DNA of 54,995 nt from Opitutales bacterium (lineage in GTDB: Bacteria > Verrucomicrobiota > Verrucomicrobiia > Opitutales > Oceanipulchritudinaceae). Positions 1-54,995 of the stretch are shown in pieces (position 1 is the first letter of the stretch; every line of letters begins with the position of its first letter). The translations under genes were made by a program, and so were the position numbers. The notes beneath the pieces are model-generated. The model was not told where the DNA came from. It saw only the letters and a program-made list of their open reading frames with translations, and did no database searches. Where the stretch lies: assembly GCA_020831585.1 (NCBI GenBank), contig JAFIGE010000012.1, positions 1-54,995 of the forward strand. Direction: 5' to 3'.

Positions 1-55
1 GGTGGTGGCAAGCCAGTCGTGGATACTTCAACCGCCTACAAAAATTCCTGCTCAT
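1..55 (-). CDS. RAYT-family transposase, 5' fragment cut by window edge
   Basis: Read on the minus strand from an ATG at 55-53, the sequence encodes MSRNFCRRLKYPRLACHH and then leaves the window. This matches the N-terminus of the intact copy at 47096-48091 almost residue for residue. The family is Y1/HUH single-strand transposases associated with REP sequences. Only 18 codons are visible, so it cannot be told whether this copy is functional. Its upstream palindrome (96-110) and about 100 bp beyond it match the copy at the right end of the window. Confidence 0.8.
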   Translation of the reverse strand, partial: MSRNFCRRLKYPRLACHH

Positions 56-95
56 AACGTGACTCAAACACATGCCTAGCTCCTGTCAATGCTGT

Positions 96-110
96 AATGT
101 TCAGAACATT
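96..110 (-). promoter_or_regulatory. RAYT-associated 15-bp palindrome, copy A
   Basis: AATGTTCAGAACATT is a perfect palindrome with one central base. It lies exactly 40 bases upstream of the RAYT start codon at 55 (minus strand). The same palindrome at the same distance precedes the copies at 47096 and 54856. It could be an operator, a transposase recognition site, or both. Confidence 0.7.
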
Positions 111-198
111 AAAAAAGTTCCCAGTGCCAAGTTGATTGTAGATTCTGCTTCCACTCAAGGGGGCGGCAGCTCCTGTCAAACTTCGTGATTACACCCGT
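96..198 (-). repeat. ~100-bp RAYT upstream repeat, left copy
   Basis: On the minus strand this segment shares, in order, the blocks CGGGTG, ATCACGAAGTTTG, CCTTGAGT, GCACTGGGAAC, a T-run and the palindrome with 54711-54815 at the other window end. The alignment was made by eye and contains small differences. It shows that the mobile unit, or an older duplication, extends beyond the palindrome. Confidence 0.65.
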
Positions 199-261
199 GA
201 CACAAGATTTTCCGTCACCGGGCTTGCTCAGTGTGCTCAATCCGAGAATAGTTCGCAGAGA

Positions 262-1191
262 ATGACGCGATCTTTCTGGATATTCATCCTCGGCGCGGCT
301 CCCTTGGTCGCGCAAATTTCCCATATCGAACTAGTCGAGGGCGGTGCGGTTTCCGGCCAAATCCTCGTGGATCGCCCCGGTCACCTACACGTGGATCTCG
401 GATTCACTGTTCTGTCTATCCCCCGTCAATCCGTTCTGCGCATTACTGAACCGGAAACCGAAGATGCTCCGGGTATCGCCACCCCGCACCTCTATACGCA
501 AGGCAGTGGCTTGGCGACGATGGCGGTGACGGATCTGGTCGGCGAAATCGGATCCTCCGTCGTCCTTGTGCAAACCCCCACCGGCCTCGGCTCCGGCTTC
601 TTTATTCACCGTGATGGCTATGTCATTACAAACGACCACGTGATCGCCGGAGAGCATGAGCTGCGGATCACGATGTTTGAGGATCCGGACGGCGACGGGC
701 GAAACCTCATCCGCCGCCAGTTTGAAAATGTGCGAATCGTCGCGACCTCGCCCGAATGGGATCTCGCCCTTCTCAAAGTGGAAGGGGATCACGCCCCGTT
801 TCCGGTTGCCGCCCTCGGCTCAGCCGGCGAGCTCCGGCAAGGCCAACCGGTCTTCGCCATCGGCAACCCCCTGGGCCTCGAACGCACGGTTTCCGAGGGA
901 ATCGTGAGTCTGCGCAACCGCGTGATTAACGGACGTATCCACATTCAGACGACCACGGAAATCAATCCCGGCAATTCCGGCGGACCTCTCTTCAATCTGC
1001 GCGGCGAGGTTGTCGGCGTAAACAACATGAAGGTCGTCGGCTTTGGCACGGAGGGCCTGGGCTTTGCCATTCCGGCTGAGGTCCTGCGCGATTTTCTGCG
1101 CAACCGCGACGTCTTTGCTTTCGATCCGCTCAATCCCAACAGCGGATTTCGTTACAACACACCCCCCACAGCCTTTTCTGATGAACCCTAA
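262..1191 (+). CDS. Exported trypsin-like (HtrA/S1C type) serine protease without PDZ
   Basis: This 309-residue protein starts with a short hydrophobic signal-like segment (about residues 4-18), so it probably acts outside the cytoplasm. The catalytic triad of the S1C/HtrA family is visible: His126 in TNDHV, Asp167 in WDLALL and Ser239 in GNSGGP. DegP and DegS proteins carry PDZ domains after the protease domain. Here the chain ends about 70 residues after the active Ser with no PDZ, so substrate control must differ. Residues 20-60 form a small N-terminal region of unknown role. The stop codon overlaps the next gene by 11 bp, so the three genes 262-5444 are probably one transcript. Confidence 0.88.
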   Translation: MTRSFWIFILGAAPLVAQISHIELVEGGAVSGQILVDRPGHLHVDLGFTVLSIPRQSVLRITEPETEDAPGIATPHLYTQGSGLATMAVTDLVGEIGSSVVLVQTPTGLGSGFFIHRDGYVITNDHVIAGEHELRITMFEDPDGDGRNLIRRQFENVRIVATSPEWDLALLKVEGDHAPFPVAALGSAGELRQGQPVFAIGNPLGLERTVSEGIVSLRNRVINGRIHIQTTTEINPGNSGGPLFNLRGEVVGVNNMKVVGFGTEGLGFAIPAEVLRDFLRNRDVFAFDPLNPNSGFRYNTPPTAFSDEP

Positions 1192-3094
1192 ACACCATCT
1201 CTCCGCTCTCGCGGTTTCCTTATCGCTCCTCGCCGGACCGTTCGCTCTCCCAGCGAAAGCCAGCGGGGAATCCCTCGCCCAACACTTTGGCGCGAACACC
1301 GTATACTTTTTCGAAAAAGCTCCGCAAACGGAGATCGGAAACGCGCTGGAAAAAAGCCCCCTGAACGCCCTCTTCACGGATGAGGCCTTCCGCAATTTCA
1401 CGGCAGCCCTGCTGCTGGCTCCCATGAGGGCCGCCCAGGCGGAATCGCGCAACACGGAGGCATCCTCCGATGATCCCCTCGGACTCATCCGCGAAACCAC
1501 CGGCCTATCCGCAGAAGACCTCACCCGCCTCCTCGCCGGCCGTATCGCCGGCGGGGTTACGCTGGACCATCCGGAGCGACTCGCCCGGGTCTTGCGGGAG
1601 ATGGGAGAGATGGGGGATTTGAAAGACGACGAAGACAACACGCGGGCTTTTCAGCTCATTGCCGATCTCGGCGTCCACGCTTCCCTTGTACTGACGCATG
1701 ATGGAGAGGGTGACCTCCTCCGCAGAGCCATTCGACAAGTAGTCGAAAAGGCCAATGAAGACGAACCGGTCATCACCCTCGACGAACGAACGGAAGGCGA
1801 GTTTGAGATCTTCGAACTCACCTTTGAGGAAAACCCGGATGCTCCTGTACGCGTGCTGGCCGCCATCGGCCAAAGTCGCGCCCTCCTGACCGCCGGAGCC
1901 GTCGATGCCGCCACGCTCACGACCCGTCTCACCGGCGCGGACCAAACGCTCGCCGATACGCCCCTTTACCTCGAGGCAAGCGACGCCCTTCCGGGTGCCC
2001 ATCTTCGGTTGCTCTTAAATCCGGGAGCTTTGTTCGATACCCTTCTGCGCCACAGCCTCACGCAATTATTCTCCGGCAACCCCATGCTCGGGGGAATGCT
2101 TTCCCCGCCCAATCAAATTGCCGATGCCCTCCGCGTGGACGCCTTTACCGGCCTTTTCGCCAGCTTTTCCTTCGATGACGAAGGTGCGCTCGCGCAAGCC
2201 GGTGCCACTTTCAACCGGGATGCCGGCTTGGTCGGCGAAATTCTGGCCCTCAACCGCGCCGGCCCCCTCCCGCGCATGGATTTTGTGCCCCGCGATGCCA
2301 CCTCCATGAGCGCCTCCACCTTCGACAACGGAGCCCTCCTGGCCCTGATCGAACGGGCTGTCGGCATCGTCTCCCCCCTCTACGCCAACGTTTACGAGGG
2401 CTTCAAGATGCAGCTTCGCGGAGAGAGCGGCATCGATCTCGACTCCATGCTCCTGCGCAACCTCACTGCGGGTTTCGTCAACTTTTCCCGCCCCCTCCGG
2501 CCCGACGAAATGCCGATGCTGCCACCGGGTATGCCGACGGAAAACCTCAATCTGGAAGGCAATATCTTCGCCATCTCGCTTCAGAACGGGGCGCGCCTCG
2601 TGGACGGCCTGGACCGTGCCCGGGAAAGTTTTCCTGCCGGTGCCATGTTTGAAAAGAGCGACTTTCTGGATGTGCCCCTTTACCTGAGCCCCATGGCGGA
2701 AGCGCAAGGTATGCAACAGGGTCTTGCCGTGGCAGACGACGTCCTGCTCTTCGGGCAAGGCAGTCTCAGCCTCTTGCGGGAAACCCTCACGCTATGGAAA
2801 ACCCCGGGCGATTCTCTTGCAGATGAAGCGCACATGCAGGCGTTCATGCGCACACTTCCCGGCAACACCTCGGGTATCGGATACGCAGACATCAATTCGC
2901 TCCTCCGCACTTTCTTCACGGCCGCTTCCTTCGGCGCGCAGAGTGCCTTTGGTGCCATCGGCACCGAGGGTGCCCGCCTTGATTTGCCACCCGTTCCCGA
3001 CCTCTCCTCGCACCGCTTCCACTCCCACTCGGTCACTCTCGACATACCCGCCGGGAGTCGCACAGATGTCCGCATTTCGCCAAAAAATGATTGA
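1181..3094 (+). CDS. Exported protein of unknown function (possibly DUF3352-like)
   Basis: The ATG at 1181 was chosen because it begins a clear signal peptide (MNPKHHLSALAVSLSLLAG, then AKA) and overlaps the protease stop by 11 bp. The open frame also runs further upstream inside the protease gene, which is unlikely to be used. The mature protein is about 610 residues with no transmembrane segment. It has repeated stretches of the kind LLAGRIAGGVTL and VRVLAAIGQSRALLTAG, which remind me of DUF3352-type periplasmic proteins. That assignment is a guess from the pattern and no enzyme motif was found. The gene overlaps the next one by 8 bp, suggesting translational coupling. Confidence 0.75.
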   Translation: MNPKHHLSALAVSLSLLAGPFALPAKASGESLAQHFGANTVYFFEKAPQTEIGNALEKSPLNALFTDEAFRNFTAALLLAPMRAAQAESRNTEASSDDPLGLIRETTGLSAEDLTRLLAGRIAGGVTLDHPERLARVLREMGEMGDLKDDEDNTRAFQLIADLGVHASLVLTHDGEGDLLRRAIRQVVEKANEDEPVITLDERTEGEFEIFELTFEENPDAPVRVLAAIGQSRALLTAGAVDAATLTTRLTGADQTLADTPLYLEASDALPGAHLRLLLNPGALFDTLLRHSLTQLFSGNPMLGGMLSPPNQIADALRVDAFTGLFASFSFDDEGALAQAGATFNRDAGLVGEILALNRAGPLPRMDFVPRDATSMSASTFDNGALLALIERAVGIVSPLYANVYEGFKMQLRGESGIDLDSMLLRNLTAGFVNFSRPLRPDEMPMLPPGMPTENLNLEGNIFAISLQNGARLVDGLDRARESFPAGAMFEKSDFLDVPLYLSPMAEAQGMQQGLAVADDVLLFGQGSLSLLRETLTLWKTPGDSLADEAHMQAFMRTLPGNTSGIGYADINSLLRTFFTAASFGAQSAFGAIGTEGARLDLPPVPDLSSHRFHSHSVTLDIPAGSRTDVRISPKND

Positions 3095-5444
3095 TCCGCT
3101 TCGCCGCTCTTGCGCGTTCACTCTCATCGGTCTTCTCAGTTATCTCGGCTCAGTCAGCTCCTCCTTTGCGCTGCCACTGATCCTTGAAGGTCCGGAAATC
3201 CTCAAACTCGATTGGAACACCCGGTCACTCGACTCCGCCGACATCAACGGGAATGGCCGCACGGATCTCGCTCTCATCAACAACGACCGGGCCTCCATCG
3301 AACTCCTTCTGCGCCGGGCCCCCGAAGATCCCCCACCCGACGAGCGACGCTCGGTCCGCCGGAACCGATGGGAACCGATTCTCACCGATGCGGCTTTTAC
3401 GCGCCGCACCCTTATCACCGGCCAGGTAGCTCACGCGCTTGCCCTCGGTGACTTTAACGGGAGTGGTCGCACGGACATTGCGTTCACCGGAAACCGGATT
3501 CCCCTCACCATCCTCTACCAAGACGAAGACGGCGACTTCGGCGAACGCCGCGAGATCCGCTCTTTCGAACCCCGTCAATGGGCGCGCACAATCGTGGCCG
3601 CCGACCTAAACAACGACGGGCGGACGGATCTGGTCGTCCTCGCCAACGAAGATTTACTCATCTTCTCACAGCAGACGGACGGCACCTTCGGCGAGCCTGC
3701 GGCCTACCGACTCAGCGGAAGCAATGCCATCGGCCTGCGTGTGGCCGACCTCAATGGCAACGGGCTCACCGATCTCGCTTACATCACCGGCGAAACCAAC
3801 CAGCGGCACCTCGCCGTGCGCTTTCAGCGGGACGGCGGTGGCTTCGGCCCCGAGTTTCTCCTGCCCTTGGATGTGGCCCACAGCAGCCTCACCCTCCTCC
3901 CGCAGAAAGGAGAAGCCCCCATTCTCCTTTACGCCGAGCATCAAACCCGCCTCGTCCGCACTGCGCGCCTGATCGAACGCACACCCACCGAAAATCCGGA
4001 GTTTGAACAACTGCAGGCCCGCAGCCACGCGCTTCCCACCCGCTTGAGAGATCCCGCCCTTTACACCACAGGCGATTTTGACGGCAACGGCCGCCTCTCC
4101 ATCGTCGCGGCCAATCCCGCGCGAGCCGAGGTGCTTCTCTTCCGGCAAAACGAACACGGTGCCTTTGGGGAAGCGGTCCCCTTCCCCTCTCTTTCCGGAA
4201 TCACCGCGCTCGCCACCCATCGGCCCCAGGGGAGCGACCGGGATCATCTCGTCGTCGGCAGTGCCGAAGAGGGCGTCGTCGGCCTTTCCCATGTCACCTC
4301 TACCGGACGCCTCTCTTTCCCCCGTATCCACAACATCGAAGGCCGTCCTCTGCTCGTCGCTTCGGGCATTCTTGAAAGCCCGGACACCCCCGCCCTCGTC
4401 GTCCTCGAAAGACGCGGCCGGACTTTTCACCTCACCCACATCTCCACCCAAGCCGACGCGCCCAACCGCTCCTTTGCTCTCGAAGGAATCAGTCGGGATC
4501 CCCGCGCCATCCGCTTCGCGCGCCTAGGGGCAAGCACCGAACCCGACCACCTTCTTATTCTCGGCCAGCGGGAGGCCCTCCGTCTCTACCAATGGGATGG
4601 GGAAAAGGAGGAACTTGCTGAGCGCGCGGCGGGGAGTGATCTTCGCCGCAGCCTTCTGGGCGATGTTGAGCCCCACCAGCTGACCATTGGCACCCGCCGC
4701 GAAGACGCTACCGGAACCACCCAATGGCTCGTTGCGGGCAATGGCTTCGTCCGCATCCTCCAGACAGACGGCAATGACTTCACCCTTGAAGACCAGTTCA
4801 ACGCCCGCCCGGGGAGCACCCGTCTGCGGGTTCCGCTTCCCTTTGATGATGGCACTGCAAACGGCGCCTTCCTCGTCTTCGATGCGGAGAGAAACGAACT
4901 TCATCTTCACCGTGCGGATGAAACCGGCGTCATCCGCTTTCGCTCAAACCTGGCGCTTCCGCCGATGAACCTTCTCGGTGCCACCTTCCATGAGCTCAGC
5001 ACGGGGCGCACGGCCCTCATTCTCTTCGGGGAGGAACGGTTCTTCGTGGTGCCCCTTGATGGATCCGGCTGGGAGTTTATGGACGCCTTTGATCCCCACG
5101 AAACCGACCTTCGCGACATGACCTACATGGGCTTTGTCATTGCTGACTTGAATGCAAACGGACGCCCCGAAGTCATCGGTCTCGACGCCACCAACCACAT
5201 TATGGAGATCCTTGCCACCCCCGAAGCTGATCGAGGTTGGCGCAGCCTCCTCCACTTCACTCTTTTCGAGCGCAATCTTCACGTCGGTCAACGCCGCACA
5301 GGGGGAGGCTTTCAACCCCGCGAAGCTATCGCCGGAAACTTCGGTCCCGACAATCGTCCCGCGATTGCTCTTCTTGTGCATGACCGCCTTCTCGTCTACG
5401 CCGCTCAACTTCCGCCGGAACCCCTCTCGCGCCGGGAACGTTGA
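3087..5444 (+). CDS. Exported FG-GAP/VCBS-repeat protein
   Basis: The ATG at 3087 (MIDPLRRSC, then a hydrophobic stretch to SSFA) gives a signal peptide and overlaps the previous stop by 8 bp. An in-frame ATG at 3066 is possible. The protein is about 785 residues and is built from repeats of the type DINGNGRTDLAL, DFNGSGRTDIAF, DLNNDGRTDLVV and DLNGNGLTDLAY. These are the calcium-binding loops of FG-GAP/VCBS beta-propeller blades. At least six such loops are visible up to DLNANGRPEVIG near the C-terminus. Such proteins are usually secreted and bind ligands or partners. As third gene of the protease operon it may be a partner or substrate of the upstream proteins, which is inference. Confidence 0.85.
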   Translation: MIDPLRRSCAFTLIGLLSYLGSVSSSFALPLILEGPEILKLDWNTRSLDSADINGNGRTDLALINNDRASIELLLRRAPEDPPPDERRSVRRNRWEPILTDAAFTRRTLITGQVAHALALGDFNGSGRTDIAFTGNRIPLTILYQDEDGDFGERREIRSFEPRQWARTIVAADLNNDGRTDLVVLANEDLLIFSQQTDGTFGEPAAYRLSGSNAIGLRVADLNGNGLTDLAYITGETNQRHLAVRFQRDGGGFGPEFLLPLDVAHSSLTLLPQKGEAPILLYAEHQTRLVRTARLIERTPTENPEFEQLQARSHALPTRLRDPALYTTGDFDGNGRLSIVAANPARAEVLLFRQNEHGAFGEAVPFPSLSGITALATHRPQGSDRDHLVVGSAEEGVVGLSHVTSTGRLSFPRIHNIEGRPLLVASGILESPDTPALVVLERRGRTFHLTHISTQADAPNRSFALEGISRDPRAIRFARLGASTEPDHLLILGQREALRLYQWDGEKEELAERAAGSDLRRSLLGDVEPHQLTIGTRREDATGTTQWLVAGNGFVRILQTDGNDFTLEDQFNARPGSTRLRVPLPFDDGTANGAFLVFDAERNELHLHRADETGVIRFRSNLALPPMNLLGATFHELSTGRTALILFGEERFFVVPLDGSGWEFMDAFDPHETDLRDMTYMGFVIADLNANGRPEVIGLDATNHIMEILATPEADRGWRSLLHFTLFERNLHVGQRRTGGGFQPREAIAGNFGPDNRPAIALLVHDRLLVYAAQLPPEPLSRRER

Positions 5445-5576
5445 TCATTCGTTCAGAAGACCGCCTCCGGTTGCAGAATGAATCCGGCAGTTGTCGGCGG
5501 GGGGATAGTGTCCAGAAGACGAGATTTCCCCCATCGTAAGCCGTCAGTTTTGAAAACTTGCAGAAGGGGGTCGGAA

Positions 5577-5897
5577 TTAACCCATTTCCTCAAGCCCACT
5601 CCTCGCTGAAGCGGTAAGGCGAAGACGCCCGCCCGCGAAAGGAACGCCCCAACCGGTCGACGCCCATCTCAAGCCAAAGGGCAAATTCCGTCCGAAAGAG
5701 AGAGTGCAAACAGCGTTATGAGGGAGGGCGTGAGAAAGAGGGCGAAGGAGTTTATTCTGTCGGAAAAGCTTCCACAACATGGAGGCATCCACACCGGACA
5801 GAACCAAATGGTTATCCCGGAGCGCCCAACGAACCGTCGCCGCACCCGAAAGGAGGGAACCCCTTCCCTCAAGCACGAAGACTTGCCGCCCTGCCAA
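5577..5897 (-). CDS. Possible small hypothetical protein
   Basis: This minus-strand frame of about 107 codons starts just after the stop of the 66-residue gene at 5903-6103. A TTG at 5897 or GTG at 5876 would be the start, since the longer frame overlaps that neighbour. The product (GAATVRWALRDNHLVLSG, then KLFRQNKLLRPL) has a plausible residue mix but no recognised domain. A short plus-strand frame covers the same bases. The assignment rests on position and composition only. The bases from 5445 to 5576 hold no gene that I can support. Confidence 0.35.
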   Translation of the reverse strand: MAGRQVFVLEGRGSLLSGAATVRWALRDNHLVLSGVDASMLWKLFRQNKLLRPLSHALPHNAVCTLSFGRNLPFGLRWASTGWGVPFAGGRLRLTASARSGLEEMG

Positions 5898-5902
5898 AGC
5901 AC

Positions 5903-6103
5903 CTATGCCTGGTCGCGCGTGCGAATCCGGAGCGTGCCGTTGAGTTTCCATGGAGTGTGGGTGGCATCCGCGCCCACGTGACTGGGGACGTTTATTTCGA
6001 GGTTTTCAAACTCGTAGGTAATCTCGGCATGGCGACCGGTGAGTTTGTCATAGAGGCCGATGGCGAGATCGGGCCAAGTTGTGATAGATGGTTCTTTACT
6101 CAT
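5903..6103 (-). CDS. Small hypothetical protein, 66 aa
   Basis: The protein begins MSKEPSITTWPDLAIGLYDK and ends WKLNGTLRIRTRDQA. Its codon usage, with GC-rich third positions, is that of the neighbouring real genes. It is soluble, acidic to neutral and has no signal peptide. I do not recognise the family. No Shine-Dalgarno is seen before the ATG at 6103, which is common in this window. It may form a two-gene unit with the weaker frame downstream. Confidence 0.65.
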   Translation of the reverse strand: MSKEPSITTWPDLAIGLYDKLTGRHAEITYEFENLEINVPSHVGADATHTPWKLNGTLRIRTRDQA

Positions 6104-6276
6104 ACGGATTCAGAATCGTTTAAATCTCGGATTTACGCGAATTCGCGAGGGTTCGGTGGACAAGAGACGGGATAAACCGTCGAACAGGTGCATGGACGGT
6201 CAGTCGGTCGGCGGAGGCACCTTTTTTCCGGGCCGAGCCTGTTGCCAAACGGACAAAATCCCTTCCGATAAGCGGA

Positions 6277-6675
6277 ATGAACAACCTTCTGGATCGACAA
6301 CTGGCTTTTCTCATCCTCCGCCTCGCCCTTGGGCTCAACATGCTCATGCGAGCCCTCATCCGTCTGCCGGACGCACATGGCTTCGCCACAGGTATGGCGC
6401 GCGGCTTCGAAGAGACGATCCTTCCCACCGCCCTTGTCATCCCCCTGGCCTATGCGATCCTTCTGGCGGAATTGCTTATCGGCATCCTCCTCATCCTCGG
6501 GTGGAAAACCCGCGCCGCCCTCTTCAGCATGGGCATCCTTATGCTCATCCTCGCTTTCGGCATGCTCCTGCGGACGGAGTTTGGCACGGTCGCCAACATC
6601 CTCGTCTACACCCTCGCAGTCGTTCTCGCCCTCTTCTTCCGCGAGTTCAACCGCTGGTGCTTGGACAAGGAGTAA
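6277..6675 (+). CDS. DoxX-like integral membrane protein
   Basis: The 132-residue protein has four hydrophobic helices, at about residues 8-25, 47-72, 78-97 and 103-120. The pattern LRLALGLNMLMRALIR near the start followed by short helices is typical of the DoxX/DoxD family, a small quinone-linked or redox-associated membrane family whose exact roles vary. The length fits. Start ATG 6277. It stands alone, followed after 55 bp by a decayed RAYT element. Confidence 0.7.
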   Translation: MNNLLDRQLAFLILRLALGLNMLMRALIRLPDAHGFATGMARGFEETILPTALVIPLAYAILLAELLIGILLILGWKTRAALFSMGILMLILAFGMLLRTEFGTVANILVYTLAVVLALFFREFNRWCLDKE

Positions 6676-6730
6676 GGCGGATACGACAACTAAGCATCCG
6701 CCCATTCCATAAATTCAAACACCCTCTTTA

Positions 6731-6745
6731 GGTGTTCTGAATATA
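6731..6745 (+). promoter_or_regulatory. RAYT-associated palindrome, degenerate copy B
   Basis: GGTGTTCTGAATATA matches the consensus AATGTTCTGAACATT at 11 of 15 positions. It lies 39 bases upstream of the ATG of the deleted RAYT copy at 6785. Position and core TGTTCTGAA identify it as the decayed homologue of the other copies. Confidence 0.6.
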
Positions 6746-6784
6746 AACCTTTGACCTTGCGGGAGGAGCCCTTTGGATGGTGAG

Positions 6785-7064
6785 ATGAGCAGGATTCTTT
6801 GGTGTCGCTTGAGGTATTTCTGTTCGGATTGCCACCACCTCATTTCGAGGGTGGTGCAGAAAAGGCGGCGGATGGATGAGGAGGCGATGCGCTATGGATT
6901 CAGCGGGTTCGGGGAGACCTGCGCGGGTGGCTCGGCCGCAAGGCGGGGGATTGCCCGGATCGAGGGCAAGGCGTCCCCGACGACCAAATGGCATGTCCCA
7001 ACCACTTATGGACGATGGCGGCACTGAACTCACCTCGGTTGCGACTGCCGCAAAGCGACACTGA
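6785..7064 (+). pseudogene. RAYT transposase remnant with two internal deletions
   Basis: The frame starts MSRILWCRLRYF, continues CHHLISRVVQKRR and MDEEAM like the intact copy, then jumps to YGFSGFGETCAGGSAARRG. The bases between, about 500 in the intact gene, are gone. They encoded the HFH metal-binding motif and the catalytic tyrosine. A second deletion of roughly 200 bp follows TTKWH. After a frame change the sequence ends in SVATAAKRH, matching the intact C-terminus NVATASKRH. No active enzyme can be made. Confidence 0.85.
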
Positions 7065-7189
7065 GGGCGGCCCCACTCACGGGAAAGCGTCGAGAAGACA
7101 ACCCTTCCGAACACACTCTCTCGTGATCGCGCCTCTTTGGCGCACTTGACCGCAAGTGGCGGGCTCCCTCTACTTTGGAGTTTCCGCCC

Positions 7190-8146
7190 GTGATCGATTC
7201 CACCCTCATTCTCACCGCCATCGCGCCTGTGTTCCTGATCATTGGGGCAGGCTTCACATTGCGCCGCACGGGTGTTTTGACGGATGCGGCGGACGCGAGC
7301 CTGATGCGCCTTGTCGTGACGCTGCTCTACCCGGCGCTGATGCTCGATGTGGTTTTGGGGAACCCGGCTTTGCGCACGGCGGGTAATCTCGCCTGGCCGC
7401 CACTCGTCGGGCTCGGAACCGTGGCGCTGGGGTTTGCCGTTGCCTGGGCGGTGGGGCCACTTTTCGGGCTTCGGGTGGGCTCGGGTCGCCGCACATTCAG
7501 CTTCACAAACGGGATTTATAATTATGGTTACATCCCCATTCCGATTGTGCTGGCCCTTTTTCCCGGGCGCGAAACGGCAGGTGTGCTGCTGGTACACAAT
7601 CTCGGAGTAGAGTTCGCTTTTTGGACGATCGGGCTCCTGATCATCACGGGGACCTTTGGCAAGGGTGTTTGGCGAAGGCTCATCAATCCGCCGGTCATCG
7701 CCCTCCTCGCGGCGCTGAGCATAAACCTGGCTGGTTTTGGAGAGTCCATTCCCTCCCCCGCCGGCCGGGCCATTCAGATGCTGGCGGGCTGTGCCATCCC
7801 GATCGGCCTGCTCCTCGGGGGTGCGACGATCGCCGACCTCATCAAGGATAAGGGCCTCTTTGAACGACCCGTTGTGCCGTGTGCCGCCTGCGCCCTGCGT
7901 CTCCTCGTGTTGCCGATTCTCTTTCTTGCCCTGGCCAAGCTCGTGCCCGAGAGCATGGTGGAGCTGCGGCGGGTGATGGCCGTGCAAGCGGCGATGCCTG
8001 CAGGGCTCTTTCCTCTCGTGGTCGCCCGCCACTTTGGCGGAGATACCCGCGTGGCCGTGCAAGTCATCGTGACCACCACCCTTGTGAGCGTGCTCACGAT
8101 TCCGCTTTGGATCCAGGTCGCGTGGTGGTGGCTCGACTTGGGATAG
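7190..8146 (+). CDS. AEC-family transporter (auxin efflux carrier-like permease)
   Basis: The GTG at 7190 is preferred because GGAG lies 9 bases before it. The product starts MIDSTLILTAIAPVFLIIGAGF. It is about 318 residues with some ten hydrophobic helices in two halves of five, separated by a hydrophilic stretch, as in the AEC/bile-acid-sodium-symporter-like superfamily. The N-terminal pattern APVFLIIGAGFTLRR is typical for AEC permeases. Bacterial members often export or import malate or other organic acids, but the substrate cannot be read here. It is convergent with the nucleoside transporter gene, 38 bp between stops. Confidence 0.85.
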   Translation: MIDSTLILTAIAPVFLIIGAGFTLRRTGVLTDAADASLMRLVVTLLYPALMLDVVLGNPALRTAGNLAWPPLVGLGTVALGFAVAWAVGPLFGLRVGSGRRTFSFTNGIYNYGYIPIPIVLALFPGRETAGVLLVHNLGVEFAFWTIGLLIITGTFGKGVWRRLINPPVIALLAALSINLAGFGESIPSPAGRAIQMLAGCAIPIGLLLGGATIADLIKDKGLFERPVVPCAACALRLLVLPILFLALAKLVPESMVELRRVMAVQAAMPAGLFPLVVARHFGGDTRVAVQVIVTTTLVSVLTIPLWIQVAWWWLDLG

Positions 8147-8184
8147 CCCGCTTTCTTCAATTAGCAATATGCCCGCTCGCCCGC

Positions 8185-9537
8185 TTACACGAGAAACACC
8201 GCAGCCACCGCCGCCGTGAGCAAACAGGCCACGGTGCCCCCGAGGAGAGCACGCGGGGCGAGCGCGGAGAGGTCGCCCCTCCGCTCCGGAGCGAGCACCG
8301 CGATACCGCCGATTTGAATGCCCATGGAAGCGAAGTTGGCGAATCCACAGAGGGCGTAGGTCGTGATAATGATGGAGCGCTCGTTGGAGAGGAGACCTTC
8401 CCGCATCATTGAGGCAAGGCTCTCATAGGCCACAAATTCATTCGCCACAAGCTTCACCCCGAGCAACTCACCGACCGCCATCATGCTCGCGCTGTCCACA
8501 CCGATGAGCCACGCGACCGGCGCGAAAATGACCCCACAGAGAAACTCCAGGGTGAGCCCGCTGTAACGCCCATCCGTGATCTCCGCGATCCAGCTATTGA
8601 GGCCCACCGCGCCGCCGAGGGACTCCCCGCCAAAGTTCACCATAGCGATGAGCCCAAGGAACACGATGAGCATGGCGGCGATGTTGAGGGCGAGCATGAG
8701 CCCCTGTGTCGTGCCCTGGCAGATGGCATCAAAAACGTTGGCTCCCATGCGGTCGCGCGAAACCTCCAGCCGCGTGTCGATCTGCTCGGTCTCGGGCACG
8801 AGCATCTTTGCGCAGACGATGGCGGCGGGGGCGGAGAGTAGCGAGGCCGTGAGGAGGTGCTTGGCAAAGGCGGCCTGGGTCGCCGGATCCGCGCCGCCAA
8901 GGATGGAAACATAGGCCCCGAAGACGCCACCCGCAATCGTCGCCATGCCACCGGTCATCAGACAAAGCAGCTCGGAACGGGTCATGCGGCCAATAAACGG
9001 TTTCACCACCAGAGGGGCCTCGGTCTGCCCGATGAAGACATTGGCTGCGGCCGCGAGGCTTTCCGTGCCGGAGAGACGCATAGAGCGCTGCAAGACCCAG
9101 GCAAACCCAAGCACGACCTTTTGCAGAATACCCAGATAGTAGAGCGCCGAGGTGAGGGCGGAGAAGAAAATAACCGTCGGCAGAACCTTGAAGGCAAAGA
9201 TCAGGCCGAAGCGCACCGCGACCGAATCGCCCTCGTGCATGGCGGCGTTTACGGCGTTCCAAAAGTCCGGCCCTTCGCTCAGGAAGCCCAGAACAAAACG
9301 GCTCCCCGCATCGGTGAAGCCAAGGAGCGTCACGAAAAACGTCGCCACCCATTCGATGGGCCGGTCGGCCCCCGGAATCTTGAGGACGATGGCCGCAAGC
9401 AGGACCTGCAGGAAAAGCCCGCCACCGACAAGCTTCCAATCGATACCGCGCCGCGCGCTGCTGCAGAGCCAACAAACGCCCAGGATCACGGCCATCCCGA
9501 GGAGGCCCCGCAGGAGGTTGAACAGAAGATCAATCAT
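8185..9537 (-). CDS. Concentrative nucleoside transporter (NupC/CNT family)
   Basis: This 450-residue inner-membrane protein contains the CNT signature GQTEAPLVVKPF, where Gln and Glu contact the nucleoside. The later stretch MAVGELLGVKLVANEFVAY carries the second conserved binding motif of the family. The many hydrophobic helices and the length (usual 400-430) fit H+- or Na+-coupled uptake of nucleosides. The N-terminus (MIDLLFNLLRGLLGMAVILG) is itself a membrane helix, so the ATG at 9537 is a good start. No regulator lies next to it. A gap of about 140 bp separates it from the divergent proB. Confidence 0.9.
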   Translation of the reverse strand: MIDLLFNLLRGLLGMAVILGVCWLCSSARRGIDWKLVGGGLFLQVLLAAIVLKIPGADRPIEWVATFFVTLLGFTDAGSRFVLGFLSEGPDFWNAVNAAMHEGDSVAVRFGLIFAFKVLPTVIFFSALTSALYYLGILQKVVLGFAWVLQRSMRLSGTESLAAAANVFIGQTEAPLVVKPFIGRMTRSELLCLMTGGMATIAGGVFGAYVSILGGADPATQAAFAKHLLTASLLSAPAAIVCAKMLVPETEQIDTRLEVSRDRMGANVFDAICQGTTQGLMLALNIAAMLIVFLGLIAMVNFGGESLGGAVGLNSWIAEITDGRYSGLTLEFLCGVIFAPVAWLIGVDSASMMAVGELLGVKLVANEFVAYESLASMMREGLLSNERSIIITTYALCGFANFASMGIQIGGIAVLAPERRGDLSALAPRALLGGTVACLLTAAVAAVFLV

Positions 9538-9676
9538 CTCGGAAAATCGACAAACTCACCGCCGTCCAATCAAGTTGCTCCCACAAAGTCTGCAATCCTG
9601 AATATCACCCTGCCTCAGGCTCCCTGGTGACTTGACGGCAGGGGCCTGGTCTCGCCAGCCTGCCTCTTTCACGCAA

Positions 9677-10783
9677 ATGGAATTCCTCAAGGAGAACGCA
9701 CGGCGAGTGGTTGTGAAAATCGGGACCAACACGCTCACCGGGGCCGAGGGGCGTCTGGAGATGGACTGCCTTCGGCAAATTTGCTCCCAAGTAGCGGAGG
9801 TGCGCGCGCGCGGACTGGAAGTGATCGTGGTTAGTTCGGGGGCGATCGGATTGGGCATCGCCCACCTCGGCTGGCGCAAACGGCCTGCCGACCTCGCCTC
9901 GCTGCAAGCCTGTGCCGCCATTGGCCAAGCCATTCTGATGGACCTGTGGAAACAATGCCTGGCTCCGCATGGACTTTCCTGCGCCCAAATCCTTCTCACA
10001 CACGAAGACGTGAGGCATCGCCATCGCCACCTTGCCGTGCGCGACACCCTTGAGCGTCTCTTGAGCCTGGGTCTTGTGCCGGTCGTTAACGAAAACGACA
10101 CCGTGAGTGCCGCCGAGATTCGCTTCGGCGACAACGACATGTTGAGCGCCCTCACGGCCAGCCTAACCAAAGCGGACCTGCTCGTCATCCTTTCGACCAT
10201 TCCCGGGCTTCTCGATCTTGCCGGCGATGGTCAACTCGTGCCGGTTGTGCCCCGCATCACCCCTGAAATCGAAGCCATGGCTGGCGGCACCGACAGCCCC
10301 TTCGCCACGGGTGGCATGATCAGCAAAATCGCCGCCGCCAAAGTCAGCGTGCGCTCGGGCTGCGGAGTCTTCATCGGCGATGGGAAGAACCCCTCTCTTC
10401 TAACGGATCTGCTTTCCGGGCGCGCGGAGGGCACGTTTTTCGTTCCCGCCACCCTCTCCCTCGACGCGAAAAAGCGCTGGGTCGCCTTTTTCGGGGCTCC
10501 CGGAGGCCGCATCCTTGTTGACGCCGGAGCCGGAGACGCTCTCCGGGCGCGTGGGCGCAGCCTCCTGGCCAAAGGGATTGTGGCGATTGAGGGCAATTTT
10601 TCCGCCGGTGCCGTTGTCGAAATCGCGGATGATGGCGGGCGGGTCTTTGCCCGCGGCCTCACACAGTTTGATGCCGGCGCGCTGGAAACAGTTCGGGGAT
10701 TGGACTCCGGGGCCATCCGCGCGCGGTTTCCCCAGCGCAAACGCACGGAAGTCGTCCACCGCGACGCGCTGGTGCTGCTTTAG
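9677..10783 (+). CDS. proB: Glutamate 5-kinase
   Basis: ProB phosphorylates glutamate with ATP, the first step of proline synthesis, in the cytosol. The N-terminal amino-acid-kinase domain shows VVVKIGTNTLT, VVSSGAIGLG, NENDTVS and FGDNDMLSALTA. The motif FATGGMISKIAAAK follows. Residues from about 270 onward (KKRWVAFFGAPGGRILVDAGA) form the PUA domain of full-length ProB. The length, 368 residues, is standard. The ATG at 9677 (MEFLKENARRVVVKIGT) was chosen over a longer frame because it fits the family N-terminus. proA is not adjacent, so the gene appears to stand alone. Confidence 0.95.
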   Translation: MEFLKENARRVVVKIGTNTLTGAEGRLEMDCLRQICSQVAEVRARGLEVIVVSSGAIGLGIAHLGWRKRPADLASLQACAAIGQAILMDLWKQCLAPHGLSCAQILLTHEDVRHRHRHLAVRDTLERLLSLGLVPVVNENDTVSAAEIRFGDNDMLSALTASLTKADLLVILSTIPGLLDLAGDGQLVPVVPRITPEIEAMAGGTDSPFATGGMISKIAAAKVSVRSGCGVFIGDGKNPSLLTDLLSGRAEGTFFVPATLSLDAKKRWVAFFGAPGGRILVDAGAGDALRARGRSLLAKGIVAIEGNFSAGAVVEIADDGGRVFARGLTQFDAGALETVRGLDSGAIRARFPQRKRTEVVHRDALVLL

Positions 10784-10976
10784 AGCGCAAGCCCGGGGCG
10801 CGGCGCATGGAGCAGGCAGGAAAGGCCACGGGGGGCCGGTAAAACCGAAAAATAGCCAACCTGCTTGCAGCCAATAGGTTACCCTATCAAGAGCTCCTCC
10901 ATGAGAAATCACCAAAGAAAAGAGGATGCAGGTTTGTAGCCCCACCCGGCCAAGGGGGCTTTGCAGGCCCGGCCGA

Positions 10977-11591
10977 CTAGATGGATGGACCGGTCAGCGG
11001 AGTTCGGTAAAAGTCGTCTTCGCAAGCGGAGCAACAACCATGGGAAAACCGCAAACGGGTGTGGTTCTCCAGAAAGGTTTCCAGTTCGACCCACTGGCCG
11101 TCCTTATCGCGCGCCTTCCGGCAACTGGCGCAAACTGTGATAATGCCAAGCGGCACATCGCTCTTGAGCAAGGCGGCTTGGAGTTCGGCGCGCATTCGCT
11201 CACGCTCCCGCTGCATGGTGTGGTGAAACAGTGCCATCTGAATACAGATGTGAATCTCGCGGGAGTTAAAGGGCTTCAGAAGATAGCCGTAGGGTTCGGT
11301 GACCTGAGCCTGCACGATCGTGGATTCATCGTCGTATGCAGTGACGAAGATCACCGGAATGTTTGCATCCGCACGAATTTGCCGCGCGGCATGGATACCG
11401 TCGTAGCGATTTTTCAGATTGATATCCATGAGCACGAGGTCTGGTCGCGTATCACTCACCAGACGAACAGCCTTCTCCGCATCGCCCGTATGCCCGGCGA
11501 CACCGTAACCCAAATCTCTCAAGGTGGCTTGGAGGTCGAGGGCGACAATTTCCTCGTCTTCAACAACAAAAATCCGGACTTTATTCTTCAT
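10977..11591 (-). CDS. Response regulator with Cys-rich C-terminal domain
   Basis: The ATG at 11591 overlaps the kinase stop by 4 bp (ATGA). The receiver domain (residues 1-120) has Glu11-Asp12, phosphoacceptor Asp56 in LVLMDINL, Thr84 and Lys106. After a helical linker (about 121-145) comes a short domain with ITVCASCRKARD (Cys154, Cys157) and RFSHGCCSACEDDFY (Cys186, 187, 190). This CxxC pair with SHG is a tail I know from many Verrucomicrobia and delta-proteobacterial sensor proteins. It may bind metal, and its role is not established. There is no DNA-binding domain, so the output is probably by protein contact. Confidence 0.88.
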   Translation of the reverse strand: MKNKVRIFVVEDEEIVALDLQATLRDLGYGVAGHTGDAEKAVRLVSDTRPDLVLMDINLKNRYDGIHAARQIRADANIPVIFVTAYDDESTIVQAQVTEPYGYLLKPFNSREIHICIQMALFHHTMQRERERMRAELQAALLKSDVPLGIITVCASCRKARDKDGQWVELETFLENHTRLRFSHGCCSACEDDFYRTPLTGPSI

Positions 11592-14500
11592 GAAAGGGAA
11601 TCGGAGATGGCTACCGGCGCAGGAAAACGAATCGCCACACGACACCCGCCGGTCGTCTCGATAGCCAGCGCTCCGTTAAGTTGACGGGTCAAAGCTGTCA
11701 CAAGTTCGAGGCCCAAGCCATCCCCAGATCCGACCTTGGAGTCATGGCCGATGCCATCATCCTCCACCGAGAGCGTCCAAACTTGCTCTGTCTCGGTTCG
11801 ATCCAGAGAGATCTGGATTCGACCGGATCGACCGACCGGGAAGGCGTGTTTGCAAGCATTGCTCAAAAGCTCATTGACAATGAGCCCACAGGAAACGGCC
11901 AGGCCGATCTCAAGGGGCGGCACATCCACGCGCACACTGACCTCCAACCGCTCCCCCGAAAGACCAAAGGCCGTTCGCTGAAGCCGAATAAGCTCCTCCA
12001 AATAACTGCCGAAATCGATCCTCCCAATATCCCGGCGACGATAGAGCTGGTCGTGAATAAGCGACATGGAGGCAACGCGCCGCCGGCACTCCTCAAATGG
12101 CTCCCGCAACCGCCCTTCCGGCAAATGCCGCGCCTGAATGTTAAGCAAGCTCGATATGACCTGAAGGTTGTTCTTCACCCGATGGTGAATCTCACGCAAG
12201 AGCACCTCGCGCTCTTCAAGCGTACTCTGCAGGGCCGCCATCATTGCCCGCTGATCCGTCACGTCGCGGGCGATCCCGCCGACCGCAAACAGCTCGCCGC
12301 CAGGATCAAAGAGGGGGAAGAGTTGCGTTTCCACAGTCCTCTCGTCGCCCGCCACGGGAATGAGATCCTCGACATTCCAAGGCTGCGGATGCTGCTGCAT
12401 CCGTTCGATGCGCGCGCGGAAAACGGTAGCGACAGACGGATCCAAGACCTCCTCAAAAAGCCGCCCCTCAATCTCCCCCCGAGGCAAGCCAATGATCTCC
12501 GCCGCCCGGTGCCCCACGAGCAAATAGCGCCCTTCACAGTCGATGAGCGAAATGATGTCCGGGCTGAACTTCAGAACTCCCTGGAGTTGCCCCTGAAGAA
12601 CGCGCACGCGCTCCAGGGCTTCCCGCTGCGGAGTGATGTCCGTATGCGTGCCCACCATGCGGATGGCCCGCCCCGCCGCGTCTCTTTGCATCACTCTGCC
12701 CCGGTCGAGTATCCACTTCCATTGACCGTCGCGGGCACGTATACGAAATTCCGCGGAGTAAGTGGGCGTATGCCCCTCCAAGTGATCGCGAATCGCCGCC
12801 AATGCCGATCTGTAGTCGTCCGGATGAACCCGCCGGGACCAATCCTCACCGCTGTCGCCAAAATCGCCCGGCTTGTAACCCAGCATACTGCAATAGTGTG
12901 GCGAATAGTAACACTTTTGCGTAATCGGATTCCAGTCCCACACCCCAAGTTCGCTGCCGGAGAGCGCGGCGTCCCAGCGCTGCTCAGATTCGACGAGCTT
13001 TTCCTGAGCCATTTTCAAGGCGGTTATGTCATGCGCTTCAGCGATCACAAAAAGGACCTCTCCCGAAGGACTCCGCAGCGGCTTCAAAGAATAATCCGCG
13101 AAAGAGCGGGCACCCTCCAATCCGGCGATCCTGATCTCAAAACGAAGGGACTCCCCTTCCACCGCCCGACGAAAGGCAGCCTCCAGCCGTTCCCGTTGCT
13201 CAAGGCTTTGGCCCCGCAACCACGGTGTATCCAAAAAGTAACGTCCATAGATGTCTTCCATCCGGCAACCGACAAAATGAAGTGCGGTCTCATTGGCTTC
13301 CTCCACGGTTCCATCCGGCCGGAGCAATCCAATGAACTGGAAGGCGGTGTCGAAGATTCCGCGAAACCGTCGTTCCCCCGCTTGGCGAATGCCGGCTTCC
13401 GCATTAAACAAAGCGAGCGCCAGACCGATCAGCACAAGGCTCACCAGCGTACCCGCAGGCAGGACAACGACCGCACGCCGCTCCTGAGCCCGCATGTTCT
13501 CAGCGGCCCGCTCCCCGGAGACCCGGATTTGCTCATCCAAAGCGGAAAGGAGGGCGGCAATCTCCACAGCAAGATAGCCGGACGCCGCCACCCGAACATG
13601 GTCCGCCGCCCCCGTGGGGATATCCGGGCGCTCCATCAACGCAAAATTCAGCGCAATCTTCTCCTCCACATTTTGGGAAAGCCGGTCGACCAGGCCCGCC
13701 CCACCGGGGACAATCAGTGATTGGCGAAGGTAACGCAAATCCTCGTCGACGGCCTGCCTCGCCAGACGGACGCTCGCCTCTTGTCCGGGTTCGCCGTGAA
13801 GGCGAAAACCCCGCTGATTCCGCTCAAGGTCGAAGAGGTGGGCCGACAAACTGCTCAAGCGATGACGGTTTTCCAGCGTTTGCACGAGGTGAAGATTGGT
13901 CGCCCTCCAACGCAACATCGTCTCCCAGCCAATGAGGGCTACGAGTATGAGGAGCAAAACCCCGCCCAAAAGCGCCCCCGTCTGGACAGGCGGCAAGTGC
14001 CAGCGCAGCTGTCCGCGGGACTCCAGCAGAGACAGTATCCCCACTCCAAGAAAGAAAAACCCGATCGCGGTGTGTACCGCCATCACCGTGACCGGTCCCC
14101 ACCGATACCCGACAGTGAGATTCGCCCCATACCCCAGACCCGCAAGAACGGCCACAAGGATGAGAAAGAGGGCTAAGAAGAGCGCAACTGCGGCAAACGC
14201 CTTCCTCTTCTCCGTCCGCCCAACCAGAAAAATGCAAAGTGCGGTAGCGATGACCGCGAGCGCGGTTTGGGGAGCCATCCGGCCCGGAAAAGGCGAAAGC
14301 GCTTCCCGGTCCTGGAAAAGACCTTCATCGATTCCCAGGTTCACCCCAAAGACATACTGAATAAGCGTGGCAAACCCAAGACAACCGGCGAGGCCAGAAA
14401 AGAGCCCGCCAAAAACCTGCGGCCAACCGCTTGATTCTCCTTTCCCGCGCACCACTAAGAAGAGGGCCGCTCCCAAAAAAATGAAGGCCACCGCCGTATT

Positions 14501-14659
14501 TGCCTTCATCGTCTCTTCGCCGGGAAGAAGACTCTTCAGGAGAGGAAAGTCTACCGCCCACGCGACCAAAACAACCATGCCCAGAGCAAACACGACAACA
14601 GCGGAGATCTCCGGAAGATTCGTCCAAGCCCTTTTCTTGATCGGCGTGAGCCTGCTCAT
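11588..14659 (-). CDS. Membrane sensor histidine kinase (CHASE3-like, PAS, HisKA_2)
   Basis: This is a 1023-residue kinase. Residues 15-270 hold about seven membrane helices, followed by a CHASE3-like extracytoplasmic helical segment (about 275-390, with LERNQRGFRLHG) and one more helix. Three PAS-type regions follow; the second contains GVWDWNPITQKCYYSPHY and PAC-like ends. The dimerisation/phosphoacceptor box is EIHHRVKNNLQVISSLL (His825/826), which is the HisKA_2 type. The HATPase has NELLSNACKHAF and DDGIGH. It overlaps the downstream response regulator gene by 4 bp, so the two are a cognate pair. The divergent gap of about 290 bp (14660-14952) toward the kinase-like gene holds AT-rich promoter-like stretches only. 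Confidence 0.9.
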   Translation of the reverse strand: MSRLTPIKKRAWTNLPEISAVVVFALGMVVLVAWAVDFPLLKSLLPGEETMKANTAVAFIFLGAALFLVVRGKGESSGWPQVFGGLFSGLAGCLGFATLIQYVFGVNLGIDEGLFQDREALSPFPGRMAPQTALAVIATALCIFLVGRTEKRKAFAAVALFLALFLILVAVLAGLGYGANLTVGYRWGPVTVMAVHTAIGFFFLGVGILSLLESRGQLRWHLPPVQTGALLGGVLLLILVALIGWETMLRWRATNLHLVQTLENRHRLSSLSAHLFDLERNQRGFRLHGEPGQEASVRLARQAVDEDLRYLRQSLIVPGGAGLVDRLSQNVEEKIALNFALMERPDIPTGAADHVRVAASGYLAVEIAALLSALDEQIRVSGERAAENMRAQERRAVVVLPAGTLVSLVLIGLALALFNAEAGIRQAGERRFRGIFDTAFQFIGLLRPDGTVEEANETALHFVGCRMEDIYGRYFLDTPWLRGQSLEQRERLEAAFRRAVEGESLRFEIRIAGLEGARSFADYSLKPLRSPSGEVLFVIAEAHDITALKMAQEKLVESEQRWDAALSGSELGVWDWNPITQKCYYSPHYCSMLGYKPGDFGDSGEDWSRRVHPDDYRSALAAIRDHLEGHTPTYSAEFRIRARDGQWKWILDRGRVMQRDAAGRAIRMVGTHTDITPQREALERVRVLQGQLQGVLKFSPDIISLIDCEGRYLLVGHRAAEIIGLPRGEIEGRLFEEVLDPSVATVFRARIERMQQHPQPWNVEDLIPVAGDERTVETQLFPLFDPGGELFAVGGIARDVTDQRAMMAALQSTLEEREVLLREIHHRVKNNLQVISSLLNIQARHLPEGRLREPFEECRRRVASMSLIHDQLYRRRDIGRIDFGSYLEELIRLQRTAFGLSGERLEVSVRVDVPPLEIGLAVSCGLIVNELLSNACKHAFPVGRSGRIQISLDRTETEQVWTLSVEDDGIGHDSKVGSGDGLGLELVTALTRQLNGALAIETTGGCRVAIRFPAPVAISDSLS

Positions 14660-14952
14660 CTAAAAAGGGTGATATACCCTAGACCAAAAAACACAAGCCG
14701 TCTTTTCCCACCGGTCCCACCATAAAATCACAAAGATTATGAGTGATTTGGAAACACTCGACGACCACGGCCGCAGATGTCCAACCCCGTTGTATACTAA
14801 ACAGCAAAAGGTATATCCTCAAGCCGCCATGGGCGACAGCGGGCGGAACAAGGGTAAAGACCCCGGGCCATTGCAGGCTTGCCCAGGTGGGGTGAGCGAC
14901 TCAGGTTTAGGGATTTCTGAAACCCTCTCTCTAACCCCCGCCCGTTACGCAC

Positions 14953-16161
14953 ATGCCTGCAAATGCGCCCGAATCCGGAAACCCGCCCCGGCGTGCCCTC
15001 GACCTGGAGATCAAGGATGCCCAGTTAATCTTCGCCTCCGTTTGGGAGGAACTGGAAGAGGAGTTCGGGCTCGAAAACCTCGCTTTCCCGCGCGAAATCT
15101 TCTGGCTCAATGGCGCGCCCGGCTCCGGAAAAGGCACGCAAACGCAATTTATCATGGAATACTGTGGGCTCACGGCGCGGCCCATTGTTATCAGCGACCT
15201 TCTTGAAAGCCCGGAGGCGCGCCGCCTGAAAGACGCGGGCATGATGGTGGGTGACCGCGAAGTGACCTCCCTCCTCATGCGGGAACTGCTGCAACCCGCC
15301 CGGCAAACCGGTGTCGTGGTCGATGGCTACCCGCGTACAAAGGTGCAGGTGGAGTGTCTTAAACTGTTCTATCAACAGCTCACCGATCTGCGGCGCTCTT
15401 TCCTCGGAACAGAGTTTGAGAAGCGGATGCATAAGCCGATCTTCCACATCATCGTGCTCTACGTGGACGAAACGACATCGGTGCAGCGCCAGATTGAGCG
15501 CGGTCGCAAGACGCAGGAGATGAACAAGCGCGCCCTCGCCACCGGTGAGGGCAAGGTGCGGGAACTGCGCAAAACCGACCTCTCGGTCGACTCCGCACGC
15601 AACCGCTACCGCACCTTTAAGGAGATCACCTACGAGTCCCTCACAACGCTGCGGGAGATTTTCTATTATCACCTCGTCAATGCACAGGACTCGGTCGAAG
15701 ACGTGCAGCGCAGCATCGTCAAGGAACTGAAGTACCAAAGCTCCCTCGAACTCGACCAGGCGACCTACGACATCATCGCACGCATCCCCATCGCCTCGGC
15801 GATCGTGGTGCATGCGCGCCAGGATTTGGTGGAGCGCCTCGATGGGTATGTGCGCCACGAAGAAACGCTCTTCCGCCAGGTCATCGCCATCATTGAGGAA
15901 AAGTTCATGCCCATCATCCGGCGGCACGCCATTTCCGGAAAGGCTTATGTGAACTCCGAAGACGAGGTCTTTCATGAACCGGCAGCCCTCGCGATGTTTA
16001 TCGACATCTTCTCCGAGCGCGGCTTTCACGCCACGGTGGACGTCCGCCAAGTCGAAGTGCCCTACCGTTTTGATTTGGAAACCGGTCTCATCGAAACGCG
16101 TCGGAAAAAAGTCTTCCGCTTCCAGATCACCTTTGCCGCCTCGGTCATTCGCCGGGGATAA
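14953..16161 (+). CDS. Adenylate-kinase-like NMP kinase with long C-terminal extension
   Basis: The P-loop is GAPGSGKGTQ (residues 54-63) after a 50-residue N-terminal extension. DGYPRTKVQVE matches the adenylate kinase DGFPRTxxQ motif that contacts the nucleotide, and Arg-rich lid-like segments follow (QRQIERGRK). Ordinary adenylate kinases have about 180-220 residues. Here, at 402, roughly 160 residues remain after the kinase core. That part (SAIVVHARQDLVERLDGYV to the end) has no motif known to me. A phosphotransfer reaction on a nucleoside monophosphate is likely, while the extension suggests an extra regulatory or binding role. It is convergent with the Y1 transposase gene. Confidence 0.75.
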   Translation: MPANAPESGNPPRRALDLEIKDAQLIFASVWEELEEEFGLENLAFPREIFWLNGAPGSGKGTQTQFIMEYCGLTARPIVISDLLESPEARRLKDAGMMVGDREVTSLLMRELLQPARQTGVVVDGYPRTKVQVECLKLFYQQLTDLRRSFLGTEFEKRMHKPIFHIIVLYVDETTSVQRQIERGRKTQEMNKRALATGEGKVRELRKTDLSVDSARNRYRTFKEITYESLTTLREIFYYHLVNAQDSVEDVQRSIVKELKYQSSLELDQATYDIIARIPIASAIVVHARQDLVERLDGYVRHEETLFRQVIAIIEEKFMPIIRRHAISGKAYVNSEDEVFHEPAALAMFIDIFSERGFHATVDVRQVEVPYRFDLETGLIETRRKKVFRFQITFAASVIRRG

Positions 16162-16227
16162 GGCCGCTGTGAGCTTCCCGGATCAAGACGCCGCTTAGGT
16201 GGCACTCTCAGTCTCCCTCCGACCCAA

Positions 16228-17364
16228 TCACACCTTTCCGGTCACGATCTTCGGGGAAAACCTCAGGTCACGCAAAGCACAAAGCTCCCCGAAGTCCCCT
16301 CCCTTCATTTGGCGCGCGCCGGTAAGCCGTCGACCAAACGTCGCACGCACCTGCGAAAACCAATCCTCCACAAACGCCCGACTCCCGATCACCGCCCCTT
16401 CCGTCATATAGCGTATCCGGCAGCGTAGCAACTGCCCACGTGTCAACCCTCCTCCCTCCGCATCCACCCGCCAAAACGCCGCCTTTGGCAACACCCGGCC
16501 CTTCGTTGAGGCACTCCCATCCGTCGCCTCCTCAAACATCAACAAGCGATACAAACGCCCGGCGGCCTCCACCTTCCCCCTTGGAAGCTTCCCCTCCCTC
16601 GTTTCACCACTTTCTCCCTCCATCTCTCCGGTTCCGCCCTCTACCCCAAATCCCAATTCCGCCAAACGCTTCAGCAGCGCATAATCATCCAGCTTTCCTT
16701 TCCCCAACGCTTCTCCATAGCCGCAGAAACGGTAATCTTTCGGGTCCTCCACAATCCCCGCCCGCACCGCATTCAAGTCAATATACGCCCCCACCAGCGC
16801 CAACGCCTCCCGCGAATTCTCCACCAACACGCTTCGGAACGGCCCCTCCCACAACGTCCCCTTCCGCTCATTCAACCGGTTATACCCAATCGAAAACCGC
16901 TGCTTCAGCACCTTCACAAACATCGGCAGATTGCCCATCCGGCGCATCAACAAGTCACGCATATAGGCCCGCGTCGCCCCGCCCTCCGCCAGCGCCCCCT
17001 CCACCATCGAAAGCGTCAGCGGCTGTCCCGGACGCGCCTTGCCCCCATACAAAAAACCCGCCCGCCGAATCAGCTCTTCATCCGACAGCTCCCCCACCTC
17101 CCCCGGCACCTCCACCAACAAATGAAAGTGATTATCCAAAAGACAATATGTCAGCAGCTCCACACCGCAAAACGCCGCCACCCGTCTGATCAGATCGCGC
17201 ATCCGCTCCTTTTCCACTGCCCCCAGAAGAAACTCCTGACCACACGTCCGGCTCACCACATGATAAATTCCAGCATTCCCCGGCCGCGCCAAAACCCGCG
17301 GCCGCCGCCGCCCCTTCTTTGGCAAAAGCCCCTTCGCAAATCCAATCGCCACACTGTCTATCAT
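16228..17364 (-). CDS. Y1 (HUH) transposase-like protein, second family
   Basis: The start MIDSVAIGFAKG at 17364 was chosen; the frame runs on upstream into a Trp/Gly-rich stretch that is unlikely to be translated. The product is about 378 residues. GIYHVVSRTCGQEFLL near the N-terminus, NHFHLLVEVP (the HUH metal site) and GAYIDLNAVRAGIV (the catalytic Tyr) define a Y1-transposase-like protein. It differs clearly in sequence from the other RAYT copies here, has an insertion after the HUH motif, and lacks the palindrome. It lies about 105 bp upstream of, and divergent from, the GH28 gene. Confidence 0.85.
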   Translation of the reverse strand: MIDSVAIGFAKGLLPKKGRRRPRVLARPGNAGIYHVVSRTCGQEFLLGAVEKERMRDLIRRVAAFCGVELLTYCLLDNHFHLLVEVPGEVGELSDEELIRRAGFLYGGKARPGQPLTLSMVEGALAEGGATRAYMRDLLMRRMGNLPMFVKVLKQRFSIGYNRLNERKGTLWEGPFRSVLVENSREALALVGAYIDLNAVRAGIVEDPKDYRFCGYGEALGKGKLDDYALLKRLAELGFGVEGGTGEMEGESGETREGKLPRGKVEAAGRLYRLLMFEEATDGSASTKGRVLPKAAFWRVDAEGGGLTRGQLLRCRIRYMTEGAVIGSRAFVEDWFSQVRATFGRRLTGARQMKGGDFGELCALRDLRFSPKIVTGKV

Positions 17365-17468
17365 TCTCCCACCCCACCACCAATCCAACCATCCGTCAAC
17401 AAAATTTTTCGACTTATATTATTTTTTCATTGCACGCAATCTTCATGGGGCGTTTGGGTGATGGCAAT

Positions 17469-18827
17469 ATGGGTATGGATCAGATCATAACAGAGTTTGG
17501 GGCGCAACCGGGTGCGGAGAGGCTCAACACGCGAGCCATTCAAGAAACGATCAATGAGGTCGCTCGGGAGGGCGGACGTGTCGTGGTCCCCCCGGGCCAG
17601 TGGCGCACGGGGACGCTGCGCTTGCGAAGCCATGTGGAGTTGTATCTTGCGCCCGGGGCGGTGCTTGAGGGCACAGGGAACCCGGCTGATTATCCGGTGG
17701 AAGATGTGGTGGCGGCCGGACGCCTGCAAAGCCGCCGAACTTTTGACCGTCGGCTGCTCTTCGCTTGTGGGGAAAAGGATGTGGCCATCACCGGAGAAGG
17801 GACAATCGACGGCAACGGCGGGTGTGCGGAGCACACGTTTCCGCGGGGCAATGAAGGTCGCCCGACCAACGTGCAGTTTGTTTGCTGCGACGATGTGCGT
17901 ATGGAAAACGTGCATCTTCGGAGGGCGGGCTCCTGGATGATGCATGTGGTCGGTTGTCGGCGGGTTTCTCTGAGGGGTCTGCGCATTTGGAACCACGGTA
18001 ATCGCACCAATGATGGAATCGATATCGACGGTTCCTCCGATGTGCGCATTACGGATTGTGACATCGACAGCCACGACGACGCCCTTGTCTTCAAAAGCAC
18101 AGGCCCCCTCCCCTGCCGCCACATTGTGGTGACGGGGTGCCGCCTCCGTTCAAACTGCCACGGCATCAAGTTTGGCACGGAGAGTGTGGGCGGGTTCGAG
18201 TATATCCGCGTGGCGGATTGTCTCCTCAGCCCCTCAGACAGGGCGGACCCCATGCCGGGTTACCCGGAGGGACGCCCCCTCATCACCGGTTGCTCCCTCA
18301 ATTGTGTCGACGGGGGGCACATGCGTCACATTCAGATCAGCGGCCTCATCGCGGAAAAAGTCTTTGCGCCCATCTTTGTGAAGCTGGGGAATCGTCATGA
18401 TCGGCAGATCCCGGGAGAAGATTTTGCGGGGACGGGGAGCATTGAAGACCTGCGCATATCGGATATCACGGCCTATCAAGTCGGCCCTTACTGCTGTGCT
18501 CTCAGCGGTCTTCCGGAACAAGCTATTCGCGGGGTTAGTTTGAGTGGCCTCCGTTTGTCCTTCGAGGGCGGGCTCCCACCGGAGCGAATTCTCCCGCGCG
18601 TCCACGAAGAAAACGACCTCTACCCCGAGATCAATATGTTCAGCAAAGTCGGGGGAAAGCGCACGGACCAAGTTCTCCCCGCGTGGGCGCTCTACGCCCG
18701 GCACATCGACGGCCTCCGCGTGAGCGACAGCCTCTTCCAATGCCGAAAACCTGATGCGCGAAAGGCCCTTCATGCGGAAAACGTGACAAATCAGGAAGTG
18801 ACCGGCCTGCGAATCGAAACCCCTTGA
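17469..18827 (+). CDS. Glycoside hydrolase family 28 (polygalacturonase-like)
   Basis: Start MGMDQIITEFGAQPG at 17469 is chosen; ATG 17475 or 17445 are alternatives. About 452 residues form the parallel beta-helix of GH28. The catalytic acids are visible: NDGIDI (Asp182 or 185) and SHDDAL (Asp203, Asp204), with CHGIKFGTES (His231) corresponding to the GHG region. Family members cleave galacturonosyl links in pectin or rhamnogalacturonan. No signal peptide is seen, so it may act in the cytoplasm on oligosaccharides imported after extracellular breakdown. That is inference. The neighbours give no transport partner here; the TonB receptor cluster lies 6 kb on. Confidence 0.85.
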   Translation: MGMDQIITEFGAQPGAERLNTRAIQETINEVAREGGRVVVPPGQWRTGTLRLRSHVELYLAPGAVLEGTGNPADYPVEDVVAAGRLQSRRTFDRRLLFACGEKDVAITGEGTIDGNGGCAEHTFPRGNEGRPTNVQFVCCDDVRMENVHLRRAGSWMMHVVGCRRVSLRGLRIWNHGNRTNDGIDIDGSSDVRITDCDIDSHDDALVFKSTGPLPCRHIVVTGCRLRSNCHGIKFGTESVGGFEYIRVADCLLSPSDRADPMPGYPEGRPLITGCSLNCVDGGHMRHIQISGLIAEKVFAPIFVKLGNRHDRQIPGEDFAGTGSIEDLRISDITAYQVGPYCCALSGLPEQAIRGVSLSGLRLSFEGGLPPERILPRVHEENDLYPEINMFSKVGGKRTDQVLPAWALYARHIDGLRVSDSLFQCRKPDARKALHAENVTNQEVTGLRIETP

Positions 18828-18855
18828 ACTCGCCGCGCCCCGTGCGCGCGCTGGT

Positions 18856-19473
18856 TCAGGGAGCTCTTCCCTCTGCGCGCCCGGCGTGAACATCGACAAC
18901 GGCGAGGACGCGGGCACCCCACTCTCGCATACGCACCGGCCAACGACGCCCTTCCGGAATATCACCGGCCACATAAGCCGTTGCATCCAATCCGTGCCGC
19001 CGGGCGAGAAAAAGGGCGCGGTGCTGGTGGAAACGTTGCGAAACAAAAATCACATCATGGGCTCCGTAGACATCGCGCGCGCGCCACACAGAATCGAAGG
19101 TGCGCCAGCCCGCCGCATCAAGGACGATCACCGCTGCCGGTACTCCCCGTGCCGCGAGCGCATCGCGCATGGCAACGGCCTCGTCGTAATAGGGATCGCC
19201 CCCCGTCCCGGAGACGATTAGGCGGCGCACCTTTCCCCGATGAAAAAGTTCCGCACCCGCTTCAATCCGGGGCATGAAATACGGACTTGCCGGACTTGTG
19301 CCAAGAACCAGGCCCCACTCTTTGGGGGCGAGTTCATCCACATCCGAAAAAATCCGCTTGTTTGTCGACAGGATCATCCAGGCGTTAATCGCGAAGACAC
19401 CGCCCAAGGCTGCCAGAGCGACAAAGACAAGAGCCCAGGCGGTCCGCCGCCACCACCGGAAGACCGTCTTCAT
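18856..19473 (-). CDS. SanA/YdcF-like DUF218 membrane protein
   Basis: The protein of 205 residues has one N-terminal membrane helix (about 10-32), then a DUF218 domain. The typical elements are VLGTSPAS, LIVSGTGGDPYYDEAVAM, VIVLDAAGWRTFDSVWRA and VIFVSQRFHQHRALFLA. E. coli SanA is involved in cell-envelope barrier function and vancomycin resistance, and YdcF and ElyC belong to the same family. The molecular reaction is not established. It is convergent with the GH28 gene and divergent from purD. Confidence 0.85.
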   Translation of the reverse strand: MKTVFRWWRRTAWALVFVALAALGGVFAINAWMILSTNKRIFSDVDELAPKEWGLVLGTSPASPYFMPRIEAGAELFHRGKVRRLIVSGTGGDPYYDEAVAMRDALAARGVPAAVIVLDAAGWRTFDSVWRARDVYGAHDVIFVSQRFHQHRALFLARRHGLDATAYVAGDIPEGRRWPVRMREWGARVLAVVDVHAGRAEGRAP

Positions 19474-19563
19474 CGAAACGCTGATTGATTGCCCGCACCC
19501 ATTGCCATTTTCAAACTTGCCCGCTCCCTTCCCGCAATCAAGAAAAAGCCGGTGGATAAACCC

Positions 19564-20847
19564 TTGAACATTCTCATTCTAGGCTCGGGCGGTCGCGAGC
19601 ACGCTCTTTATATCGCCTGCAAAGCGAGCCTGCGGGTCCAACGGGCGGTCGTCGCCCCCGGCAACGGAGGCATTCCTCCCGAAGATTGCCGGGAGATCGA
19701 TCCCTGCGACGCTCTCGCCGTGGAGGCACTCGCTGCTGAAGTCGGGGCCGGTTTGGTGATTATCGGCCCGGAAGCCCCCCTGGCGGCCGGGGTGGCCGAC
19801 TCCCTGCGCGCAGCAGGCTATCTCGTTTACGGACCGGGTAAGCAGGGTGCCGAGCTTGAGGCGAGCAAAGCGGTCTGCAAAGCGTTCTTCGCCCGCCATG
19901 GAATCCCCACCGCCGCCTACGCCGGTTTCGCCGATGCCGGGATGGCGGAAGCCCACCTGGAAACGCTGCCGGAAGGGCCGGTCGTGGTCAAAGCCTCGGG
20001 TCTGGCTGCCGGAAAGGGTGTCTATGTCTGCGCGGACCTTGCGAGCGCCCGCGCCGCCGTGCGGGAAATTATGGTCGAACGTGTCTTTGGCGAAAGTGGC
20101 GACGAGGTCATCATCGAGGAATGCCTCATGGGCGAAGAAGCCTCCATCATGGTGCTCGTATCGGGGGATACCTACACCTGCCTCCCCGCCAGCCAGGATC
20201 ATAAGCGTATCGGAGAAGGCGATACCGGGCCGAACACGGGGGGGATGGGCGCGTATGCCCCCGCTGGGATCATCGATCCGGCTCTTCAACAGCGAATCGG
20301 CACCGAGGTCATCGAACCGACTCTGCGCGGATTCAAGAAGGAAGGGATCGACTTCCGGGGGACCCTCTTCATCGGCCTGATGATCACGGAAGAGGGACCG
20401 AAGGTGCTCGAATTCAACGTGCGCTTCGGGGATCCTGAGTGTCAGGTCCTCCTGCCGCTTGTGGACGGTGATCCCGTGGATTTACTCCTGCGCTGTGCCC
20501 GTGGCGAACCCCTCCCGAAGACGATTCCGCTGCGTCCGCTCACTCAGGTCATCGTGGTCTTGGCGGCCGAGGGCTACCCCGGTAACTATCGCAAAGATGT
20601 GCCCATCACCCTGCCCGACTCCCTCCCGCCCGCGACCCATATTGTCCATGCGGGCACCCGGCTCGACACAGCCGGACAGCTGCGATCCAGTGGTGGCCGC
20701 GTGCTGGGGGTGGTCGCCGGCGGTCCGGATATCCACACCGCTCTTCAGCGCGCCTATGCGGCCTGTGATGCCATCGAAATGCCTGGCAAAACCCTCCGGC
20801 GCGATATCGGGTGGCGGGAAATTGGGCGCAACCCGCGCTTGGCGTAA
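19564..20847 (+). CDS. purD: Phosphoribosylamine-glycine ligase (GAR synthetase)
   Basis: PurD joins glycine to phosphoribosylamine with ATP, the second step of purine synthesis. The N-terminus NILILGSGGREHAL is diagnostic. The ATP-grasp part shows VVVKASGLAAGKGVYV, EECLMGEEASIM and DHKRIGEGDTGPNTGGMGAYAPAG. EFNVRFGDPECQVLLPLV is the Mg/ATP site. The TTG at 19564 gives the family N-terminus directly and has GGTGG eight bases before it; the in-frame GTG at 19552 is an alternative. Length 427 residues is normal. The gene begins a same-strand series with the pseudouridine synthase and ispA genes. Confidence 0.95.
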   Translation: MNILILGSGGREHALYIACKASLRVQRAVVAPGNGGIPPEDCREIDPCDALAVEALAAEVGAGLVIIGPEAPLAAGVADSLRAAGYLVYGPGKQGAELEASKAVCKAFFARHGIPTAAYAGFADAGMAEAHLETLPEGPVVVKASGLAAGKGVYVCADLASARAAVREIMVERVFGESGDEVIIEECLMGEEASIMVLVSGDTYTCLPASQDHKRIGEGDTGPNTGGMGAYAPAGIIDPALQQRIGTEVIEPTLRGFKKEGIDFRGTLFIGLMITEEGPKVLEFNVRFGDPECQVLLPLVDGDPVDLLLRCARGEPLPKTIPLRPLTQVIVVLAAEGYPGNYRKDVPITLPDSLPPATHIVHAGTRLDTAGQLRSSGGRVLGVVAGGPDIHTALQRAYAACDAIEMPGKTLRRDIGWREIGRNPRLA

Positions 20848-21025
20848 AAGGGGGCGCGGATAGCCCCGCCCGAAGGTTCGGGCCCTGCCCCTGAAAAAAC
20901 CGCGAGCCACAGCCGGATGTTCAGCCCCGCAGACCCTTGTCACCGTGCCCTGGGAGGGAAGCGTGGCCTTGAATCGCGGTTGCGCTTGACCCACAGGCAC
21001 TTCGGGTGAGCCTTTGAAAAGATCC

Positions 21026-21778
21026 ATGCGCCTGCCTCTTCATTCCGAAGCCCGCCTTCTCCGCCACCACGCCGACGGGCTCTACGCGGTTTACAAGCCC
21101 GGCGGATTGCGCGCGCACCCGAATGAACCCGGAGTCCCCGACCCCGGGGCCCTCCTCACCTGGCCCTACGACCCGAAGCGGGAATGTTATGAAAACGTGG
21201 AAGGCGGACCCGACTCGCCGGACCTTCACCTCATCAACCGGATCGACGCTCCCACATCCGGCCTCGTCCTCCTGGCCTCCGACCCGGCGCTGGCCAAGCG
21301 TGTACGGGCCGCGTTCGCCGATCACCAGGTGCGCAAAACATACCTGGGAGTGGTCAAGGGTCACCTGCCTCTCCCCAAGGGTGTGTGGCGGGACCGCTTG
21401 GAAACAGCCCGGAAGGGGGGGCACCTGCGGGTGCGGTCCGGGCGCGGTCTGCCCTCTGAAACCGCCTTCATACGCGTGGCGGTGCTCCCCGGACCACCCA
21501 CCCTCACGCTCGTGGAACTGCATCCCCTCACCGGGCGCACACACCAACTGCGTGTGCAATGCGCGCAGAGGCACTGTCCCCTTGTCGGCGATGCCACCTA
21601 CGGCGACTTTTCTTTCAATCGCGAGTTCAAAGACGCCCACAAAACAGACCGCTTGTTTCTGCACGCCTGGAAAGTGGAGCTACATCTGGCACACCCCAAG
21701 CCTCTCAAATTCCAGGCCGTTTGCCCCCCCCCTCCTCACTTCCATAAGCTCTTTCCACTGCATGTGGAAAAGCGCTGA
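21026..21778 (+). CDS. RluA-family pseudouridine synthase
   Basis: The 250-residue enzyme isomerises uridine in RNA. The catalytic motif is NRIDAPTSGLVLLA with Asp74, where the RluA family usually has HRLDxxTSG. LYAVYKPGG begins the domain, and ELHPLTGRTHQLRVQC and VGDATYGD are the other typical motifs. It has no N-terminal S4 domain. Start ATG 21026 is chosen over a TTG four codons earlier. The stop is 14 bp before the polyprenyl synthase gene, so the two are probably cotranscribed. The 178 bp before it contain a GC-rich palindrome (20868-20883) but no U-run. The target RNA cannot be told. Confidence 0.9.
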   Translation: MRLPLHSEARLLRHHADGLYAVYKPGGLRAHPNEPGVPDPGALLTWPYDPKRECYENVEGGPDSPDLHLINRIDAPTSGLVLLASDPALAKRVRAAFADHQVRKTYLGVVKGHLPLPKGVWRDRLETARKGGHLRVRSGRGLPSETAFIRVAVLPGPPTLTLVELHPLTGRTHQLRVQCAQRHCPLVGDATYGDFSFNREFKDAHKTDRLFLHAWKVELHLAHPKPLKFQAVCPPPPHFHKLFPLHVEKR

Positions 21779-21792
21779 AGCTGCCTCACCCA

Positions 21793-22674
21793 ATGAATGC
21801 ATTCACCGCCACCCTTGAAGCCTACCGGAACCGCACGGAGGCCGCTCTGGATGCCGCCCTGCCGTCACCCGACACCCGGCCCGGCGGACTCCATGCGGCC
21901 ATGCGTTATTGCATTGAGAGCGGAGGCAAGCGCCTGCGCCCCACGCTGCTCCTCGCCACGCGGGATCTTTTCGGAGAAGGGCCGCCAGCCGAGCCAGCCG
22001 CCGCCGCCATCGAGCTGCTACACACCTATTCGCTCGTGCATGACGATCTCCCCTGCATGGACAACAGCCCCCTGCGGCGAGGTCGACCCACCGCCCACGT
22101 TCGCTTTGGCGAAGCAGCCGCAGTCCTGGTGGGCGACGCCCTTCTCACCGCAGCCTTTTCGGTTCTCGCAAACGGCTATGCGAGCGAACCCGCCCTGCTT
22201 GCGCGCCTTCTCCAGACCCTCTCAACCGCCGCCGGGAGTGAAGCCCTGATAGGGGGCCAGTTTGAGGACACCATCCGCGCAAACACCCCGATTTCCGCCG
22301 ACGACCTGGATTACATTCACCTCAATAAAACGGCCGCCATGATCTCTGCCTCTCTCGTCATGGGCGGTCAAATTGGCGGAGCCGACGAACCCACCCAGCA
22401 CACCCTCAACGCGCTCGGCCGCCATCTCGGACTCGCCTTTCAAGTAGTCGATGATCTCCTCGATGCGACTGGCGACGCAACCACCCTCGGCAAGCCCGTT
22501 CAAGCGGATGCGGAGAACCAGAAAAACACCTATCCTCGATTCCACGGCCTCTCGGCCAGCCGTCTGCGTGCCCGTGAACTCACCTCCCTCGCCCTACAGC
22601 TCTGTCACGCCCTCCCCTTTCCGGCACCCTTTCTTGAAGCGCTTATTCAAAACCTTGAACATCGTGCACACTGA
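21793..22674 (+). CDS. ispA: Short-chain polyprenyl diphosphate synthase
   Basis: IspA-type enzymes condense IPP with allylic diphosphates to farnesyl or geranylgeranyl diphosphate. The first Asp-rich motif is HDDLPCMDNSPLRRGRPT (Asp84, 85, 90), the second is FQVVDDLLDATG. GGKRLRPTLLLA binds IPP. Length 293 is normal. In many homologues the residues after DLPCMD are Asp-Asp, and here they are Asn-Ser. Farnesyl or geranylgeranyl diphosphate synthase cannot be separated with certainty. The gene follows the pseudouridine synthase by 14 bp. Confidence 0.9.
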   Translation: MNAFTATLEAYRNRTEAALDAALPSPDTRPGGLHAAMRYCIESGGKRLRPTLLLATRDLFGEGPPAEPAAAAIELLHTYSLVHDDLPCMDNSPLRRGRPTAHVRFGEAAAVLVGDALLTAAFSVLANGYASEPALLARLLQTLSTAAGSEALIGGQFEDTIRANTPISADDLDYIHLNKTAAMISASLVMGGQIGGADEPTQHTLNALGRHLGLAFQVVDDLLDATGDATTLGKPVQADAENQKNTYPRFHGLSASRLRARELTSLALQLCHALPFPAPFLEALIQNLEHRAH

Positions 22675-22752
22675 TCATTAAGTTTTTTCATCATGCACGG
22701 CCCTCCCAAGTTGGGGGTTGCGATCCGGCCGCTTTCCCCGACCCTTGGATGA

Positions 22753-24219
22753 GTGTCCGGCGTCATTTTCTCATTAAAAAGTCCTTACGCCGCGAGGCTT
22801 TCCGGAAAAGGTCTATCCGTCCCTGATTTGCTTCCCCCGTGTCTTCGAAAACTGGGGGCGACCCTGCTCTTTCTGGTAGCTGGGCAAAGCTTCCCTTGCG
22901 CCCTCAGTGCCGAGACAAAGGAAGCACTTTTTCTTGATGGCGAGCGCCTTTACTTTCTCGCGGAAACCGACCCGGAGGGCTTTCTCGCCCAAGCAACGTC
23001 CGCCCTTCCCCATCTGCAGGCAGACCGCGCACGCTTCAATGCCGTGATCTTCGGTGCCCACGCCCTGCGCTCGCTTGGCCGCTTGGAGGAAGGCTTGGAG
23101 AAGGCGACAACGGCCCTCGAAATGGCCCGAGACGCAAACGATCCGATCGCCCGCCTGCGGGCAAAACACGACTTGGCTGTGCTTCACATTATGGACGGGG
23201 ACCCGCAGGCCGGAGCCGCCCTTGTCGAGTTGGGGATGACACTCGGCCGTATGCAGCGCGATCAGACCAAAACCGGTATGCTCCTCAACGTGAAAGGCAA
23301 CCTCGCCATCCGCAACGGAGACATCGACATGGCCCGGGACCTCTTCCGGCAAAGCGCGGAGATTGCCGAACGAACGGGCAACTGGCGGGGCCACTACTCC
23401 GCCCTCGCCAACGAAGCGATCACCCACTTTCGCACGGGCGAGTACGGTCGCATGATCACCGCTCTCGAAGAAGCCCTGCGCGTGATCGAGGGGAAAGACA
23501 TGCCCATTCAGCGAGCCATCGCCTACAGCAACATGGGGGAGGGCTATCTCGCCCTTGGTCTGTATGACAAAGCGGAAGAACTCATCCTGCTGTCGCTCGA
23601 TCTGGAGCGACAGATTGGCAACCGCATTAACATCGCCATCACCTACTTCAACCTCGGGCAAGTCGCGGCCGCCCGAAGAGATTGGCAGCGGGCCGAGGCC
23701 CACTATATCGATGCTCTGGCCATTCAACGTGAAATCGGCGACCACTGGAATACGGCTCAGACCCTCATCCAATGGACAAGGGATCTGATCGCCCGGGAAA
23801 TGTTTGAGGAGGCCCGCGAAAAGGCAACAGAGACCCTCGTCATTTCCCGACGTTTACGCTCAACGCCCCTTCTTCGGGACATTTATTCCCTGATGGCTGA
23901 TATCGACCGCGCCACCGGCGACATCGCACTCGCCCGCTACTGGGAGAGCCTGAGTGCCCACCATGGAGGAGCTTCCGCCGCGCTCCCAGGCGAAGCCTCG
24001 ACGGCATTGGCGAAGCTGCCCGAACTCCCCTCGCAGGAGCAGCCACTCGCCCGTCTCGACCGTCTGAACGGAAGCCATCAAACCTGGTTTTTGGTTGTTG
24101 AGTTTTTCCTCATCCTCACACTCTGCGCCCTGCTCCTCCTTCTTGCTGCGAGCAATCACCGCCTGCGCCGTCAGTTGCAGGAATTTGACAAGACACCGCC
24201 CCCGCAAGGGCGGGCCTGA
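22753..24219 (+). CDS. TPR-repeat protein with C-terminal membrane helix
   Basis: About 488 codons run from the GTG at 22753. A TTG at 22828 would instead start a signal peptide (MLPPCLRKLGATLLFLVAG), and this may be the real start. The body (about residues 60-400) consists of tetratricopeptide-like helix pairs such as RAIAYSNMGEGYLALGLYDKAEELI and INIAITYFNLGQVAAA. A single hydrophobic helix near the end (FLVVEFFLILTLCALLLLLA) is followed by a short basic tail. The architecture resembles the sensor half of the TPR histidine kinase at 50339, but there is no kinase domain. It is probably a periplasmic scaffold anchored in the membrane. Confidence 0.75.
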   Translation: MSGVIFSLKSPYAARLSGKGLSVPDLLPPCLRKLGATLLFLVAGQSFPCALSAETKEALFLDGERLYFLAETDPEGFLAQATSALPHLQADRARFNAVIFGAHALRSLGRLEEGLEKATTALEMARDANDPIARLRAKHDLAVLHIMDGDPQAGAALVELGMTLGRMQRDQTKTGMLLNVKGNLAIRNGDIDMARDLFRQSAEIAERTGNWRGHYSALANEAITHFRTGEYGRMITALEEALRVIEGKDMPIQRAIAYSNMGEGYLALGLYDKAEELILLSLDLERQIGNRINIAITYFNLGQVAAARRDWQRAEAHYIDALAIQREIGDHWNTAQTLIQWTRDLIAREMFEEAREKATETLVISRRLRSTPLLRDIYSLMADIDRATGDIALARYWESLSAHHGGASAALPGEASTALAKLPELPSQEQPLARLDRLNGSHQTWFLVVEFFLILTLCALLLLLAASNHRLRRQLQEFDKTPPPQGRA

Positions 24220-24322
24220 TTTCACGGGTTGAAAGAGATTTCCACGGGAGAGCCCACAGGGTTGGGAAGCGACGGGAAATCAGATCCGGGTAAAGGAGCA
24301 CACAGGGTGGAAACACGCAGAT

Positions 24323-24352
24323 AAAAAAAAGACGGGCCGTTTGAGGCCCGTC
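24323..24352 (-). terminator. Rho-independent terminator for the 24.4-28.3 kb gene
   Basis: GACGGGCC (24331-24338) pairs with GGCCCGTC (24345-24352) around a six-base loop. On the minus strand the stem is followed by eight T (A-run 24323-24330). It lies about 50 bp after the stop at 24401. On the plus strand there is no clear U-run after the stem, so termination there would be weak. Confidence 0.85.
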
Positions 24353-24400
24353 TTGAAAGACAAATCGATAGGATGCAGCTGCAACCTCAGAAAAGGCAGA

Positions 24401-27400
24401 TCACAACTCGCTTTCCTGCACCCAGTCGACGAAATTGGAGATCTCGAAGAAACGACGATTCGGGATCACAGTGCCTTGCTCGAAAAGGATCCAACTTCCG
24501 AAACGCGGGAAGAAGAACCATGGATAGGCTGTGGTGTTTGTCCAAAGCCAATCGAGGTTGCTGTCGAAGAACCACAGCCCTTCCTCCGCAGACTCGCCAA
24601 AGACAAATTGGAAGCCGTGCTCGGCGTGGTAAATAAAACCTTCCGCCGGATCCCAGAGGGTGCCATACCAAGGGGAAACGAACCACCGGTCTCCCAGCGG
24701 TTCGGCGTCTTCCCATGGCGGGAGCGGATCATCAACACCTGCCGGAATCGAGCTATCCCTAGAAATAGTGATGCCGCTAAGAAACTCTATGTCATCGTCA
24801 AACACATCAAAAAAATGAACTTCGTAAACCCAAGCCTCCCCATCAACAACGGTGAGAATTTCACGGAAATTTCCACCAGAAGTTTCGAGAGGAACCGAAG
24901 TATCCAAATCCGTCTTAACAGAAAACAACAGGAAATAGGTCCTTCCGGAATAAATATCTCTAACCAAAAGGTCGGACGATCTCCCTCCATCATACCAGCC
25001 GACAGAAAGAATTTCCGGATAAAGGAGCCCTGCGGGCAACCGAAGATGGAAAGGAGACGCCAAAGGACCTTCCTGACTGAAAGGAAGGACAAAAAGATCC
25101 CCAGTCAATCGATGTTGGAGAATCATGTCGTCAACACCATTTTCGTCAACATCCGCCAACGCGACGACCTCTTTATTCAAAGCAAAATTCAAAACAACTT
25201 CTCCAGGAACCGCCTTAACCAAACTACCTGAGACTTCCTCAGAAACGCGGAAATCGCTTGGCACCGAAGCACCATTCATTCTCCAGAGAGTTACTTCCCC
25301 GGTTTGAGAACTCTTCCAGAGCAAATCCGCACGCCCGTTTCCGGTCAAGTCTCCAGCTAAGTGGGGCCGCCATTCTGGAGACATCGCAAATTCCTCCGAT
25401 GTAATTAAAACCCCCGAGGTCTGAATCCGCGCGTCCACGAACTCAAAATGCCCCTCACCACGCCGAAACAGAAGTTGAGTCGTCCCGTCACCTTTAAAAT
25501 CAGCACCCAAGACAAAATCCCTAACAACATTGTCATTAAACAGAAACCCGGACCACAAAAGCTCCCCTTCACCGGTTTGCCAAAGTGCGGTATTACCCGA
25601 ACCTCTTTGTTGCCAAAGGAAAGAGGAAGCAAATTGACCTTGCATATCCCCACTCACTAGAAGGTCCCAATCCGGAGCGAGATCCCGATAAGCTAGGTGA
25701 TCAATACGGAAACCTCCTACATCTTGGTCCAAAGAAAAGTTTAGGAGAGCCACTGAACCGACCGTGTCCAACTGCGATATCATCAAGTCAGTCGAGGTGC
25801 TCGCATTGAAATCCCCGAACGCAATTCTGTCCTGGGAGGTTACAGAGAACTCACCTGCGAGAGCGAAAGCTTCCGCACGCCAGTTTGGAGAAACTCGAAA
25901 ATCGACCATATTCTCCGCTCGCAAAGAGGAAACAGTTCGGAGGAGGTGAACTGTTCCAGTTTGCTGATTTAACCATGCAAGATCCGTATTTCCATTACCA
26001 TCAAAATTTGGAAGCGGGACAGGCGGAACTACCCGCAAAAAGAGGGAGAAAGAATCCGCACCGAAACGGTTAAACACAATGAACTCAATCTCATAAAACC
26101 CAATCGATGAACCCGAGGATGGAACTCCCATGAGGAAACCGTCGGAAACAGCTAAACCCGCAGTGGCAAGAGTAGTGCCAACCCGTCTTCCATCGGATTC
26201 GATTCGAAAAACGCGAGAGCTAAAGCGGTTTAGGTTTTCTGGATCAACAAGGTCTGCCCGGGTTGGAGCGAGGCGAGGAATGAGATTTCTTCGCAGAAGC
26301 GCAATGACCTCCTCTCCTTCAGAGATGAAAGAGAAAGGATCCCAACTGATGGCAAGAGCCAAATTTTCTACATCACGAACATCGGGAACGCGAAAAGAAA
26401 AAGTAACAGGGACCGGATTCAAAAACTCCTCGTAGATCATTGAATTATTTCTCTCAGGTCCCATCCTTAAAGGAACAGTTATTGAGAAAGACCCCTCTCC
26501 GCGAGAAAAAACGGAGCCCGCTAAAAACAAAGTGTCTCTGTTCTCCCTAGCAAGCTCTAAAACGGTGTAATCCGCAGGGGCATTAGCCGGGCGATCTGGG
26601 AGCGCAATGAAGGCGTCAACATCATCAAGATTGAAAATGCGTTCACCAACCAAAACTCCTTCAGGCACCTCGACCCCAGAACCTTCAATCATCCAGGGAT
26701 TGAAAATTTCATCCAGAAATCTTGCAACGTCGAAACGAAAATCAAAAAATACATCAGGACGCTGACTTTGGGGACGATCCACCTCACGTCGGTTTGAACT
26801 GGAAAAAACCTCGGGAAGAAGAGAACTTGGATCGCGTTCAAATGCAAGAAATTGCAAAGCAGGCAGGCGATCATCCGAGATTTCGGGAAGCACAATCATA
26901 TTTAGAGTGTAATCAACGTAGTCAAGACCGTCATTTTCCGCGAGAAAAGTAGGGTCTGTTTGAGTAAAAGAATTTCGAAGTCTAAAAACGACATCATAAG
27001 AATCAGAAACTAACTCAGAAGAATCCGGAACGCGGCCGTGGAGAAAATTCGTCTCCGGATCAAAACTCAACCAAGATGGAAGGTTAAATACCTCAACTTC
27101 GGACGGACGCTGGCCAAAAACCGCCCCATAAAAAACCCGCCTTCCAGCAGAAGCGGTCAGGGTATCTTCGCTGGCTAGAAATGGTGCTGCAGGTGCTGTA
27201 ATGAAAGCAAAGTCATCCATGAAGACGAAGGTCCGGAAATTCCGACCCACAATGCGCACCTTCACACCAGTTATACTTACATCTGGACGCGGACTCCTGA
27301 TTCCAAAAAACGTATTCCACCCGCCATTAGACTGCCTTGTATTGGATGTGGTAACAACATCTGACCCGTCTGAAAAGAAGGTTCTTACGATAATATTGCC

Positions 27401-28300
27401 CGGATTGTCAGGGATAGCTCCCAAACCCTGCCAATACTGAAAGTTATTTACACTTAGCAAAACAAAACCAATGGCCTGGATATTATCCGCCGCATCGAAC
27501 TCAAGATGGGCAATACCGGAAGCCAAAGAAAAAGGGGAACTCGCAGCAGTCAACTCCCCACCAGAATAAGTAGACCGACCGACTGTAAAAAAATTATTGT
27601 CATTGATTCGGGAACCCAATGCCTCCGCCCCAGGGTGAGCCGCGGATGCAAGGCCGCCCTCAATGTAATGAAACTCTCCCCTTCGAATTGTTAGGGACCG
27701 ATCCAACCCAGTGCCGAAGACAATCTCCATTCGATCAAAAAAAGTTTCATTGCCCAAAGGATTTACCGACCCTCCGGCAACCTGTTCCCGGCTTGGATCA
27801 TTCCTTGCCTCAACAGGCAACAGAGAACGACTAATTCGGTCCTCAGCCTCACGACGCAGGCGCAGAATCTCGCTTTGACGAGCCGACTCAGTTGGAAGCT
27901 CGCCCGGTCCCAGATTTAACTGCCATTGATCCAGTCCTTCTTCAATAAAAGCACGGACCCAGGTTCGGTCCTCCATTAAGAGACGACCTCCAAAAAAAGG
28001 ATTATCAAAATTTACCACCCCTCCGTCGCCACGTTCAACCGCATCCTGCAAGAGAGCAACGAACTCAGCGAAATGCACGACATGAGGAGGTGCCGCTTCT
28101 AAGGGCGCATTTTCCCCAGTTGCAAAGTTGGAGACTGGAAGATCAGGAGCGAAATCCGAAACCACCGGAAACGAGGCCTTTTCCCTTACGAAATTTGACG
28201 CAAAAGTTGAAACACTTATTCCAAAGAACAGTAAGCTCAAAAGTAATTTGGAAGACACTGAAGGACGAATATATTGAAAAAATGAATTGATAAATAACAT
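24401..28300 (-). CDS. Giant secreted protein: putative-Ig, FG-GAP and Trp-rich C-terminal module
   Basis: The protein is 1299 residues. The N-terminus has a hydrophobic signal segment (SKLLLSLLFFGISVSTFA). Residues about 190-370 form a beta-rich module ending in RNFRTFVFMDDFAF, also found in the 1223-residue neighbour. Residues about 380-475 resemble a putative-Ig (He_PIG) domain with LPSWLSFDPETNFLHGRV. FG-GAP-like loops (NFDGNGNTDLAWL, DLTGNGRADLLW, DVDENGVDDMIL) fill the C-terminal half. The last 100 residues are rich in Trp, Phe and Tyr (EGLWFFDSNLDWLWTN, YPWFFF, GSWILFEQG). It is 48 bp from the TonB receptor gene, probably cotranscribed, and may act with it as a surface binding protein. 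The DNA is AT-richer than elsewhere in the window. Confidence 0.8.
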   Translation of the reverse strand: MLFINSFFQYIRPSVSSKLLLSLLFFGISVSTFASNFVREKASFPVVSDFAPDLPVSNFATGENAPLEAAPPHVVHFAEFVALLQDAVERGDGGVVNFDNPFFGGRLLMEDRTWVRAFIEEGLDQWQLNLGPGELPTESARQSEILRLRREAEDRISRSLLPVEARNDPSREQVAGGSVNPLGNETFFDRMEIVFGTGLDRSLTIRRGEFHYIEGGLASAAHPGAEALGSRINDNNFFTVGRSTYSGGELTAASSPFSLASGIAHLEFDAADNIQAIGFVLLSVNNFQYWQGLGAIPDNPGNIIVRTFFSDGSDVVTTSNTRQSNGGWNTFFGIRSPRPDVSITGVKVRIVGRNFRTFVFMDDFAFITAPAAPFLASEDTLTASAGRRVFYGAVFGQRPSEVEVFNLPSWLSFDPETNFLHGRVPDSSELVSDSYDVVFRLRNSFTQTDPTFLAENDGLDYVDYTLNMIVLPEISDDRLPALQFLAFERDPSSLLPEVFSSSNRREVDRPQSQRPDVFFDFRFDVARFLDEIFNPWMIEGSGVEVPEGVLVGERIFNLDDVDAFIALPDRPANAPADYTVLELARENRDTLFLAGSVFSRGEGSFSITVPLRMGPERNNSMIYEEFLNPVPVTFSFRVPDVRDVENLALAISWDPFSFISEGEEVIALLRRNLIPRLAPTRADLVDPENLNRFSSRVFRIESDGRRVGTTLATAGLAVSDGFLMGVPSSGSSIGFYEIEFIVFNRFGADSFSLFLRVVPPVPLPNFDGNGNTDLAWLNQQTGTVHLLRTVSSLRAENMVDFRVSPNWRAEAFALAGEFSVTSQDRIAFGDFNASTSTDLMISQLDTVGSVALLNFSLDQDVGGFRIDHLAYRDLAPDWDLLVSGDMQGQFASSFLWQQRGSGNTALWQTGEGELLWSGFLFNDNVVRDFVLGADFKGDGTTQLLFRRGEGHFEFVDARIQTSGVLITSEEFAMSPEWRPHLAGDLTGNGRADLLWKSSQTGEVTLWRMNGASVPSDFRVSEEVSGSLVKAVPGEVVLNFALNKEVVALADVDENGVDDMILQHRLTGDLFVLPFSQEGPLASPFHLRLPAGLLYPEILSVGWYDGGRSSDLLVRDIYSGRTYFLLFSVKTDLDTSVPLETSGGNFREILTVVDGEAWVYEVHFFDVFDDDIEFLSGITISRDSSIPAGVDDPLPPWEDAEPLGDRWFVSPWYGTLWDPAEGFIYHAEHGFQFVFGESAEEGLWFFDSNLDWLWTNTTAYPWFFFPRFGSWILFEQGTVIPNRRFFEISNFVDWVQESEL

Positions 28301-28348
28301 TGGAATACCTTTATAAGATTAAATTAAATTTAAGCGCAACTAGACTGT

Positions 28349-31090
28349 TCAAAAACGGTAGGAGGCCGTCAAACGCCACCGTCGAGGTTCAGTTAGAGCG
28401 TAGCCATATACCTTATCGTCATTCAATAGATTAGAAATATTCAAACGCAAATTGAGCGATCCCTTTGGAAACTCGATTTCATAGCCGAGAGCCATGTCCA
28501 AAGTGAGTCTGTCCGCAACCACTCGCGCGGTGTTTTGATCCAATCCGAATTGCGCAAATCGGCGATCTGACCAACGAACCCCGACCCCAATGTCCAAGCG
28601 ATCCAGCGGACCCTCTCTAAACGTGTATTTATTCCAGACGCGGAAACTAAACCGAGGTTGATCATTTGTTTCTCCTAAGGCAGCGGCGGCGCTGTATGGG
28701 CTATCATTTGAGGCATCCAAAGCTTCAACTTCCGTGGCCGCGAACCTCTCAAAAATAAATTCACCTTGCTCTGGAGTTGGTCCATCTCGGAAATCCTGAA
28801 ACACAACAAAATACGCATCCAAGGGTCTGTAATGATTATAGCTGAAGGACAACACCGTTTCGAAATTTGGCACCAGATCAATAAAGAAAACTTGGGCGTC
28901 GAACCCTTCTGATCGATCATCTCGCGTGATGCTGTTGGACGGGACCCTGTTTTGCGCGTGCCACGCAGCAGCGGAAGGGCGTCGATTGTCTGGTTCCCCA
29001 GGGGCTGGAGGCGCAGAATCGCGAATGAACGGTCCGATATCTTGGCCTATTCCCAACCTCTCAATGACCGCATTAGGCAAACTACCTCCAAATACAACGT
29101 CTTGCCGATCAACCCGATACAAAGAGAACGAACCAGAGATACGACCATCTAGAAAATCTACCTTGGCCCCCAGCTCATAACTTTGGGCCGATTGCGGAGG
29201 AGCCTGAAGTCCATCTCTCAATCGCTGACCTCCAGTTGCCTCAGGATCCAACGCGCTCGCAGTCAGCACAAAAATTGCAATGTCCGGAGTGACCGAAAAA
29301 GAAGCACCGAAAGAGAAGTTTATCTCCTCAGTCTTTGGACCCTTGCCCACCGGTGCCGGAGTCCCAGCCAAAGAAAAATCACCATCACCGAGGAGCCTTT
29401 CTGAATCACTTCGACTAAATCGATTGCCCCCTGCTCGGTAATCGCCAAGCTGGTAACTATCAAAGCGGAGTCCGGCAATGGTGCGTAGACGATCATCTAA
29501 AAAGGCGGTTTGATGAATAAGATAAGATCCAATTGCCTCGTGTCTGTAAGTTGTAGAGCGAAATCCGCTGACAAAAAAGTCAACGTCTTCTCCGGGGTAA
29601 AATTCCCGCGTAAAACGAATGGGATCCCGATCATTGATCGATGTAAAGCGCGGGTTAGGACTTGTAAATCGACCAGCTTCATGGATGAAGGGACGTTCCC
29701 TGTTGTTACCTGGACTATCGCCTAACCCGAATTCCGAACCCAAACCGGACTGATCCAGAAGCTTCCACGCCTGCGGGCGCTCCCGTAAAACATCTCTTGT
29801 GAGACCGACCATGAGGGTGTGATCCAATCCGAACCAATCGGGCTGATAAAGAAACTCAATTCGAGATTGCACCCGAACCCGATGAACGTCTAGTCGATTC
29901 CACTGTGATTGCAAACCAAAGCTCGAATCAGCAAACCGATCATCATACTCCTTATGGAGAGGATTAAAGGACCAACCCACATTCTGCCGAAGAAAACGGC
30001 CCTGTGGAGTCGCTGCCTCCCACGGGACCGCCGTAAGTGTTGGACTCGCCCTTTGCTCGAAGCGCCTGTTTGTCGACCAATAATAGCCGAGACTCACGGC
30101 CAATTGATCACTAAAAGCATGATTGACCAAGACGAGAGCACCAATGTCCTCAAAATCCCTTGTCGTGTCAGGTCCAGAAAAGCGAAATGCGCGTGAAGGG
30201 TAGGCCAAAAAACCGCCCTGCGTGAAGGCCTCCGGGCGAACCCCCGTGTCCTGATCAAGAAAAGGCAGATCCTGCCGCCCCAAAAAGGTTTCATCTAGAG
30301 GATTTTCCGGCTGGGTAGCCGAAGATTCAAAATAATCGAACTCAAGTTGAATTCTTGTTCTATCTCCAAGAGTAATCCCAAACACTGGGGCGATACCCCA
30401 CCGGTCTTCTTCAAAATGGTCCTGCCAGCCCTCAGTTGTCTGATACATCACAGGCAATCGCATATTCACACCCTCAAACAAAGGCGTGTTGAAATCCGCC
30501 TGCACTCTTCGGAATCCCCATGAGCCCACGACCAGCTGGCTACGGAAATCCAAATTGTCAACCGGAGCTCTTGTCACGTAGTTCACAACTCCACCAAGAT
30601 TACCAATACCATAGAGCAATGCATTTGGTCCCCGCACCACGTCCACTTGAGTTACGTTAATCGTGTCGGAACCACCCTCTCGGCGAAAACCGTGCCGAAG
30701 CACCGCTTGAGAAACAAAGCCACGTAAGCGGAAGGAGGTTGCATTTCGCTGAAAAACAGCGGGATTCTCACCCGCCTGAGCGGCCAAAACATCTGTCTCC
30801 ACCCCCGCCGTGTATTGCAAAGCGTCGCGCACGGTCAAGGCTCCCGTGTCTCGGATAAAGTCCTCAGTAATGATATCGATGGGGATCGGAACATCGCGGA
30901 CCAACTGGGCCAGGCGCGTGCCGGACATCGAGGTCGTGGCGACGTATCCCCGTTGGGCGGAGCCGTCGACGATGAAGGCATCGAGAATGAAGATATCTTC
31001 GTCCTGCGGAGGGGTCTGAGCTTGAAGAGAGAGGGACCCGATGGCACACACGGTGGCGAGGCCCCATTTGCGGAGATTCAGCATTTGCAT
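28349..31090 (-). CDS. TonB-dependent outer-membrane receptor
   Basis: The 913-residue protein has a signal peptide (to LSLQA) and a plug domain. The plug carries VPIPIDIITEDFIRDTGALTV, DALQYTAGVETD, FRLRGF, VDVVRGPNALLYGIGNLGGVVNYVT and ends near residue 170. A 22-strand-type beta barrel follows, closing with the aromatic C-terminal RLTASYRF. The plug wording is close to siderophore-type receptors, but such receptors in Verrucomicrobia also serve polysaccharide uptake. The gene context (GH26-like enzyme, carbohydrate-binding modules) favours glycans as inference. No SusD-like protein is seen. The first 100 codons are GC-rich whereas the barrel-coding part is AT-richer. No Shine-Dalgarno precedes the ATG at 31090. 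Confidence 0.9.
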   Translation of the reverse strand: MQMLNLRKWGLATVCAIGSLSLQAQTPPQDEDIFILDAFIVDGSAQRGYVATTSMSGTRLAQLVRDVPIPIDIITEDFIRDTGALTVRDALQYTAGVETDVLAAQAGENPAVFQRNATSFRLRGFVSQAVLRHGFRREGGSDTINVTQVDVVRGPNALLYGIGNLGGVVNYVTRAPVDNLDFRSQLVVGSWGFRRVQADFNTPLFEGVNMRLPVMYQTTEGWQDHFEEDRWGIAPVFGITLGDRTRIQLEFDYFESSATQPENPLDETFLGRQDLPFLDQDTGVRPEAFTQGGFLAYPSRAFRFSGPDTTRDFEDIGALVLVNHAFSDQLAVSLGYYWSTNRRFEQRASPTLTAVPWEAATPQGRFLRQNVGWSFNPLHKEYDDRFADSSFGLQSQWNRLDVHRVRVQSRIEFLYQPDWFGLDHTLMVGLTRDVLRERPQAWKLLDQSGLGSEFGLGDSPGNNRERPFIHEAGRFTSPNPRFTSINDRDPIRFTREFYPGEDVDFFVSGFRSTTYRHEAIGSYLIHQTAFLDDRLRTIAGLRFDSYQLGDYRAGGNRFSRSDSERLLGDGDFSLAGTPAPVGKGPKTEEINFSFGASFSVTPDIAIFVLTASALDPEATGGQRLRDGLQAPPQSAQSYELGAKVDFLDGRISGSFSLYRVDRQDVVFGGSLPNAVIERLGIGQDIGPFIRDSAPPAPGEPDNRRPSAAAWHAQNRVPSNSITRDDRSEGFDAQVFFIDLVPNFETVLSFSYNHYRPLDAYFVVFQDFRDGPTPEQGEFIFERFAATEVEALDASNDSPYSAAAALGETNDQPRFSFRVWNKYTFREGPLDRLDIGVGVRWSDRRFAQFGLDQNTARVVADRLTLDMALGYEIEFPKGSLNLRLNISNLLNDDKVYGYALTEPRRWRLTASYRF

Positions 31091-31182
31091 TTTTGGTTGG
31101 GAAGGAGGGGTTAAGTTTGGAGGAGGGAATCGTGCCCCCCTCCGAACTCGGGATCAAATCAAAAGCACGGGGTTTGTTGCGC

Positions 31183-34100
31183 TCAAGGAGCCGGCGGGGA
31201 GAGAAGCGATTCCTCAACCCAATCTTTCAGGGAAGCGACCCAGAAAACGCGGTCGGGAGCAACCGTGCTCCGGTTGTAGTAAATCCAGCCGATGTCGCTT
31301 CCGGCAAAGAACCACGGGTAAGTGTCTTCGTCGGAGAAATACCAAAGGGAGAGTTCGAAATCGTAGAGCCAAAAGCCGGTTTCAACGGCGAAGAGCCCCA
31401 ACCAACCGTGCACCGGTGAGAAGATGAAGCTGTCGGCCACATCCGGAATTTCGGCATAGAGCACACCGTTATCAAACCACGTGCCTTGGAGCAGGAAGGC
31501 CCCGTCCGGCTCGAACTCGGTGGCACCGGGGAAAAGATCCGGCGCCTCGGAGGCGGCCTGCGCGATCGAAATCGACAAACCCGCGCCTTCGAAATCGAAA
31601 GTAACCGCGCGGTCCCGTAAGGTGCGGTTGGGCGCGATGACGAGGCGGATTTCCTCAAAATCGCCTGAAGCTTCCCCGCTCATACCATCCGGCGCCGTCA
31701 CCCAACTCACTCCGGGGTCAAGGCTCCAAGGAGAACCCTCGGTGGCTGCGAGAATTTCGATCGAGACTTCACCGCCAGCGGAACCGACGTTGAAGTTGGT
31801 ATCAAAAATGTCGAAGAACGGTGGCGCACCTTCCTGAGTCACTTCCAGAGAGGCCAGCGGCGTGGGCTCACCGGCCACCACGATCAAAAGATCGAGGGTG
31901 CTCATCCGCGGGTTCACATTATTATTGGCCCCAAAGGAGAGGGTGATACGGTCGGTGCCAACGCCCAGACCGGCGTCGGTTACGGAAATCCACGCCGCGC
32001 GGGGAGCGAGCATCCATTGAATGCCTGCTGGCACATTCACATCGACCTGACGGCTCTCACCGGCACTGGCGATGGTAACGGATGCAGGCGTGAAGGTCGG
32101 CAGATCGCGAATCGTGAGGGAAGCGCGCCGGCTTTCGGTTTCACCCGCCTCATTGGACAGGCGAACCCAGTAGAGGTCTTCATCGGCTTCCGAAACGTTC
32201 GTCAGGGTCAGGCTGTTGCCGGTTTCGCCCACCAGCTCAGTCTCACCGCGGAACCACTGGAAGTCGACGTCGCCCTCCGTCACGTTGGTGTCCACTTCCA
32301 CAGTGAAGACCACCGTTTCCCCCGGATAGACCAGCTTGTTCGCCGGCTCCGCTGCGATGACCGGGGGCAGCGCGCCCTCATCGCCCTCTACGGCGACGGC
32401 GAGGTCATCGATATCAAAGAGGAGGCGGAAGTTGTTTCCGAGCGCCCACACTTCAATGCGCTCCAAGTAATAGCCCTCTTCCGGGCTTTCGAAACCGAAG
32501 AAAGTATTTTGTCCCAGGCCCGGGCCATCATCGCCCTGGTAAGTGAAACCCGTCGAGATGAGGTCGACGCGGCTGTCGCCATTCACGAAGGTAGCGGTGG
32601 CCCGGATGTTCGGTTTGTTGGCGAAGTCCTTCGTCGCCCGGTGGCTTTGGAAATAGTTCCGGTTGATGAAGACGAAGCCCGTGAGCGTGATGAGGTCCTC
32701 GGGGTCGAAAGCCAGTTCAATAAATGAGCTGGCCCCCAGTACGTAAGGCTCTGAAGAGGCAGTTTGTCCGTCTCCGGAAGGGCTGTGCGGGTTGATGGAA
32801 GCCAAGGGAAAAGGATCGGTGACGAGAAAGCCGTTCGGGTGTGGGAGCAACCCGGTGGCGTGGATATAATTGGGGGCACCGGACTCGCGCCCGGCATAGC
32901 CATCGACAAAACCGCCGCTGTTGCGCACGTTGGGCACCACGCGGATGTCGCGGTCCTCACCGATGCGAAGCAGAAGCTCCCCGATATAGCCCAGACCGGG
33001 AGACGGGTCGAGGGTGTTGTTAAACTGCAGGTTGCCATCCTCGTCGCGCAGGGGCGGATAATCAAAGGGCAGGAATTCGGTTGCGCCGGGGGCGGTTGGC
33101 TTGGGAAGCCCCGAAACCAATTGAGCGGTATCGAGGTTGAATCCAAAAACACCGCCGCGGCCATCGTTGTAGGCGGCACCAATTCGGGCATTGAACAGAC
33201 CCCGTGGGATCGAAGCGACCGTTTCGGGCTCATCCTCCGGATCGTGCGGGCTCAATTCCCCGCCGATCTGATCATCGACGATTCCATCGAACTCGATCAC
33301 ATCGCCCAACGTGGGTGAAGGGAAAAGACGCACCACGCGGGCATCCTCGGGGATCGTGAACTCAACAACAGTCAAGGTAACGCGAGCGCTCTCAATACTA
33401 TTCTCCAGCTCATCGGTGACGACGACAAAATACTCACCCGAATCCGCAACACGGGCGGGGTTGAGGCTCAGTGTGCGGTCGGTGGCTCCTTCAATTTCTT
33501 CTCCCTCCGGACCAAACCACTGGTAAGAGACGTCGAAGGGGCTGTCCACCTCGACCGAGAGCGTCACCCGGTCGCCATCCAGCACGGTGCGGCTGACGGG
33601 TTGCGCGATGATTTCCGTGGAGGGGGTTTCCGCCAGGCGGGCATTCTCCGTTTGAATGTTGCCGCCTGCGGCGAGCAAGGCGCGCGCGGCGAGGGAGTTG
33701 ACTCCGCCGATAGGAAGACGCACAGGAGAGCCAATCTGAATACCCGTGTGGAGAATGAAGGGCATCGTCGCCAAGTTGCCACCGGAACCGGCGGGAATGG
33801 GAGTCCCTGTGTTAAACATCCACTGATAACTACTGATCTGCGCTGGCGAATCCACCAGGAAGATGGCCACGGTCTCGCGCTCGCCGACGGTCACGGCGGC
33901 GGCAGCAGCGGCGCTCTCCACGGCTACAGCGCGCGCGGTCCACTGTTCACCGAGCATGCCGACAACATCGTTGGGCGCGGCGAGAATCACCGGCGGACGC
34001 GGGGAAGGTCCCGTGTAAGCGGCGGGCACCACATCGCCCCAGGATCTCCCGATGGCCAGGTTATCGACGCGGGAGGGCATATTTTGCGCGCGGAAACGGA

Positions 34101-34854
34101 AGCTCGCGTTGCCAGCGACACCCTCGACCGTATCTCCGATGACCAGCGGACCTGCTTCGGGAAAAGTGGTGGAATAGTCCGGAGATCCACCATCGCCGGA
34201 TTCCGGATCGAGCCAGAGGTCGACACCCGTGAGGTGACCGGCCTCATTCAGATTAAAGCGCGCCACGACGAAGAGCGTTTCGTTGAGGACGACGCGGGCA
34301 TCCGGGAAAAACTGCCCCAAGATACCCTCGCCTTCCGGACCGGGGCCAACCGCCTCCAATCCGGCTTCTGCCCCGCCGACCGGGACCTTGAGCGCGGCGA
34401 ACGCCTGCGGGAAACCACTGCCCGTGACATCGGACCCAAAACCAAAGAAAAACTCATTGGAATCGCTGCCGAAAGCTGCCGCTGCGCGTGATTCAAGGCG
34501 AACGAGAAAACGTACGTAGGTCGTGCCAGACAAGGTGACGGGGCGGGCGGTAAAACTGTTCATCCGTGGGTTACCGTCCAGGCCCGCACGGGTATAAAAG
34601 TGGCGGGCGCTGGCGGGGAGGATGCCCCCGTCGGAGGCCACGCGGAAGAGGCCGCCGGGTTCGCCCCGCACTTCACTGGAGCGGGTGCCGGTGCCGTGCG
34701 TGTAGCTCCAGGCGTTTTGTCCGTCAATAGCGCCGGGGTTATTGAGTGTGAGGGGCGTGACCTGGGCCGACAAAGCGGCGGGGAGGCACGCCGCGAAAAG
34801 CGAGCCGGAAGCCAGAAGGATCCGGCCGAGGGAGGGAATGGATGCGTTCATCAT
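31183..34854 (-). CDS. Secreted modular protein: LamG-like, two Ig-like, two BACON-like domains, Trp-rich C-terminus
   Basis: Start MMNASIPSLGRILLASG at 34854 (or 34851) gives a signal peptide ending LPAALSAQ; the open frame upstream is not used. About 1223 residues. A LamG/concanavalin-like region comes first (to about residue 280). Two Ig-like domains follow, with SYQWFGPEG then DSGEYFVVVT, and FQWFRGETE then DLYWVRLSN. They flank a beta module containing NTFFGFESPEEGYYLERI and NNFRLLFDIDDLA. Two BACON-like repeats (AAWISVTD, VSWVTAPDG) come before a Trp/Tyr-rich tail (YPWFFAGSDIGWIYYN). BACON and LamG domains usually bind carbohydrate. Probably a surface or secreted glycan-binding protein. 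Confidence 0.82.
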   Translation of the reverse strand: MMNASIPSLGRILLASGSLFAACLPAALSAQVTPLTLNNPGAIDGQNAWSYTHGTGTRSSEVRGEPGGLFRVASDGGILPASARHFYTRAGLDGNPRMNSFTARPVTLSGTTYVRFLVRLESRAAAAFGSDSNEFFFGFGSDVTGSGFPQAFAALKVPVGGAEAGLEAVGPGPEGEGILGQFFPDARVVLNETLFVVARFNLNEAGHLTGVDLWLDPESGDGGSPDYSTTFPEAGPLVIGDTVEGVAGNASFRFRAQNMPSRVDNLAIGRSWGDVVPAAYTGPSPRPPVILAAPNDVVGMLGEQWTARAVAVESAAAAAAVTVGERETVAIFLVDSPAQISSYQWMFNTGTPIPAGSGGNLATMPFILHTGIQIGSPVRLPIGGVNSLAARALLAAGGNIQTENARLAETPSTEIIAQPVSRTVLDGDRVTLSVEVDSPFDVSYQWFGPEGEEIEGATDRTLSLNPARVADSGEYFVVVTDELENSIESARVTLTVVEFTIPEDARVVRLFPSPTLGDVIEFDGIVDDQIGGELSPHDPEDEPETVASIPRGLFNARIGAAYNDGRGGVFGFNLDTAQLVSGLPKPTAPGATEFLPFDYPPLRDEDGNLQFNNTLDPSPGLGYIGELLLRIGEDRDIRVVPNVRNSGGFVDGYAGRESGAPNYIHATGLLPHPNGFLVTDPFPLASINPHSPSGDGQTASSEPYVLGASSFIELAFDPEDLITLTGFVFINRNYFQSHRATKDFANKPNIRATATFVNGDSRVDLISTGFTYQGDDGPGLGQNTFFGFESPEEGYYLERIEVWALGNNFRLLFDIDDLAVAVEGDEGALPPVIAAEPANKLVYPGETVVFTVEVDTNVTEGDVDFQWFRGETELVGETGNSLTLTNVSEADEDLYWVRLSNEAGETESRRASLTIRDLPTFTPASVTIASAGESRQVDVNVPAGIQWMLAPRAAWISVTDAGLGVGTDRITLSFGANNNVNPRMSTLDLLIVVAGEPTPLASLEVTQEGAPPFFDIFDTNFNVGSAGGEVSIEILAATEGSPWSLDPGVSWVTAPDGMSGEASGDFEEIRLVIAPNRTLRDRAVTFDFEGAGLSISIAQAASEAPDLFPGATEFEPDGAFLLQGTWFDNGVLYAEIPDVADSFIFSPVHGWLGLFAVETGFWLYDFELSLWYFSDEDTYPWFFAGSDIGWIYYNRSTVAPDRVFWVASLKDWVEESLLSPPAP

Positions 34855-34889
34855 CTTCAAATGGAGGGGGGGTGCAAAAGGGGGGGAAA

Positions 34890-34928
34890 GGGGGAAAAGA
34901 GAACGCGCCCCCGTGAGCGGGGGGCGCG
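34890..34928 (-). terminator. Terminator after the 605-aa secreted protein gene
   Basis: CGCGCCCCC (34904-34912) pairs with GGGGGCGCG (34920-34928) over a seven-base loop. On the minus strand the stem is followed by a T-rich tract (GTTCTCTTTTCCCCC). It lies just after the stop at 34943, so this gene may end a transcript before the 1223-residue protein begins. Confidence 0.65.
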
Positions 34929-34942
34929 GCTCTGAAAAAGAT

Positions 34943-36760
34943 TTAGTCCACCGATGGGAAGAGAGGACCCTCTCCCCAGGTAAACCAGCCGCTTTCCTCA
35001 TCGGCAAAAATGTAATAGAGGGGCTCCTCCGCTGCCATGGAAACGTAAATCCATTGACCAAGCGTCTGCACGTAAGCGTAGAAGTGTGTGGAGGCGGAAA
35101 TGCCGTATAACCAGGACTCGCCTTGGGCATGGTAGAACCAGCCCTCTGTGTCGAGCGGCTCCAACTCGCCAACCCAGACGGACCCGAAGTCGGCGTAAAC
35201 GCCTACAAGCGGATACCACTGCGCCCAATTTTCGCCGAAGTAGTAGATGGAACCGAAAAGCGGGCTGCTGAAGAAATTACCGGCCGACCACTCAAGATCG
35301 GGCGTGAAAGTCCCCGCTGTTGGCGAAAGAGTCAGCAGCTCGTCAGCCACAAAGTAGAGGTTGCCGAGGCGAAGGCCGGTGCTCGTGGGGCGGTCCAGGC
35401 CCACAATGAAGTGAGTGAAGTTGCTGTAATCCACCTGGGCATCGAATGCCCAGGAGGCAGCGGGTTCGCCGGAGGGGGCGGCGGCCCCAAAGGGTGCGTA
35501 GTGGAAGTCAATGCGACGTTGAGCCAAGTTATAGACGACCCAGGCATGGTACCATTGCTCAGCCACCTGTGCTCCGGGAATGGCGATCGTGGTTGGGGGT
35601 GAAAAGGCCCGAAAAGCTTGCGGCGCCGCACCAAACGTGCCCAGGCGGGTATCGCCTCCGCGGCGAACCCAGTTGTCGGTGGACTCAAGTTGCGCGGTCC
35701 CAACAGCGGCGAAGCTGACATCCGAGCGACTCGTGGAGGGGGCGTTGATGAGAAAATCAAAGGTCACGGTGAACACACCAAACTCAACCTCCTCGGGAAG
35801 AGCCGTGTAGATCGACTCGCCCCGTGGGGAATCGGTTTGTGCCGTCGGCAGCATGTGCAGGTAGCCTTCGCTGAAGTCGAGGTTAAACTTCTCCAGGTCA
35901 CCCTCCCACGTTGCATTGGGCATGGCTCCGACAAAGGTGTCCACGGCTTGCCAGGAAGGCGGGTCGAGGACGATGGCGGTGGGCGTGAGATTCAGGTTTT
36001 CTCCAACGGCCATGTAGATGTTGGCAAACTGTCCGCCGAGGGCGGGAGCATCGGTGTTACCCGAACCGCCTGCGCCCAGAGCAAAGCGGGAGATCTCCGC
36101 AAAATCCTCCGCAACGGTCGCGCCCGCCAGATCCCAGGTGCCGCGATGAACAGCATCCTCCGTATCAGCATTGGCGCGGCGGGCGAAAAGAGAGACTTCC
36201 ATATCATCCAAGTCGTAAACGACCCAGATGTTGTACCAGACTCCCTGAAGAGTGGGCTCGAGAATATCGATCGTCCATTCCACATCGCCAAGCGCCACGC
36301 CGGCTTTGGCGAGGAACTGGGGGATCTTGTCGAGAAACTCGGTCGCTCCGACAGTGCGGTCCACCATTTGGAAGCGGTTCTGTAAACCCACACCCGCCCA
36401 AGCTCCCCGTGCGACCATGGCGGCAGAGCCGGCCCCAAAGCCGACCTGATTGAGGCTGCGGCCACCAGGCGCGAAAAAGTCGAAGGCAATCGTCACTTTT
36501 CCGGAGGAAACCGTTTGCGGGAGAACGACGGAGGCGCGCTCGGTATTTCCCGTTGCGGATGTCACAAAAAGATAGTTACCCGCATCCGAACTTCGTACCT
36601 CGTTGGCAAATCCGGAAGAAAAGGTCCAACTATCCTGAGGCGCACCTCCGGCAAAGGTGTCCACGACAACCCATTCCTGGGCGGAGGCGAGGGGAACAGA
36701 AAAAGCGGCTAAAGAAAAAAGCGCCAGAAGACGCGAAGGGCTTGTTAAGGAATATTTCAT
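34943..36760 (-). CDS. Secreted protein with two LamG-like repeats and Trp/Tyr-rich C-terminus
   Basis: Start MKYSLTSPSRLLALFSL at 36760 gives a signal peptide ending PLASAQ. The 605 residues contain a duplicated unit. The first begins EWVVVDTFAGGAPQDSW and contains VTIAFDFFAPGG, the second begins SWQAVDTFVGAMPNATW and contains VTFDFLINAPS. Both look like concanavalin/LamG-type beta sandwiches. The last 110 residues are Trp/Tyr-rich (NFFSSPLFGSIYYFGE, GWFYHAQGESWLYG, LGQWIYVS) and relate to the tails of the other two large proteins. No catalytic motif was found. A direct-repeat operator candidate lies upstream (36897-36928). Confidence 0.8.
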   Translation of the reverse strand: MKYSLTSPSRLLALFSLAAFSVPLASAQEWVVVDTFAGGAPQDSWTFSSGFANEVRSSDAGNYLFVTSATGNTERASVVLPQTVSSGKVTIAFDFFAPGGRSLNQVGFGAGSAAMVARGAWAGVGLQNRFQMVDRTVGATEFLDKIPQFLAKAGVALGDVEWTIDILEPTLQGVWYNIWVVYDLDDMEVSLFARRANADTEDAVHRGTWDLAGATVAEDFAEISRFALGAGGSGNTDAPALGGQFANIYMAVGENLNLTPTAIVLDPPSWQAVDTFVGAMPNATWEGDLEKFNLDFSEGYLHMLPTAQTDSPRGESIYTALPEEVEFGVFTVTFDFLINAPSTSRSDVSFAAVGTAQLESTDNWVRRGGDTRLGTFGAAPQAFRAFSPPTTIAIPGAQVAEQWYHAWVVYNLAQRRIDFHYAPFGAAAPSGEPAASWAFDAQVDYSNFTHFIVGLDRPTSTGLRLGNLYFVADELLTLSPTAGTFTPDLEWSAGNFFSSPLFGSIYYFGENWAQWYPLVGVYADFGSVWVGELEPLDTEGWFYHAQGESWLYGISASTHFYAYVQTLGQWIYVSMAAEEPLYYIFADEESGWFTWGEGPLFPSVD

Positions 36761-36896
36761 GAGGGGGAGATATTTAACTGTTGAGGGGCTGAACCGTCGC
36801 GAAAAATCGCTTCCGGGGGAGACGGTGAGGAGAGAGAGGGTCACCGTTTGGAATTTAACGGAAAGTATACGCAGAGAATTTGCAAGACGATACACT

Positions 36897-36928
36897 AAAT
36901 TGCGCCACCCTGACGCAAAATTGCGCCA
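36897..36928 (-). promoter_or_regulatory. Direct-repeat operator candidate
   Basis: AAATTGCGCCA occurs at 36897-36907 and again at 36918-36928, 21 bp apart, which is two helical turns. On the minus strand the pair lies upstream of a TATACT hexamer (36864-36869) that could be the -10 of the 605-residue protein gene. The position, about 30-60 bp before that hexamer, would suit an activator. No regulator gene is adjacent. Confidence 0.45.
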
Positions 36929-36953
36929 GAAAAGAGGGCGCACCCCACAAAGA

Positions 36954-37874
36954 TCATCTTTCTTTCGTTAGATGCACATAGAGGGGGCTCCTCATTTCCT
37001 CGCGAAAAGCCCGCAGGACAGCGGGATGGTCCTGAATGCGGGCATTTCCCCAGTCGTGCCATTGGGGATAGCCGGCCCAGTTCCAATTGATGTAGCAAAA
37101 CGCCTTGATGACCCCGTGGTCTCGAATAAGAGCGAAAAAAGGCGCAAACCATTGCGACCAGGATTCCATGCCGCTTTCGACGCCCACCCGGCGGGGTGTG
37201 CACTCGCCAATCATGACCGGTTTGCGCCGGGCGGCGGCCTCGTGAAGAAACTTGGGGGCGGTCTGCAAATGAACCGTTGAAAAAAGATCGATGGACCACC
37301 AGTCGGCCCATTCGTCGCCCGGGTCGTAGGGGTGATAGTTATCGAGGAAGCCCCCTTCTATACACCAGACGATGGCGACTCCGGGGACGGCGGCGCGGAG
37401 TTTGCGGGCGACGTGGCGAAAGGCGGCGACGTAGGTCTCGGGCACGTAACCATTCCAGGGTCCGTTGGCTTCATAGCCAATGCGCACGTAGATTTGGCGG
37501 CGAAGCGAAACGAGAAAGGCGCAAAGCTGGTCGAGGGCCGCGTCGTGCTCGCCCGCCGCCACCTCGTGCTCGTAGTGCTTCTCCGGCTGGCCGTCGTGGG
37601 TCATGGACAGGCCGAGCTGAAGTGCGGTGTGCGGACGGGCAAAGGTCTCCAGCTCCTGCGCGAGCTTGTCGAGGCGCTCGGTCCGAAGCCCGCGCAAGCC
37701 CAGGTAGGCCATGTAAAGGGCAGGCTCGGTCTTCTGGTCGGCAAAGAGCGCGCTGTAGTCGGCGAAGGATTGAGCATCTTGGCCGGCACCGTGCAAGACG
37801 GTGGCGGGCGGTTCACCGACGGCACCAAACTCCGCGCGTGCTCGGTAGGCTGGGGACATGGAATCAGGGGACAT
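36954..37874 (-). CDS. GH26-like glycoside hydrolase
   Basis: The 306-residue protein has the hallmarks of the GH26/clan-A TIM-barrel family. YVRIGYEANGPWNGY carries the probable acid/base Glu (in beta-mannanases this is HExNG-like), and KPVMIGECTPR carries the probable nucleophile Glu. VAIVWCIEGG and AFCYINWNW are also typical. GH26 enzymes cut beta-mannan or related beta-glycans. No signal peptide is visible after the ATG at 37874 (second ATG 37859), so it may be cytoplasmic, or its start lies elsewhere. It is the first gene of the minus-strand series leading to the TonB receptor. Confidence 0.7.
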   Translation of the reverse strand: MSPDSMSPAYRARAEFGAVGEPPATVLHGAGQDAQSFADYSALFADQKTEPALYMAYLGLRGLRTERLDKLAQELETFARPHTALQLGLSMTHDGQPEKHYEHEVAAGEHDAALDQLCAFLVSLRRQIYVRIGYEANGPWNGYVPETYVAAFRHVARKLRAAVPGVAIVWCIEGGFLDNYHPYDPGDEWADWWSIDLFSTVHLQTAPKFLHEAAARRKPVMIGECTPRRVGVESGMESWSQWFAPFFALIRDHGVIKAFCYINWNWAGYPQWHDWGNARIQDHPAVLRAFREEMRSPLYVHLTKER

Positions 37875-38093
37875 GTATCATTGGGAAAGCACCTATGTCG
37901 GATGGCGACAACCGAAAATTAGTGAAACAGGGATTTTGCGTGTGCCACGAAAAGCGGCGTTGCAACCTCTCCCGGGATATGGGCCGAGAGGCGAGCAATA
38001 GTGAATCGACTTGATCGCCGTCCCACCGCGCGATGCGGACTGGGAGCACCTTAACCAACTTCGCTCAAAGACGACCGATGTCCGACGGCTGAA

Positions 38094-39093
38094 TCAGTGC
38101 GGTTTTGCAACGGTCGCGACCTCTGCGAAATCGGCACCGCCGTACTCAAAAACCGGTTTGGCTTTCCTTCCCCTCCGAAAGCCCAGCCAACCATTGGCCG
38201 CATAGAAGCTCTTCACCCACGCAACTGAACCGACCACCCAGCCCTCGCTGAAAGCGCGGATCTTCGAAAGAAGCCTCGATTCCTCGGTCACAACGGCCCA
38301 TTGCGCATCTTCGGCCTCCGCCTCTCCCGCAGGCCTCCGGTTTACCCGAGCAGGCCGCGCCCCCCCCCGGCTCCGTTCGGCTGCACAATCGCGCCCGGTA
38401 GCGCTCGTGCCATTGGGTCGACAAGGTCATCCGGCCTTCGATCCGGGCGATCCCCCGCCGCGCTGCTGAGCCACCCGCGCACGCCTCCCCGAAACCACTG
38501 AAGCCATAGTCGCCCGCGTCCTCAACCAGGCCCGCCCGCACAGGGTTCAAATCGATGTAAGCAGCCACCATCCTTTGCGCCTCCGTATCCGCCTCCACGA
38601 TTACACTGCGGAAACGCTCCGCCCAGAAGTCCCAACCGTCCCGTGCTCCCCGTTGTACCCCACACAAAGTAAAGCGTGTTTTCACCTCCCGCATGCAGAC
38701 GGAGACAACCCCCATCCCCACCTTCAGGCGTCGACGGATTCCCTCAGCGGAGTTCCCATTCTTCGCCAAATCACCCCCAAATCATCCGCATCCAACCCCA
38801 GCGAAGCACAGCGTGTCCCACCATAGAGCGCCCCAAAACAGCGTCACCAGACCTATATCTTCCAAATCCTCCGTCTCCTTCGGATCGAGCCGCACAAACG
38901 GGTGAAAGTGATTAGCCATTAAGCAATACGTCAGCACCTCCATCCGTGCCCAGGCCGCCTGCGAGCGCACATTATGGCGCATCGCCTCCATCGCCTCCTC
39001 ATCTATCAGCCGCCCCTTGTGCACCACCCTCGAAATAAGGTGGTGGCATGCCAATCGCAAACGTTTTAACCGCCAACAAAAATTCCGGCTCAT
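38094..39093 (-). pseudogene. RAYT transposase pseudogene with frameshifts (copy C)
   Basis: Three frames must be joined to follow the intact copy at 47096. The first runs from MSRNFCWRLKRLRLACHH through NHFHPFVRLDP to about 38782. The second (38146-38769) holds YIDLNPVRAGLVEDAGDYG and RIEGRMTLSTQWHERYR. The third (38094-38291) holds SRLLSKIRAFSEGWVVGSVAW and the end VATVAKPH. HUH and Tyr motifs survive, but at least two frameshifts prevent translation as one chain. Its palindrome is at 39131-39145, 37 bases before the ATG. Confidence 0.88.
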
Positions 39094-39130
39094 CTTGCCA
39101 CCCCAATGGGTCCACCTGAATTTCAATATT

Positions 39131-39145
39131 AATGATCTGAACATA
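39131..39145 (-). promoter_or_regulatory. RAYT-associated palindrome, copy C
   Basis: On the minus strand TATGTTCAGATCATT differs from AATGTTCAGAACATT at two positions. It lies 37 bases upstream of the pseudogene start at 39093. Decay of the palindrome parallels decay of the gene. Confidence 0.6.
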
Positions 39146-39317
39146 TTAAACCGTATTTCAACCGATGGGAAATTGGAAACAATCGCGATCAAGGGATGGC
39201 GGGCCGTAGTCGCCCGTTGAGCCGAGAGCGCTCCGACCAAGCGGAATTCCCTTGCACCGAGTGCCTTCGTGATTAGCAACCTCTGTTTATCTCACAATCA
39301 AAATTAAGATTACTGAT

Positions 39318-40304
39318 ATGAAAACACCCATACGTGTTGCTGTGACCGGTGCCGCCGGCCAGATCGGATACGCCCTTCTCTTCCGCATTGCTTCCGGAGC
39401 GATGTTCGGACCGGACCAGCCGGTGGCGCTCAATCTCATTGAGATCGAGCCAGCCATGAACGCCCTCAAGGGGGTCTGCATGGAGCTGGACGACTGCGCC
39501 TTCCCGCTTCTCACCGAAATCGTCCCGACCTGCGATCTGGACGAAGGCTTCAAGGACGTGAACTGGGCCCTCCTCGTCGGTTCGGTTCCGCGCAAACAGG
39601 GCATGGAACGGGCCGATCTCCTCGGAATCAACGGGAAGATTTTTATCGGCCAGGGCAAAGCCATTGAAAAGAATGCCGCGGCTGACGTGCGGGTGTTGGT
39701 CGTGGGTAACCCGTGCAACACCAATTGCCTCATCGCCATGCACAGCGCCCCCGGTGTGCCGAAAAACCGCTGGTTTGCCATGACCCGTCTCGACGAAAAC
39801 CGCGCCAAAGCGCAACTCGCGCAAAAGGCGGGCGTGCCCGTCTCCGCCATCGACCGGTTGGCCATCTGGGGGAACCACTCCCCCACCATGTATCCGGACT
39901 TCTACAACGCCCGCATCGCCGGAAAACCTGCGACCGAGGTCATCACCGACGATTCCTGGCTCAAAGAAACCTTCGTGCCCACGGTGGGCAAGCGCGGTGC
40001 CGCCATCATCGCTGCCCGGGGGGCGTCCTCGGCTGCCTCAGCCGCTTCCTCCGTGGTCGATACCGTGGCCAGCCTCGTCACCCCCACTCCGGCGGGCGAT
40101 TGGCACAGCGTCGCGGTTTACAGCGAGGGCGCTTACAACATTGAGCCGGGCCTCATCACCAGCTTCCCCATCCGCAGCGACGGCAAAGACTGGTCTATTG
40201 TCGAGGGCGTCGAGCTCAACGACTACAGCCGCGCGCAAATTCAGATCAGCATCGACGAACTCAAAGCCGAGCGCCAGACCGTGCGCGAGCTCGGCATCAT
40301 CTGA
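39318..40304 (+). CDS. mdh: Malate dehydrogenase
   Basis: NAD-dependent malate/oxaloacetate interconversion in the TCA cycle. The Rossmann start [18 protein letters not shown], the loop [27 protein letters not shown] and the active site ARG/His elements ([23 protein letters not shown]) match the 325-330-residue, two-layer type of MDH found in many bacteria and the eukaryotic cytosol. Length is 328. No Shine-Dalgarno is seen. The leader is AT-rich (39260-39317). A good terminator follows at 40331. Confidence 0.95.
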
Positions 40305-40330
40305 GGTTCCCTTTAGCTCAATCCCCTTTC

Positions 40331-40366
40331 ACGGCACCCTCCCCTGCGGACGGTGCCGTTTTCTTT
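40331..40366 (+). terminator. Rho-independent terminator after mdh
   Basis: ACGGCACC (40331-40338) pairs perfectly with GGTGCCGT (40352-40359), followed by TTTCTTT. It lies 27 bp after the mdh stop, between convergent genes. Confidence 0.88.
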
Positions 40367-40400
40367 GGGAGCTACCGGAGGAGTTTGGTCGTCCCCGGAA

Positions 40401-41012
40401 TCAGCAGAAGCAGCAGGCCTGGATTCCCGGCCCGTGCACGCCCTCAATGAGAATGCCCTCAATATCGGCCGTCTTGCTGGGCCCCGTGACAAAAATGATC
40501 GACGGATCATTGCCAAATGTCGCCACGGCTGCTTCCACGGTGCGGAAGATAGCCGCAGGGTCGAGCACGGCAACATGGATCCAGGGTGCCAGTGCGGCGA
40601 GCCGGGCAGGCGTATCCCCGTCCGTTAGAATCAGGCTGCCCGTCTCCGCGATGCCCCCGCTGGCCCGCGTGATGCCGAATTCATAGGCATCCACCCGGTT
40701 GCGGTCGAACGCGGTCTCCACTTGAAAACCGGCCAAGGCCGAACCCAGGAGGGGAAGCAGCTCCGGGTCAACATACCCCACCCCCGCCCCCTGGTCCTTC
40801 AAAAACGCCGCCAGCGCCTCCGGTCCATTGAGCACATGGCCATGGGCGGCGATGAGCTGCGCCGAAAAAAGCGCCCGGTCGTCCGCCTCCCCCGCCTCCG
40901 AAACGCAGCGCGCCACCGTGATGGCCGCGTCCCATTCCGGATAGGCCGCCCGCACCGGCAAGGGCTCAAGCGCCCGCCGCACCGCCGAAATCACACGCTC
41001 CCTCTCATTCAT
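40401..41012 (-). CDS. LUD-domain protein, LutC-like
   Basis: MNERERVISAVRRAL at 41012 is the typical start; an ATG at 41024 is possible. The 203-residue protein ends FVTGPSKTADIEGILIEGVHGPG, the signature of the LUD (DUF162) domain of LutC. ITRASGGIAETGSLIL is the other conserved part. LutC works with LutA and LutB in oxidation of lactate to pyruvate. Neither partner is next to it, so here it is either a lone subunit or a paralogue. It is convergent with mdh. The 214 bp before it, toward aroF, hold no gene. Confidence 0.9.
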   Translation of the reverse strand: MNERERVISAVRRALEPLPVRAAYPEWDAAITVARCVSEAGEADDRALFSAQLIAAHGHVLNGPEALAAFLKDQGAGVGYVDPELLPLLGSALAGFQVETAFDRNRVDAYEFGITRASGGIAETGSLILTDGDTPARLAALAPWIHVAVLDPAAIFRTVEAAVATFGNDPSIIFVTGPSKTADIEGILIEGVHGPGIQACCFC

Positions 41013-41226
41013 CCCCCCATCCATAGACCTCCCACCCCATCACGCAACGGGAAACGATCCCCACAATAGTCTTCAACGCAAAATTTTATTGACGCCGTTC
41101 ACGTTCTCGACCCATTCCGACGAATCAAGAGACTGCTGAAAGAGGTCAGGCGCCTATCTTTCATGTGGCAAGGGTCTGCGGATTGCTGCGCTTGCACCGG
41201 GGGGAAAGGTGCATCAGGGTGAGAGT

Positions 41227-42252
41227 ATGATCATTATCCTCAAACCCCAGGCTGGCAAAGCCGATGCCGATGAAATCCTCGCCCGCATTGAATCTGTTGG
41301 GCTCAAACCGCTTTACATGCCGGGCGTGGAACGGACTGTGCTCGGCGCACTGGGCGATGAACGCCTTCTCGGCAGGCTACACTTGCAAAATCATCCGGCG
41401 GTGGAACGGGTCGATCAGATCCTTGCCCCCTACAAAGCGGTGAGCCGGGAGATGCACCCGACGGACTCCGTCGTGCAAATCGGTTCGATGCGGGTGGGCG
41501 GGCCGGAAATCGTCGTGGTGGGCGGACCCTGCGCGGTGGAGAGCCGGGAGGCTTTCGGCAAGACGGCGGCGGCGGTGAAGGCGGCCGGGGCGCACGGCTT
41601 GCGCGGGGGTGCCTTTAAACCGCGCACGAGCCCCTACTCTTTCCAGGGTCTGGGGCTGGAGGGCTTGGAAATTTTGCGCGATACCGGACGCGAACTGGGG
41701 CTGCCGGTCATCACAGAGGTGGTTGAGCTGGGAGACGTGGCCGCCGTGGAGGCACACGCGGATGCCTTTCAGGTGGGCGCGCGGAACATGCAGAATTTCC
41801 GCCTGCTCACGGCGCTTGGCCAGGCTGGCAAGCCGGTCATTCTCAAGCGCGGAATGGCCGCCTCGGTGGAGGATCTGCTCATGGCGGCGGAATACATCGT
41901 GAGCGAGGGCAACCGCAACGTGATCTTCTGCGAACGGGGCATCCGCACCTTCGAGAAGGGCACCCGCAACACCCTGGATCTCTCTGCCGTGTGCCAATTG
42001 AAGCGGCTGAGTCACTTACCGGTGGTGGTGGACCCGAGTCACGGCACAGGGGTGCGCGAATATGTCGCCCCGATGGCCTTTGCCGCCATTGCCTGCGGGG
42101 CCGATGGCCTCCTCATTGAGGTGCACCACGAGCCTAAAGAAGCCCTCTCCGATGGCGCGCAGTCGCTCTACCCGGACCAGTTTGCCGCCCTTCTCGAAAA
42201 GCTCCCCGCCTTCGCCGCCGCCACGGGCCGCCGGATGGCCGATCCGGCCTGA
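41227..42252 (+). CDS. aroF: 3-deoxy-7-phosphoheptulonate (DAHP) synthase, type I-beta
   Basis: Condenses phosphoenolpyruvate and erythrose 4-phosphate, the first shikimate step. Residues 1-70 are a ferredoxin-like regulatory domain (MIIILKPQAGKADADEIL) as in Thermotoga-type enzymes. The TIM barrel shows VVVGGPCAVES, GGAFKPRTSPYSFQG, VGARNMQN, ILKRGMAAS and VVDPSHGTG, all conserved in this family. The ATG at 41227 has GGTGAG before it. Length is 341. The naming of type I-beta enzymes varies between aroF, aroG and aroA. It is convergent with the Na/Pi transporter gene. Confidence 0.93.
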   Translation: MIIILKPQAGKADADEILARIESVGLKPLYMPGVERTVLGALGDERLLGRLHLQNHPAVERVDQILAPYKAVSREMHPTDSVVQIGSMRVGGPEIVVVGGPCAVESREAFGKTAAAVKAAGAHGLRGGAFKPRTSPYSFQGLGLEGLEILRDTGRELGLPVITEVVELGDVAAVEAHADAFQVGARNMQNFRLLTALGQAGKPVILKRGMAASVEDLLMAAEYIVSEGNRNVIFCERGIRTFEKGTRNTLDLSAVCQLKRLSHLPVVVDPSHGTGVREYVAPMAFAAIACGADGLLIEVHHEPKEALSDGAQSLYPDQFAALLEKLPAFAAATGRRMADPA

Positions 42253-42265
42253 GAACCCGACCAAA

Positions 42266-43861
42266 TCAATCGGCCCGGCGCAAATAGTACGAGGCCCGCC
42301 ATAGGTGGTAGACGCATCCATCAAGCCAGCGCACGTGATCGAGCAGGCGCAGCGTGGGTGTAGAGGCCCGCTTGCCGAGAGAAACGGCCTCGAGGAGCCG
42401 GGGGCGCACTTCGCGCCGGAAGGCGGCGGCCTCTCTCGCGAGCGTTTCCAGGCGCTCCATCGCGGCCTCGGCGCCCTCCCCCTGTTCGCCCAGCTCTGTT
42501 CTGGCAAGCTGTAGCGCCTCCGTGGCGAGAGCGAGGGCCTTTTCCAATTCCGGAGCCGAACGCACGTCGGGAGCCGCCTCGCGCGGGCGCATCTCCATCC
42601 ACTGCGTGAGGTGATCGAGCGCATGGAAGAGGCAGATCCGCGCCTCGCCGATTGATTCGTTACCCGCCTCCAAAGGAATGCCCGCGATGAAGAGCCGCGC
42701 CTGCTCCAGCGCCTGTCTGCGCTCCTCCCGTCCCCGGCCGACGACCGCTCCGTTGCCGATCAGGCCCCCTTCAATCGCCGTCATTTCCTCCACCGCAATG
42801 GCCCTCAGGGAGTTGCGCCCCGCCTCCACGGCCACGGCGGGTACGGTGTAGAGGGAAACGTCGAGGTGGCGGGTAAGGAGCGTGCCGCGCTCCGGCAGTA
42901 TCCGCTCGATCAAGCGGGCAAACGGTCGCGTAAAGGGCAGGAACAAAAGCACGCCCAGCAAGATAAAGCTCGAATGAAAAGCAGCCAGGGAGACGGCCCC
43001 GCTCGGCTCCCCCGTTCGCTCCTCCATCCACCCGAAAAACATCAGGAAGAGCGGCAGCAGAAGGATCGCAATGAACCCGGTGGCGGCGTTGAAAGTGACG
43101 TGCGCGAGGGCCGTGCGCTTCGCCGGGGTCGTCGCCCCGATCGCGGCAATGGCGGCGGTCACGGTGGTGCCGATGGCACTGCCCACAGCAAGGGAAGCGG
43201 CCTGATCGAAAGCAATCGCCCCCGAGTGCAGGGCCGCCAGGGTGGTCGCCATGGCCGCGCTGGAACTTTGCATGACGACGGTCATCGCCAGTCCCATAAA
43301 GAGCAGGACGAAGTGCCCCCAGAATCCCTGAAAAGCCGCCGCTCCGAGGTCGATCGTCTCGGCCAGACCCGCCATCCCCGCCTGCAAGGTATCGATGCCA
43401 ATGAAAATCAACCCGAAGCCCGCCAGCGCCAGCCCGAGGGAAGCCCAGCGCCCGCGCGCCATCAGCCGCATAAACGCGCCCACTCCGGTCAAAGGCAAAG
43501 CAAACGCCCCGATGCTGAACTTCAGACCAATGGTGGACACGATCCAGCCCGTGCTCGTGGTGCCGAGGCTCGCTCCGATGACGATCCCGATGGCCTGCGG
43601 AAAGGTAAGCAAACCCGCGCTGACAAAGCCAATCGTCGCCAGCGTGGTGGCACTGGAGGATTGCACGAGCGAAGTGACGGTGAATCCCGACACAAAAGCT
43701 GTCACCGGTTTACCCGTGAAAAGCAGAAGCGCCTGGCGCAACGAGTCACCCGCGAAGGCCTTGAGCCCGTCGGTGAGCAAGACCATGCCGAGAAGAAAGA
43801 GACCGATACCACCCAATAGCTGAAAGATCACGGGAATGAGGCTGCGTGAAACGCCGCCCAT
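42266..43861 (-). CDS. Na/Pi cotransporter family protein with PhoU-like C-terminus
   Basis: ATG at 43861 follows a short spacing from a TTG. The 531-residue protein has an N-terminal membrane part with the duplicated QSS motif ([32 protein letters not shown]) of the NptA/SLC34 family. The C-terminal 200 residues are helical and PhoU-like ([27 protein letters not shown]). It should import phosphate with Na+ or regulate that process. Length and fusion are standard for the bacterial YjbB type. Confidence 0.9.
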
Positions 43862-43975
43862 CTTCAATCACGAAACTTTGCCCCCGTGAAGGCGATCTAT
43901 GAAAGGAAGAGAAAACCCGGCCAGGCTTATCGTTCCGCTTGCGCCGCCGCCTTTCCCTTTGTTTTTTATCAGACC

Positions 43976-45673
43976 ATGCCGACCGCGCCCGCCGAATCGC
44001 CCCTTAAAGAGCTGACCGCCCAACTCGAGCCCGATCAGCTTCTCATGCTCACGGAAACCCCACGCCAGGGCCGCCTTCCCCTCCTTGCCCAGTTTCGCCG
44101 AGAGAGCGAACAAGAAACCCTCCAGCACCTTGCCAAGGCCTACGGTCTGCCGATCCTGGAAGATTTCGAGCTGCCGGAAAACGCCCCCGACCTGGTCCCC
44201 TTGCGCATCATGCACGAATACCAGTGCCTTCCCGTGGCCGCCAACAGAGAGAACGGCGACGGCCTGCGCCTTGTCACCATCTGGCCCCCCGAGGGCACCA
44301 TGGACGAGTGGATCTACGCCGTCTGCGGGGAAGAACCACTTTGGCACCTCGGCCTGCCCCGCGTCATCACCAACATGATCACGCAGCGCTTCGGCGTCGG
44401 GGCAGACTCCCTCACCGACTCGGATATCGCCACGGAGGACAGCGGACGCCTCGAAGACGCCGAGGAAGACGAGAACGCCGCCCTCATCCGCTTCGTCAAT
44501 GAAGTCATTTCCAAGGCCGTGGAAGACCGCGCCACAGACATTCATTTCGAACCGCTCAAAGACTCCCTCCAGATCCGCTACCGCATCGACGGTGAACTTG
44601 TGCCCATCCGCGTGCCCGACAACCTCATCCGGTTCCAGGGGGCCATTATCTCACGTCTGAAAATCATGGCCAAGCTCAACATCTCGGAGAAACGGCGTCC
44701 CCAGGACGGGCGCATCGTTTACCGGGGTCAGGGTACCGAGCTGGACATCCGTATCTCCACCATGCCCACGATGTATGGGGAAAGCGTCTCCCTTCGCCTA
44801 CTTAACCAGAAGAACCAGCCCCTTTCCATGGAAGAGCTGGGGATGCTCAAGCAGGACCAATCGCGCATCCAGCGCGTCCTCGACCTACCCTACGGCATCA
44901 TTCTCGTCACCGGCCCCACCGGTTCCGGTAAGTCCACCTCGCTCACCGCCTTCATCCGCCAGATCAACTCGCCCGGTCGTCGCATCATCACCGTGGAAGA
45001 TCCGGTCGAATACGAGGTCGATGGGGTCAACCAGACCCAGGTGCACACCGAAATCGGCTTCACTTTCGCAAGCGCCCTACGCCACATTCTCCGCCAAGAC
45101 CCCGATGTCATCATGGTCGGGGAAATCCGGGACGCCGAGACAGCCGACATCGCCATCCGTGCCGCCCTCACCGGTCACCTGGTCCTCAGCACCCTCCACA
45201 CCAACGACGCCCCCGGTGCCCTCACCCGCCTCATCGACATGGAGGTCGAGCCCTTCCTCGTGGCCTCCGCGGTGGAGATGATCTTGGCGCAACGCCTCGT
45301 GCGCCGCCTCTGCCCAAAATGTTCCCGTCCCGGCAACTACAACGAAGCCTATCTGCGCGAGTGCCTCCACGCGCTCTCCCTCCCGGTGCGCGAGGAAGAT
45401 CTCAGCGCCAACATTCTCGAAGCCGTGGGCTGCGACGATTGCCGGGGCCTCGGCTATCGCGGACGCGTGGGCCTCTTTGAAATTCTCCGCGTCGACGACT
45501 CCATCCACGAACTCATCGTGCAAAAGCGCTCCGCCCGCGAAATCCGCGCCGAAGCCCTCCAACACGGCATGACCACCCTCCAGCAAAGCGGCTGGAACCA
45601 GGCCCGCCTCGGCCGCACCACCCTCAACGAAATCATGCGCTACAGCCACATCGAGGACACCGACGAAGCGTGA
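43976..45673 (+). CDS. Type II secretion / type IV pilus assembly ATPase (GspE/PilB)
   Basis: The start [13 protein letters not shown] at 43976 is preferred to an upstream in-frame ATG (43886). The 565-residue cytoplasmic ATPase has an N-terminal GspE_N/MshEN domain. The ATPase core shows Walker [10 protein letters not shown], the Asp box [13 protein letters not shown], Walker [13 protein letters not shown] and the His box [10 protein letters not shown]. The tetracysteine zinc site is visible: CPKC and CDDC, 80 residues later [12 protein letters not shown]. It lies 38 bp before the platform gene, so they form an operon. Pseudopilin and secretin genes are not in view, so pilus versus secretion cannot be decided. 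Confidence 0.93.
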
Positions 45674-45711
45674 TCCTCCGCTCTCCCGCTCCGCCCGCCC
45701 CCTAATTTCTC

Positions 45712-46977
45712 ATGCCCGCCTTCGCCTATCGCGCCATTGATCCTTCCGGAAAGACCATCTCCGGTTCCCTGGATGCCCAGGACCGCAAGTCTGTTGTCCT
45801 CAAACTCACCGCCAAAGGTCTGCGCCCCGTTTCCATCGAGCAATCCGCCGCCGAAGCCGGGGACACAAGCGACGCCGAAACCGCCGATTTCTATGGCGAG
45901 GGGCCGTCCAAGCGGCGCTTCTCCTTCGGGGCCAAACGCTCGCGCTCCGCGCTGGCCCTCGAGTTCCTCAAGCGCCTCCTCATGCTCCTCGAGGCCGGCA
46001 TGGCCATCGGCGATGCCATCCGCCTCCTCAGCATCCGCCTCTCCGACCCACAGATGAAGGAGCTGTGTAACACCATCTGGAAAAAACTCAGCGAAGGCTA
46101 CACCCTCGCCGCCGCCCTCAACGACCTGCCCCAGCGCATCTTCTCCCCGTCCTCCATCCACCTCATCGAGGCCGGCGAGGCCAGCGGCAGCCTCGTGCCC
46201 ATCCTCCGCCGCATTGTCGCCTACCTTGAAGAAACCGCTGAGGTGCGCAAAAACCTCATCTCCAGCCTCGCCTACCCCGTCTTTATTCTCTCCGTCGCCC
46301 TTGTCGTGGTTGTCATTCTCGTCCTCTACCTCATTCCGCAAATCGAAACGATGCTGGAGCAGATGGGCGGCGATATGCCCCTCGTGACCAAGCTCCTCAT
46401 CGGCGCGGCCGATGCCAGCGTGAGCTACGGCCCCTTCATCATCGTCGCGCTCTGTCTGGCCGCCTTCGGGATCGTGAGCTGGCGGAAGACCCCCGCCGGC
46501 AAGACCAAGGCCGACCGCATCATTCTGCGCACGCCGCTCCTCGGGCGCATCTACCTCTACGCCAACATTTATTCCACCACCAACCTCCTCAGCACCCTCC
46601 TCAGCAGCGGCGTCAACACCACCGAAGCCCTCCGCCTCGTCGAAAAAACCATCCCCAACGACATTCTCCGGGCCAAATTCACGAGCGCCCGCCGCCAGAT
46701 CCAGGAAGGGGTGTCGATGGCCAACGCCATCCAGCGCGTGCGCTTCCTCCCCGAAATCGCCCTCGACATCCTCACCGTCGGCGAAAACACCGGCAACATC
46801 GTCTCCAGTCTAAACGACATCAACAACATCTACCGCGGTGAACTCACAAAGATGCTCAACCGCCTCACCGCCCTTACCGCCGGTATCGCCCTCGGCGGAG
46901 CCATCTTCCTCGTCGCCGTCATCGCCATCAGTGTCATCCTCAGCGTCCTCTCCGCCGGCCAATCCGTGCAGATCTGA
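45712..46977 (+). CDS. Type II secretion / type IV pilus inner-membrane platform protein (GspF/PilC)
   Basis: 421 residues with the usual two T2SSF domains. The start MPAFAYRAIDPSGKTISG is characteristic. The first domain holds LALEFLKRLLMLLEAG and LIEAGEASGSLVPIL, the second YIYSTTNLLSTLLSSGVNT-like and FLPEIALDILTVGENTGNI. Three membrane helices (about 185-205, 228-246, 385-408) fit. It is the inner-membrane partner of the preceding ATPase. The stop is followed within 65 bp by the RAYT element palindrome. Confidence 0.93.
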   Translation: MPAFAYRAIDPSGKTISGSLDAQDRKSVVLKLTAKGLRPVSIEQSAAEAGDTSDAETADFYGEGPSKRRFSFGAKRSRSALALEFLKRLLMLLEAGMAIGDAIRLLSIRLSDPQMKELCNTIWKKLSEGYTLAAALNDLPQRIFSPSSIHLIEAGEASGSLVPILRRIVAYLEETAEVRKNLISSLAYPVFILSVALVVVVILVLYLIPQIETMLEQMGGDMPLVTKLLIGAADASVSYGPFIIVALCLAAFGIVSWRKTPAGKTKADRIILRTPLLGRIYLYANIYSTTNLLSTLLSSGVNTTEALRLVEKTIPNDILRAKFTSARRQIQEGVSMANAIQRVRFLPEIALDILTVGENTGNIVSSLNDINNIYRGELTKMLNRLTALTAGIALGGAIFLVAVIAISVILSVLSAGQSVQI

Positions 46978-47040
46978 CAACCTTCCCCTCGCCACCCCGT
47001 GTTCCACCAAGCGCCGCGACAGCACATTCCGAGCGGCTAA

Positions 47041-47055
47041 AATGTTCAGAACATT
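47041..47055 (+). promoter_or_regulatory. RAYT-associated palindrome, copy D (intact gene)
   Basis: AATGTTCAGAACATT, extended by one base on each side (17 bp palindrome 47040-47056). It ends exactly 40 bases before the start codon at 47096, the same distance as in the left and right edge copies. Confidence 0.7.
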
Positions 47056-47095
47056 TAGATTGATGTTTCTTACCGGGTGATTTTTAGATGACGAA

Positions 47096-48091
47096 ATGAG
47101 TAGAAAATTTTGCCGAAGATTGAAGTATCCGCGACTGGCTTGCCACCACCTTATTTCGAGGGTGGTGCAGAAAAGGCGGCTGATGGATGAGGAGGCGATG
47201 GAGGCGATGAGGCATATTATGCGCTCGCAGGCGGCGTTTGCGGGGATGGAGGTGCTGACGTATTGCTTCTTGGCGAATCACTTTCACATCTTCGTGCGGC
47301 TGGATCCGAAGGAGACGGAGGATTTGGACGATGCGGGGCTGGTGGGGCGGTTTCGGGCGCTCTATGGGGGGACACGCTGCGCTTCGCTGGGCTTGGATGC
47401 AAAGGATTTGGAGGTGATTCTGAGGAAGAACGGGGGCTCCGCAGAAGGAATACGTCGACGCCTGAAGGCGCGGATGGGGGATGTGTCGGTCTTTATGCGG
47501 GAAGTGAAGACGCGCTTTACTTTGTGGTATAACGGGGAGCACGGGACGGTGGGGACTTTCTGGGCGGAGCGGTTCCGCAGTGTAATCGTGGAGGCGGATA
47601 CGGAGGCGCAAAGGATGGTGGCGGCTTATATCGATTTGAATCCGGTGCGGGCGGGCTTGGTGGAAGACGCGGGGGACTATGGCTTCAGTGGTTTCGGGGA
47701 GGCTTGCGCGGGTGGCTCGGCAGCGCGGCGGGGGATCGCGCGGATCGAGGGCAAGATTGCCTGGACGACGAAATGGCATGAGCGCTACCGTGCGCGGTTG
47801 TGCAGCCGGATGGGTCCGGGAACACGGCCTCTGCGGGGAGACGACCAGAGACCTTCCGGGGAGGCGGCGGGTGAGAAGGCGGGGAGCGCCGTTGTGGCCG
47901 AAGTATCCCGACTTCTCTCGAAGATCCGCGCTTTCAGCGAGGGCCGGGTGGTCGGGTCGGTGGCATGGGTGGCGAGCTTCAGCGCAGCAGATGGATGGCT
48001 GGGATATCGAAAGGGACGAAACGCCAAACCAGTTGTTGAGGACGGCGGGGCTGGTTTCACGAATGTTGCGACCGCTTCAAAGCGACATTGA
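47096..48091 (+). CDS. REP-associated tyrosine transposase (RAYT), intact copy D
   Basis: 331 residues. The N-terminus MSRKFCRRLKYPRLACHH leads to the HUH metal site NHFHIFVRLDP and the catalytic tyrosine in AAYIDLNPVRAG. Such enzymes cut single-stranded DNA at hairpin-type repeats and are thought to spread REP palindromes. The C-terminal part (YGFSGFGEACAG, KIRAFSEGRVVGSVAW, NVATASKRH) is shared with the decayed copies. It is longer than the usual RAYT (about 170-250 residues) by a C-terminal extension. It lies between gspF and a glycosyltransferase gene and is the only complete copy in the window. Confidence 0.92.
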   Translation: MSRKFCRRLKYPRLACHHLISRVVQKRRLMDEEAMEAMRHIMRSQAAFAGMEVLTYCFLANHFHIFVRLDPKETEDLDDAGLVGRFRALYGGTRCASLGLDAKDLEVILRKNGGSAEGIRRRLKARMGDVSVFMREVKTRFTLWYNGEHGTVGTFWAERFRSVIVEADTEAQRMVAAYIDLNPVRAGLVEDAGDYGFSGFGEACAGGSAARRGIARIEGKIAWTTKWHERYRARLCSRMGPGTRPLRGDDQRPSGEAAGEKAGSAVVAEVSRLLSKIRAFSEGRVVGSVAWVASFSAADGWLGYRKGRNAKPVVEDGGAGFTNVATASKRH

Positions 48092-48280
48092 AGACAGCCA
48101 ACATCCACCGGATAGCGTGGAATTTTGCCGAGCTCCTTTCTGCCGTGTCCGGCATCGGTCGTGGGCATTCGCCATGGGATACAAAGATCGTGGTTACTCC
48201 CTGTTACGCCACCGGCTGTCACCATCTTGTTGCACGGGCGCGCTTGCGCGGCATCCACCGTGCACGCAACTTGATCCTCT

Positions 48281-49558
48281 GTGCAGAGCAAACGGCGCAT
48301 CCTTCTCACCTCGCACGGATCCACCGGCGACATCTATCCGGTCATTCGCCTCGGGCGCGAACTCCGCGACCGCGGACACGATGTGCGCATGGCCACCACC
48401 GTCTTTTTTCAGAAAGAAGTCGAAGAGGCCGGCTTGCGCTTCATTCGCCTCCCTCCCGACTGGGACCAGACGGGTCTTGCCGAGGCCATGCGCGAGCTCT
48501 CCAAAGCCCGCGACGGGCTCGATGTCCTCGGCAAAATCTACCGGGAAGCCAAACCCTTCATCGACGAAATCATCACCACGCTCGATGCCGAACTCGCGGA
48601 CCGCACCGACCTCTTTGTGTGCAGCTACGTCTTCTCTCCGATGAGCCACCTGGCGCGTGCCCGGGGGATTCCCTGCGCCGTCACAACCTTCGCGCACAAC
48701 GTCGTGCCCTCTCCGCTTTATCCGCCCGACCGCCTGCCCACGCTCCGCCTCTGGCCCCGGCCCCTGCAAAAGCTCTGGAACCGCTTTCTCTGGATCGCAG
48801 GCGAACGGCTTGTTTGCTGGACCATCAACCGCACCATTGGCGAAGGCCTCCACCGCCACAAAGTTCCGCCCGCGCGCGGTTTCTTCCTGGATCCCGCCGA
48901 CCTCGCCCTGGTCACCGTCTCCCCCGCCCTTTTCGAGCCCGCCGAACTTTGGCACGACCGCTTCCGTTTCACCGGCTATCTGCGCTGGCAGGCCGCCGAA
49001 AAGCCGGAGATGGAGAGCGTTCTCAACACCTTCACCGGCGGCCAACCGGTCCCCATCCTCACCTTCGGCAGCGTCACCTTCGAGGAAGCCCGCCACGTCA
49101 TGACCCGCTTCATGAGCAATTGGCCGAAGGGAAAGAAAATCATTGTGCAATCCGGGTGGGCGCGCCTCACCATTGAAAAACCCGGGGAAGAAGAGCTCGT
49201 CGTTGGCAAAATGTCCCACGACCAACTCTTCCGCCACGGCAGCGTCATCATCCATCACGGCGGTGCGGGCACCACGGCCAGCGCGCTCCATTCCGGACGG
49301 CCCCAAATCATCATTCCCCACCTCGGCGACCAGTTTTTCTTCGCCGACGAAATCGAACGCCTCGGCGTGGGCCACAAACTCGGCCGCCGCCGATGGCCGG
49401 AAAAACTCCCCGCCCTCGTGCGAAAAATCGAAGCAACCCCGGCCTTCACCGCGAAGGCCCGCGCCCACGCCGCCACCCTCGCCGGGGAAAACGGCCCCGC
49501 GATGGCGGCCGGGCTCCTCGAAGAGATGGTGCGGATGCGGAAAACGCTTTCCCCTTGA
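48281..49558 (+). CDS. GT1/UGT-type glycosyltransferase
   Basis: 425 residues from a GTG at 48281. The N-terminal SHGSTGDIYPVIRLGRELRDRGHDV and the C-terminal donor-binding HHGGAGTTASALHSGRPQIIIPHLGDQFFFADEI match the sterol-glucosyltransferase/UGT group (GT1 and GT28-like). The acceptor is unknown, possibly a lipid, terpenoid or natural product. It is about 190 bp after the RAYT stop and stands alone. The gap between holds the RAYT 3' end and no gene. Confidence 0.88.
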   Translation: MQSKRRILLTSHGSTGDIYPVIRLGRELRDRGHDVRMATTVFFQKEVEEAGLRFIRLPPDWDQTGLAEAMRELSKARDGLDVLGKIYREAKPFIDEIITTLDAELADRTDLFVCSYVFSPMSHLARARGIPCAVTTFAHNVVPSPLYPPDRLPTLRLWPRPLQKLWNRFLWIAGERLVCWTINRTIGEGLHRHKVPPARGFFLDPADLALVTVSPALFEPAELWHDRFRFTGYLRWQAAEKPEMESVLNTFTGGQPVPILTFGSVTFEEARHVMTRFMSNWPKGKKIIVQSGWARLTIEKPGEEELVVGKMSHDQLFRHGSVIIHHGGAGTTASALHSGRPQIIIPHLGDQFFFADEIERLGVGHKLGRRRWPEKLPALVRKIEATPAFTAKARAHAATLAGENGPAMAAGLLEEMVRMRKTLSP

Positions 49559-49712
49559 CAACCCGTGATTTCCGTCAATCGTTCGACTTCTCATTACCAG
49601 GCCTACTCTCGCTCGGCGGAAATTATCAGCTGATTTCTCTGGGATAGTTTGAAATCCGATTACCGGAAACGTTCGGAGCGATGCCTTGTTTTGATTGTAT
49701 TACGTTAGTTAA

Positions 49713-50183
49713 ATGAGTATTAAGTTGTATGTTGGAAATATCAGCTGGGGCGCATCCGCCGAGGCTGTTCGGGAGTCCTTTGAGCCCTTTGGCGCGATTG
49801 ATGACTTCTATTATGCGATCGATAAAATGACCGGCCGTCCGCGCGGCTTTTGTTTGATCACCTATGCAAATCGGGAAGACGGCGAAAACGCCATTTCCGA
49901 GATGAACGGTAAAGAGATGGACGGGCGTGCGCTCGTCGTGAACGAAGCCCGCCCCAAAGAAGAGGGCGCGGGCGGTTTCCGCAGTGGTCCCCGCAGTGGC
50001 GGCGGTGGCGGCGGTTTCCGTGGTCGCGAAGGCGGCGGCGGGGGCGGCGGCTTCCGTGGCGGTCGCGAAGGCGGCGGAGGCGGCGGTGGCTACCGGGGCG
50101 GTCGCGATGGCGGCGGCGGCGGCGGCTTCCGGGGTGGTCGTGGCGGCAGCGGGGGCGGCGGCTTCCGTGGCGGTCGCGATTGA
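49713..50183 (+). CDS. RRM RNA-binding protein with Gly/Arg-rich tail
   Basis: Residues 1-80 are one RRM domain. RNP2 is KLYVGNISWG and RNP1 is RPRGFCLITYA. From about residue 95 the chain is a series of FRGGREGGGGGGG-like repeats (RGG type) to the end at 156. Such bacterial and cyanobacterial cold-shock-like RNA-binding proteins act as RNA chaperones. The start ATG has no Shine-Dalgarno but an AT-rich leader (49680-49712), and a strong terminator follows. The nucleotide repeats are the coding repeats of this tail. Confidence 0.92.
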   Translation: MSIKLYVGNISWGASAEAVRESFEPFGAIDDFYYAIDKMTGRPRGFCLITYANREDGENAISEMNGKEMDGRALVVNEARPKEEGAGGFRSGPRSGGGGGGFRGREGGGGGGGFRGGREGGGGGGGYRGGRDGGGGGGFRGGRGGSGGGGFRGGRD

Positions 50184-50235
50184 TCCGAAACCTCTACCTA
50201 ACCAAACGGAGCAGTCAAACCCAGCTCCTCTTTCC

Positions 50236-50270
50236 AACCGAACTCCGCGCAAGCGGGTTCGGTTTTTTCT
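50236..50270 (+). terminator. Rho-independent terminator after the RRM gene
   Basis: AACCGAAC (50236-50243) pairs with GTTCGGTT (50257-50264). The inner CCGC pairs with GCGG over a GCAA tetraloop, and a T-run follows. It lies about 50 bp after the stop at 50183. Confidence 0.9.
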
Positions 50271-50338
50271 TTGTCCGGCCCGAATCACTCCGTTGATATA
50301 AATTTGCTTAAAGGGCCAAATCGCCTGACTTTCAGAAC

Positions 50339-53050
50339 GTGTTTTGCTTAAAGAGAACCGAGTGGCGCAGCCAGACCCGAAGCCGGATCTTTTTTGCGGT
50401 ACTCTTGGTCACGCTCCCACGTCTCGCAGGGGGCGACACTTGGCAGGGCCTCTATCCGGTGGGGTGGCCTTCGCTGCGCAGCGTGGAGGAGCGAATCGAA
50501 GAAATGGGCGGTGAGGCGATTGTATCGATAGAAGATCTCTGGCAACGCGCGCTCCTCTCCCGGACCCAAAGCGACCGCCTCGCCGCCGAACGCGCCGCCG
50601 CCGCCGCGCAGCGCATCGCTGAGGCGGGGGATTCCGCCGAAGCCCTTCGCTTTCTTATTCTCGAAGCGTGGACCCGTCTGGGCTTTGACCGTGGCCGCGC
50701 TATCCGACAGCTCGATGAGATCGCCCACCAGCCCGTTCTGGCAAACGATACTTTTGCAGAGGGGCTCCTGCAAATGGCGATTGCCGAACGCTACCTTTGG
50801 ACCGACGACCATCGCGCCGCGCAGGAGGCCCTCGGCCGCGCAAAAGCAATTTTCGCAAAATCGGGCCAGACGGAGTGGAGTACCCTCGCGCAAACCCGTC
50901 TGCTTCTCTCTCTAAGCAAATTTTCCCGCTACGAGGATCTGCGGACAACTGCGGAAGAAATGGCCAAAGACGCCGAAGGACTCGCTCTGGCTCAGGCACT
51001 TTACTGGAAGGGTGAAGCCCTTTGGGGAATGGGGCGTGTGAATGAGAGTATCGACTTGGCCAATACAATTTTCAACCTTCTCGGTGAGCATGAAGAGACC
51101 GCTTTGACCATCGCCGCACTTTCCCTCCGCGCCCGCGCCCACCTCGCCAAGGCAAACCCGCACCCGGCGAAAGCACACTCACAGGAAGCGATCCGTAGCG
51201 CACACCAGCAAGGACGGCTCGATCTGGTTGCCGACCTCAAAACCGATCTGGCCCTCGCCCTCCTGCAAATGGGGAACAAAGCGGACGCCGAGCAAACGGT
51301 GCGCCAAGCAGTGGAACGCCATGCCGCGCACGGTGCCGACCGTCGCCGGGCTCTCCCGCACATCCTCCTGGCCGAAATGGCTATGCGAAAGAACGACTTT
51401 GCCCGCGCAAAAATCCACTTTCAACGGGCGCGCGTGTATGCGCTGCTCGGACAGCGGGAATGGCGCATCCGCATCTATGAGGGGCTCTACGAAACCGCCC
51501 GTCGCGAGGGCGATGCCCCGGAAGCCCTTCGCCATTTTTCCCGTGCCAGCGATCTGCGAATGCAACTCAACGATTCGATCTGGGAGGAGCGTTTGCGCGC
51601 GGCCACGGCCGAGCTTGAAGTAATCTCCCGCGAGAGAGACGCCTCGGTGCTTGCGCAAACGAAAAGTTTTCGCGCGGAGAGCCGCCGCCAGGAAGCCCGC
51701 ATCCGCAACCTCCTTTTGCTCGGGATGGTACTCTCCCTGCTCCTCGTTTTCCTGCTTTGGCACCGCTACTCCGCGCAACGTGAGCAGAACCGCCTGCTCC
51801 TCGTCGCCGCCCAAAAGGCCCGCCAAGCGGAAATCCGCGAAACCGAGGCCAACCGCGCAAAGACGGAGTTTCTCGCCAATATCACACACGAGTTTCGCAC
51901 CCCGCTCAATGGTGTTATTGGCATGGCCAGCCTGCTCCAAGAGACAAAGCTCGACGCCGACCAAAGGGAGTGCGTCCGCATTATCCACGATTGCGGAAAC
52001 AACCTCCTTCGCATCATCGGCGACATCCTCGACCTCTCCCGCATCGAGGCCGGCCACTTCCAATTTGATGCGCACACCTTCGATCTACCCGCCTGTCTGC
52101 GGGCGAGCGTAGAGAAATACGCCCGTATCGTCTCCCAAAGAGGCATTGCCTGGTCAGCCGAGATCTCCCCGGAAATCCCCCGATATGTCTATGGTGAAGA
52201 GAGTCGCATCCGGCAGATCGTCGAAAACCTTCTCGATAACGCTATCAAATTCACCCCGGAGGGGTTTATTCGGCTACACATCTCCGCCTCCCTGCAAAAG
52301 TCCGGCGAAGGCGAAGAGCAGGCATACCTGGAATGCATGGTCGAGGACTCCGGAATCGGCATTTCCACGCAACTTCAGGGCGAAATCTTCCGTGCCTTCC
52401 GCCAAGCCGATCTCTCCAACACCCGCCATCACAGCGGAGCGGGACTGGGTCTCACGATGGCCCACCGGCTCGCTGAATTGATGGGCGGCTGTGTTCGCTG
52501 TGAGAGCGAGGAAGGCAAGGGTAGCCGCTTTACTGCCATCCTCGCTCTCCCCGTACGCCAAAAGAACCCGCGTGCCATCGGCGCGTCGAGCCTACCGCCG
52601 GTCAAGCTCGAAAGGCTCGTCACCGACGATCCCCAAAAGTCCGGGGAAGCCGAACGCCCCGTCCGTGTTCTCCTCTTTCGCGTGGGCCGCAATCTACGCA
52701 CCTCCATCGGCAGCGCTCTCGAAAGCATGGGCCTTTCCTACGAAGCCAGTAACGAGGCCGATCACCTCCGCGAAGCCTTCACCTCCCGCTCAGCTGATAT
52801 TGTTTTCCTCCGCCTGACCGAGGACGAGTGGTCCGATTCCATCGAATGGATTGAAGATCTGCTGGAGGAGGATCTTGGCGGGAGCACGCCCGCCCCCTAC
52901 ATTATCGGGCTGGATGCCACGGGTATTCCAAACGTCGTGAAAAGTGCCTTCGCCGCCGGATTCGACGAAGTGATCCCCACGCGGGGTTCAGCCGCCCGCC
53001 TCCCCACCGTTCTCCTCAAAACCGGCCTCTTCAGCAGCGGCATTTCGTGA
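50339..53050 (+). CDS. TPR sensor histidine kinase with degenerate receiver
   Basis: 903 residues. A signal-like helix at 15-30 is followed by TPR-like helices (about 60-410), then coiled coil and a membrane helix (about 457-475). The HisKA box is FLANITHEFRTPLNGVIG with His517. The HATPase has VENLLDNAIKF, DSGIGI and GAGLGLTMA. The last 125 residues (VRVLLFRVGRNLRTSIG onward) fold like a receiver, but the acidic pair and the phosphoacceptor Asp are missing: the expected LMD position reads FLRLTEDE. This suggests a pseudo-receiver. No response regulator gene is adjacent. Confidence 0.9.
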   Translation: MFCLKRTEWRSQTRSRIFFAVLLVTLPRLAGGDTWQGLYPVGWPSLRSVEERIEEMGGEAIVSIEDLWQRALLSRTQSDRLAAERAAAAAQRIAEAGDSAEALRFLILEAWTRLGFDRGRAIRQLDEIAHQPVLANDTFAEGLLQMAIAERYLWTDDHRAAQEALGRAKAIFAKSGQTEWSTLAQTRLLLSLSKFSRYEDLRTTAEEMAKDAEGLALAQALYWKGEALWGMGRVNESIDLANTIFNLLGEHEETALTIAALSLRARAHLAKANPHPAKAHSQEAIRSAHQQGRLDLVADLKTDLALALLQMGNKADAEQTVRQAVERHAAHGADRRRALPHILLAEMAMRKNDFARAKIHFQRARVYALLGQREWRIRIYEGLYETARREGDAPEALRHFSRASDLRMQLNDSIWEERLRAATAELEVISRERDASVLAQTKSFRAESRRQEARIRNLLLLGMVLSLLLVFLLWHRYSAQREQNRLLLVAAQKARQAEIRETEANRAKTEFLANITHEFRTPLNGVIGMASLLQETKLDADQRECVRIIHDCGNNLLRIIGDILDLSRIEAGHFQFDAHTFDLPACLRASVEKYARIVSQRGIAWSAEISPEIPRYVYGEESRIRQIVENLLDNAIKFTPEGFIRLHISASLQKSGEGEEQAYLECMVEDSGIGISTQLQGEIFRAFRQADLSNTRHHSGAGLGLTMAHRLAELMGGCVRCESEEGKGSRFTAILALPVRQKNPRAIGASSLPPVKLERLVTDDPQKSGEAERPVRVLLFRVGRNLRTSIGSALESMGLSYEASNEADHLREAFTSRSADIVFLRLTEDEWSDSIEWIEDLLEEDLGGSTPAPYIIGLDATGIPNVVKSAFAAGFDEVIPTRGSAARLPTVLLKTGLFSSGIS

Positions 53051-53089
53051 CTTGAACTTTCTTCCGCTCCCCCGGATAGTGCCTCCTTT

Positions 53090-53767
53090 ATGAAGTTGAA
53101 TCCGGTCCTCCCCATTCTCTTTCTCGCCCTCGTCACCTTTCTTGGCGGGTGCCGCAGTCGCCCCTTGGAGCTTTACCGCCCCGGCGACAGAGAGGTCTGG
53201 CAAACCGTTGCCCTGCCTCCCGCGCCCGTCGCCCAACCCACTTCTCAAACCATGACCCAACCCAATACAGAAAACCGACCCGTTGTTGTGATGAGCACCA
53301 CGATGGGTGACATCACCATCGAACTCTTCGCGGCCGAATCGCCCATCACCACGGAGAACTTCCTCCAATACGTCGACAGCGGACACTACAACGGCACTAT
53401 CTTTCACCGAGTCATCCCGAATTTCATGATTCAGGGCGGTGGATTCACGGAAAACATGGTGGACCGCCCCACCCGCGACCCCATCCGCAACGAAGCCGGA
53501 AACCGCATCAGCAATCGCCGCAGCACCATCGCGATGGCCCGCACCAACGTCATTGATAGCGCCACCGCGCAGTTCTTCATCAACGTCGCTGACAACACCG
53601 CGCTGGACGGCGACGGCATCCGCGGCGGTTACGCCGTCTTCGGGCGCGTGATCGAGGGCATGGATGTCGTCGACCGGATCGTCGCCGTGGAGACCACCTC
53701 GCGGGGACCCCATGATGACGTGCCGGCGACTCCGGTCGTCATCCGCGAGGTCCGCCGTCAGTCCTGA
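53090..53767 (+). CDS. Cyclophilin-type peptidyl-prolyl isomerase lipoprotein
   Basis: 225 residues. The lipobox LGGC puts Cys21 at the processed N-terminus, so it is a lipoprotein. After a Pro/Gln-rich linker comes a cyclophilin domain: GDITIELFAAESPITTENFLQY, GTIFHRVIPNFMIQGGG (active Arg in FHRV), AMARTNVIDSATAQFFINV and GYAVFGRVIEGMDVVD. It should fold envelope proteins. It is 40 bp after the histidine kinase stop and is probably on the same transcript. Confidence 0.93.
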   Translation: MKLNPVLPILFLALVTFLGGCRSRPLELYRPGDREVWQTVALPPAPVAQPTSQTMTQPNTENRPVVVMSTTMGDITIELFAAESPITTENFLQYVDSGHYNGTIFHRVIPNFMIQGGGFTENMVDRPTRDPIRNEAGNRISNRRSTIAMARTNVIDSATAQFFINVADNTALDGDGIRGGYAVFGRVIEGMDVVDRIVAVETTSRGPHDDVPATPVVIREVRRQS

Positions 53768-53815
53768 CAGCCCTCCCCGGTCGGTCGGCGCTTCGCCTCC
53801 TTCTGTAAATCCTCC

Positions 53816-54700
53816 ATGACCGTTCCCGCGATAACCGTGGAGACCAGCGCCTGGGCGGCTTATGAGCTGGTGGATTCCGGTGACGGGCGGAAACTCGAGC
53901 GATTTGGCGATCATCTGCTCGTCCGCAGTGAACCCAAAGCTTGGTGGAGGCCCCGGTTGGAAGCCGATGCCTGGTCGCGTGCCGACGCCGTCTTTGAAGA
54001 TTCCGGACGCTGGATTACCGGCAACCGCAATCTCGCCAAAGCCTGGACTCTCCGCCTCGACAAGCTCCGTCTCGAAGCCCGGCTCACCGACATGTCCAAG
54101 CACGTCGGCGTTTTCCCCGAGCAGGAACCGCACTGGCGCTGGCTCCACACCGAACTGAGCACCTTGCGGCGGGAAAATCCGCCCGAGGTCCTCAACCTCT
54201 TCGGTTACACCGGCGTGGCCACCCTCGTAGCCGCCGCCGCCGGAGCCCGAGTGACCCATGTTGACGCCTCCAAGCCCGCCCTTGCCTGGGCGCGCGAAAA
54301 CCAGGAGCGCTCCGGCCTTGCCAACGCCCCCGTGCGCTGGCTCCTCGACGATGCCTTCAAATTCGTCGCCCGCGAAATCCGGCGCGGTCGGCGCTACGAT
54401 GCCATCCTTCTCGACCCACCCAGTTTCGGGCGCGGTCCCAAGGGCGAGATTTGGAAAGTCGAGAGCCAGATCGCCGATCTCATGGAGCACCTGCGCTCCC
54501 TCCTTGATCCCGCGCGCGGACGCCTCGTTCTCACCCTCTACAATCTGGAGGCCTCGGCCCTCATGCTTGCCAACCTCGTCCGCAGCAAATTTTCTCCGGG
54601 CACCCTCACTTGTGGCGAACTCGCCCTGCGCGGAACAGCCCCCGACGCCCCCGCATTGCCCCTCTCCCTCTTCGCCCGCTGGAAAGGACCGCAGGCCTAA
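53816..54700 (+). CDS. SAM-dependent methyltransferase, rRNA-methyltransferase (RlmI)-like
   Basis: 294 residues. The SAM-binding motif I is LNLFGYTGVATLVAAAAGA and motif II VDASKPALAWARENQ. The catalytic site DPPSFGRGPKGEIW corresponds to the DPP motif of RlmI and related m5C RNA methyltransferases. There is no PUA domain at the N-terminus as in RlmI, and a short wedge domain is seen instead. The substrate is likely RNA but is not proven. Start ATG 53816. Confidence 0.88.
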   Translation: MTVPAITVETSAWAAYELVDSGDGRKLERFGDHLLVRSEPKAWWRPRLEADAWSRADAVFEDSGRWITGNRNLAKAWTLRLDKLRLEARLTDMSKHVGVFPEQEPHWRWLHTELSTLRRENPPEVLNLFGYTGVATLVAAAAGARVTHVDASKPALAWARENQERSGLANAPVRWLLDDAFKFVAREIRRGRRYDAILLDPPSFGRGPKGEIWKVESQIADLMEHLRSLLDPARGRLVLTLYNLEASALMLANLVRSKFSPGTLTCGELALRGTAPDAPALPLSLFARWKGPQA

Positions 54701-54710
54701 CCCCCACCCA

Positions 54711-54815
54711 TGCCGGGTGCCATCACGAAGTTTGTCAGGCGCTGCGGCTCCTTGAGTAGAAAGAGAATCCACAATCGAATGAGCACTGGGAACTTTTTTT
54801 AATGTTCTGAACATT
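54711..54815 (+). repeat. ~100-bp RAYT upstream repeat, right copy
   Basis: Homologous to 96-198 read on the minus strand: CGGGTG, ATCACGAAGTTTG, CCTTGAGT, GCACTGGGAAC, T-run, palindrome. The copy near 47096 does not show these blocks, so this upstream unit belongs to only some copies. Confidence 0.65.
54801..54815 (+). promoter_or_regulatory. RAYT-associated palindrome, copy E
   Basis: AATGTTCTGAACATT, a perfect palindrome with a central T, 40 bases upstream of the RAYT ATG at 54856. Confidence 0.7.
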
Positions 54816-54855
54816 ACAGTATTGACAGAAGTTTGGCGGGTATTTGAATGGCATC

Positions 54856-54995
54856 ATGAGCAGAAAATTTTGTAGGCGGCTGAAGTATCCACGGTTGGCT
54901 TGCCACCACCTTATTTCGAGGGTGGTGCAGAAAAGGCGGCTGATGGATGAGGAGGCGATGGAGGCGATGCGGCATATCATGCGCTCGCAGGCGGC
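54856..54995 (+). CDS. RAYT-family transposase, 5' part cut by window edge
   Basis: MSRKFCRRLKYPRLACHH and RRLMDEEAMEAMRHIMR reproduce the intact copy at 47096 with almost no change. The frame is open to the window end. Whether it is complete beyond the edge is unknown. It points outward, as does the left-edge copy. Confidence 0.85.
   Translation, partial: MSRKFCRRLKYPRLACHHLISRVVQKRRLMDEEAMEAMRHIMRSQA

Follow-up and report, generated by a model that had tools for sequence, protein, structure and literature searches.

Tryptophan- and tyrosine-rich modules at the ends of many exported proteins in an order of Verrucomicrobiota: a candidate means of surface retention

Three exported proteins encoded in a 54,995-nucleotide stretch of DNA from an Opitutales bacterium (contig JAFIGE010000012.1 of assembly GCA_020831585.1; hereafter the window) end in copies of the same aromatic-rich module, and comparison across related genomes shows this module to be one family, modular, located mostly at protein ends, present in many copies per genome and swappable between proteins. 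As far as sequence and fold comparisons tell, none of the family libraries and solved structures that we searched contains it. We tentatively propose, with slightly less than even confidence, that it acts autonomously to hold exported proteins at the cell surface non-covalently, in the manner of the CWB2 and SLH modules.

The window features on which the analysis is based are the following, with bit scores given against a family profile built without the window sequences:

24401-28300, minus strand: protein A, an open reading frame of 1299 aa with a signal peptide, a region common with protein B, weak FG-GAP-like repeats and the module
24404-24718, minus strand: canonical copy of the aromatic-repeat module at the end of protein A (residues 1195-1299; 95.4 bits)
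27206-27727, minus strand: region of protein A common with B (A residues 192-365; BLASTP)
28349-31090, minus strand: TonB-dependent receptor between A and B, without the module (Plug domain, E=1.3e-13)
31183-34854, minus strand: protein B, 1223 aa, with a signal peptide, Ig-like domains, a BACON-like region and the module
31201-31524, minus strand: terminal copy of the module in protein B (residues 1111-1218 out of 1223; 55.1 bits)
32398-32979, minus strand: corresponding region of protein B (residues 732-925, counted in the long open reading frame; BLASTP)
34943-36760, minus strand: protein C, placed by its open reading frame and start, with a signal peptide and the module at its C-terminus
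34958-35203, minus strand: divergent module of protein C, placed by profile alignment (18.9 bits)

The length of protein B was counted from the methionine that precedes its signal peptide. On the minus strand the genes follow one another in the order C, B, TonB-dependent receptor and A, with gaps of 88, 92 and 48 bases, and make up one apparent operon. Protein A matched FG-GAP_3 with an E-value of 1.7e-4, under the Pfam cut-off; protein B matched Ig_3 in Pfam (E=1.2e-14) and BACON at 22.6 bits, under its cut-off; and protein C matched nothing in Pfam or NCBIfam, while containing further aromatic-rich sequence upstream of its module, up to about position 35305. The receptor matched TIGR01783 with an E-value of 3.4e-38, under the cut-off of that NCBIfam model. 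Upstream of C, at a distance of 193 bases, lies another gene (36954-37874, minus strand), whose product has no match in either Pfam or NCBIfam and, by eye, resembles TIM-barrel glycosidases; possibly this gene, C, B, the receptor and A make up an operon for glycan uptake.

An earlier, sequence-only reading of the window had noticed that the tails of the three proteins are alike and that the three have nothing further in common, and both observations held, with all open reading frames as placed. The tails of A and B share 36% identity across 89 residues (E=5e-12). Direct BLAST comparison of the C tail with A or B was not significant (E 0.26-5); against the profile free of window sequences, its score corresponded to an E-value of 3e-4, compared with 8.9 bits for the best of 2000 residue shuffles and -2.0 bits for the reversed sequence, and we therefore consider C to carry a real, divergent copy of the module. 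Nothing else is common to all three, yet A and B share a second domain of ~190 residues (29% identity over 194 aa, E~3e-11 in BLASTP), which no Pfam model names.

The module is ~100 residues long, rich in tryptophan and tyrosine, and consists of about five imperfect aromatic repeats of ~20 residues, its consensus core reading W-F-G-x-F ... P-W-I-Y-H-x-E-H-G-W-L-Y ... W-x-Y-D-x-x-L-G-W-L-W-T ... Y-P-x-x-Y ... W-L-Y-Y ... R-x-F-Y ... W. Across 141 aligned copies, conservation was highest at W75 (100%), W56 (96%), G19 (95%), P65 (93%) and W17 (92%), followed by W28 (86%), G35 (84%) and F88 (83%). Tryptophans at positions 17, 36, 56, 75 and 96 are spaced by 19-21 residues, and column permutation supported periods of 19-20 and 38-39 residues (the best z was 3.5, with p=0.02 once the maximum across offsets was allowed for); self-comparison in hhalign returned a weak match (E=0.016) at an offset of roughly two repeats. 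In the structure prediction suggested by the sequence-only reading, two AlphaFold models (five sequences) reached mean pLDDT values of 66.6 and 58.5, the second and worse of them with another lead sequence, so that both are of low confidence, and the better one had no known-fold match. With this low confidence, the paired strands in the models are consistent with beta-hairpins, and a ~20-residue aromatic repeat with hairpin-like strands would fit a ligand-binding surface.

Searches of Pfam, NCBIfam and PHROGs with the module gave nothing at or above cut-off, and 16 native members scanned against Pfam and NCBIfam showed no module match; CWB2 (PF04122) and SLH (PF00395) were absent from the Pfam scans of members, as was PEP-CTERM (PF07589) from the scan of the 16. 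Neither the members nor the consensus significantly matched PDB sequences, and a hit to XepA (E=0.55) was rejected as chance. When the first model was compared to PDB folds, the best Foldseek E-value was 0.78, and kinship with the Polo-box was likewise rejected, given that its VIA-align Z of 4.7 is at a level common for unmatched models. The tails thus matched no described domain in the libraries or the PDB searched, and we found no description of such a domain in the open literature, which does not prove its absence there.

To define the breadth of the family we used a profile of 16 copies from the source genome, which detected 27 copies in that genome at E<=1e-3. Within the same family of bacteria the module was present in 16 of 17 genomes, at 5-44 copies each, and within the order in 52 of 177 (125 were negative), where the best 27 candidates per genome were scored and high copy numbers are accordingly lower bounds. 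The single-contig, 5.8 Mb genome G278 harbors 57 copies and G307 harbors 45, with 47, 22 and 12 in G001, G008 and G013, respectively. An even sample across the phylum yielded six positive genomes among 194, two of these outside the order. One genome outside the order, G041, has seven shorter and Trp-richer copies that stop after about the third repeat (loci L167, L170, L174, L178, L182, L186 and L190), several of them clustered on one contig. A scan of contigs with one narrow pattern found three loci only, all in Verrucomicrobiota (Opitutia and Verrucomicrobia MAGs), and phage genomes, plasmids and viral contigs, queried with single sequences or narrow patterns, gave zero copies.

We then considered where the module sits and what it is attached to. 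Among 71 carriers read whole or nearly whole, each with one copy, the module was C-terminal in 54, near the N-terminus in 11 and internal in six; in a second, partially overlapping set of loci, 65 copies were C-terminal and 27 were not. In the 54 C-terminal copies, one of which is at a contig edge, 0-17 residues separate the module from the stop, too few for a membrane helix and a basic tail. The 11 copies on the N-terminal side follow shortly after the signal peptide or the start; at one locus of G278 (L191, around 839654-843211) three similar consecutive open reading frames each have the module near the N-terminus. By a simple heuristic, a signal-peptide-like start was found in 57 of the 71 carriers and a lipobox in none.

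The carriers are highly diverse, with 73 Pfam families matched by the 70 that were scanned. In the source genome the module is joined to FGE-sulfatase, BACON, pectate-lyase-like, Endonuclease I, subtilase and, weakly, trypsin-like domains, and further to cyclophilin, fasciclin, PQQ propeller, fn3 and autotransporter-associated repeats. The profile search proposed in the sequence-only reading therefore did not lead to one protein family, as it might have, and recovered mostly C-terminal copies on many different exported proteins. That reading had also supposed a sorting, anchoring or glycan-binding module specific to the lineage, and this fared unevenly: an uncatalogued, lineage-concentrated, mostly C-terminal module on many different exported proteins is what was found, and a strictly C-terminal sorting tail is not, since about a quarter of the copies are N-terminal or internal.

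Endonuclease I provides the clearest test of modularity. Of 12 homologues from six genomes, six end in the module, five are intact with another tail and the twelfth is cut by a contig end; forms with and without the module occur together in G000, G002, G005 and G011. That only half of these homologues carry it, while five with intact ends do not, indicates that the module is a swappable suffix. PEP-CTERM has been described as a suffix of this kind, a region that only some members of an otherwise homologous family possess (PMC3237569). The tails of the module-free homologues (L203, L208, L209, L210 and L212) look alike, with the pattern ...StDLqnW...FRl.v, and are possibly a second lineage-specific C-terminal domain. 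In three genomes (L093, L109 and L129) an Endonuclease I carrier is paired with an adjoining carrier of ~600 residues, both modules being C-terminal and that of the ~600-residue protein weak.

Among the known systems closest to the module are CWB2 and SLH, non-covalent terminal modules on many functionally diverse surface proteins per genome; the module is likewise terminal on many different proteins, whose surface location we infer. In C. difficile, 29 proteins are attached to an anionic polymer by CWB2 at one terminus or the other (PMC4973711), and the module too is found at either end. The differences are that CWB2 and SLH belong to Gram-positive walls, whereas the bacteria with the module have an outer membrane, and that CWB2 consists of three tandem motifs of ~100 residues and SLH of motifs of ~55 residues, whereas the module is one unit of ~100 residues built of ~20-residue aromatic repeats. 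Choline-binding repeats (PF01473) share with it a ~20-residue repeat length and richness in Trp and Tyr; they form a beta-hairpin solenoid, and the low-confidence models of the module show hairpin-like strands, but hhalign against the repeats of three phage endolysins aligned no more than nine columns (E=0.42).

Under the proposal of non-covalent surface retention, the module would fold independently outside the cell, appended near either end of exported and apparently non-lipidated proteins, and would stay with the mature protein after export. Its exposed Trp/Tyr faces would bind a shared constituent of the envelope of the producer itself, most likely O-antigen or exopolysaccharide, and would in this way keep enzymes, binding proteins and adhesins at the surface with neither a lipid nor a covalent anchor; in the window, three putative binding proteins would be held beside a TonB-dependent receptor. 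We favor this reading because the placement at either end, the diverse partners, the lack of lipid or covalent-anchor signals and the aromatic repeat surface all resemble CWB2, and because of the breadth of the family, its copy number, its suffix behavior and a modest association with TonB receptors. It is disfavored by the strength of the C-terminal bias, which goes beyond what a pure anchor needs, by cyclophilin-type and other possibly periplasmic carriers, for which surface display is unnecessary, and by the poor structure models.

That same bias is the main point for regarding the module as an export signal, recognized by an outer-membrane secretion machine comparable to Type IX and perhaps removed or linked later, an explanation also in keeping with dozens of substrates per genome and with homologues that have the module in common only as a suffix. 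Secretion tails of the Type IX sort are generally C-terminal, and the Por/Type IX C-terminal domain is beta-rich, similar in size to the module and found on diverse exported proteins. Nevertheless, the copies near the N-terminus, chiefly, and the six internal ones speak against an export signal, and unlike the Type IX tail the module has no Pfam or NCBIfam match; we consider this explanation unlikely. A search for SprA_N in 19 genomes gave no match, the control genomes being equally silent. The earlier view that the module is not a PEP-CTERM tail was upheld. PEP-CTERM comprises a motif, a membrane helix and a basic cluster (PMC3237569); the module is similarly a C-terminal suffix on many exported proteins, but has none of these three elements and can be N-terminal. 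PEP-CTERM matches number 48 in the source genome, and PEP-CTERM substrates were not detected in the module-rich G001, G008 and G013, which makes the two look independent.

If the ligand were instead an environmental polysaccharide, of algae or plants, the module would be a carbohydrate-binding one that targets enzymes and binding proteins to it and not to the producer. Aromatic residues are typical for sugar binding, the partners include some that act on polysaccharides or are lectin-like, and a TonB receptor adjoins in the window, but most identified partners (nucleases, proteases, cyclophilin, fasciclin, FGE-sulfatase) are not carbohydrate enzymes, and we consider this explanation as unlikely as an export signal. 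Less probable still is docking between proteins, in which an aromatic beta surface would bind a proline-rich or other peptide of a scaffold as OCRE or WW domains do. OCRE (PF17780) is similarly built of aromatic-rich beta-strand repeats, in its case of eight residues and one strand each, as solved in a human splicing factor, and the OCRE of RBM5 binds a proline-rich peptide through exposed tyrosines (PMC5127646). The family consensus scored 19.6 bits against OCRE (cut-off 24.7), but consensus sequences inflate scores, none of the 16 native members matched, and no scaffold was identified. Terminal placement would also suit a ligand-free structural cap that stabilizes or shields the termini of exported proteins; we think this very improbable, as a pattern conserved across unrelated partners, together with its presence or absence in homologous enzymes, suggests a shared recognized feature.

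Taken further, surface retention would amount to a previously undescribed surface-display system, in which one family, present dozens of times in each genome, attaches much of the exported proteome of an outer-membrane Verrucomicrobiota order to a lineage-specific envelope polymer, in parallel to and independently of exosortase sorting; this broader picture we regard as possible but rather doubtful. How Verrucomicrobiota, polysaccharide degraders among them, retain large sets of exported proteins is poorly known, and the module offers a handle on it: many of these genomes have roughly 20-57 proteins that bear it, and it predicts which of them belong together. Many unannotated proteins can be grouped by it, and it would deserve a domain-family entry.

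Lastly, the relation of module genes to TonB receptors was examined in the source genome, where four of 16 receptors have a module gene no more than 4 kb away (p=0.014, in a simulation that ignored contig ends and involved few loci and partly weak module hits). This association hints that some module carriers may cooperate with uptake receptors as their partners at the surface. The nearest relative of the C tail in the source genome (L197 / L198 4291-5415, E=1.2e-6) also adjoins a TonB receptor, and a PEP-CTERM protein (L198 5737-6693) has both a TonB receptor and a module carrier as neighbors.
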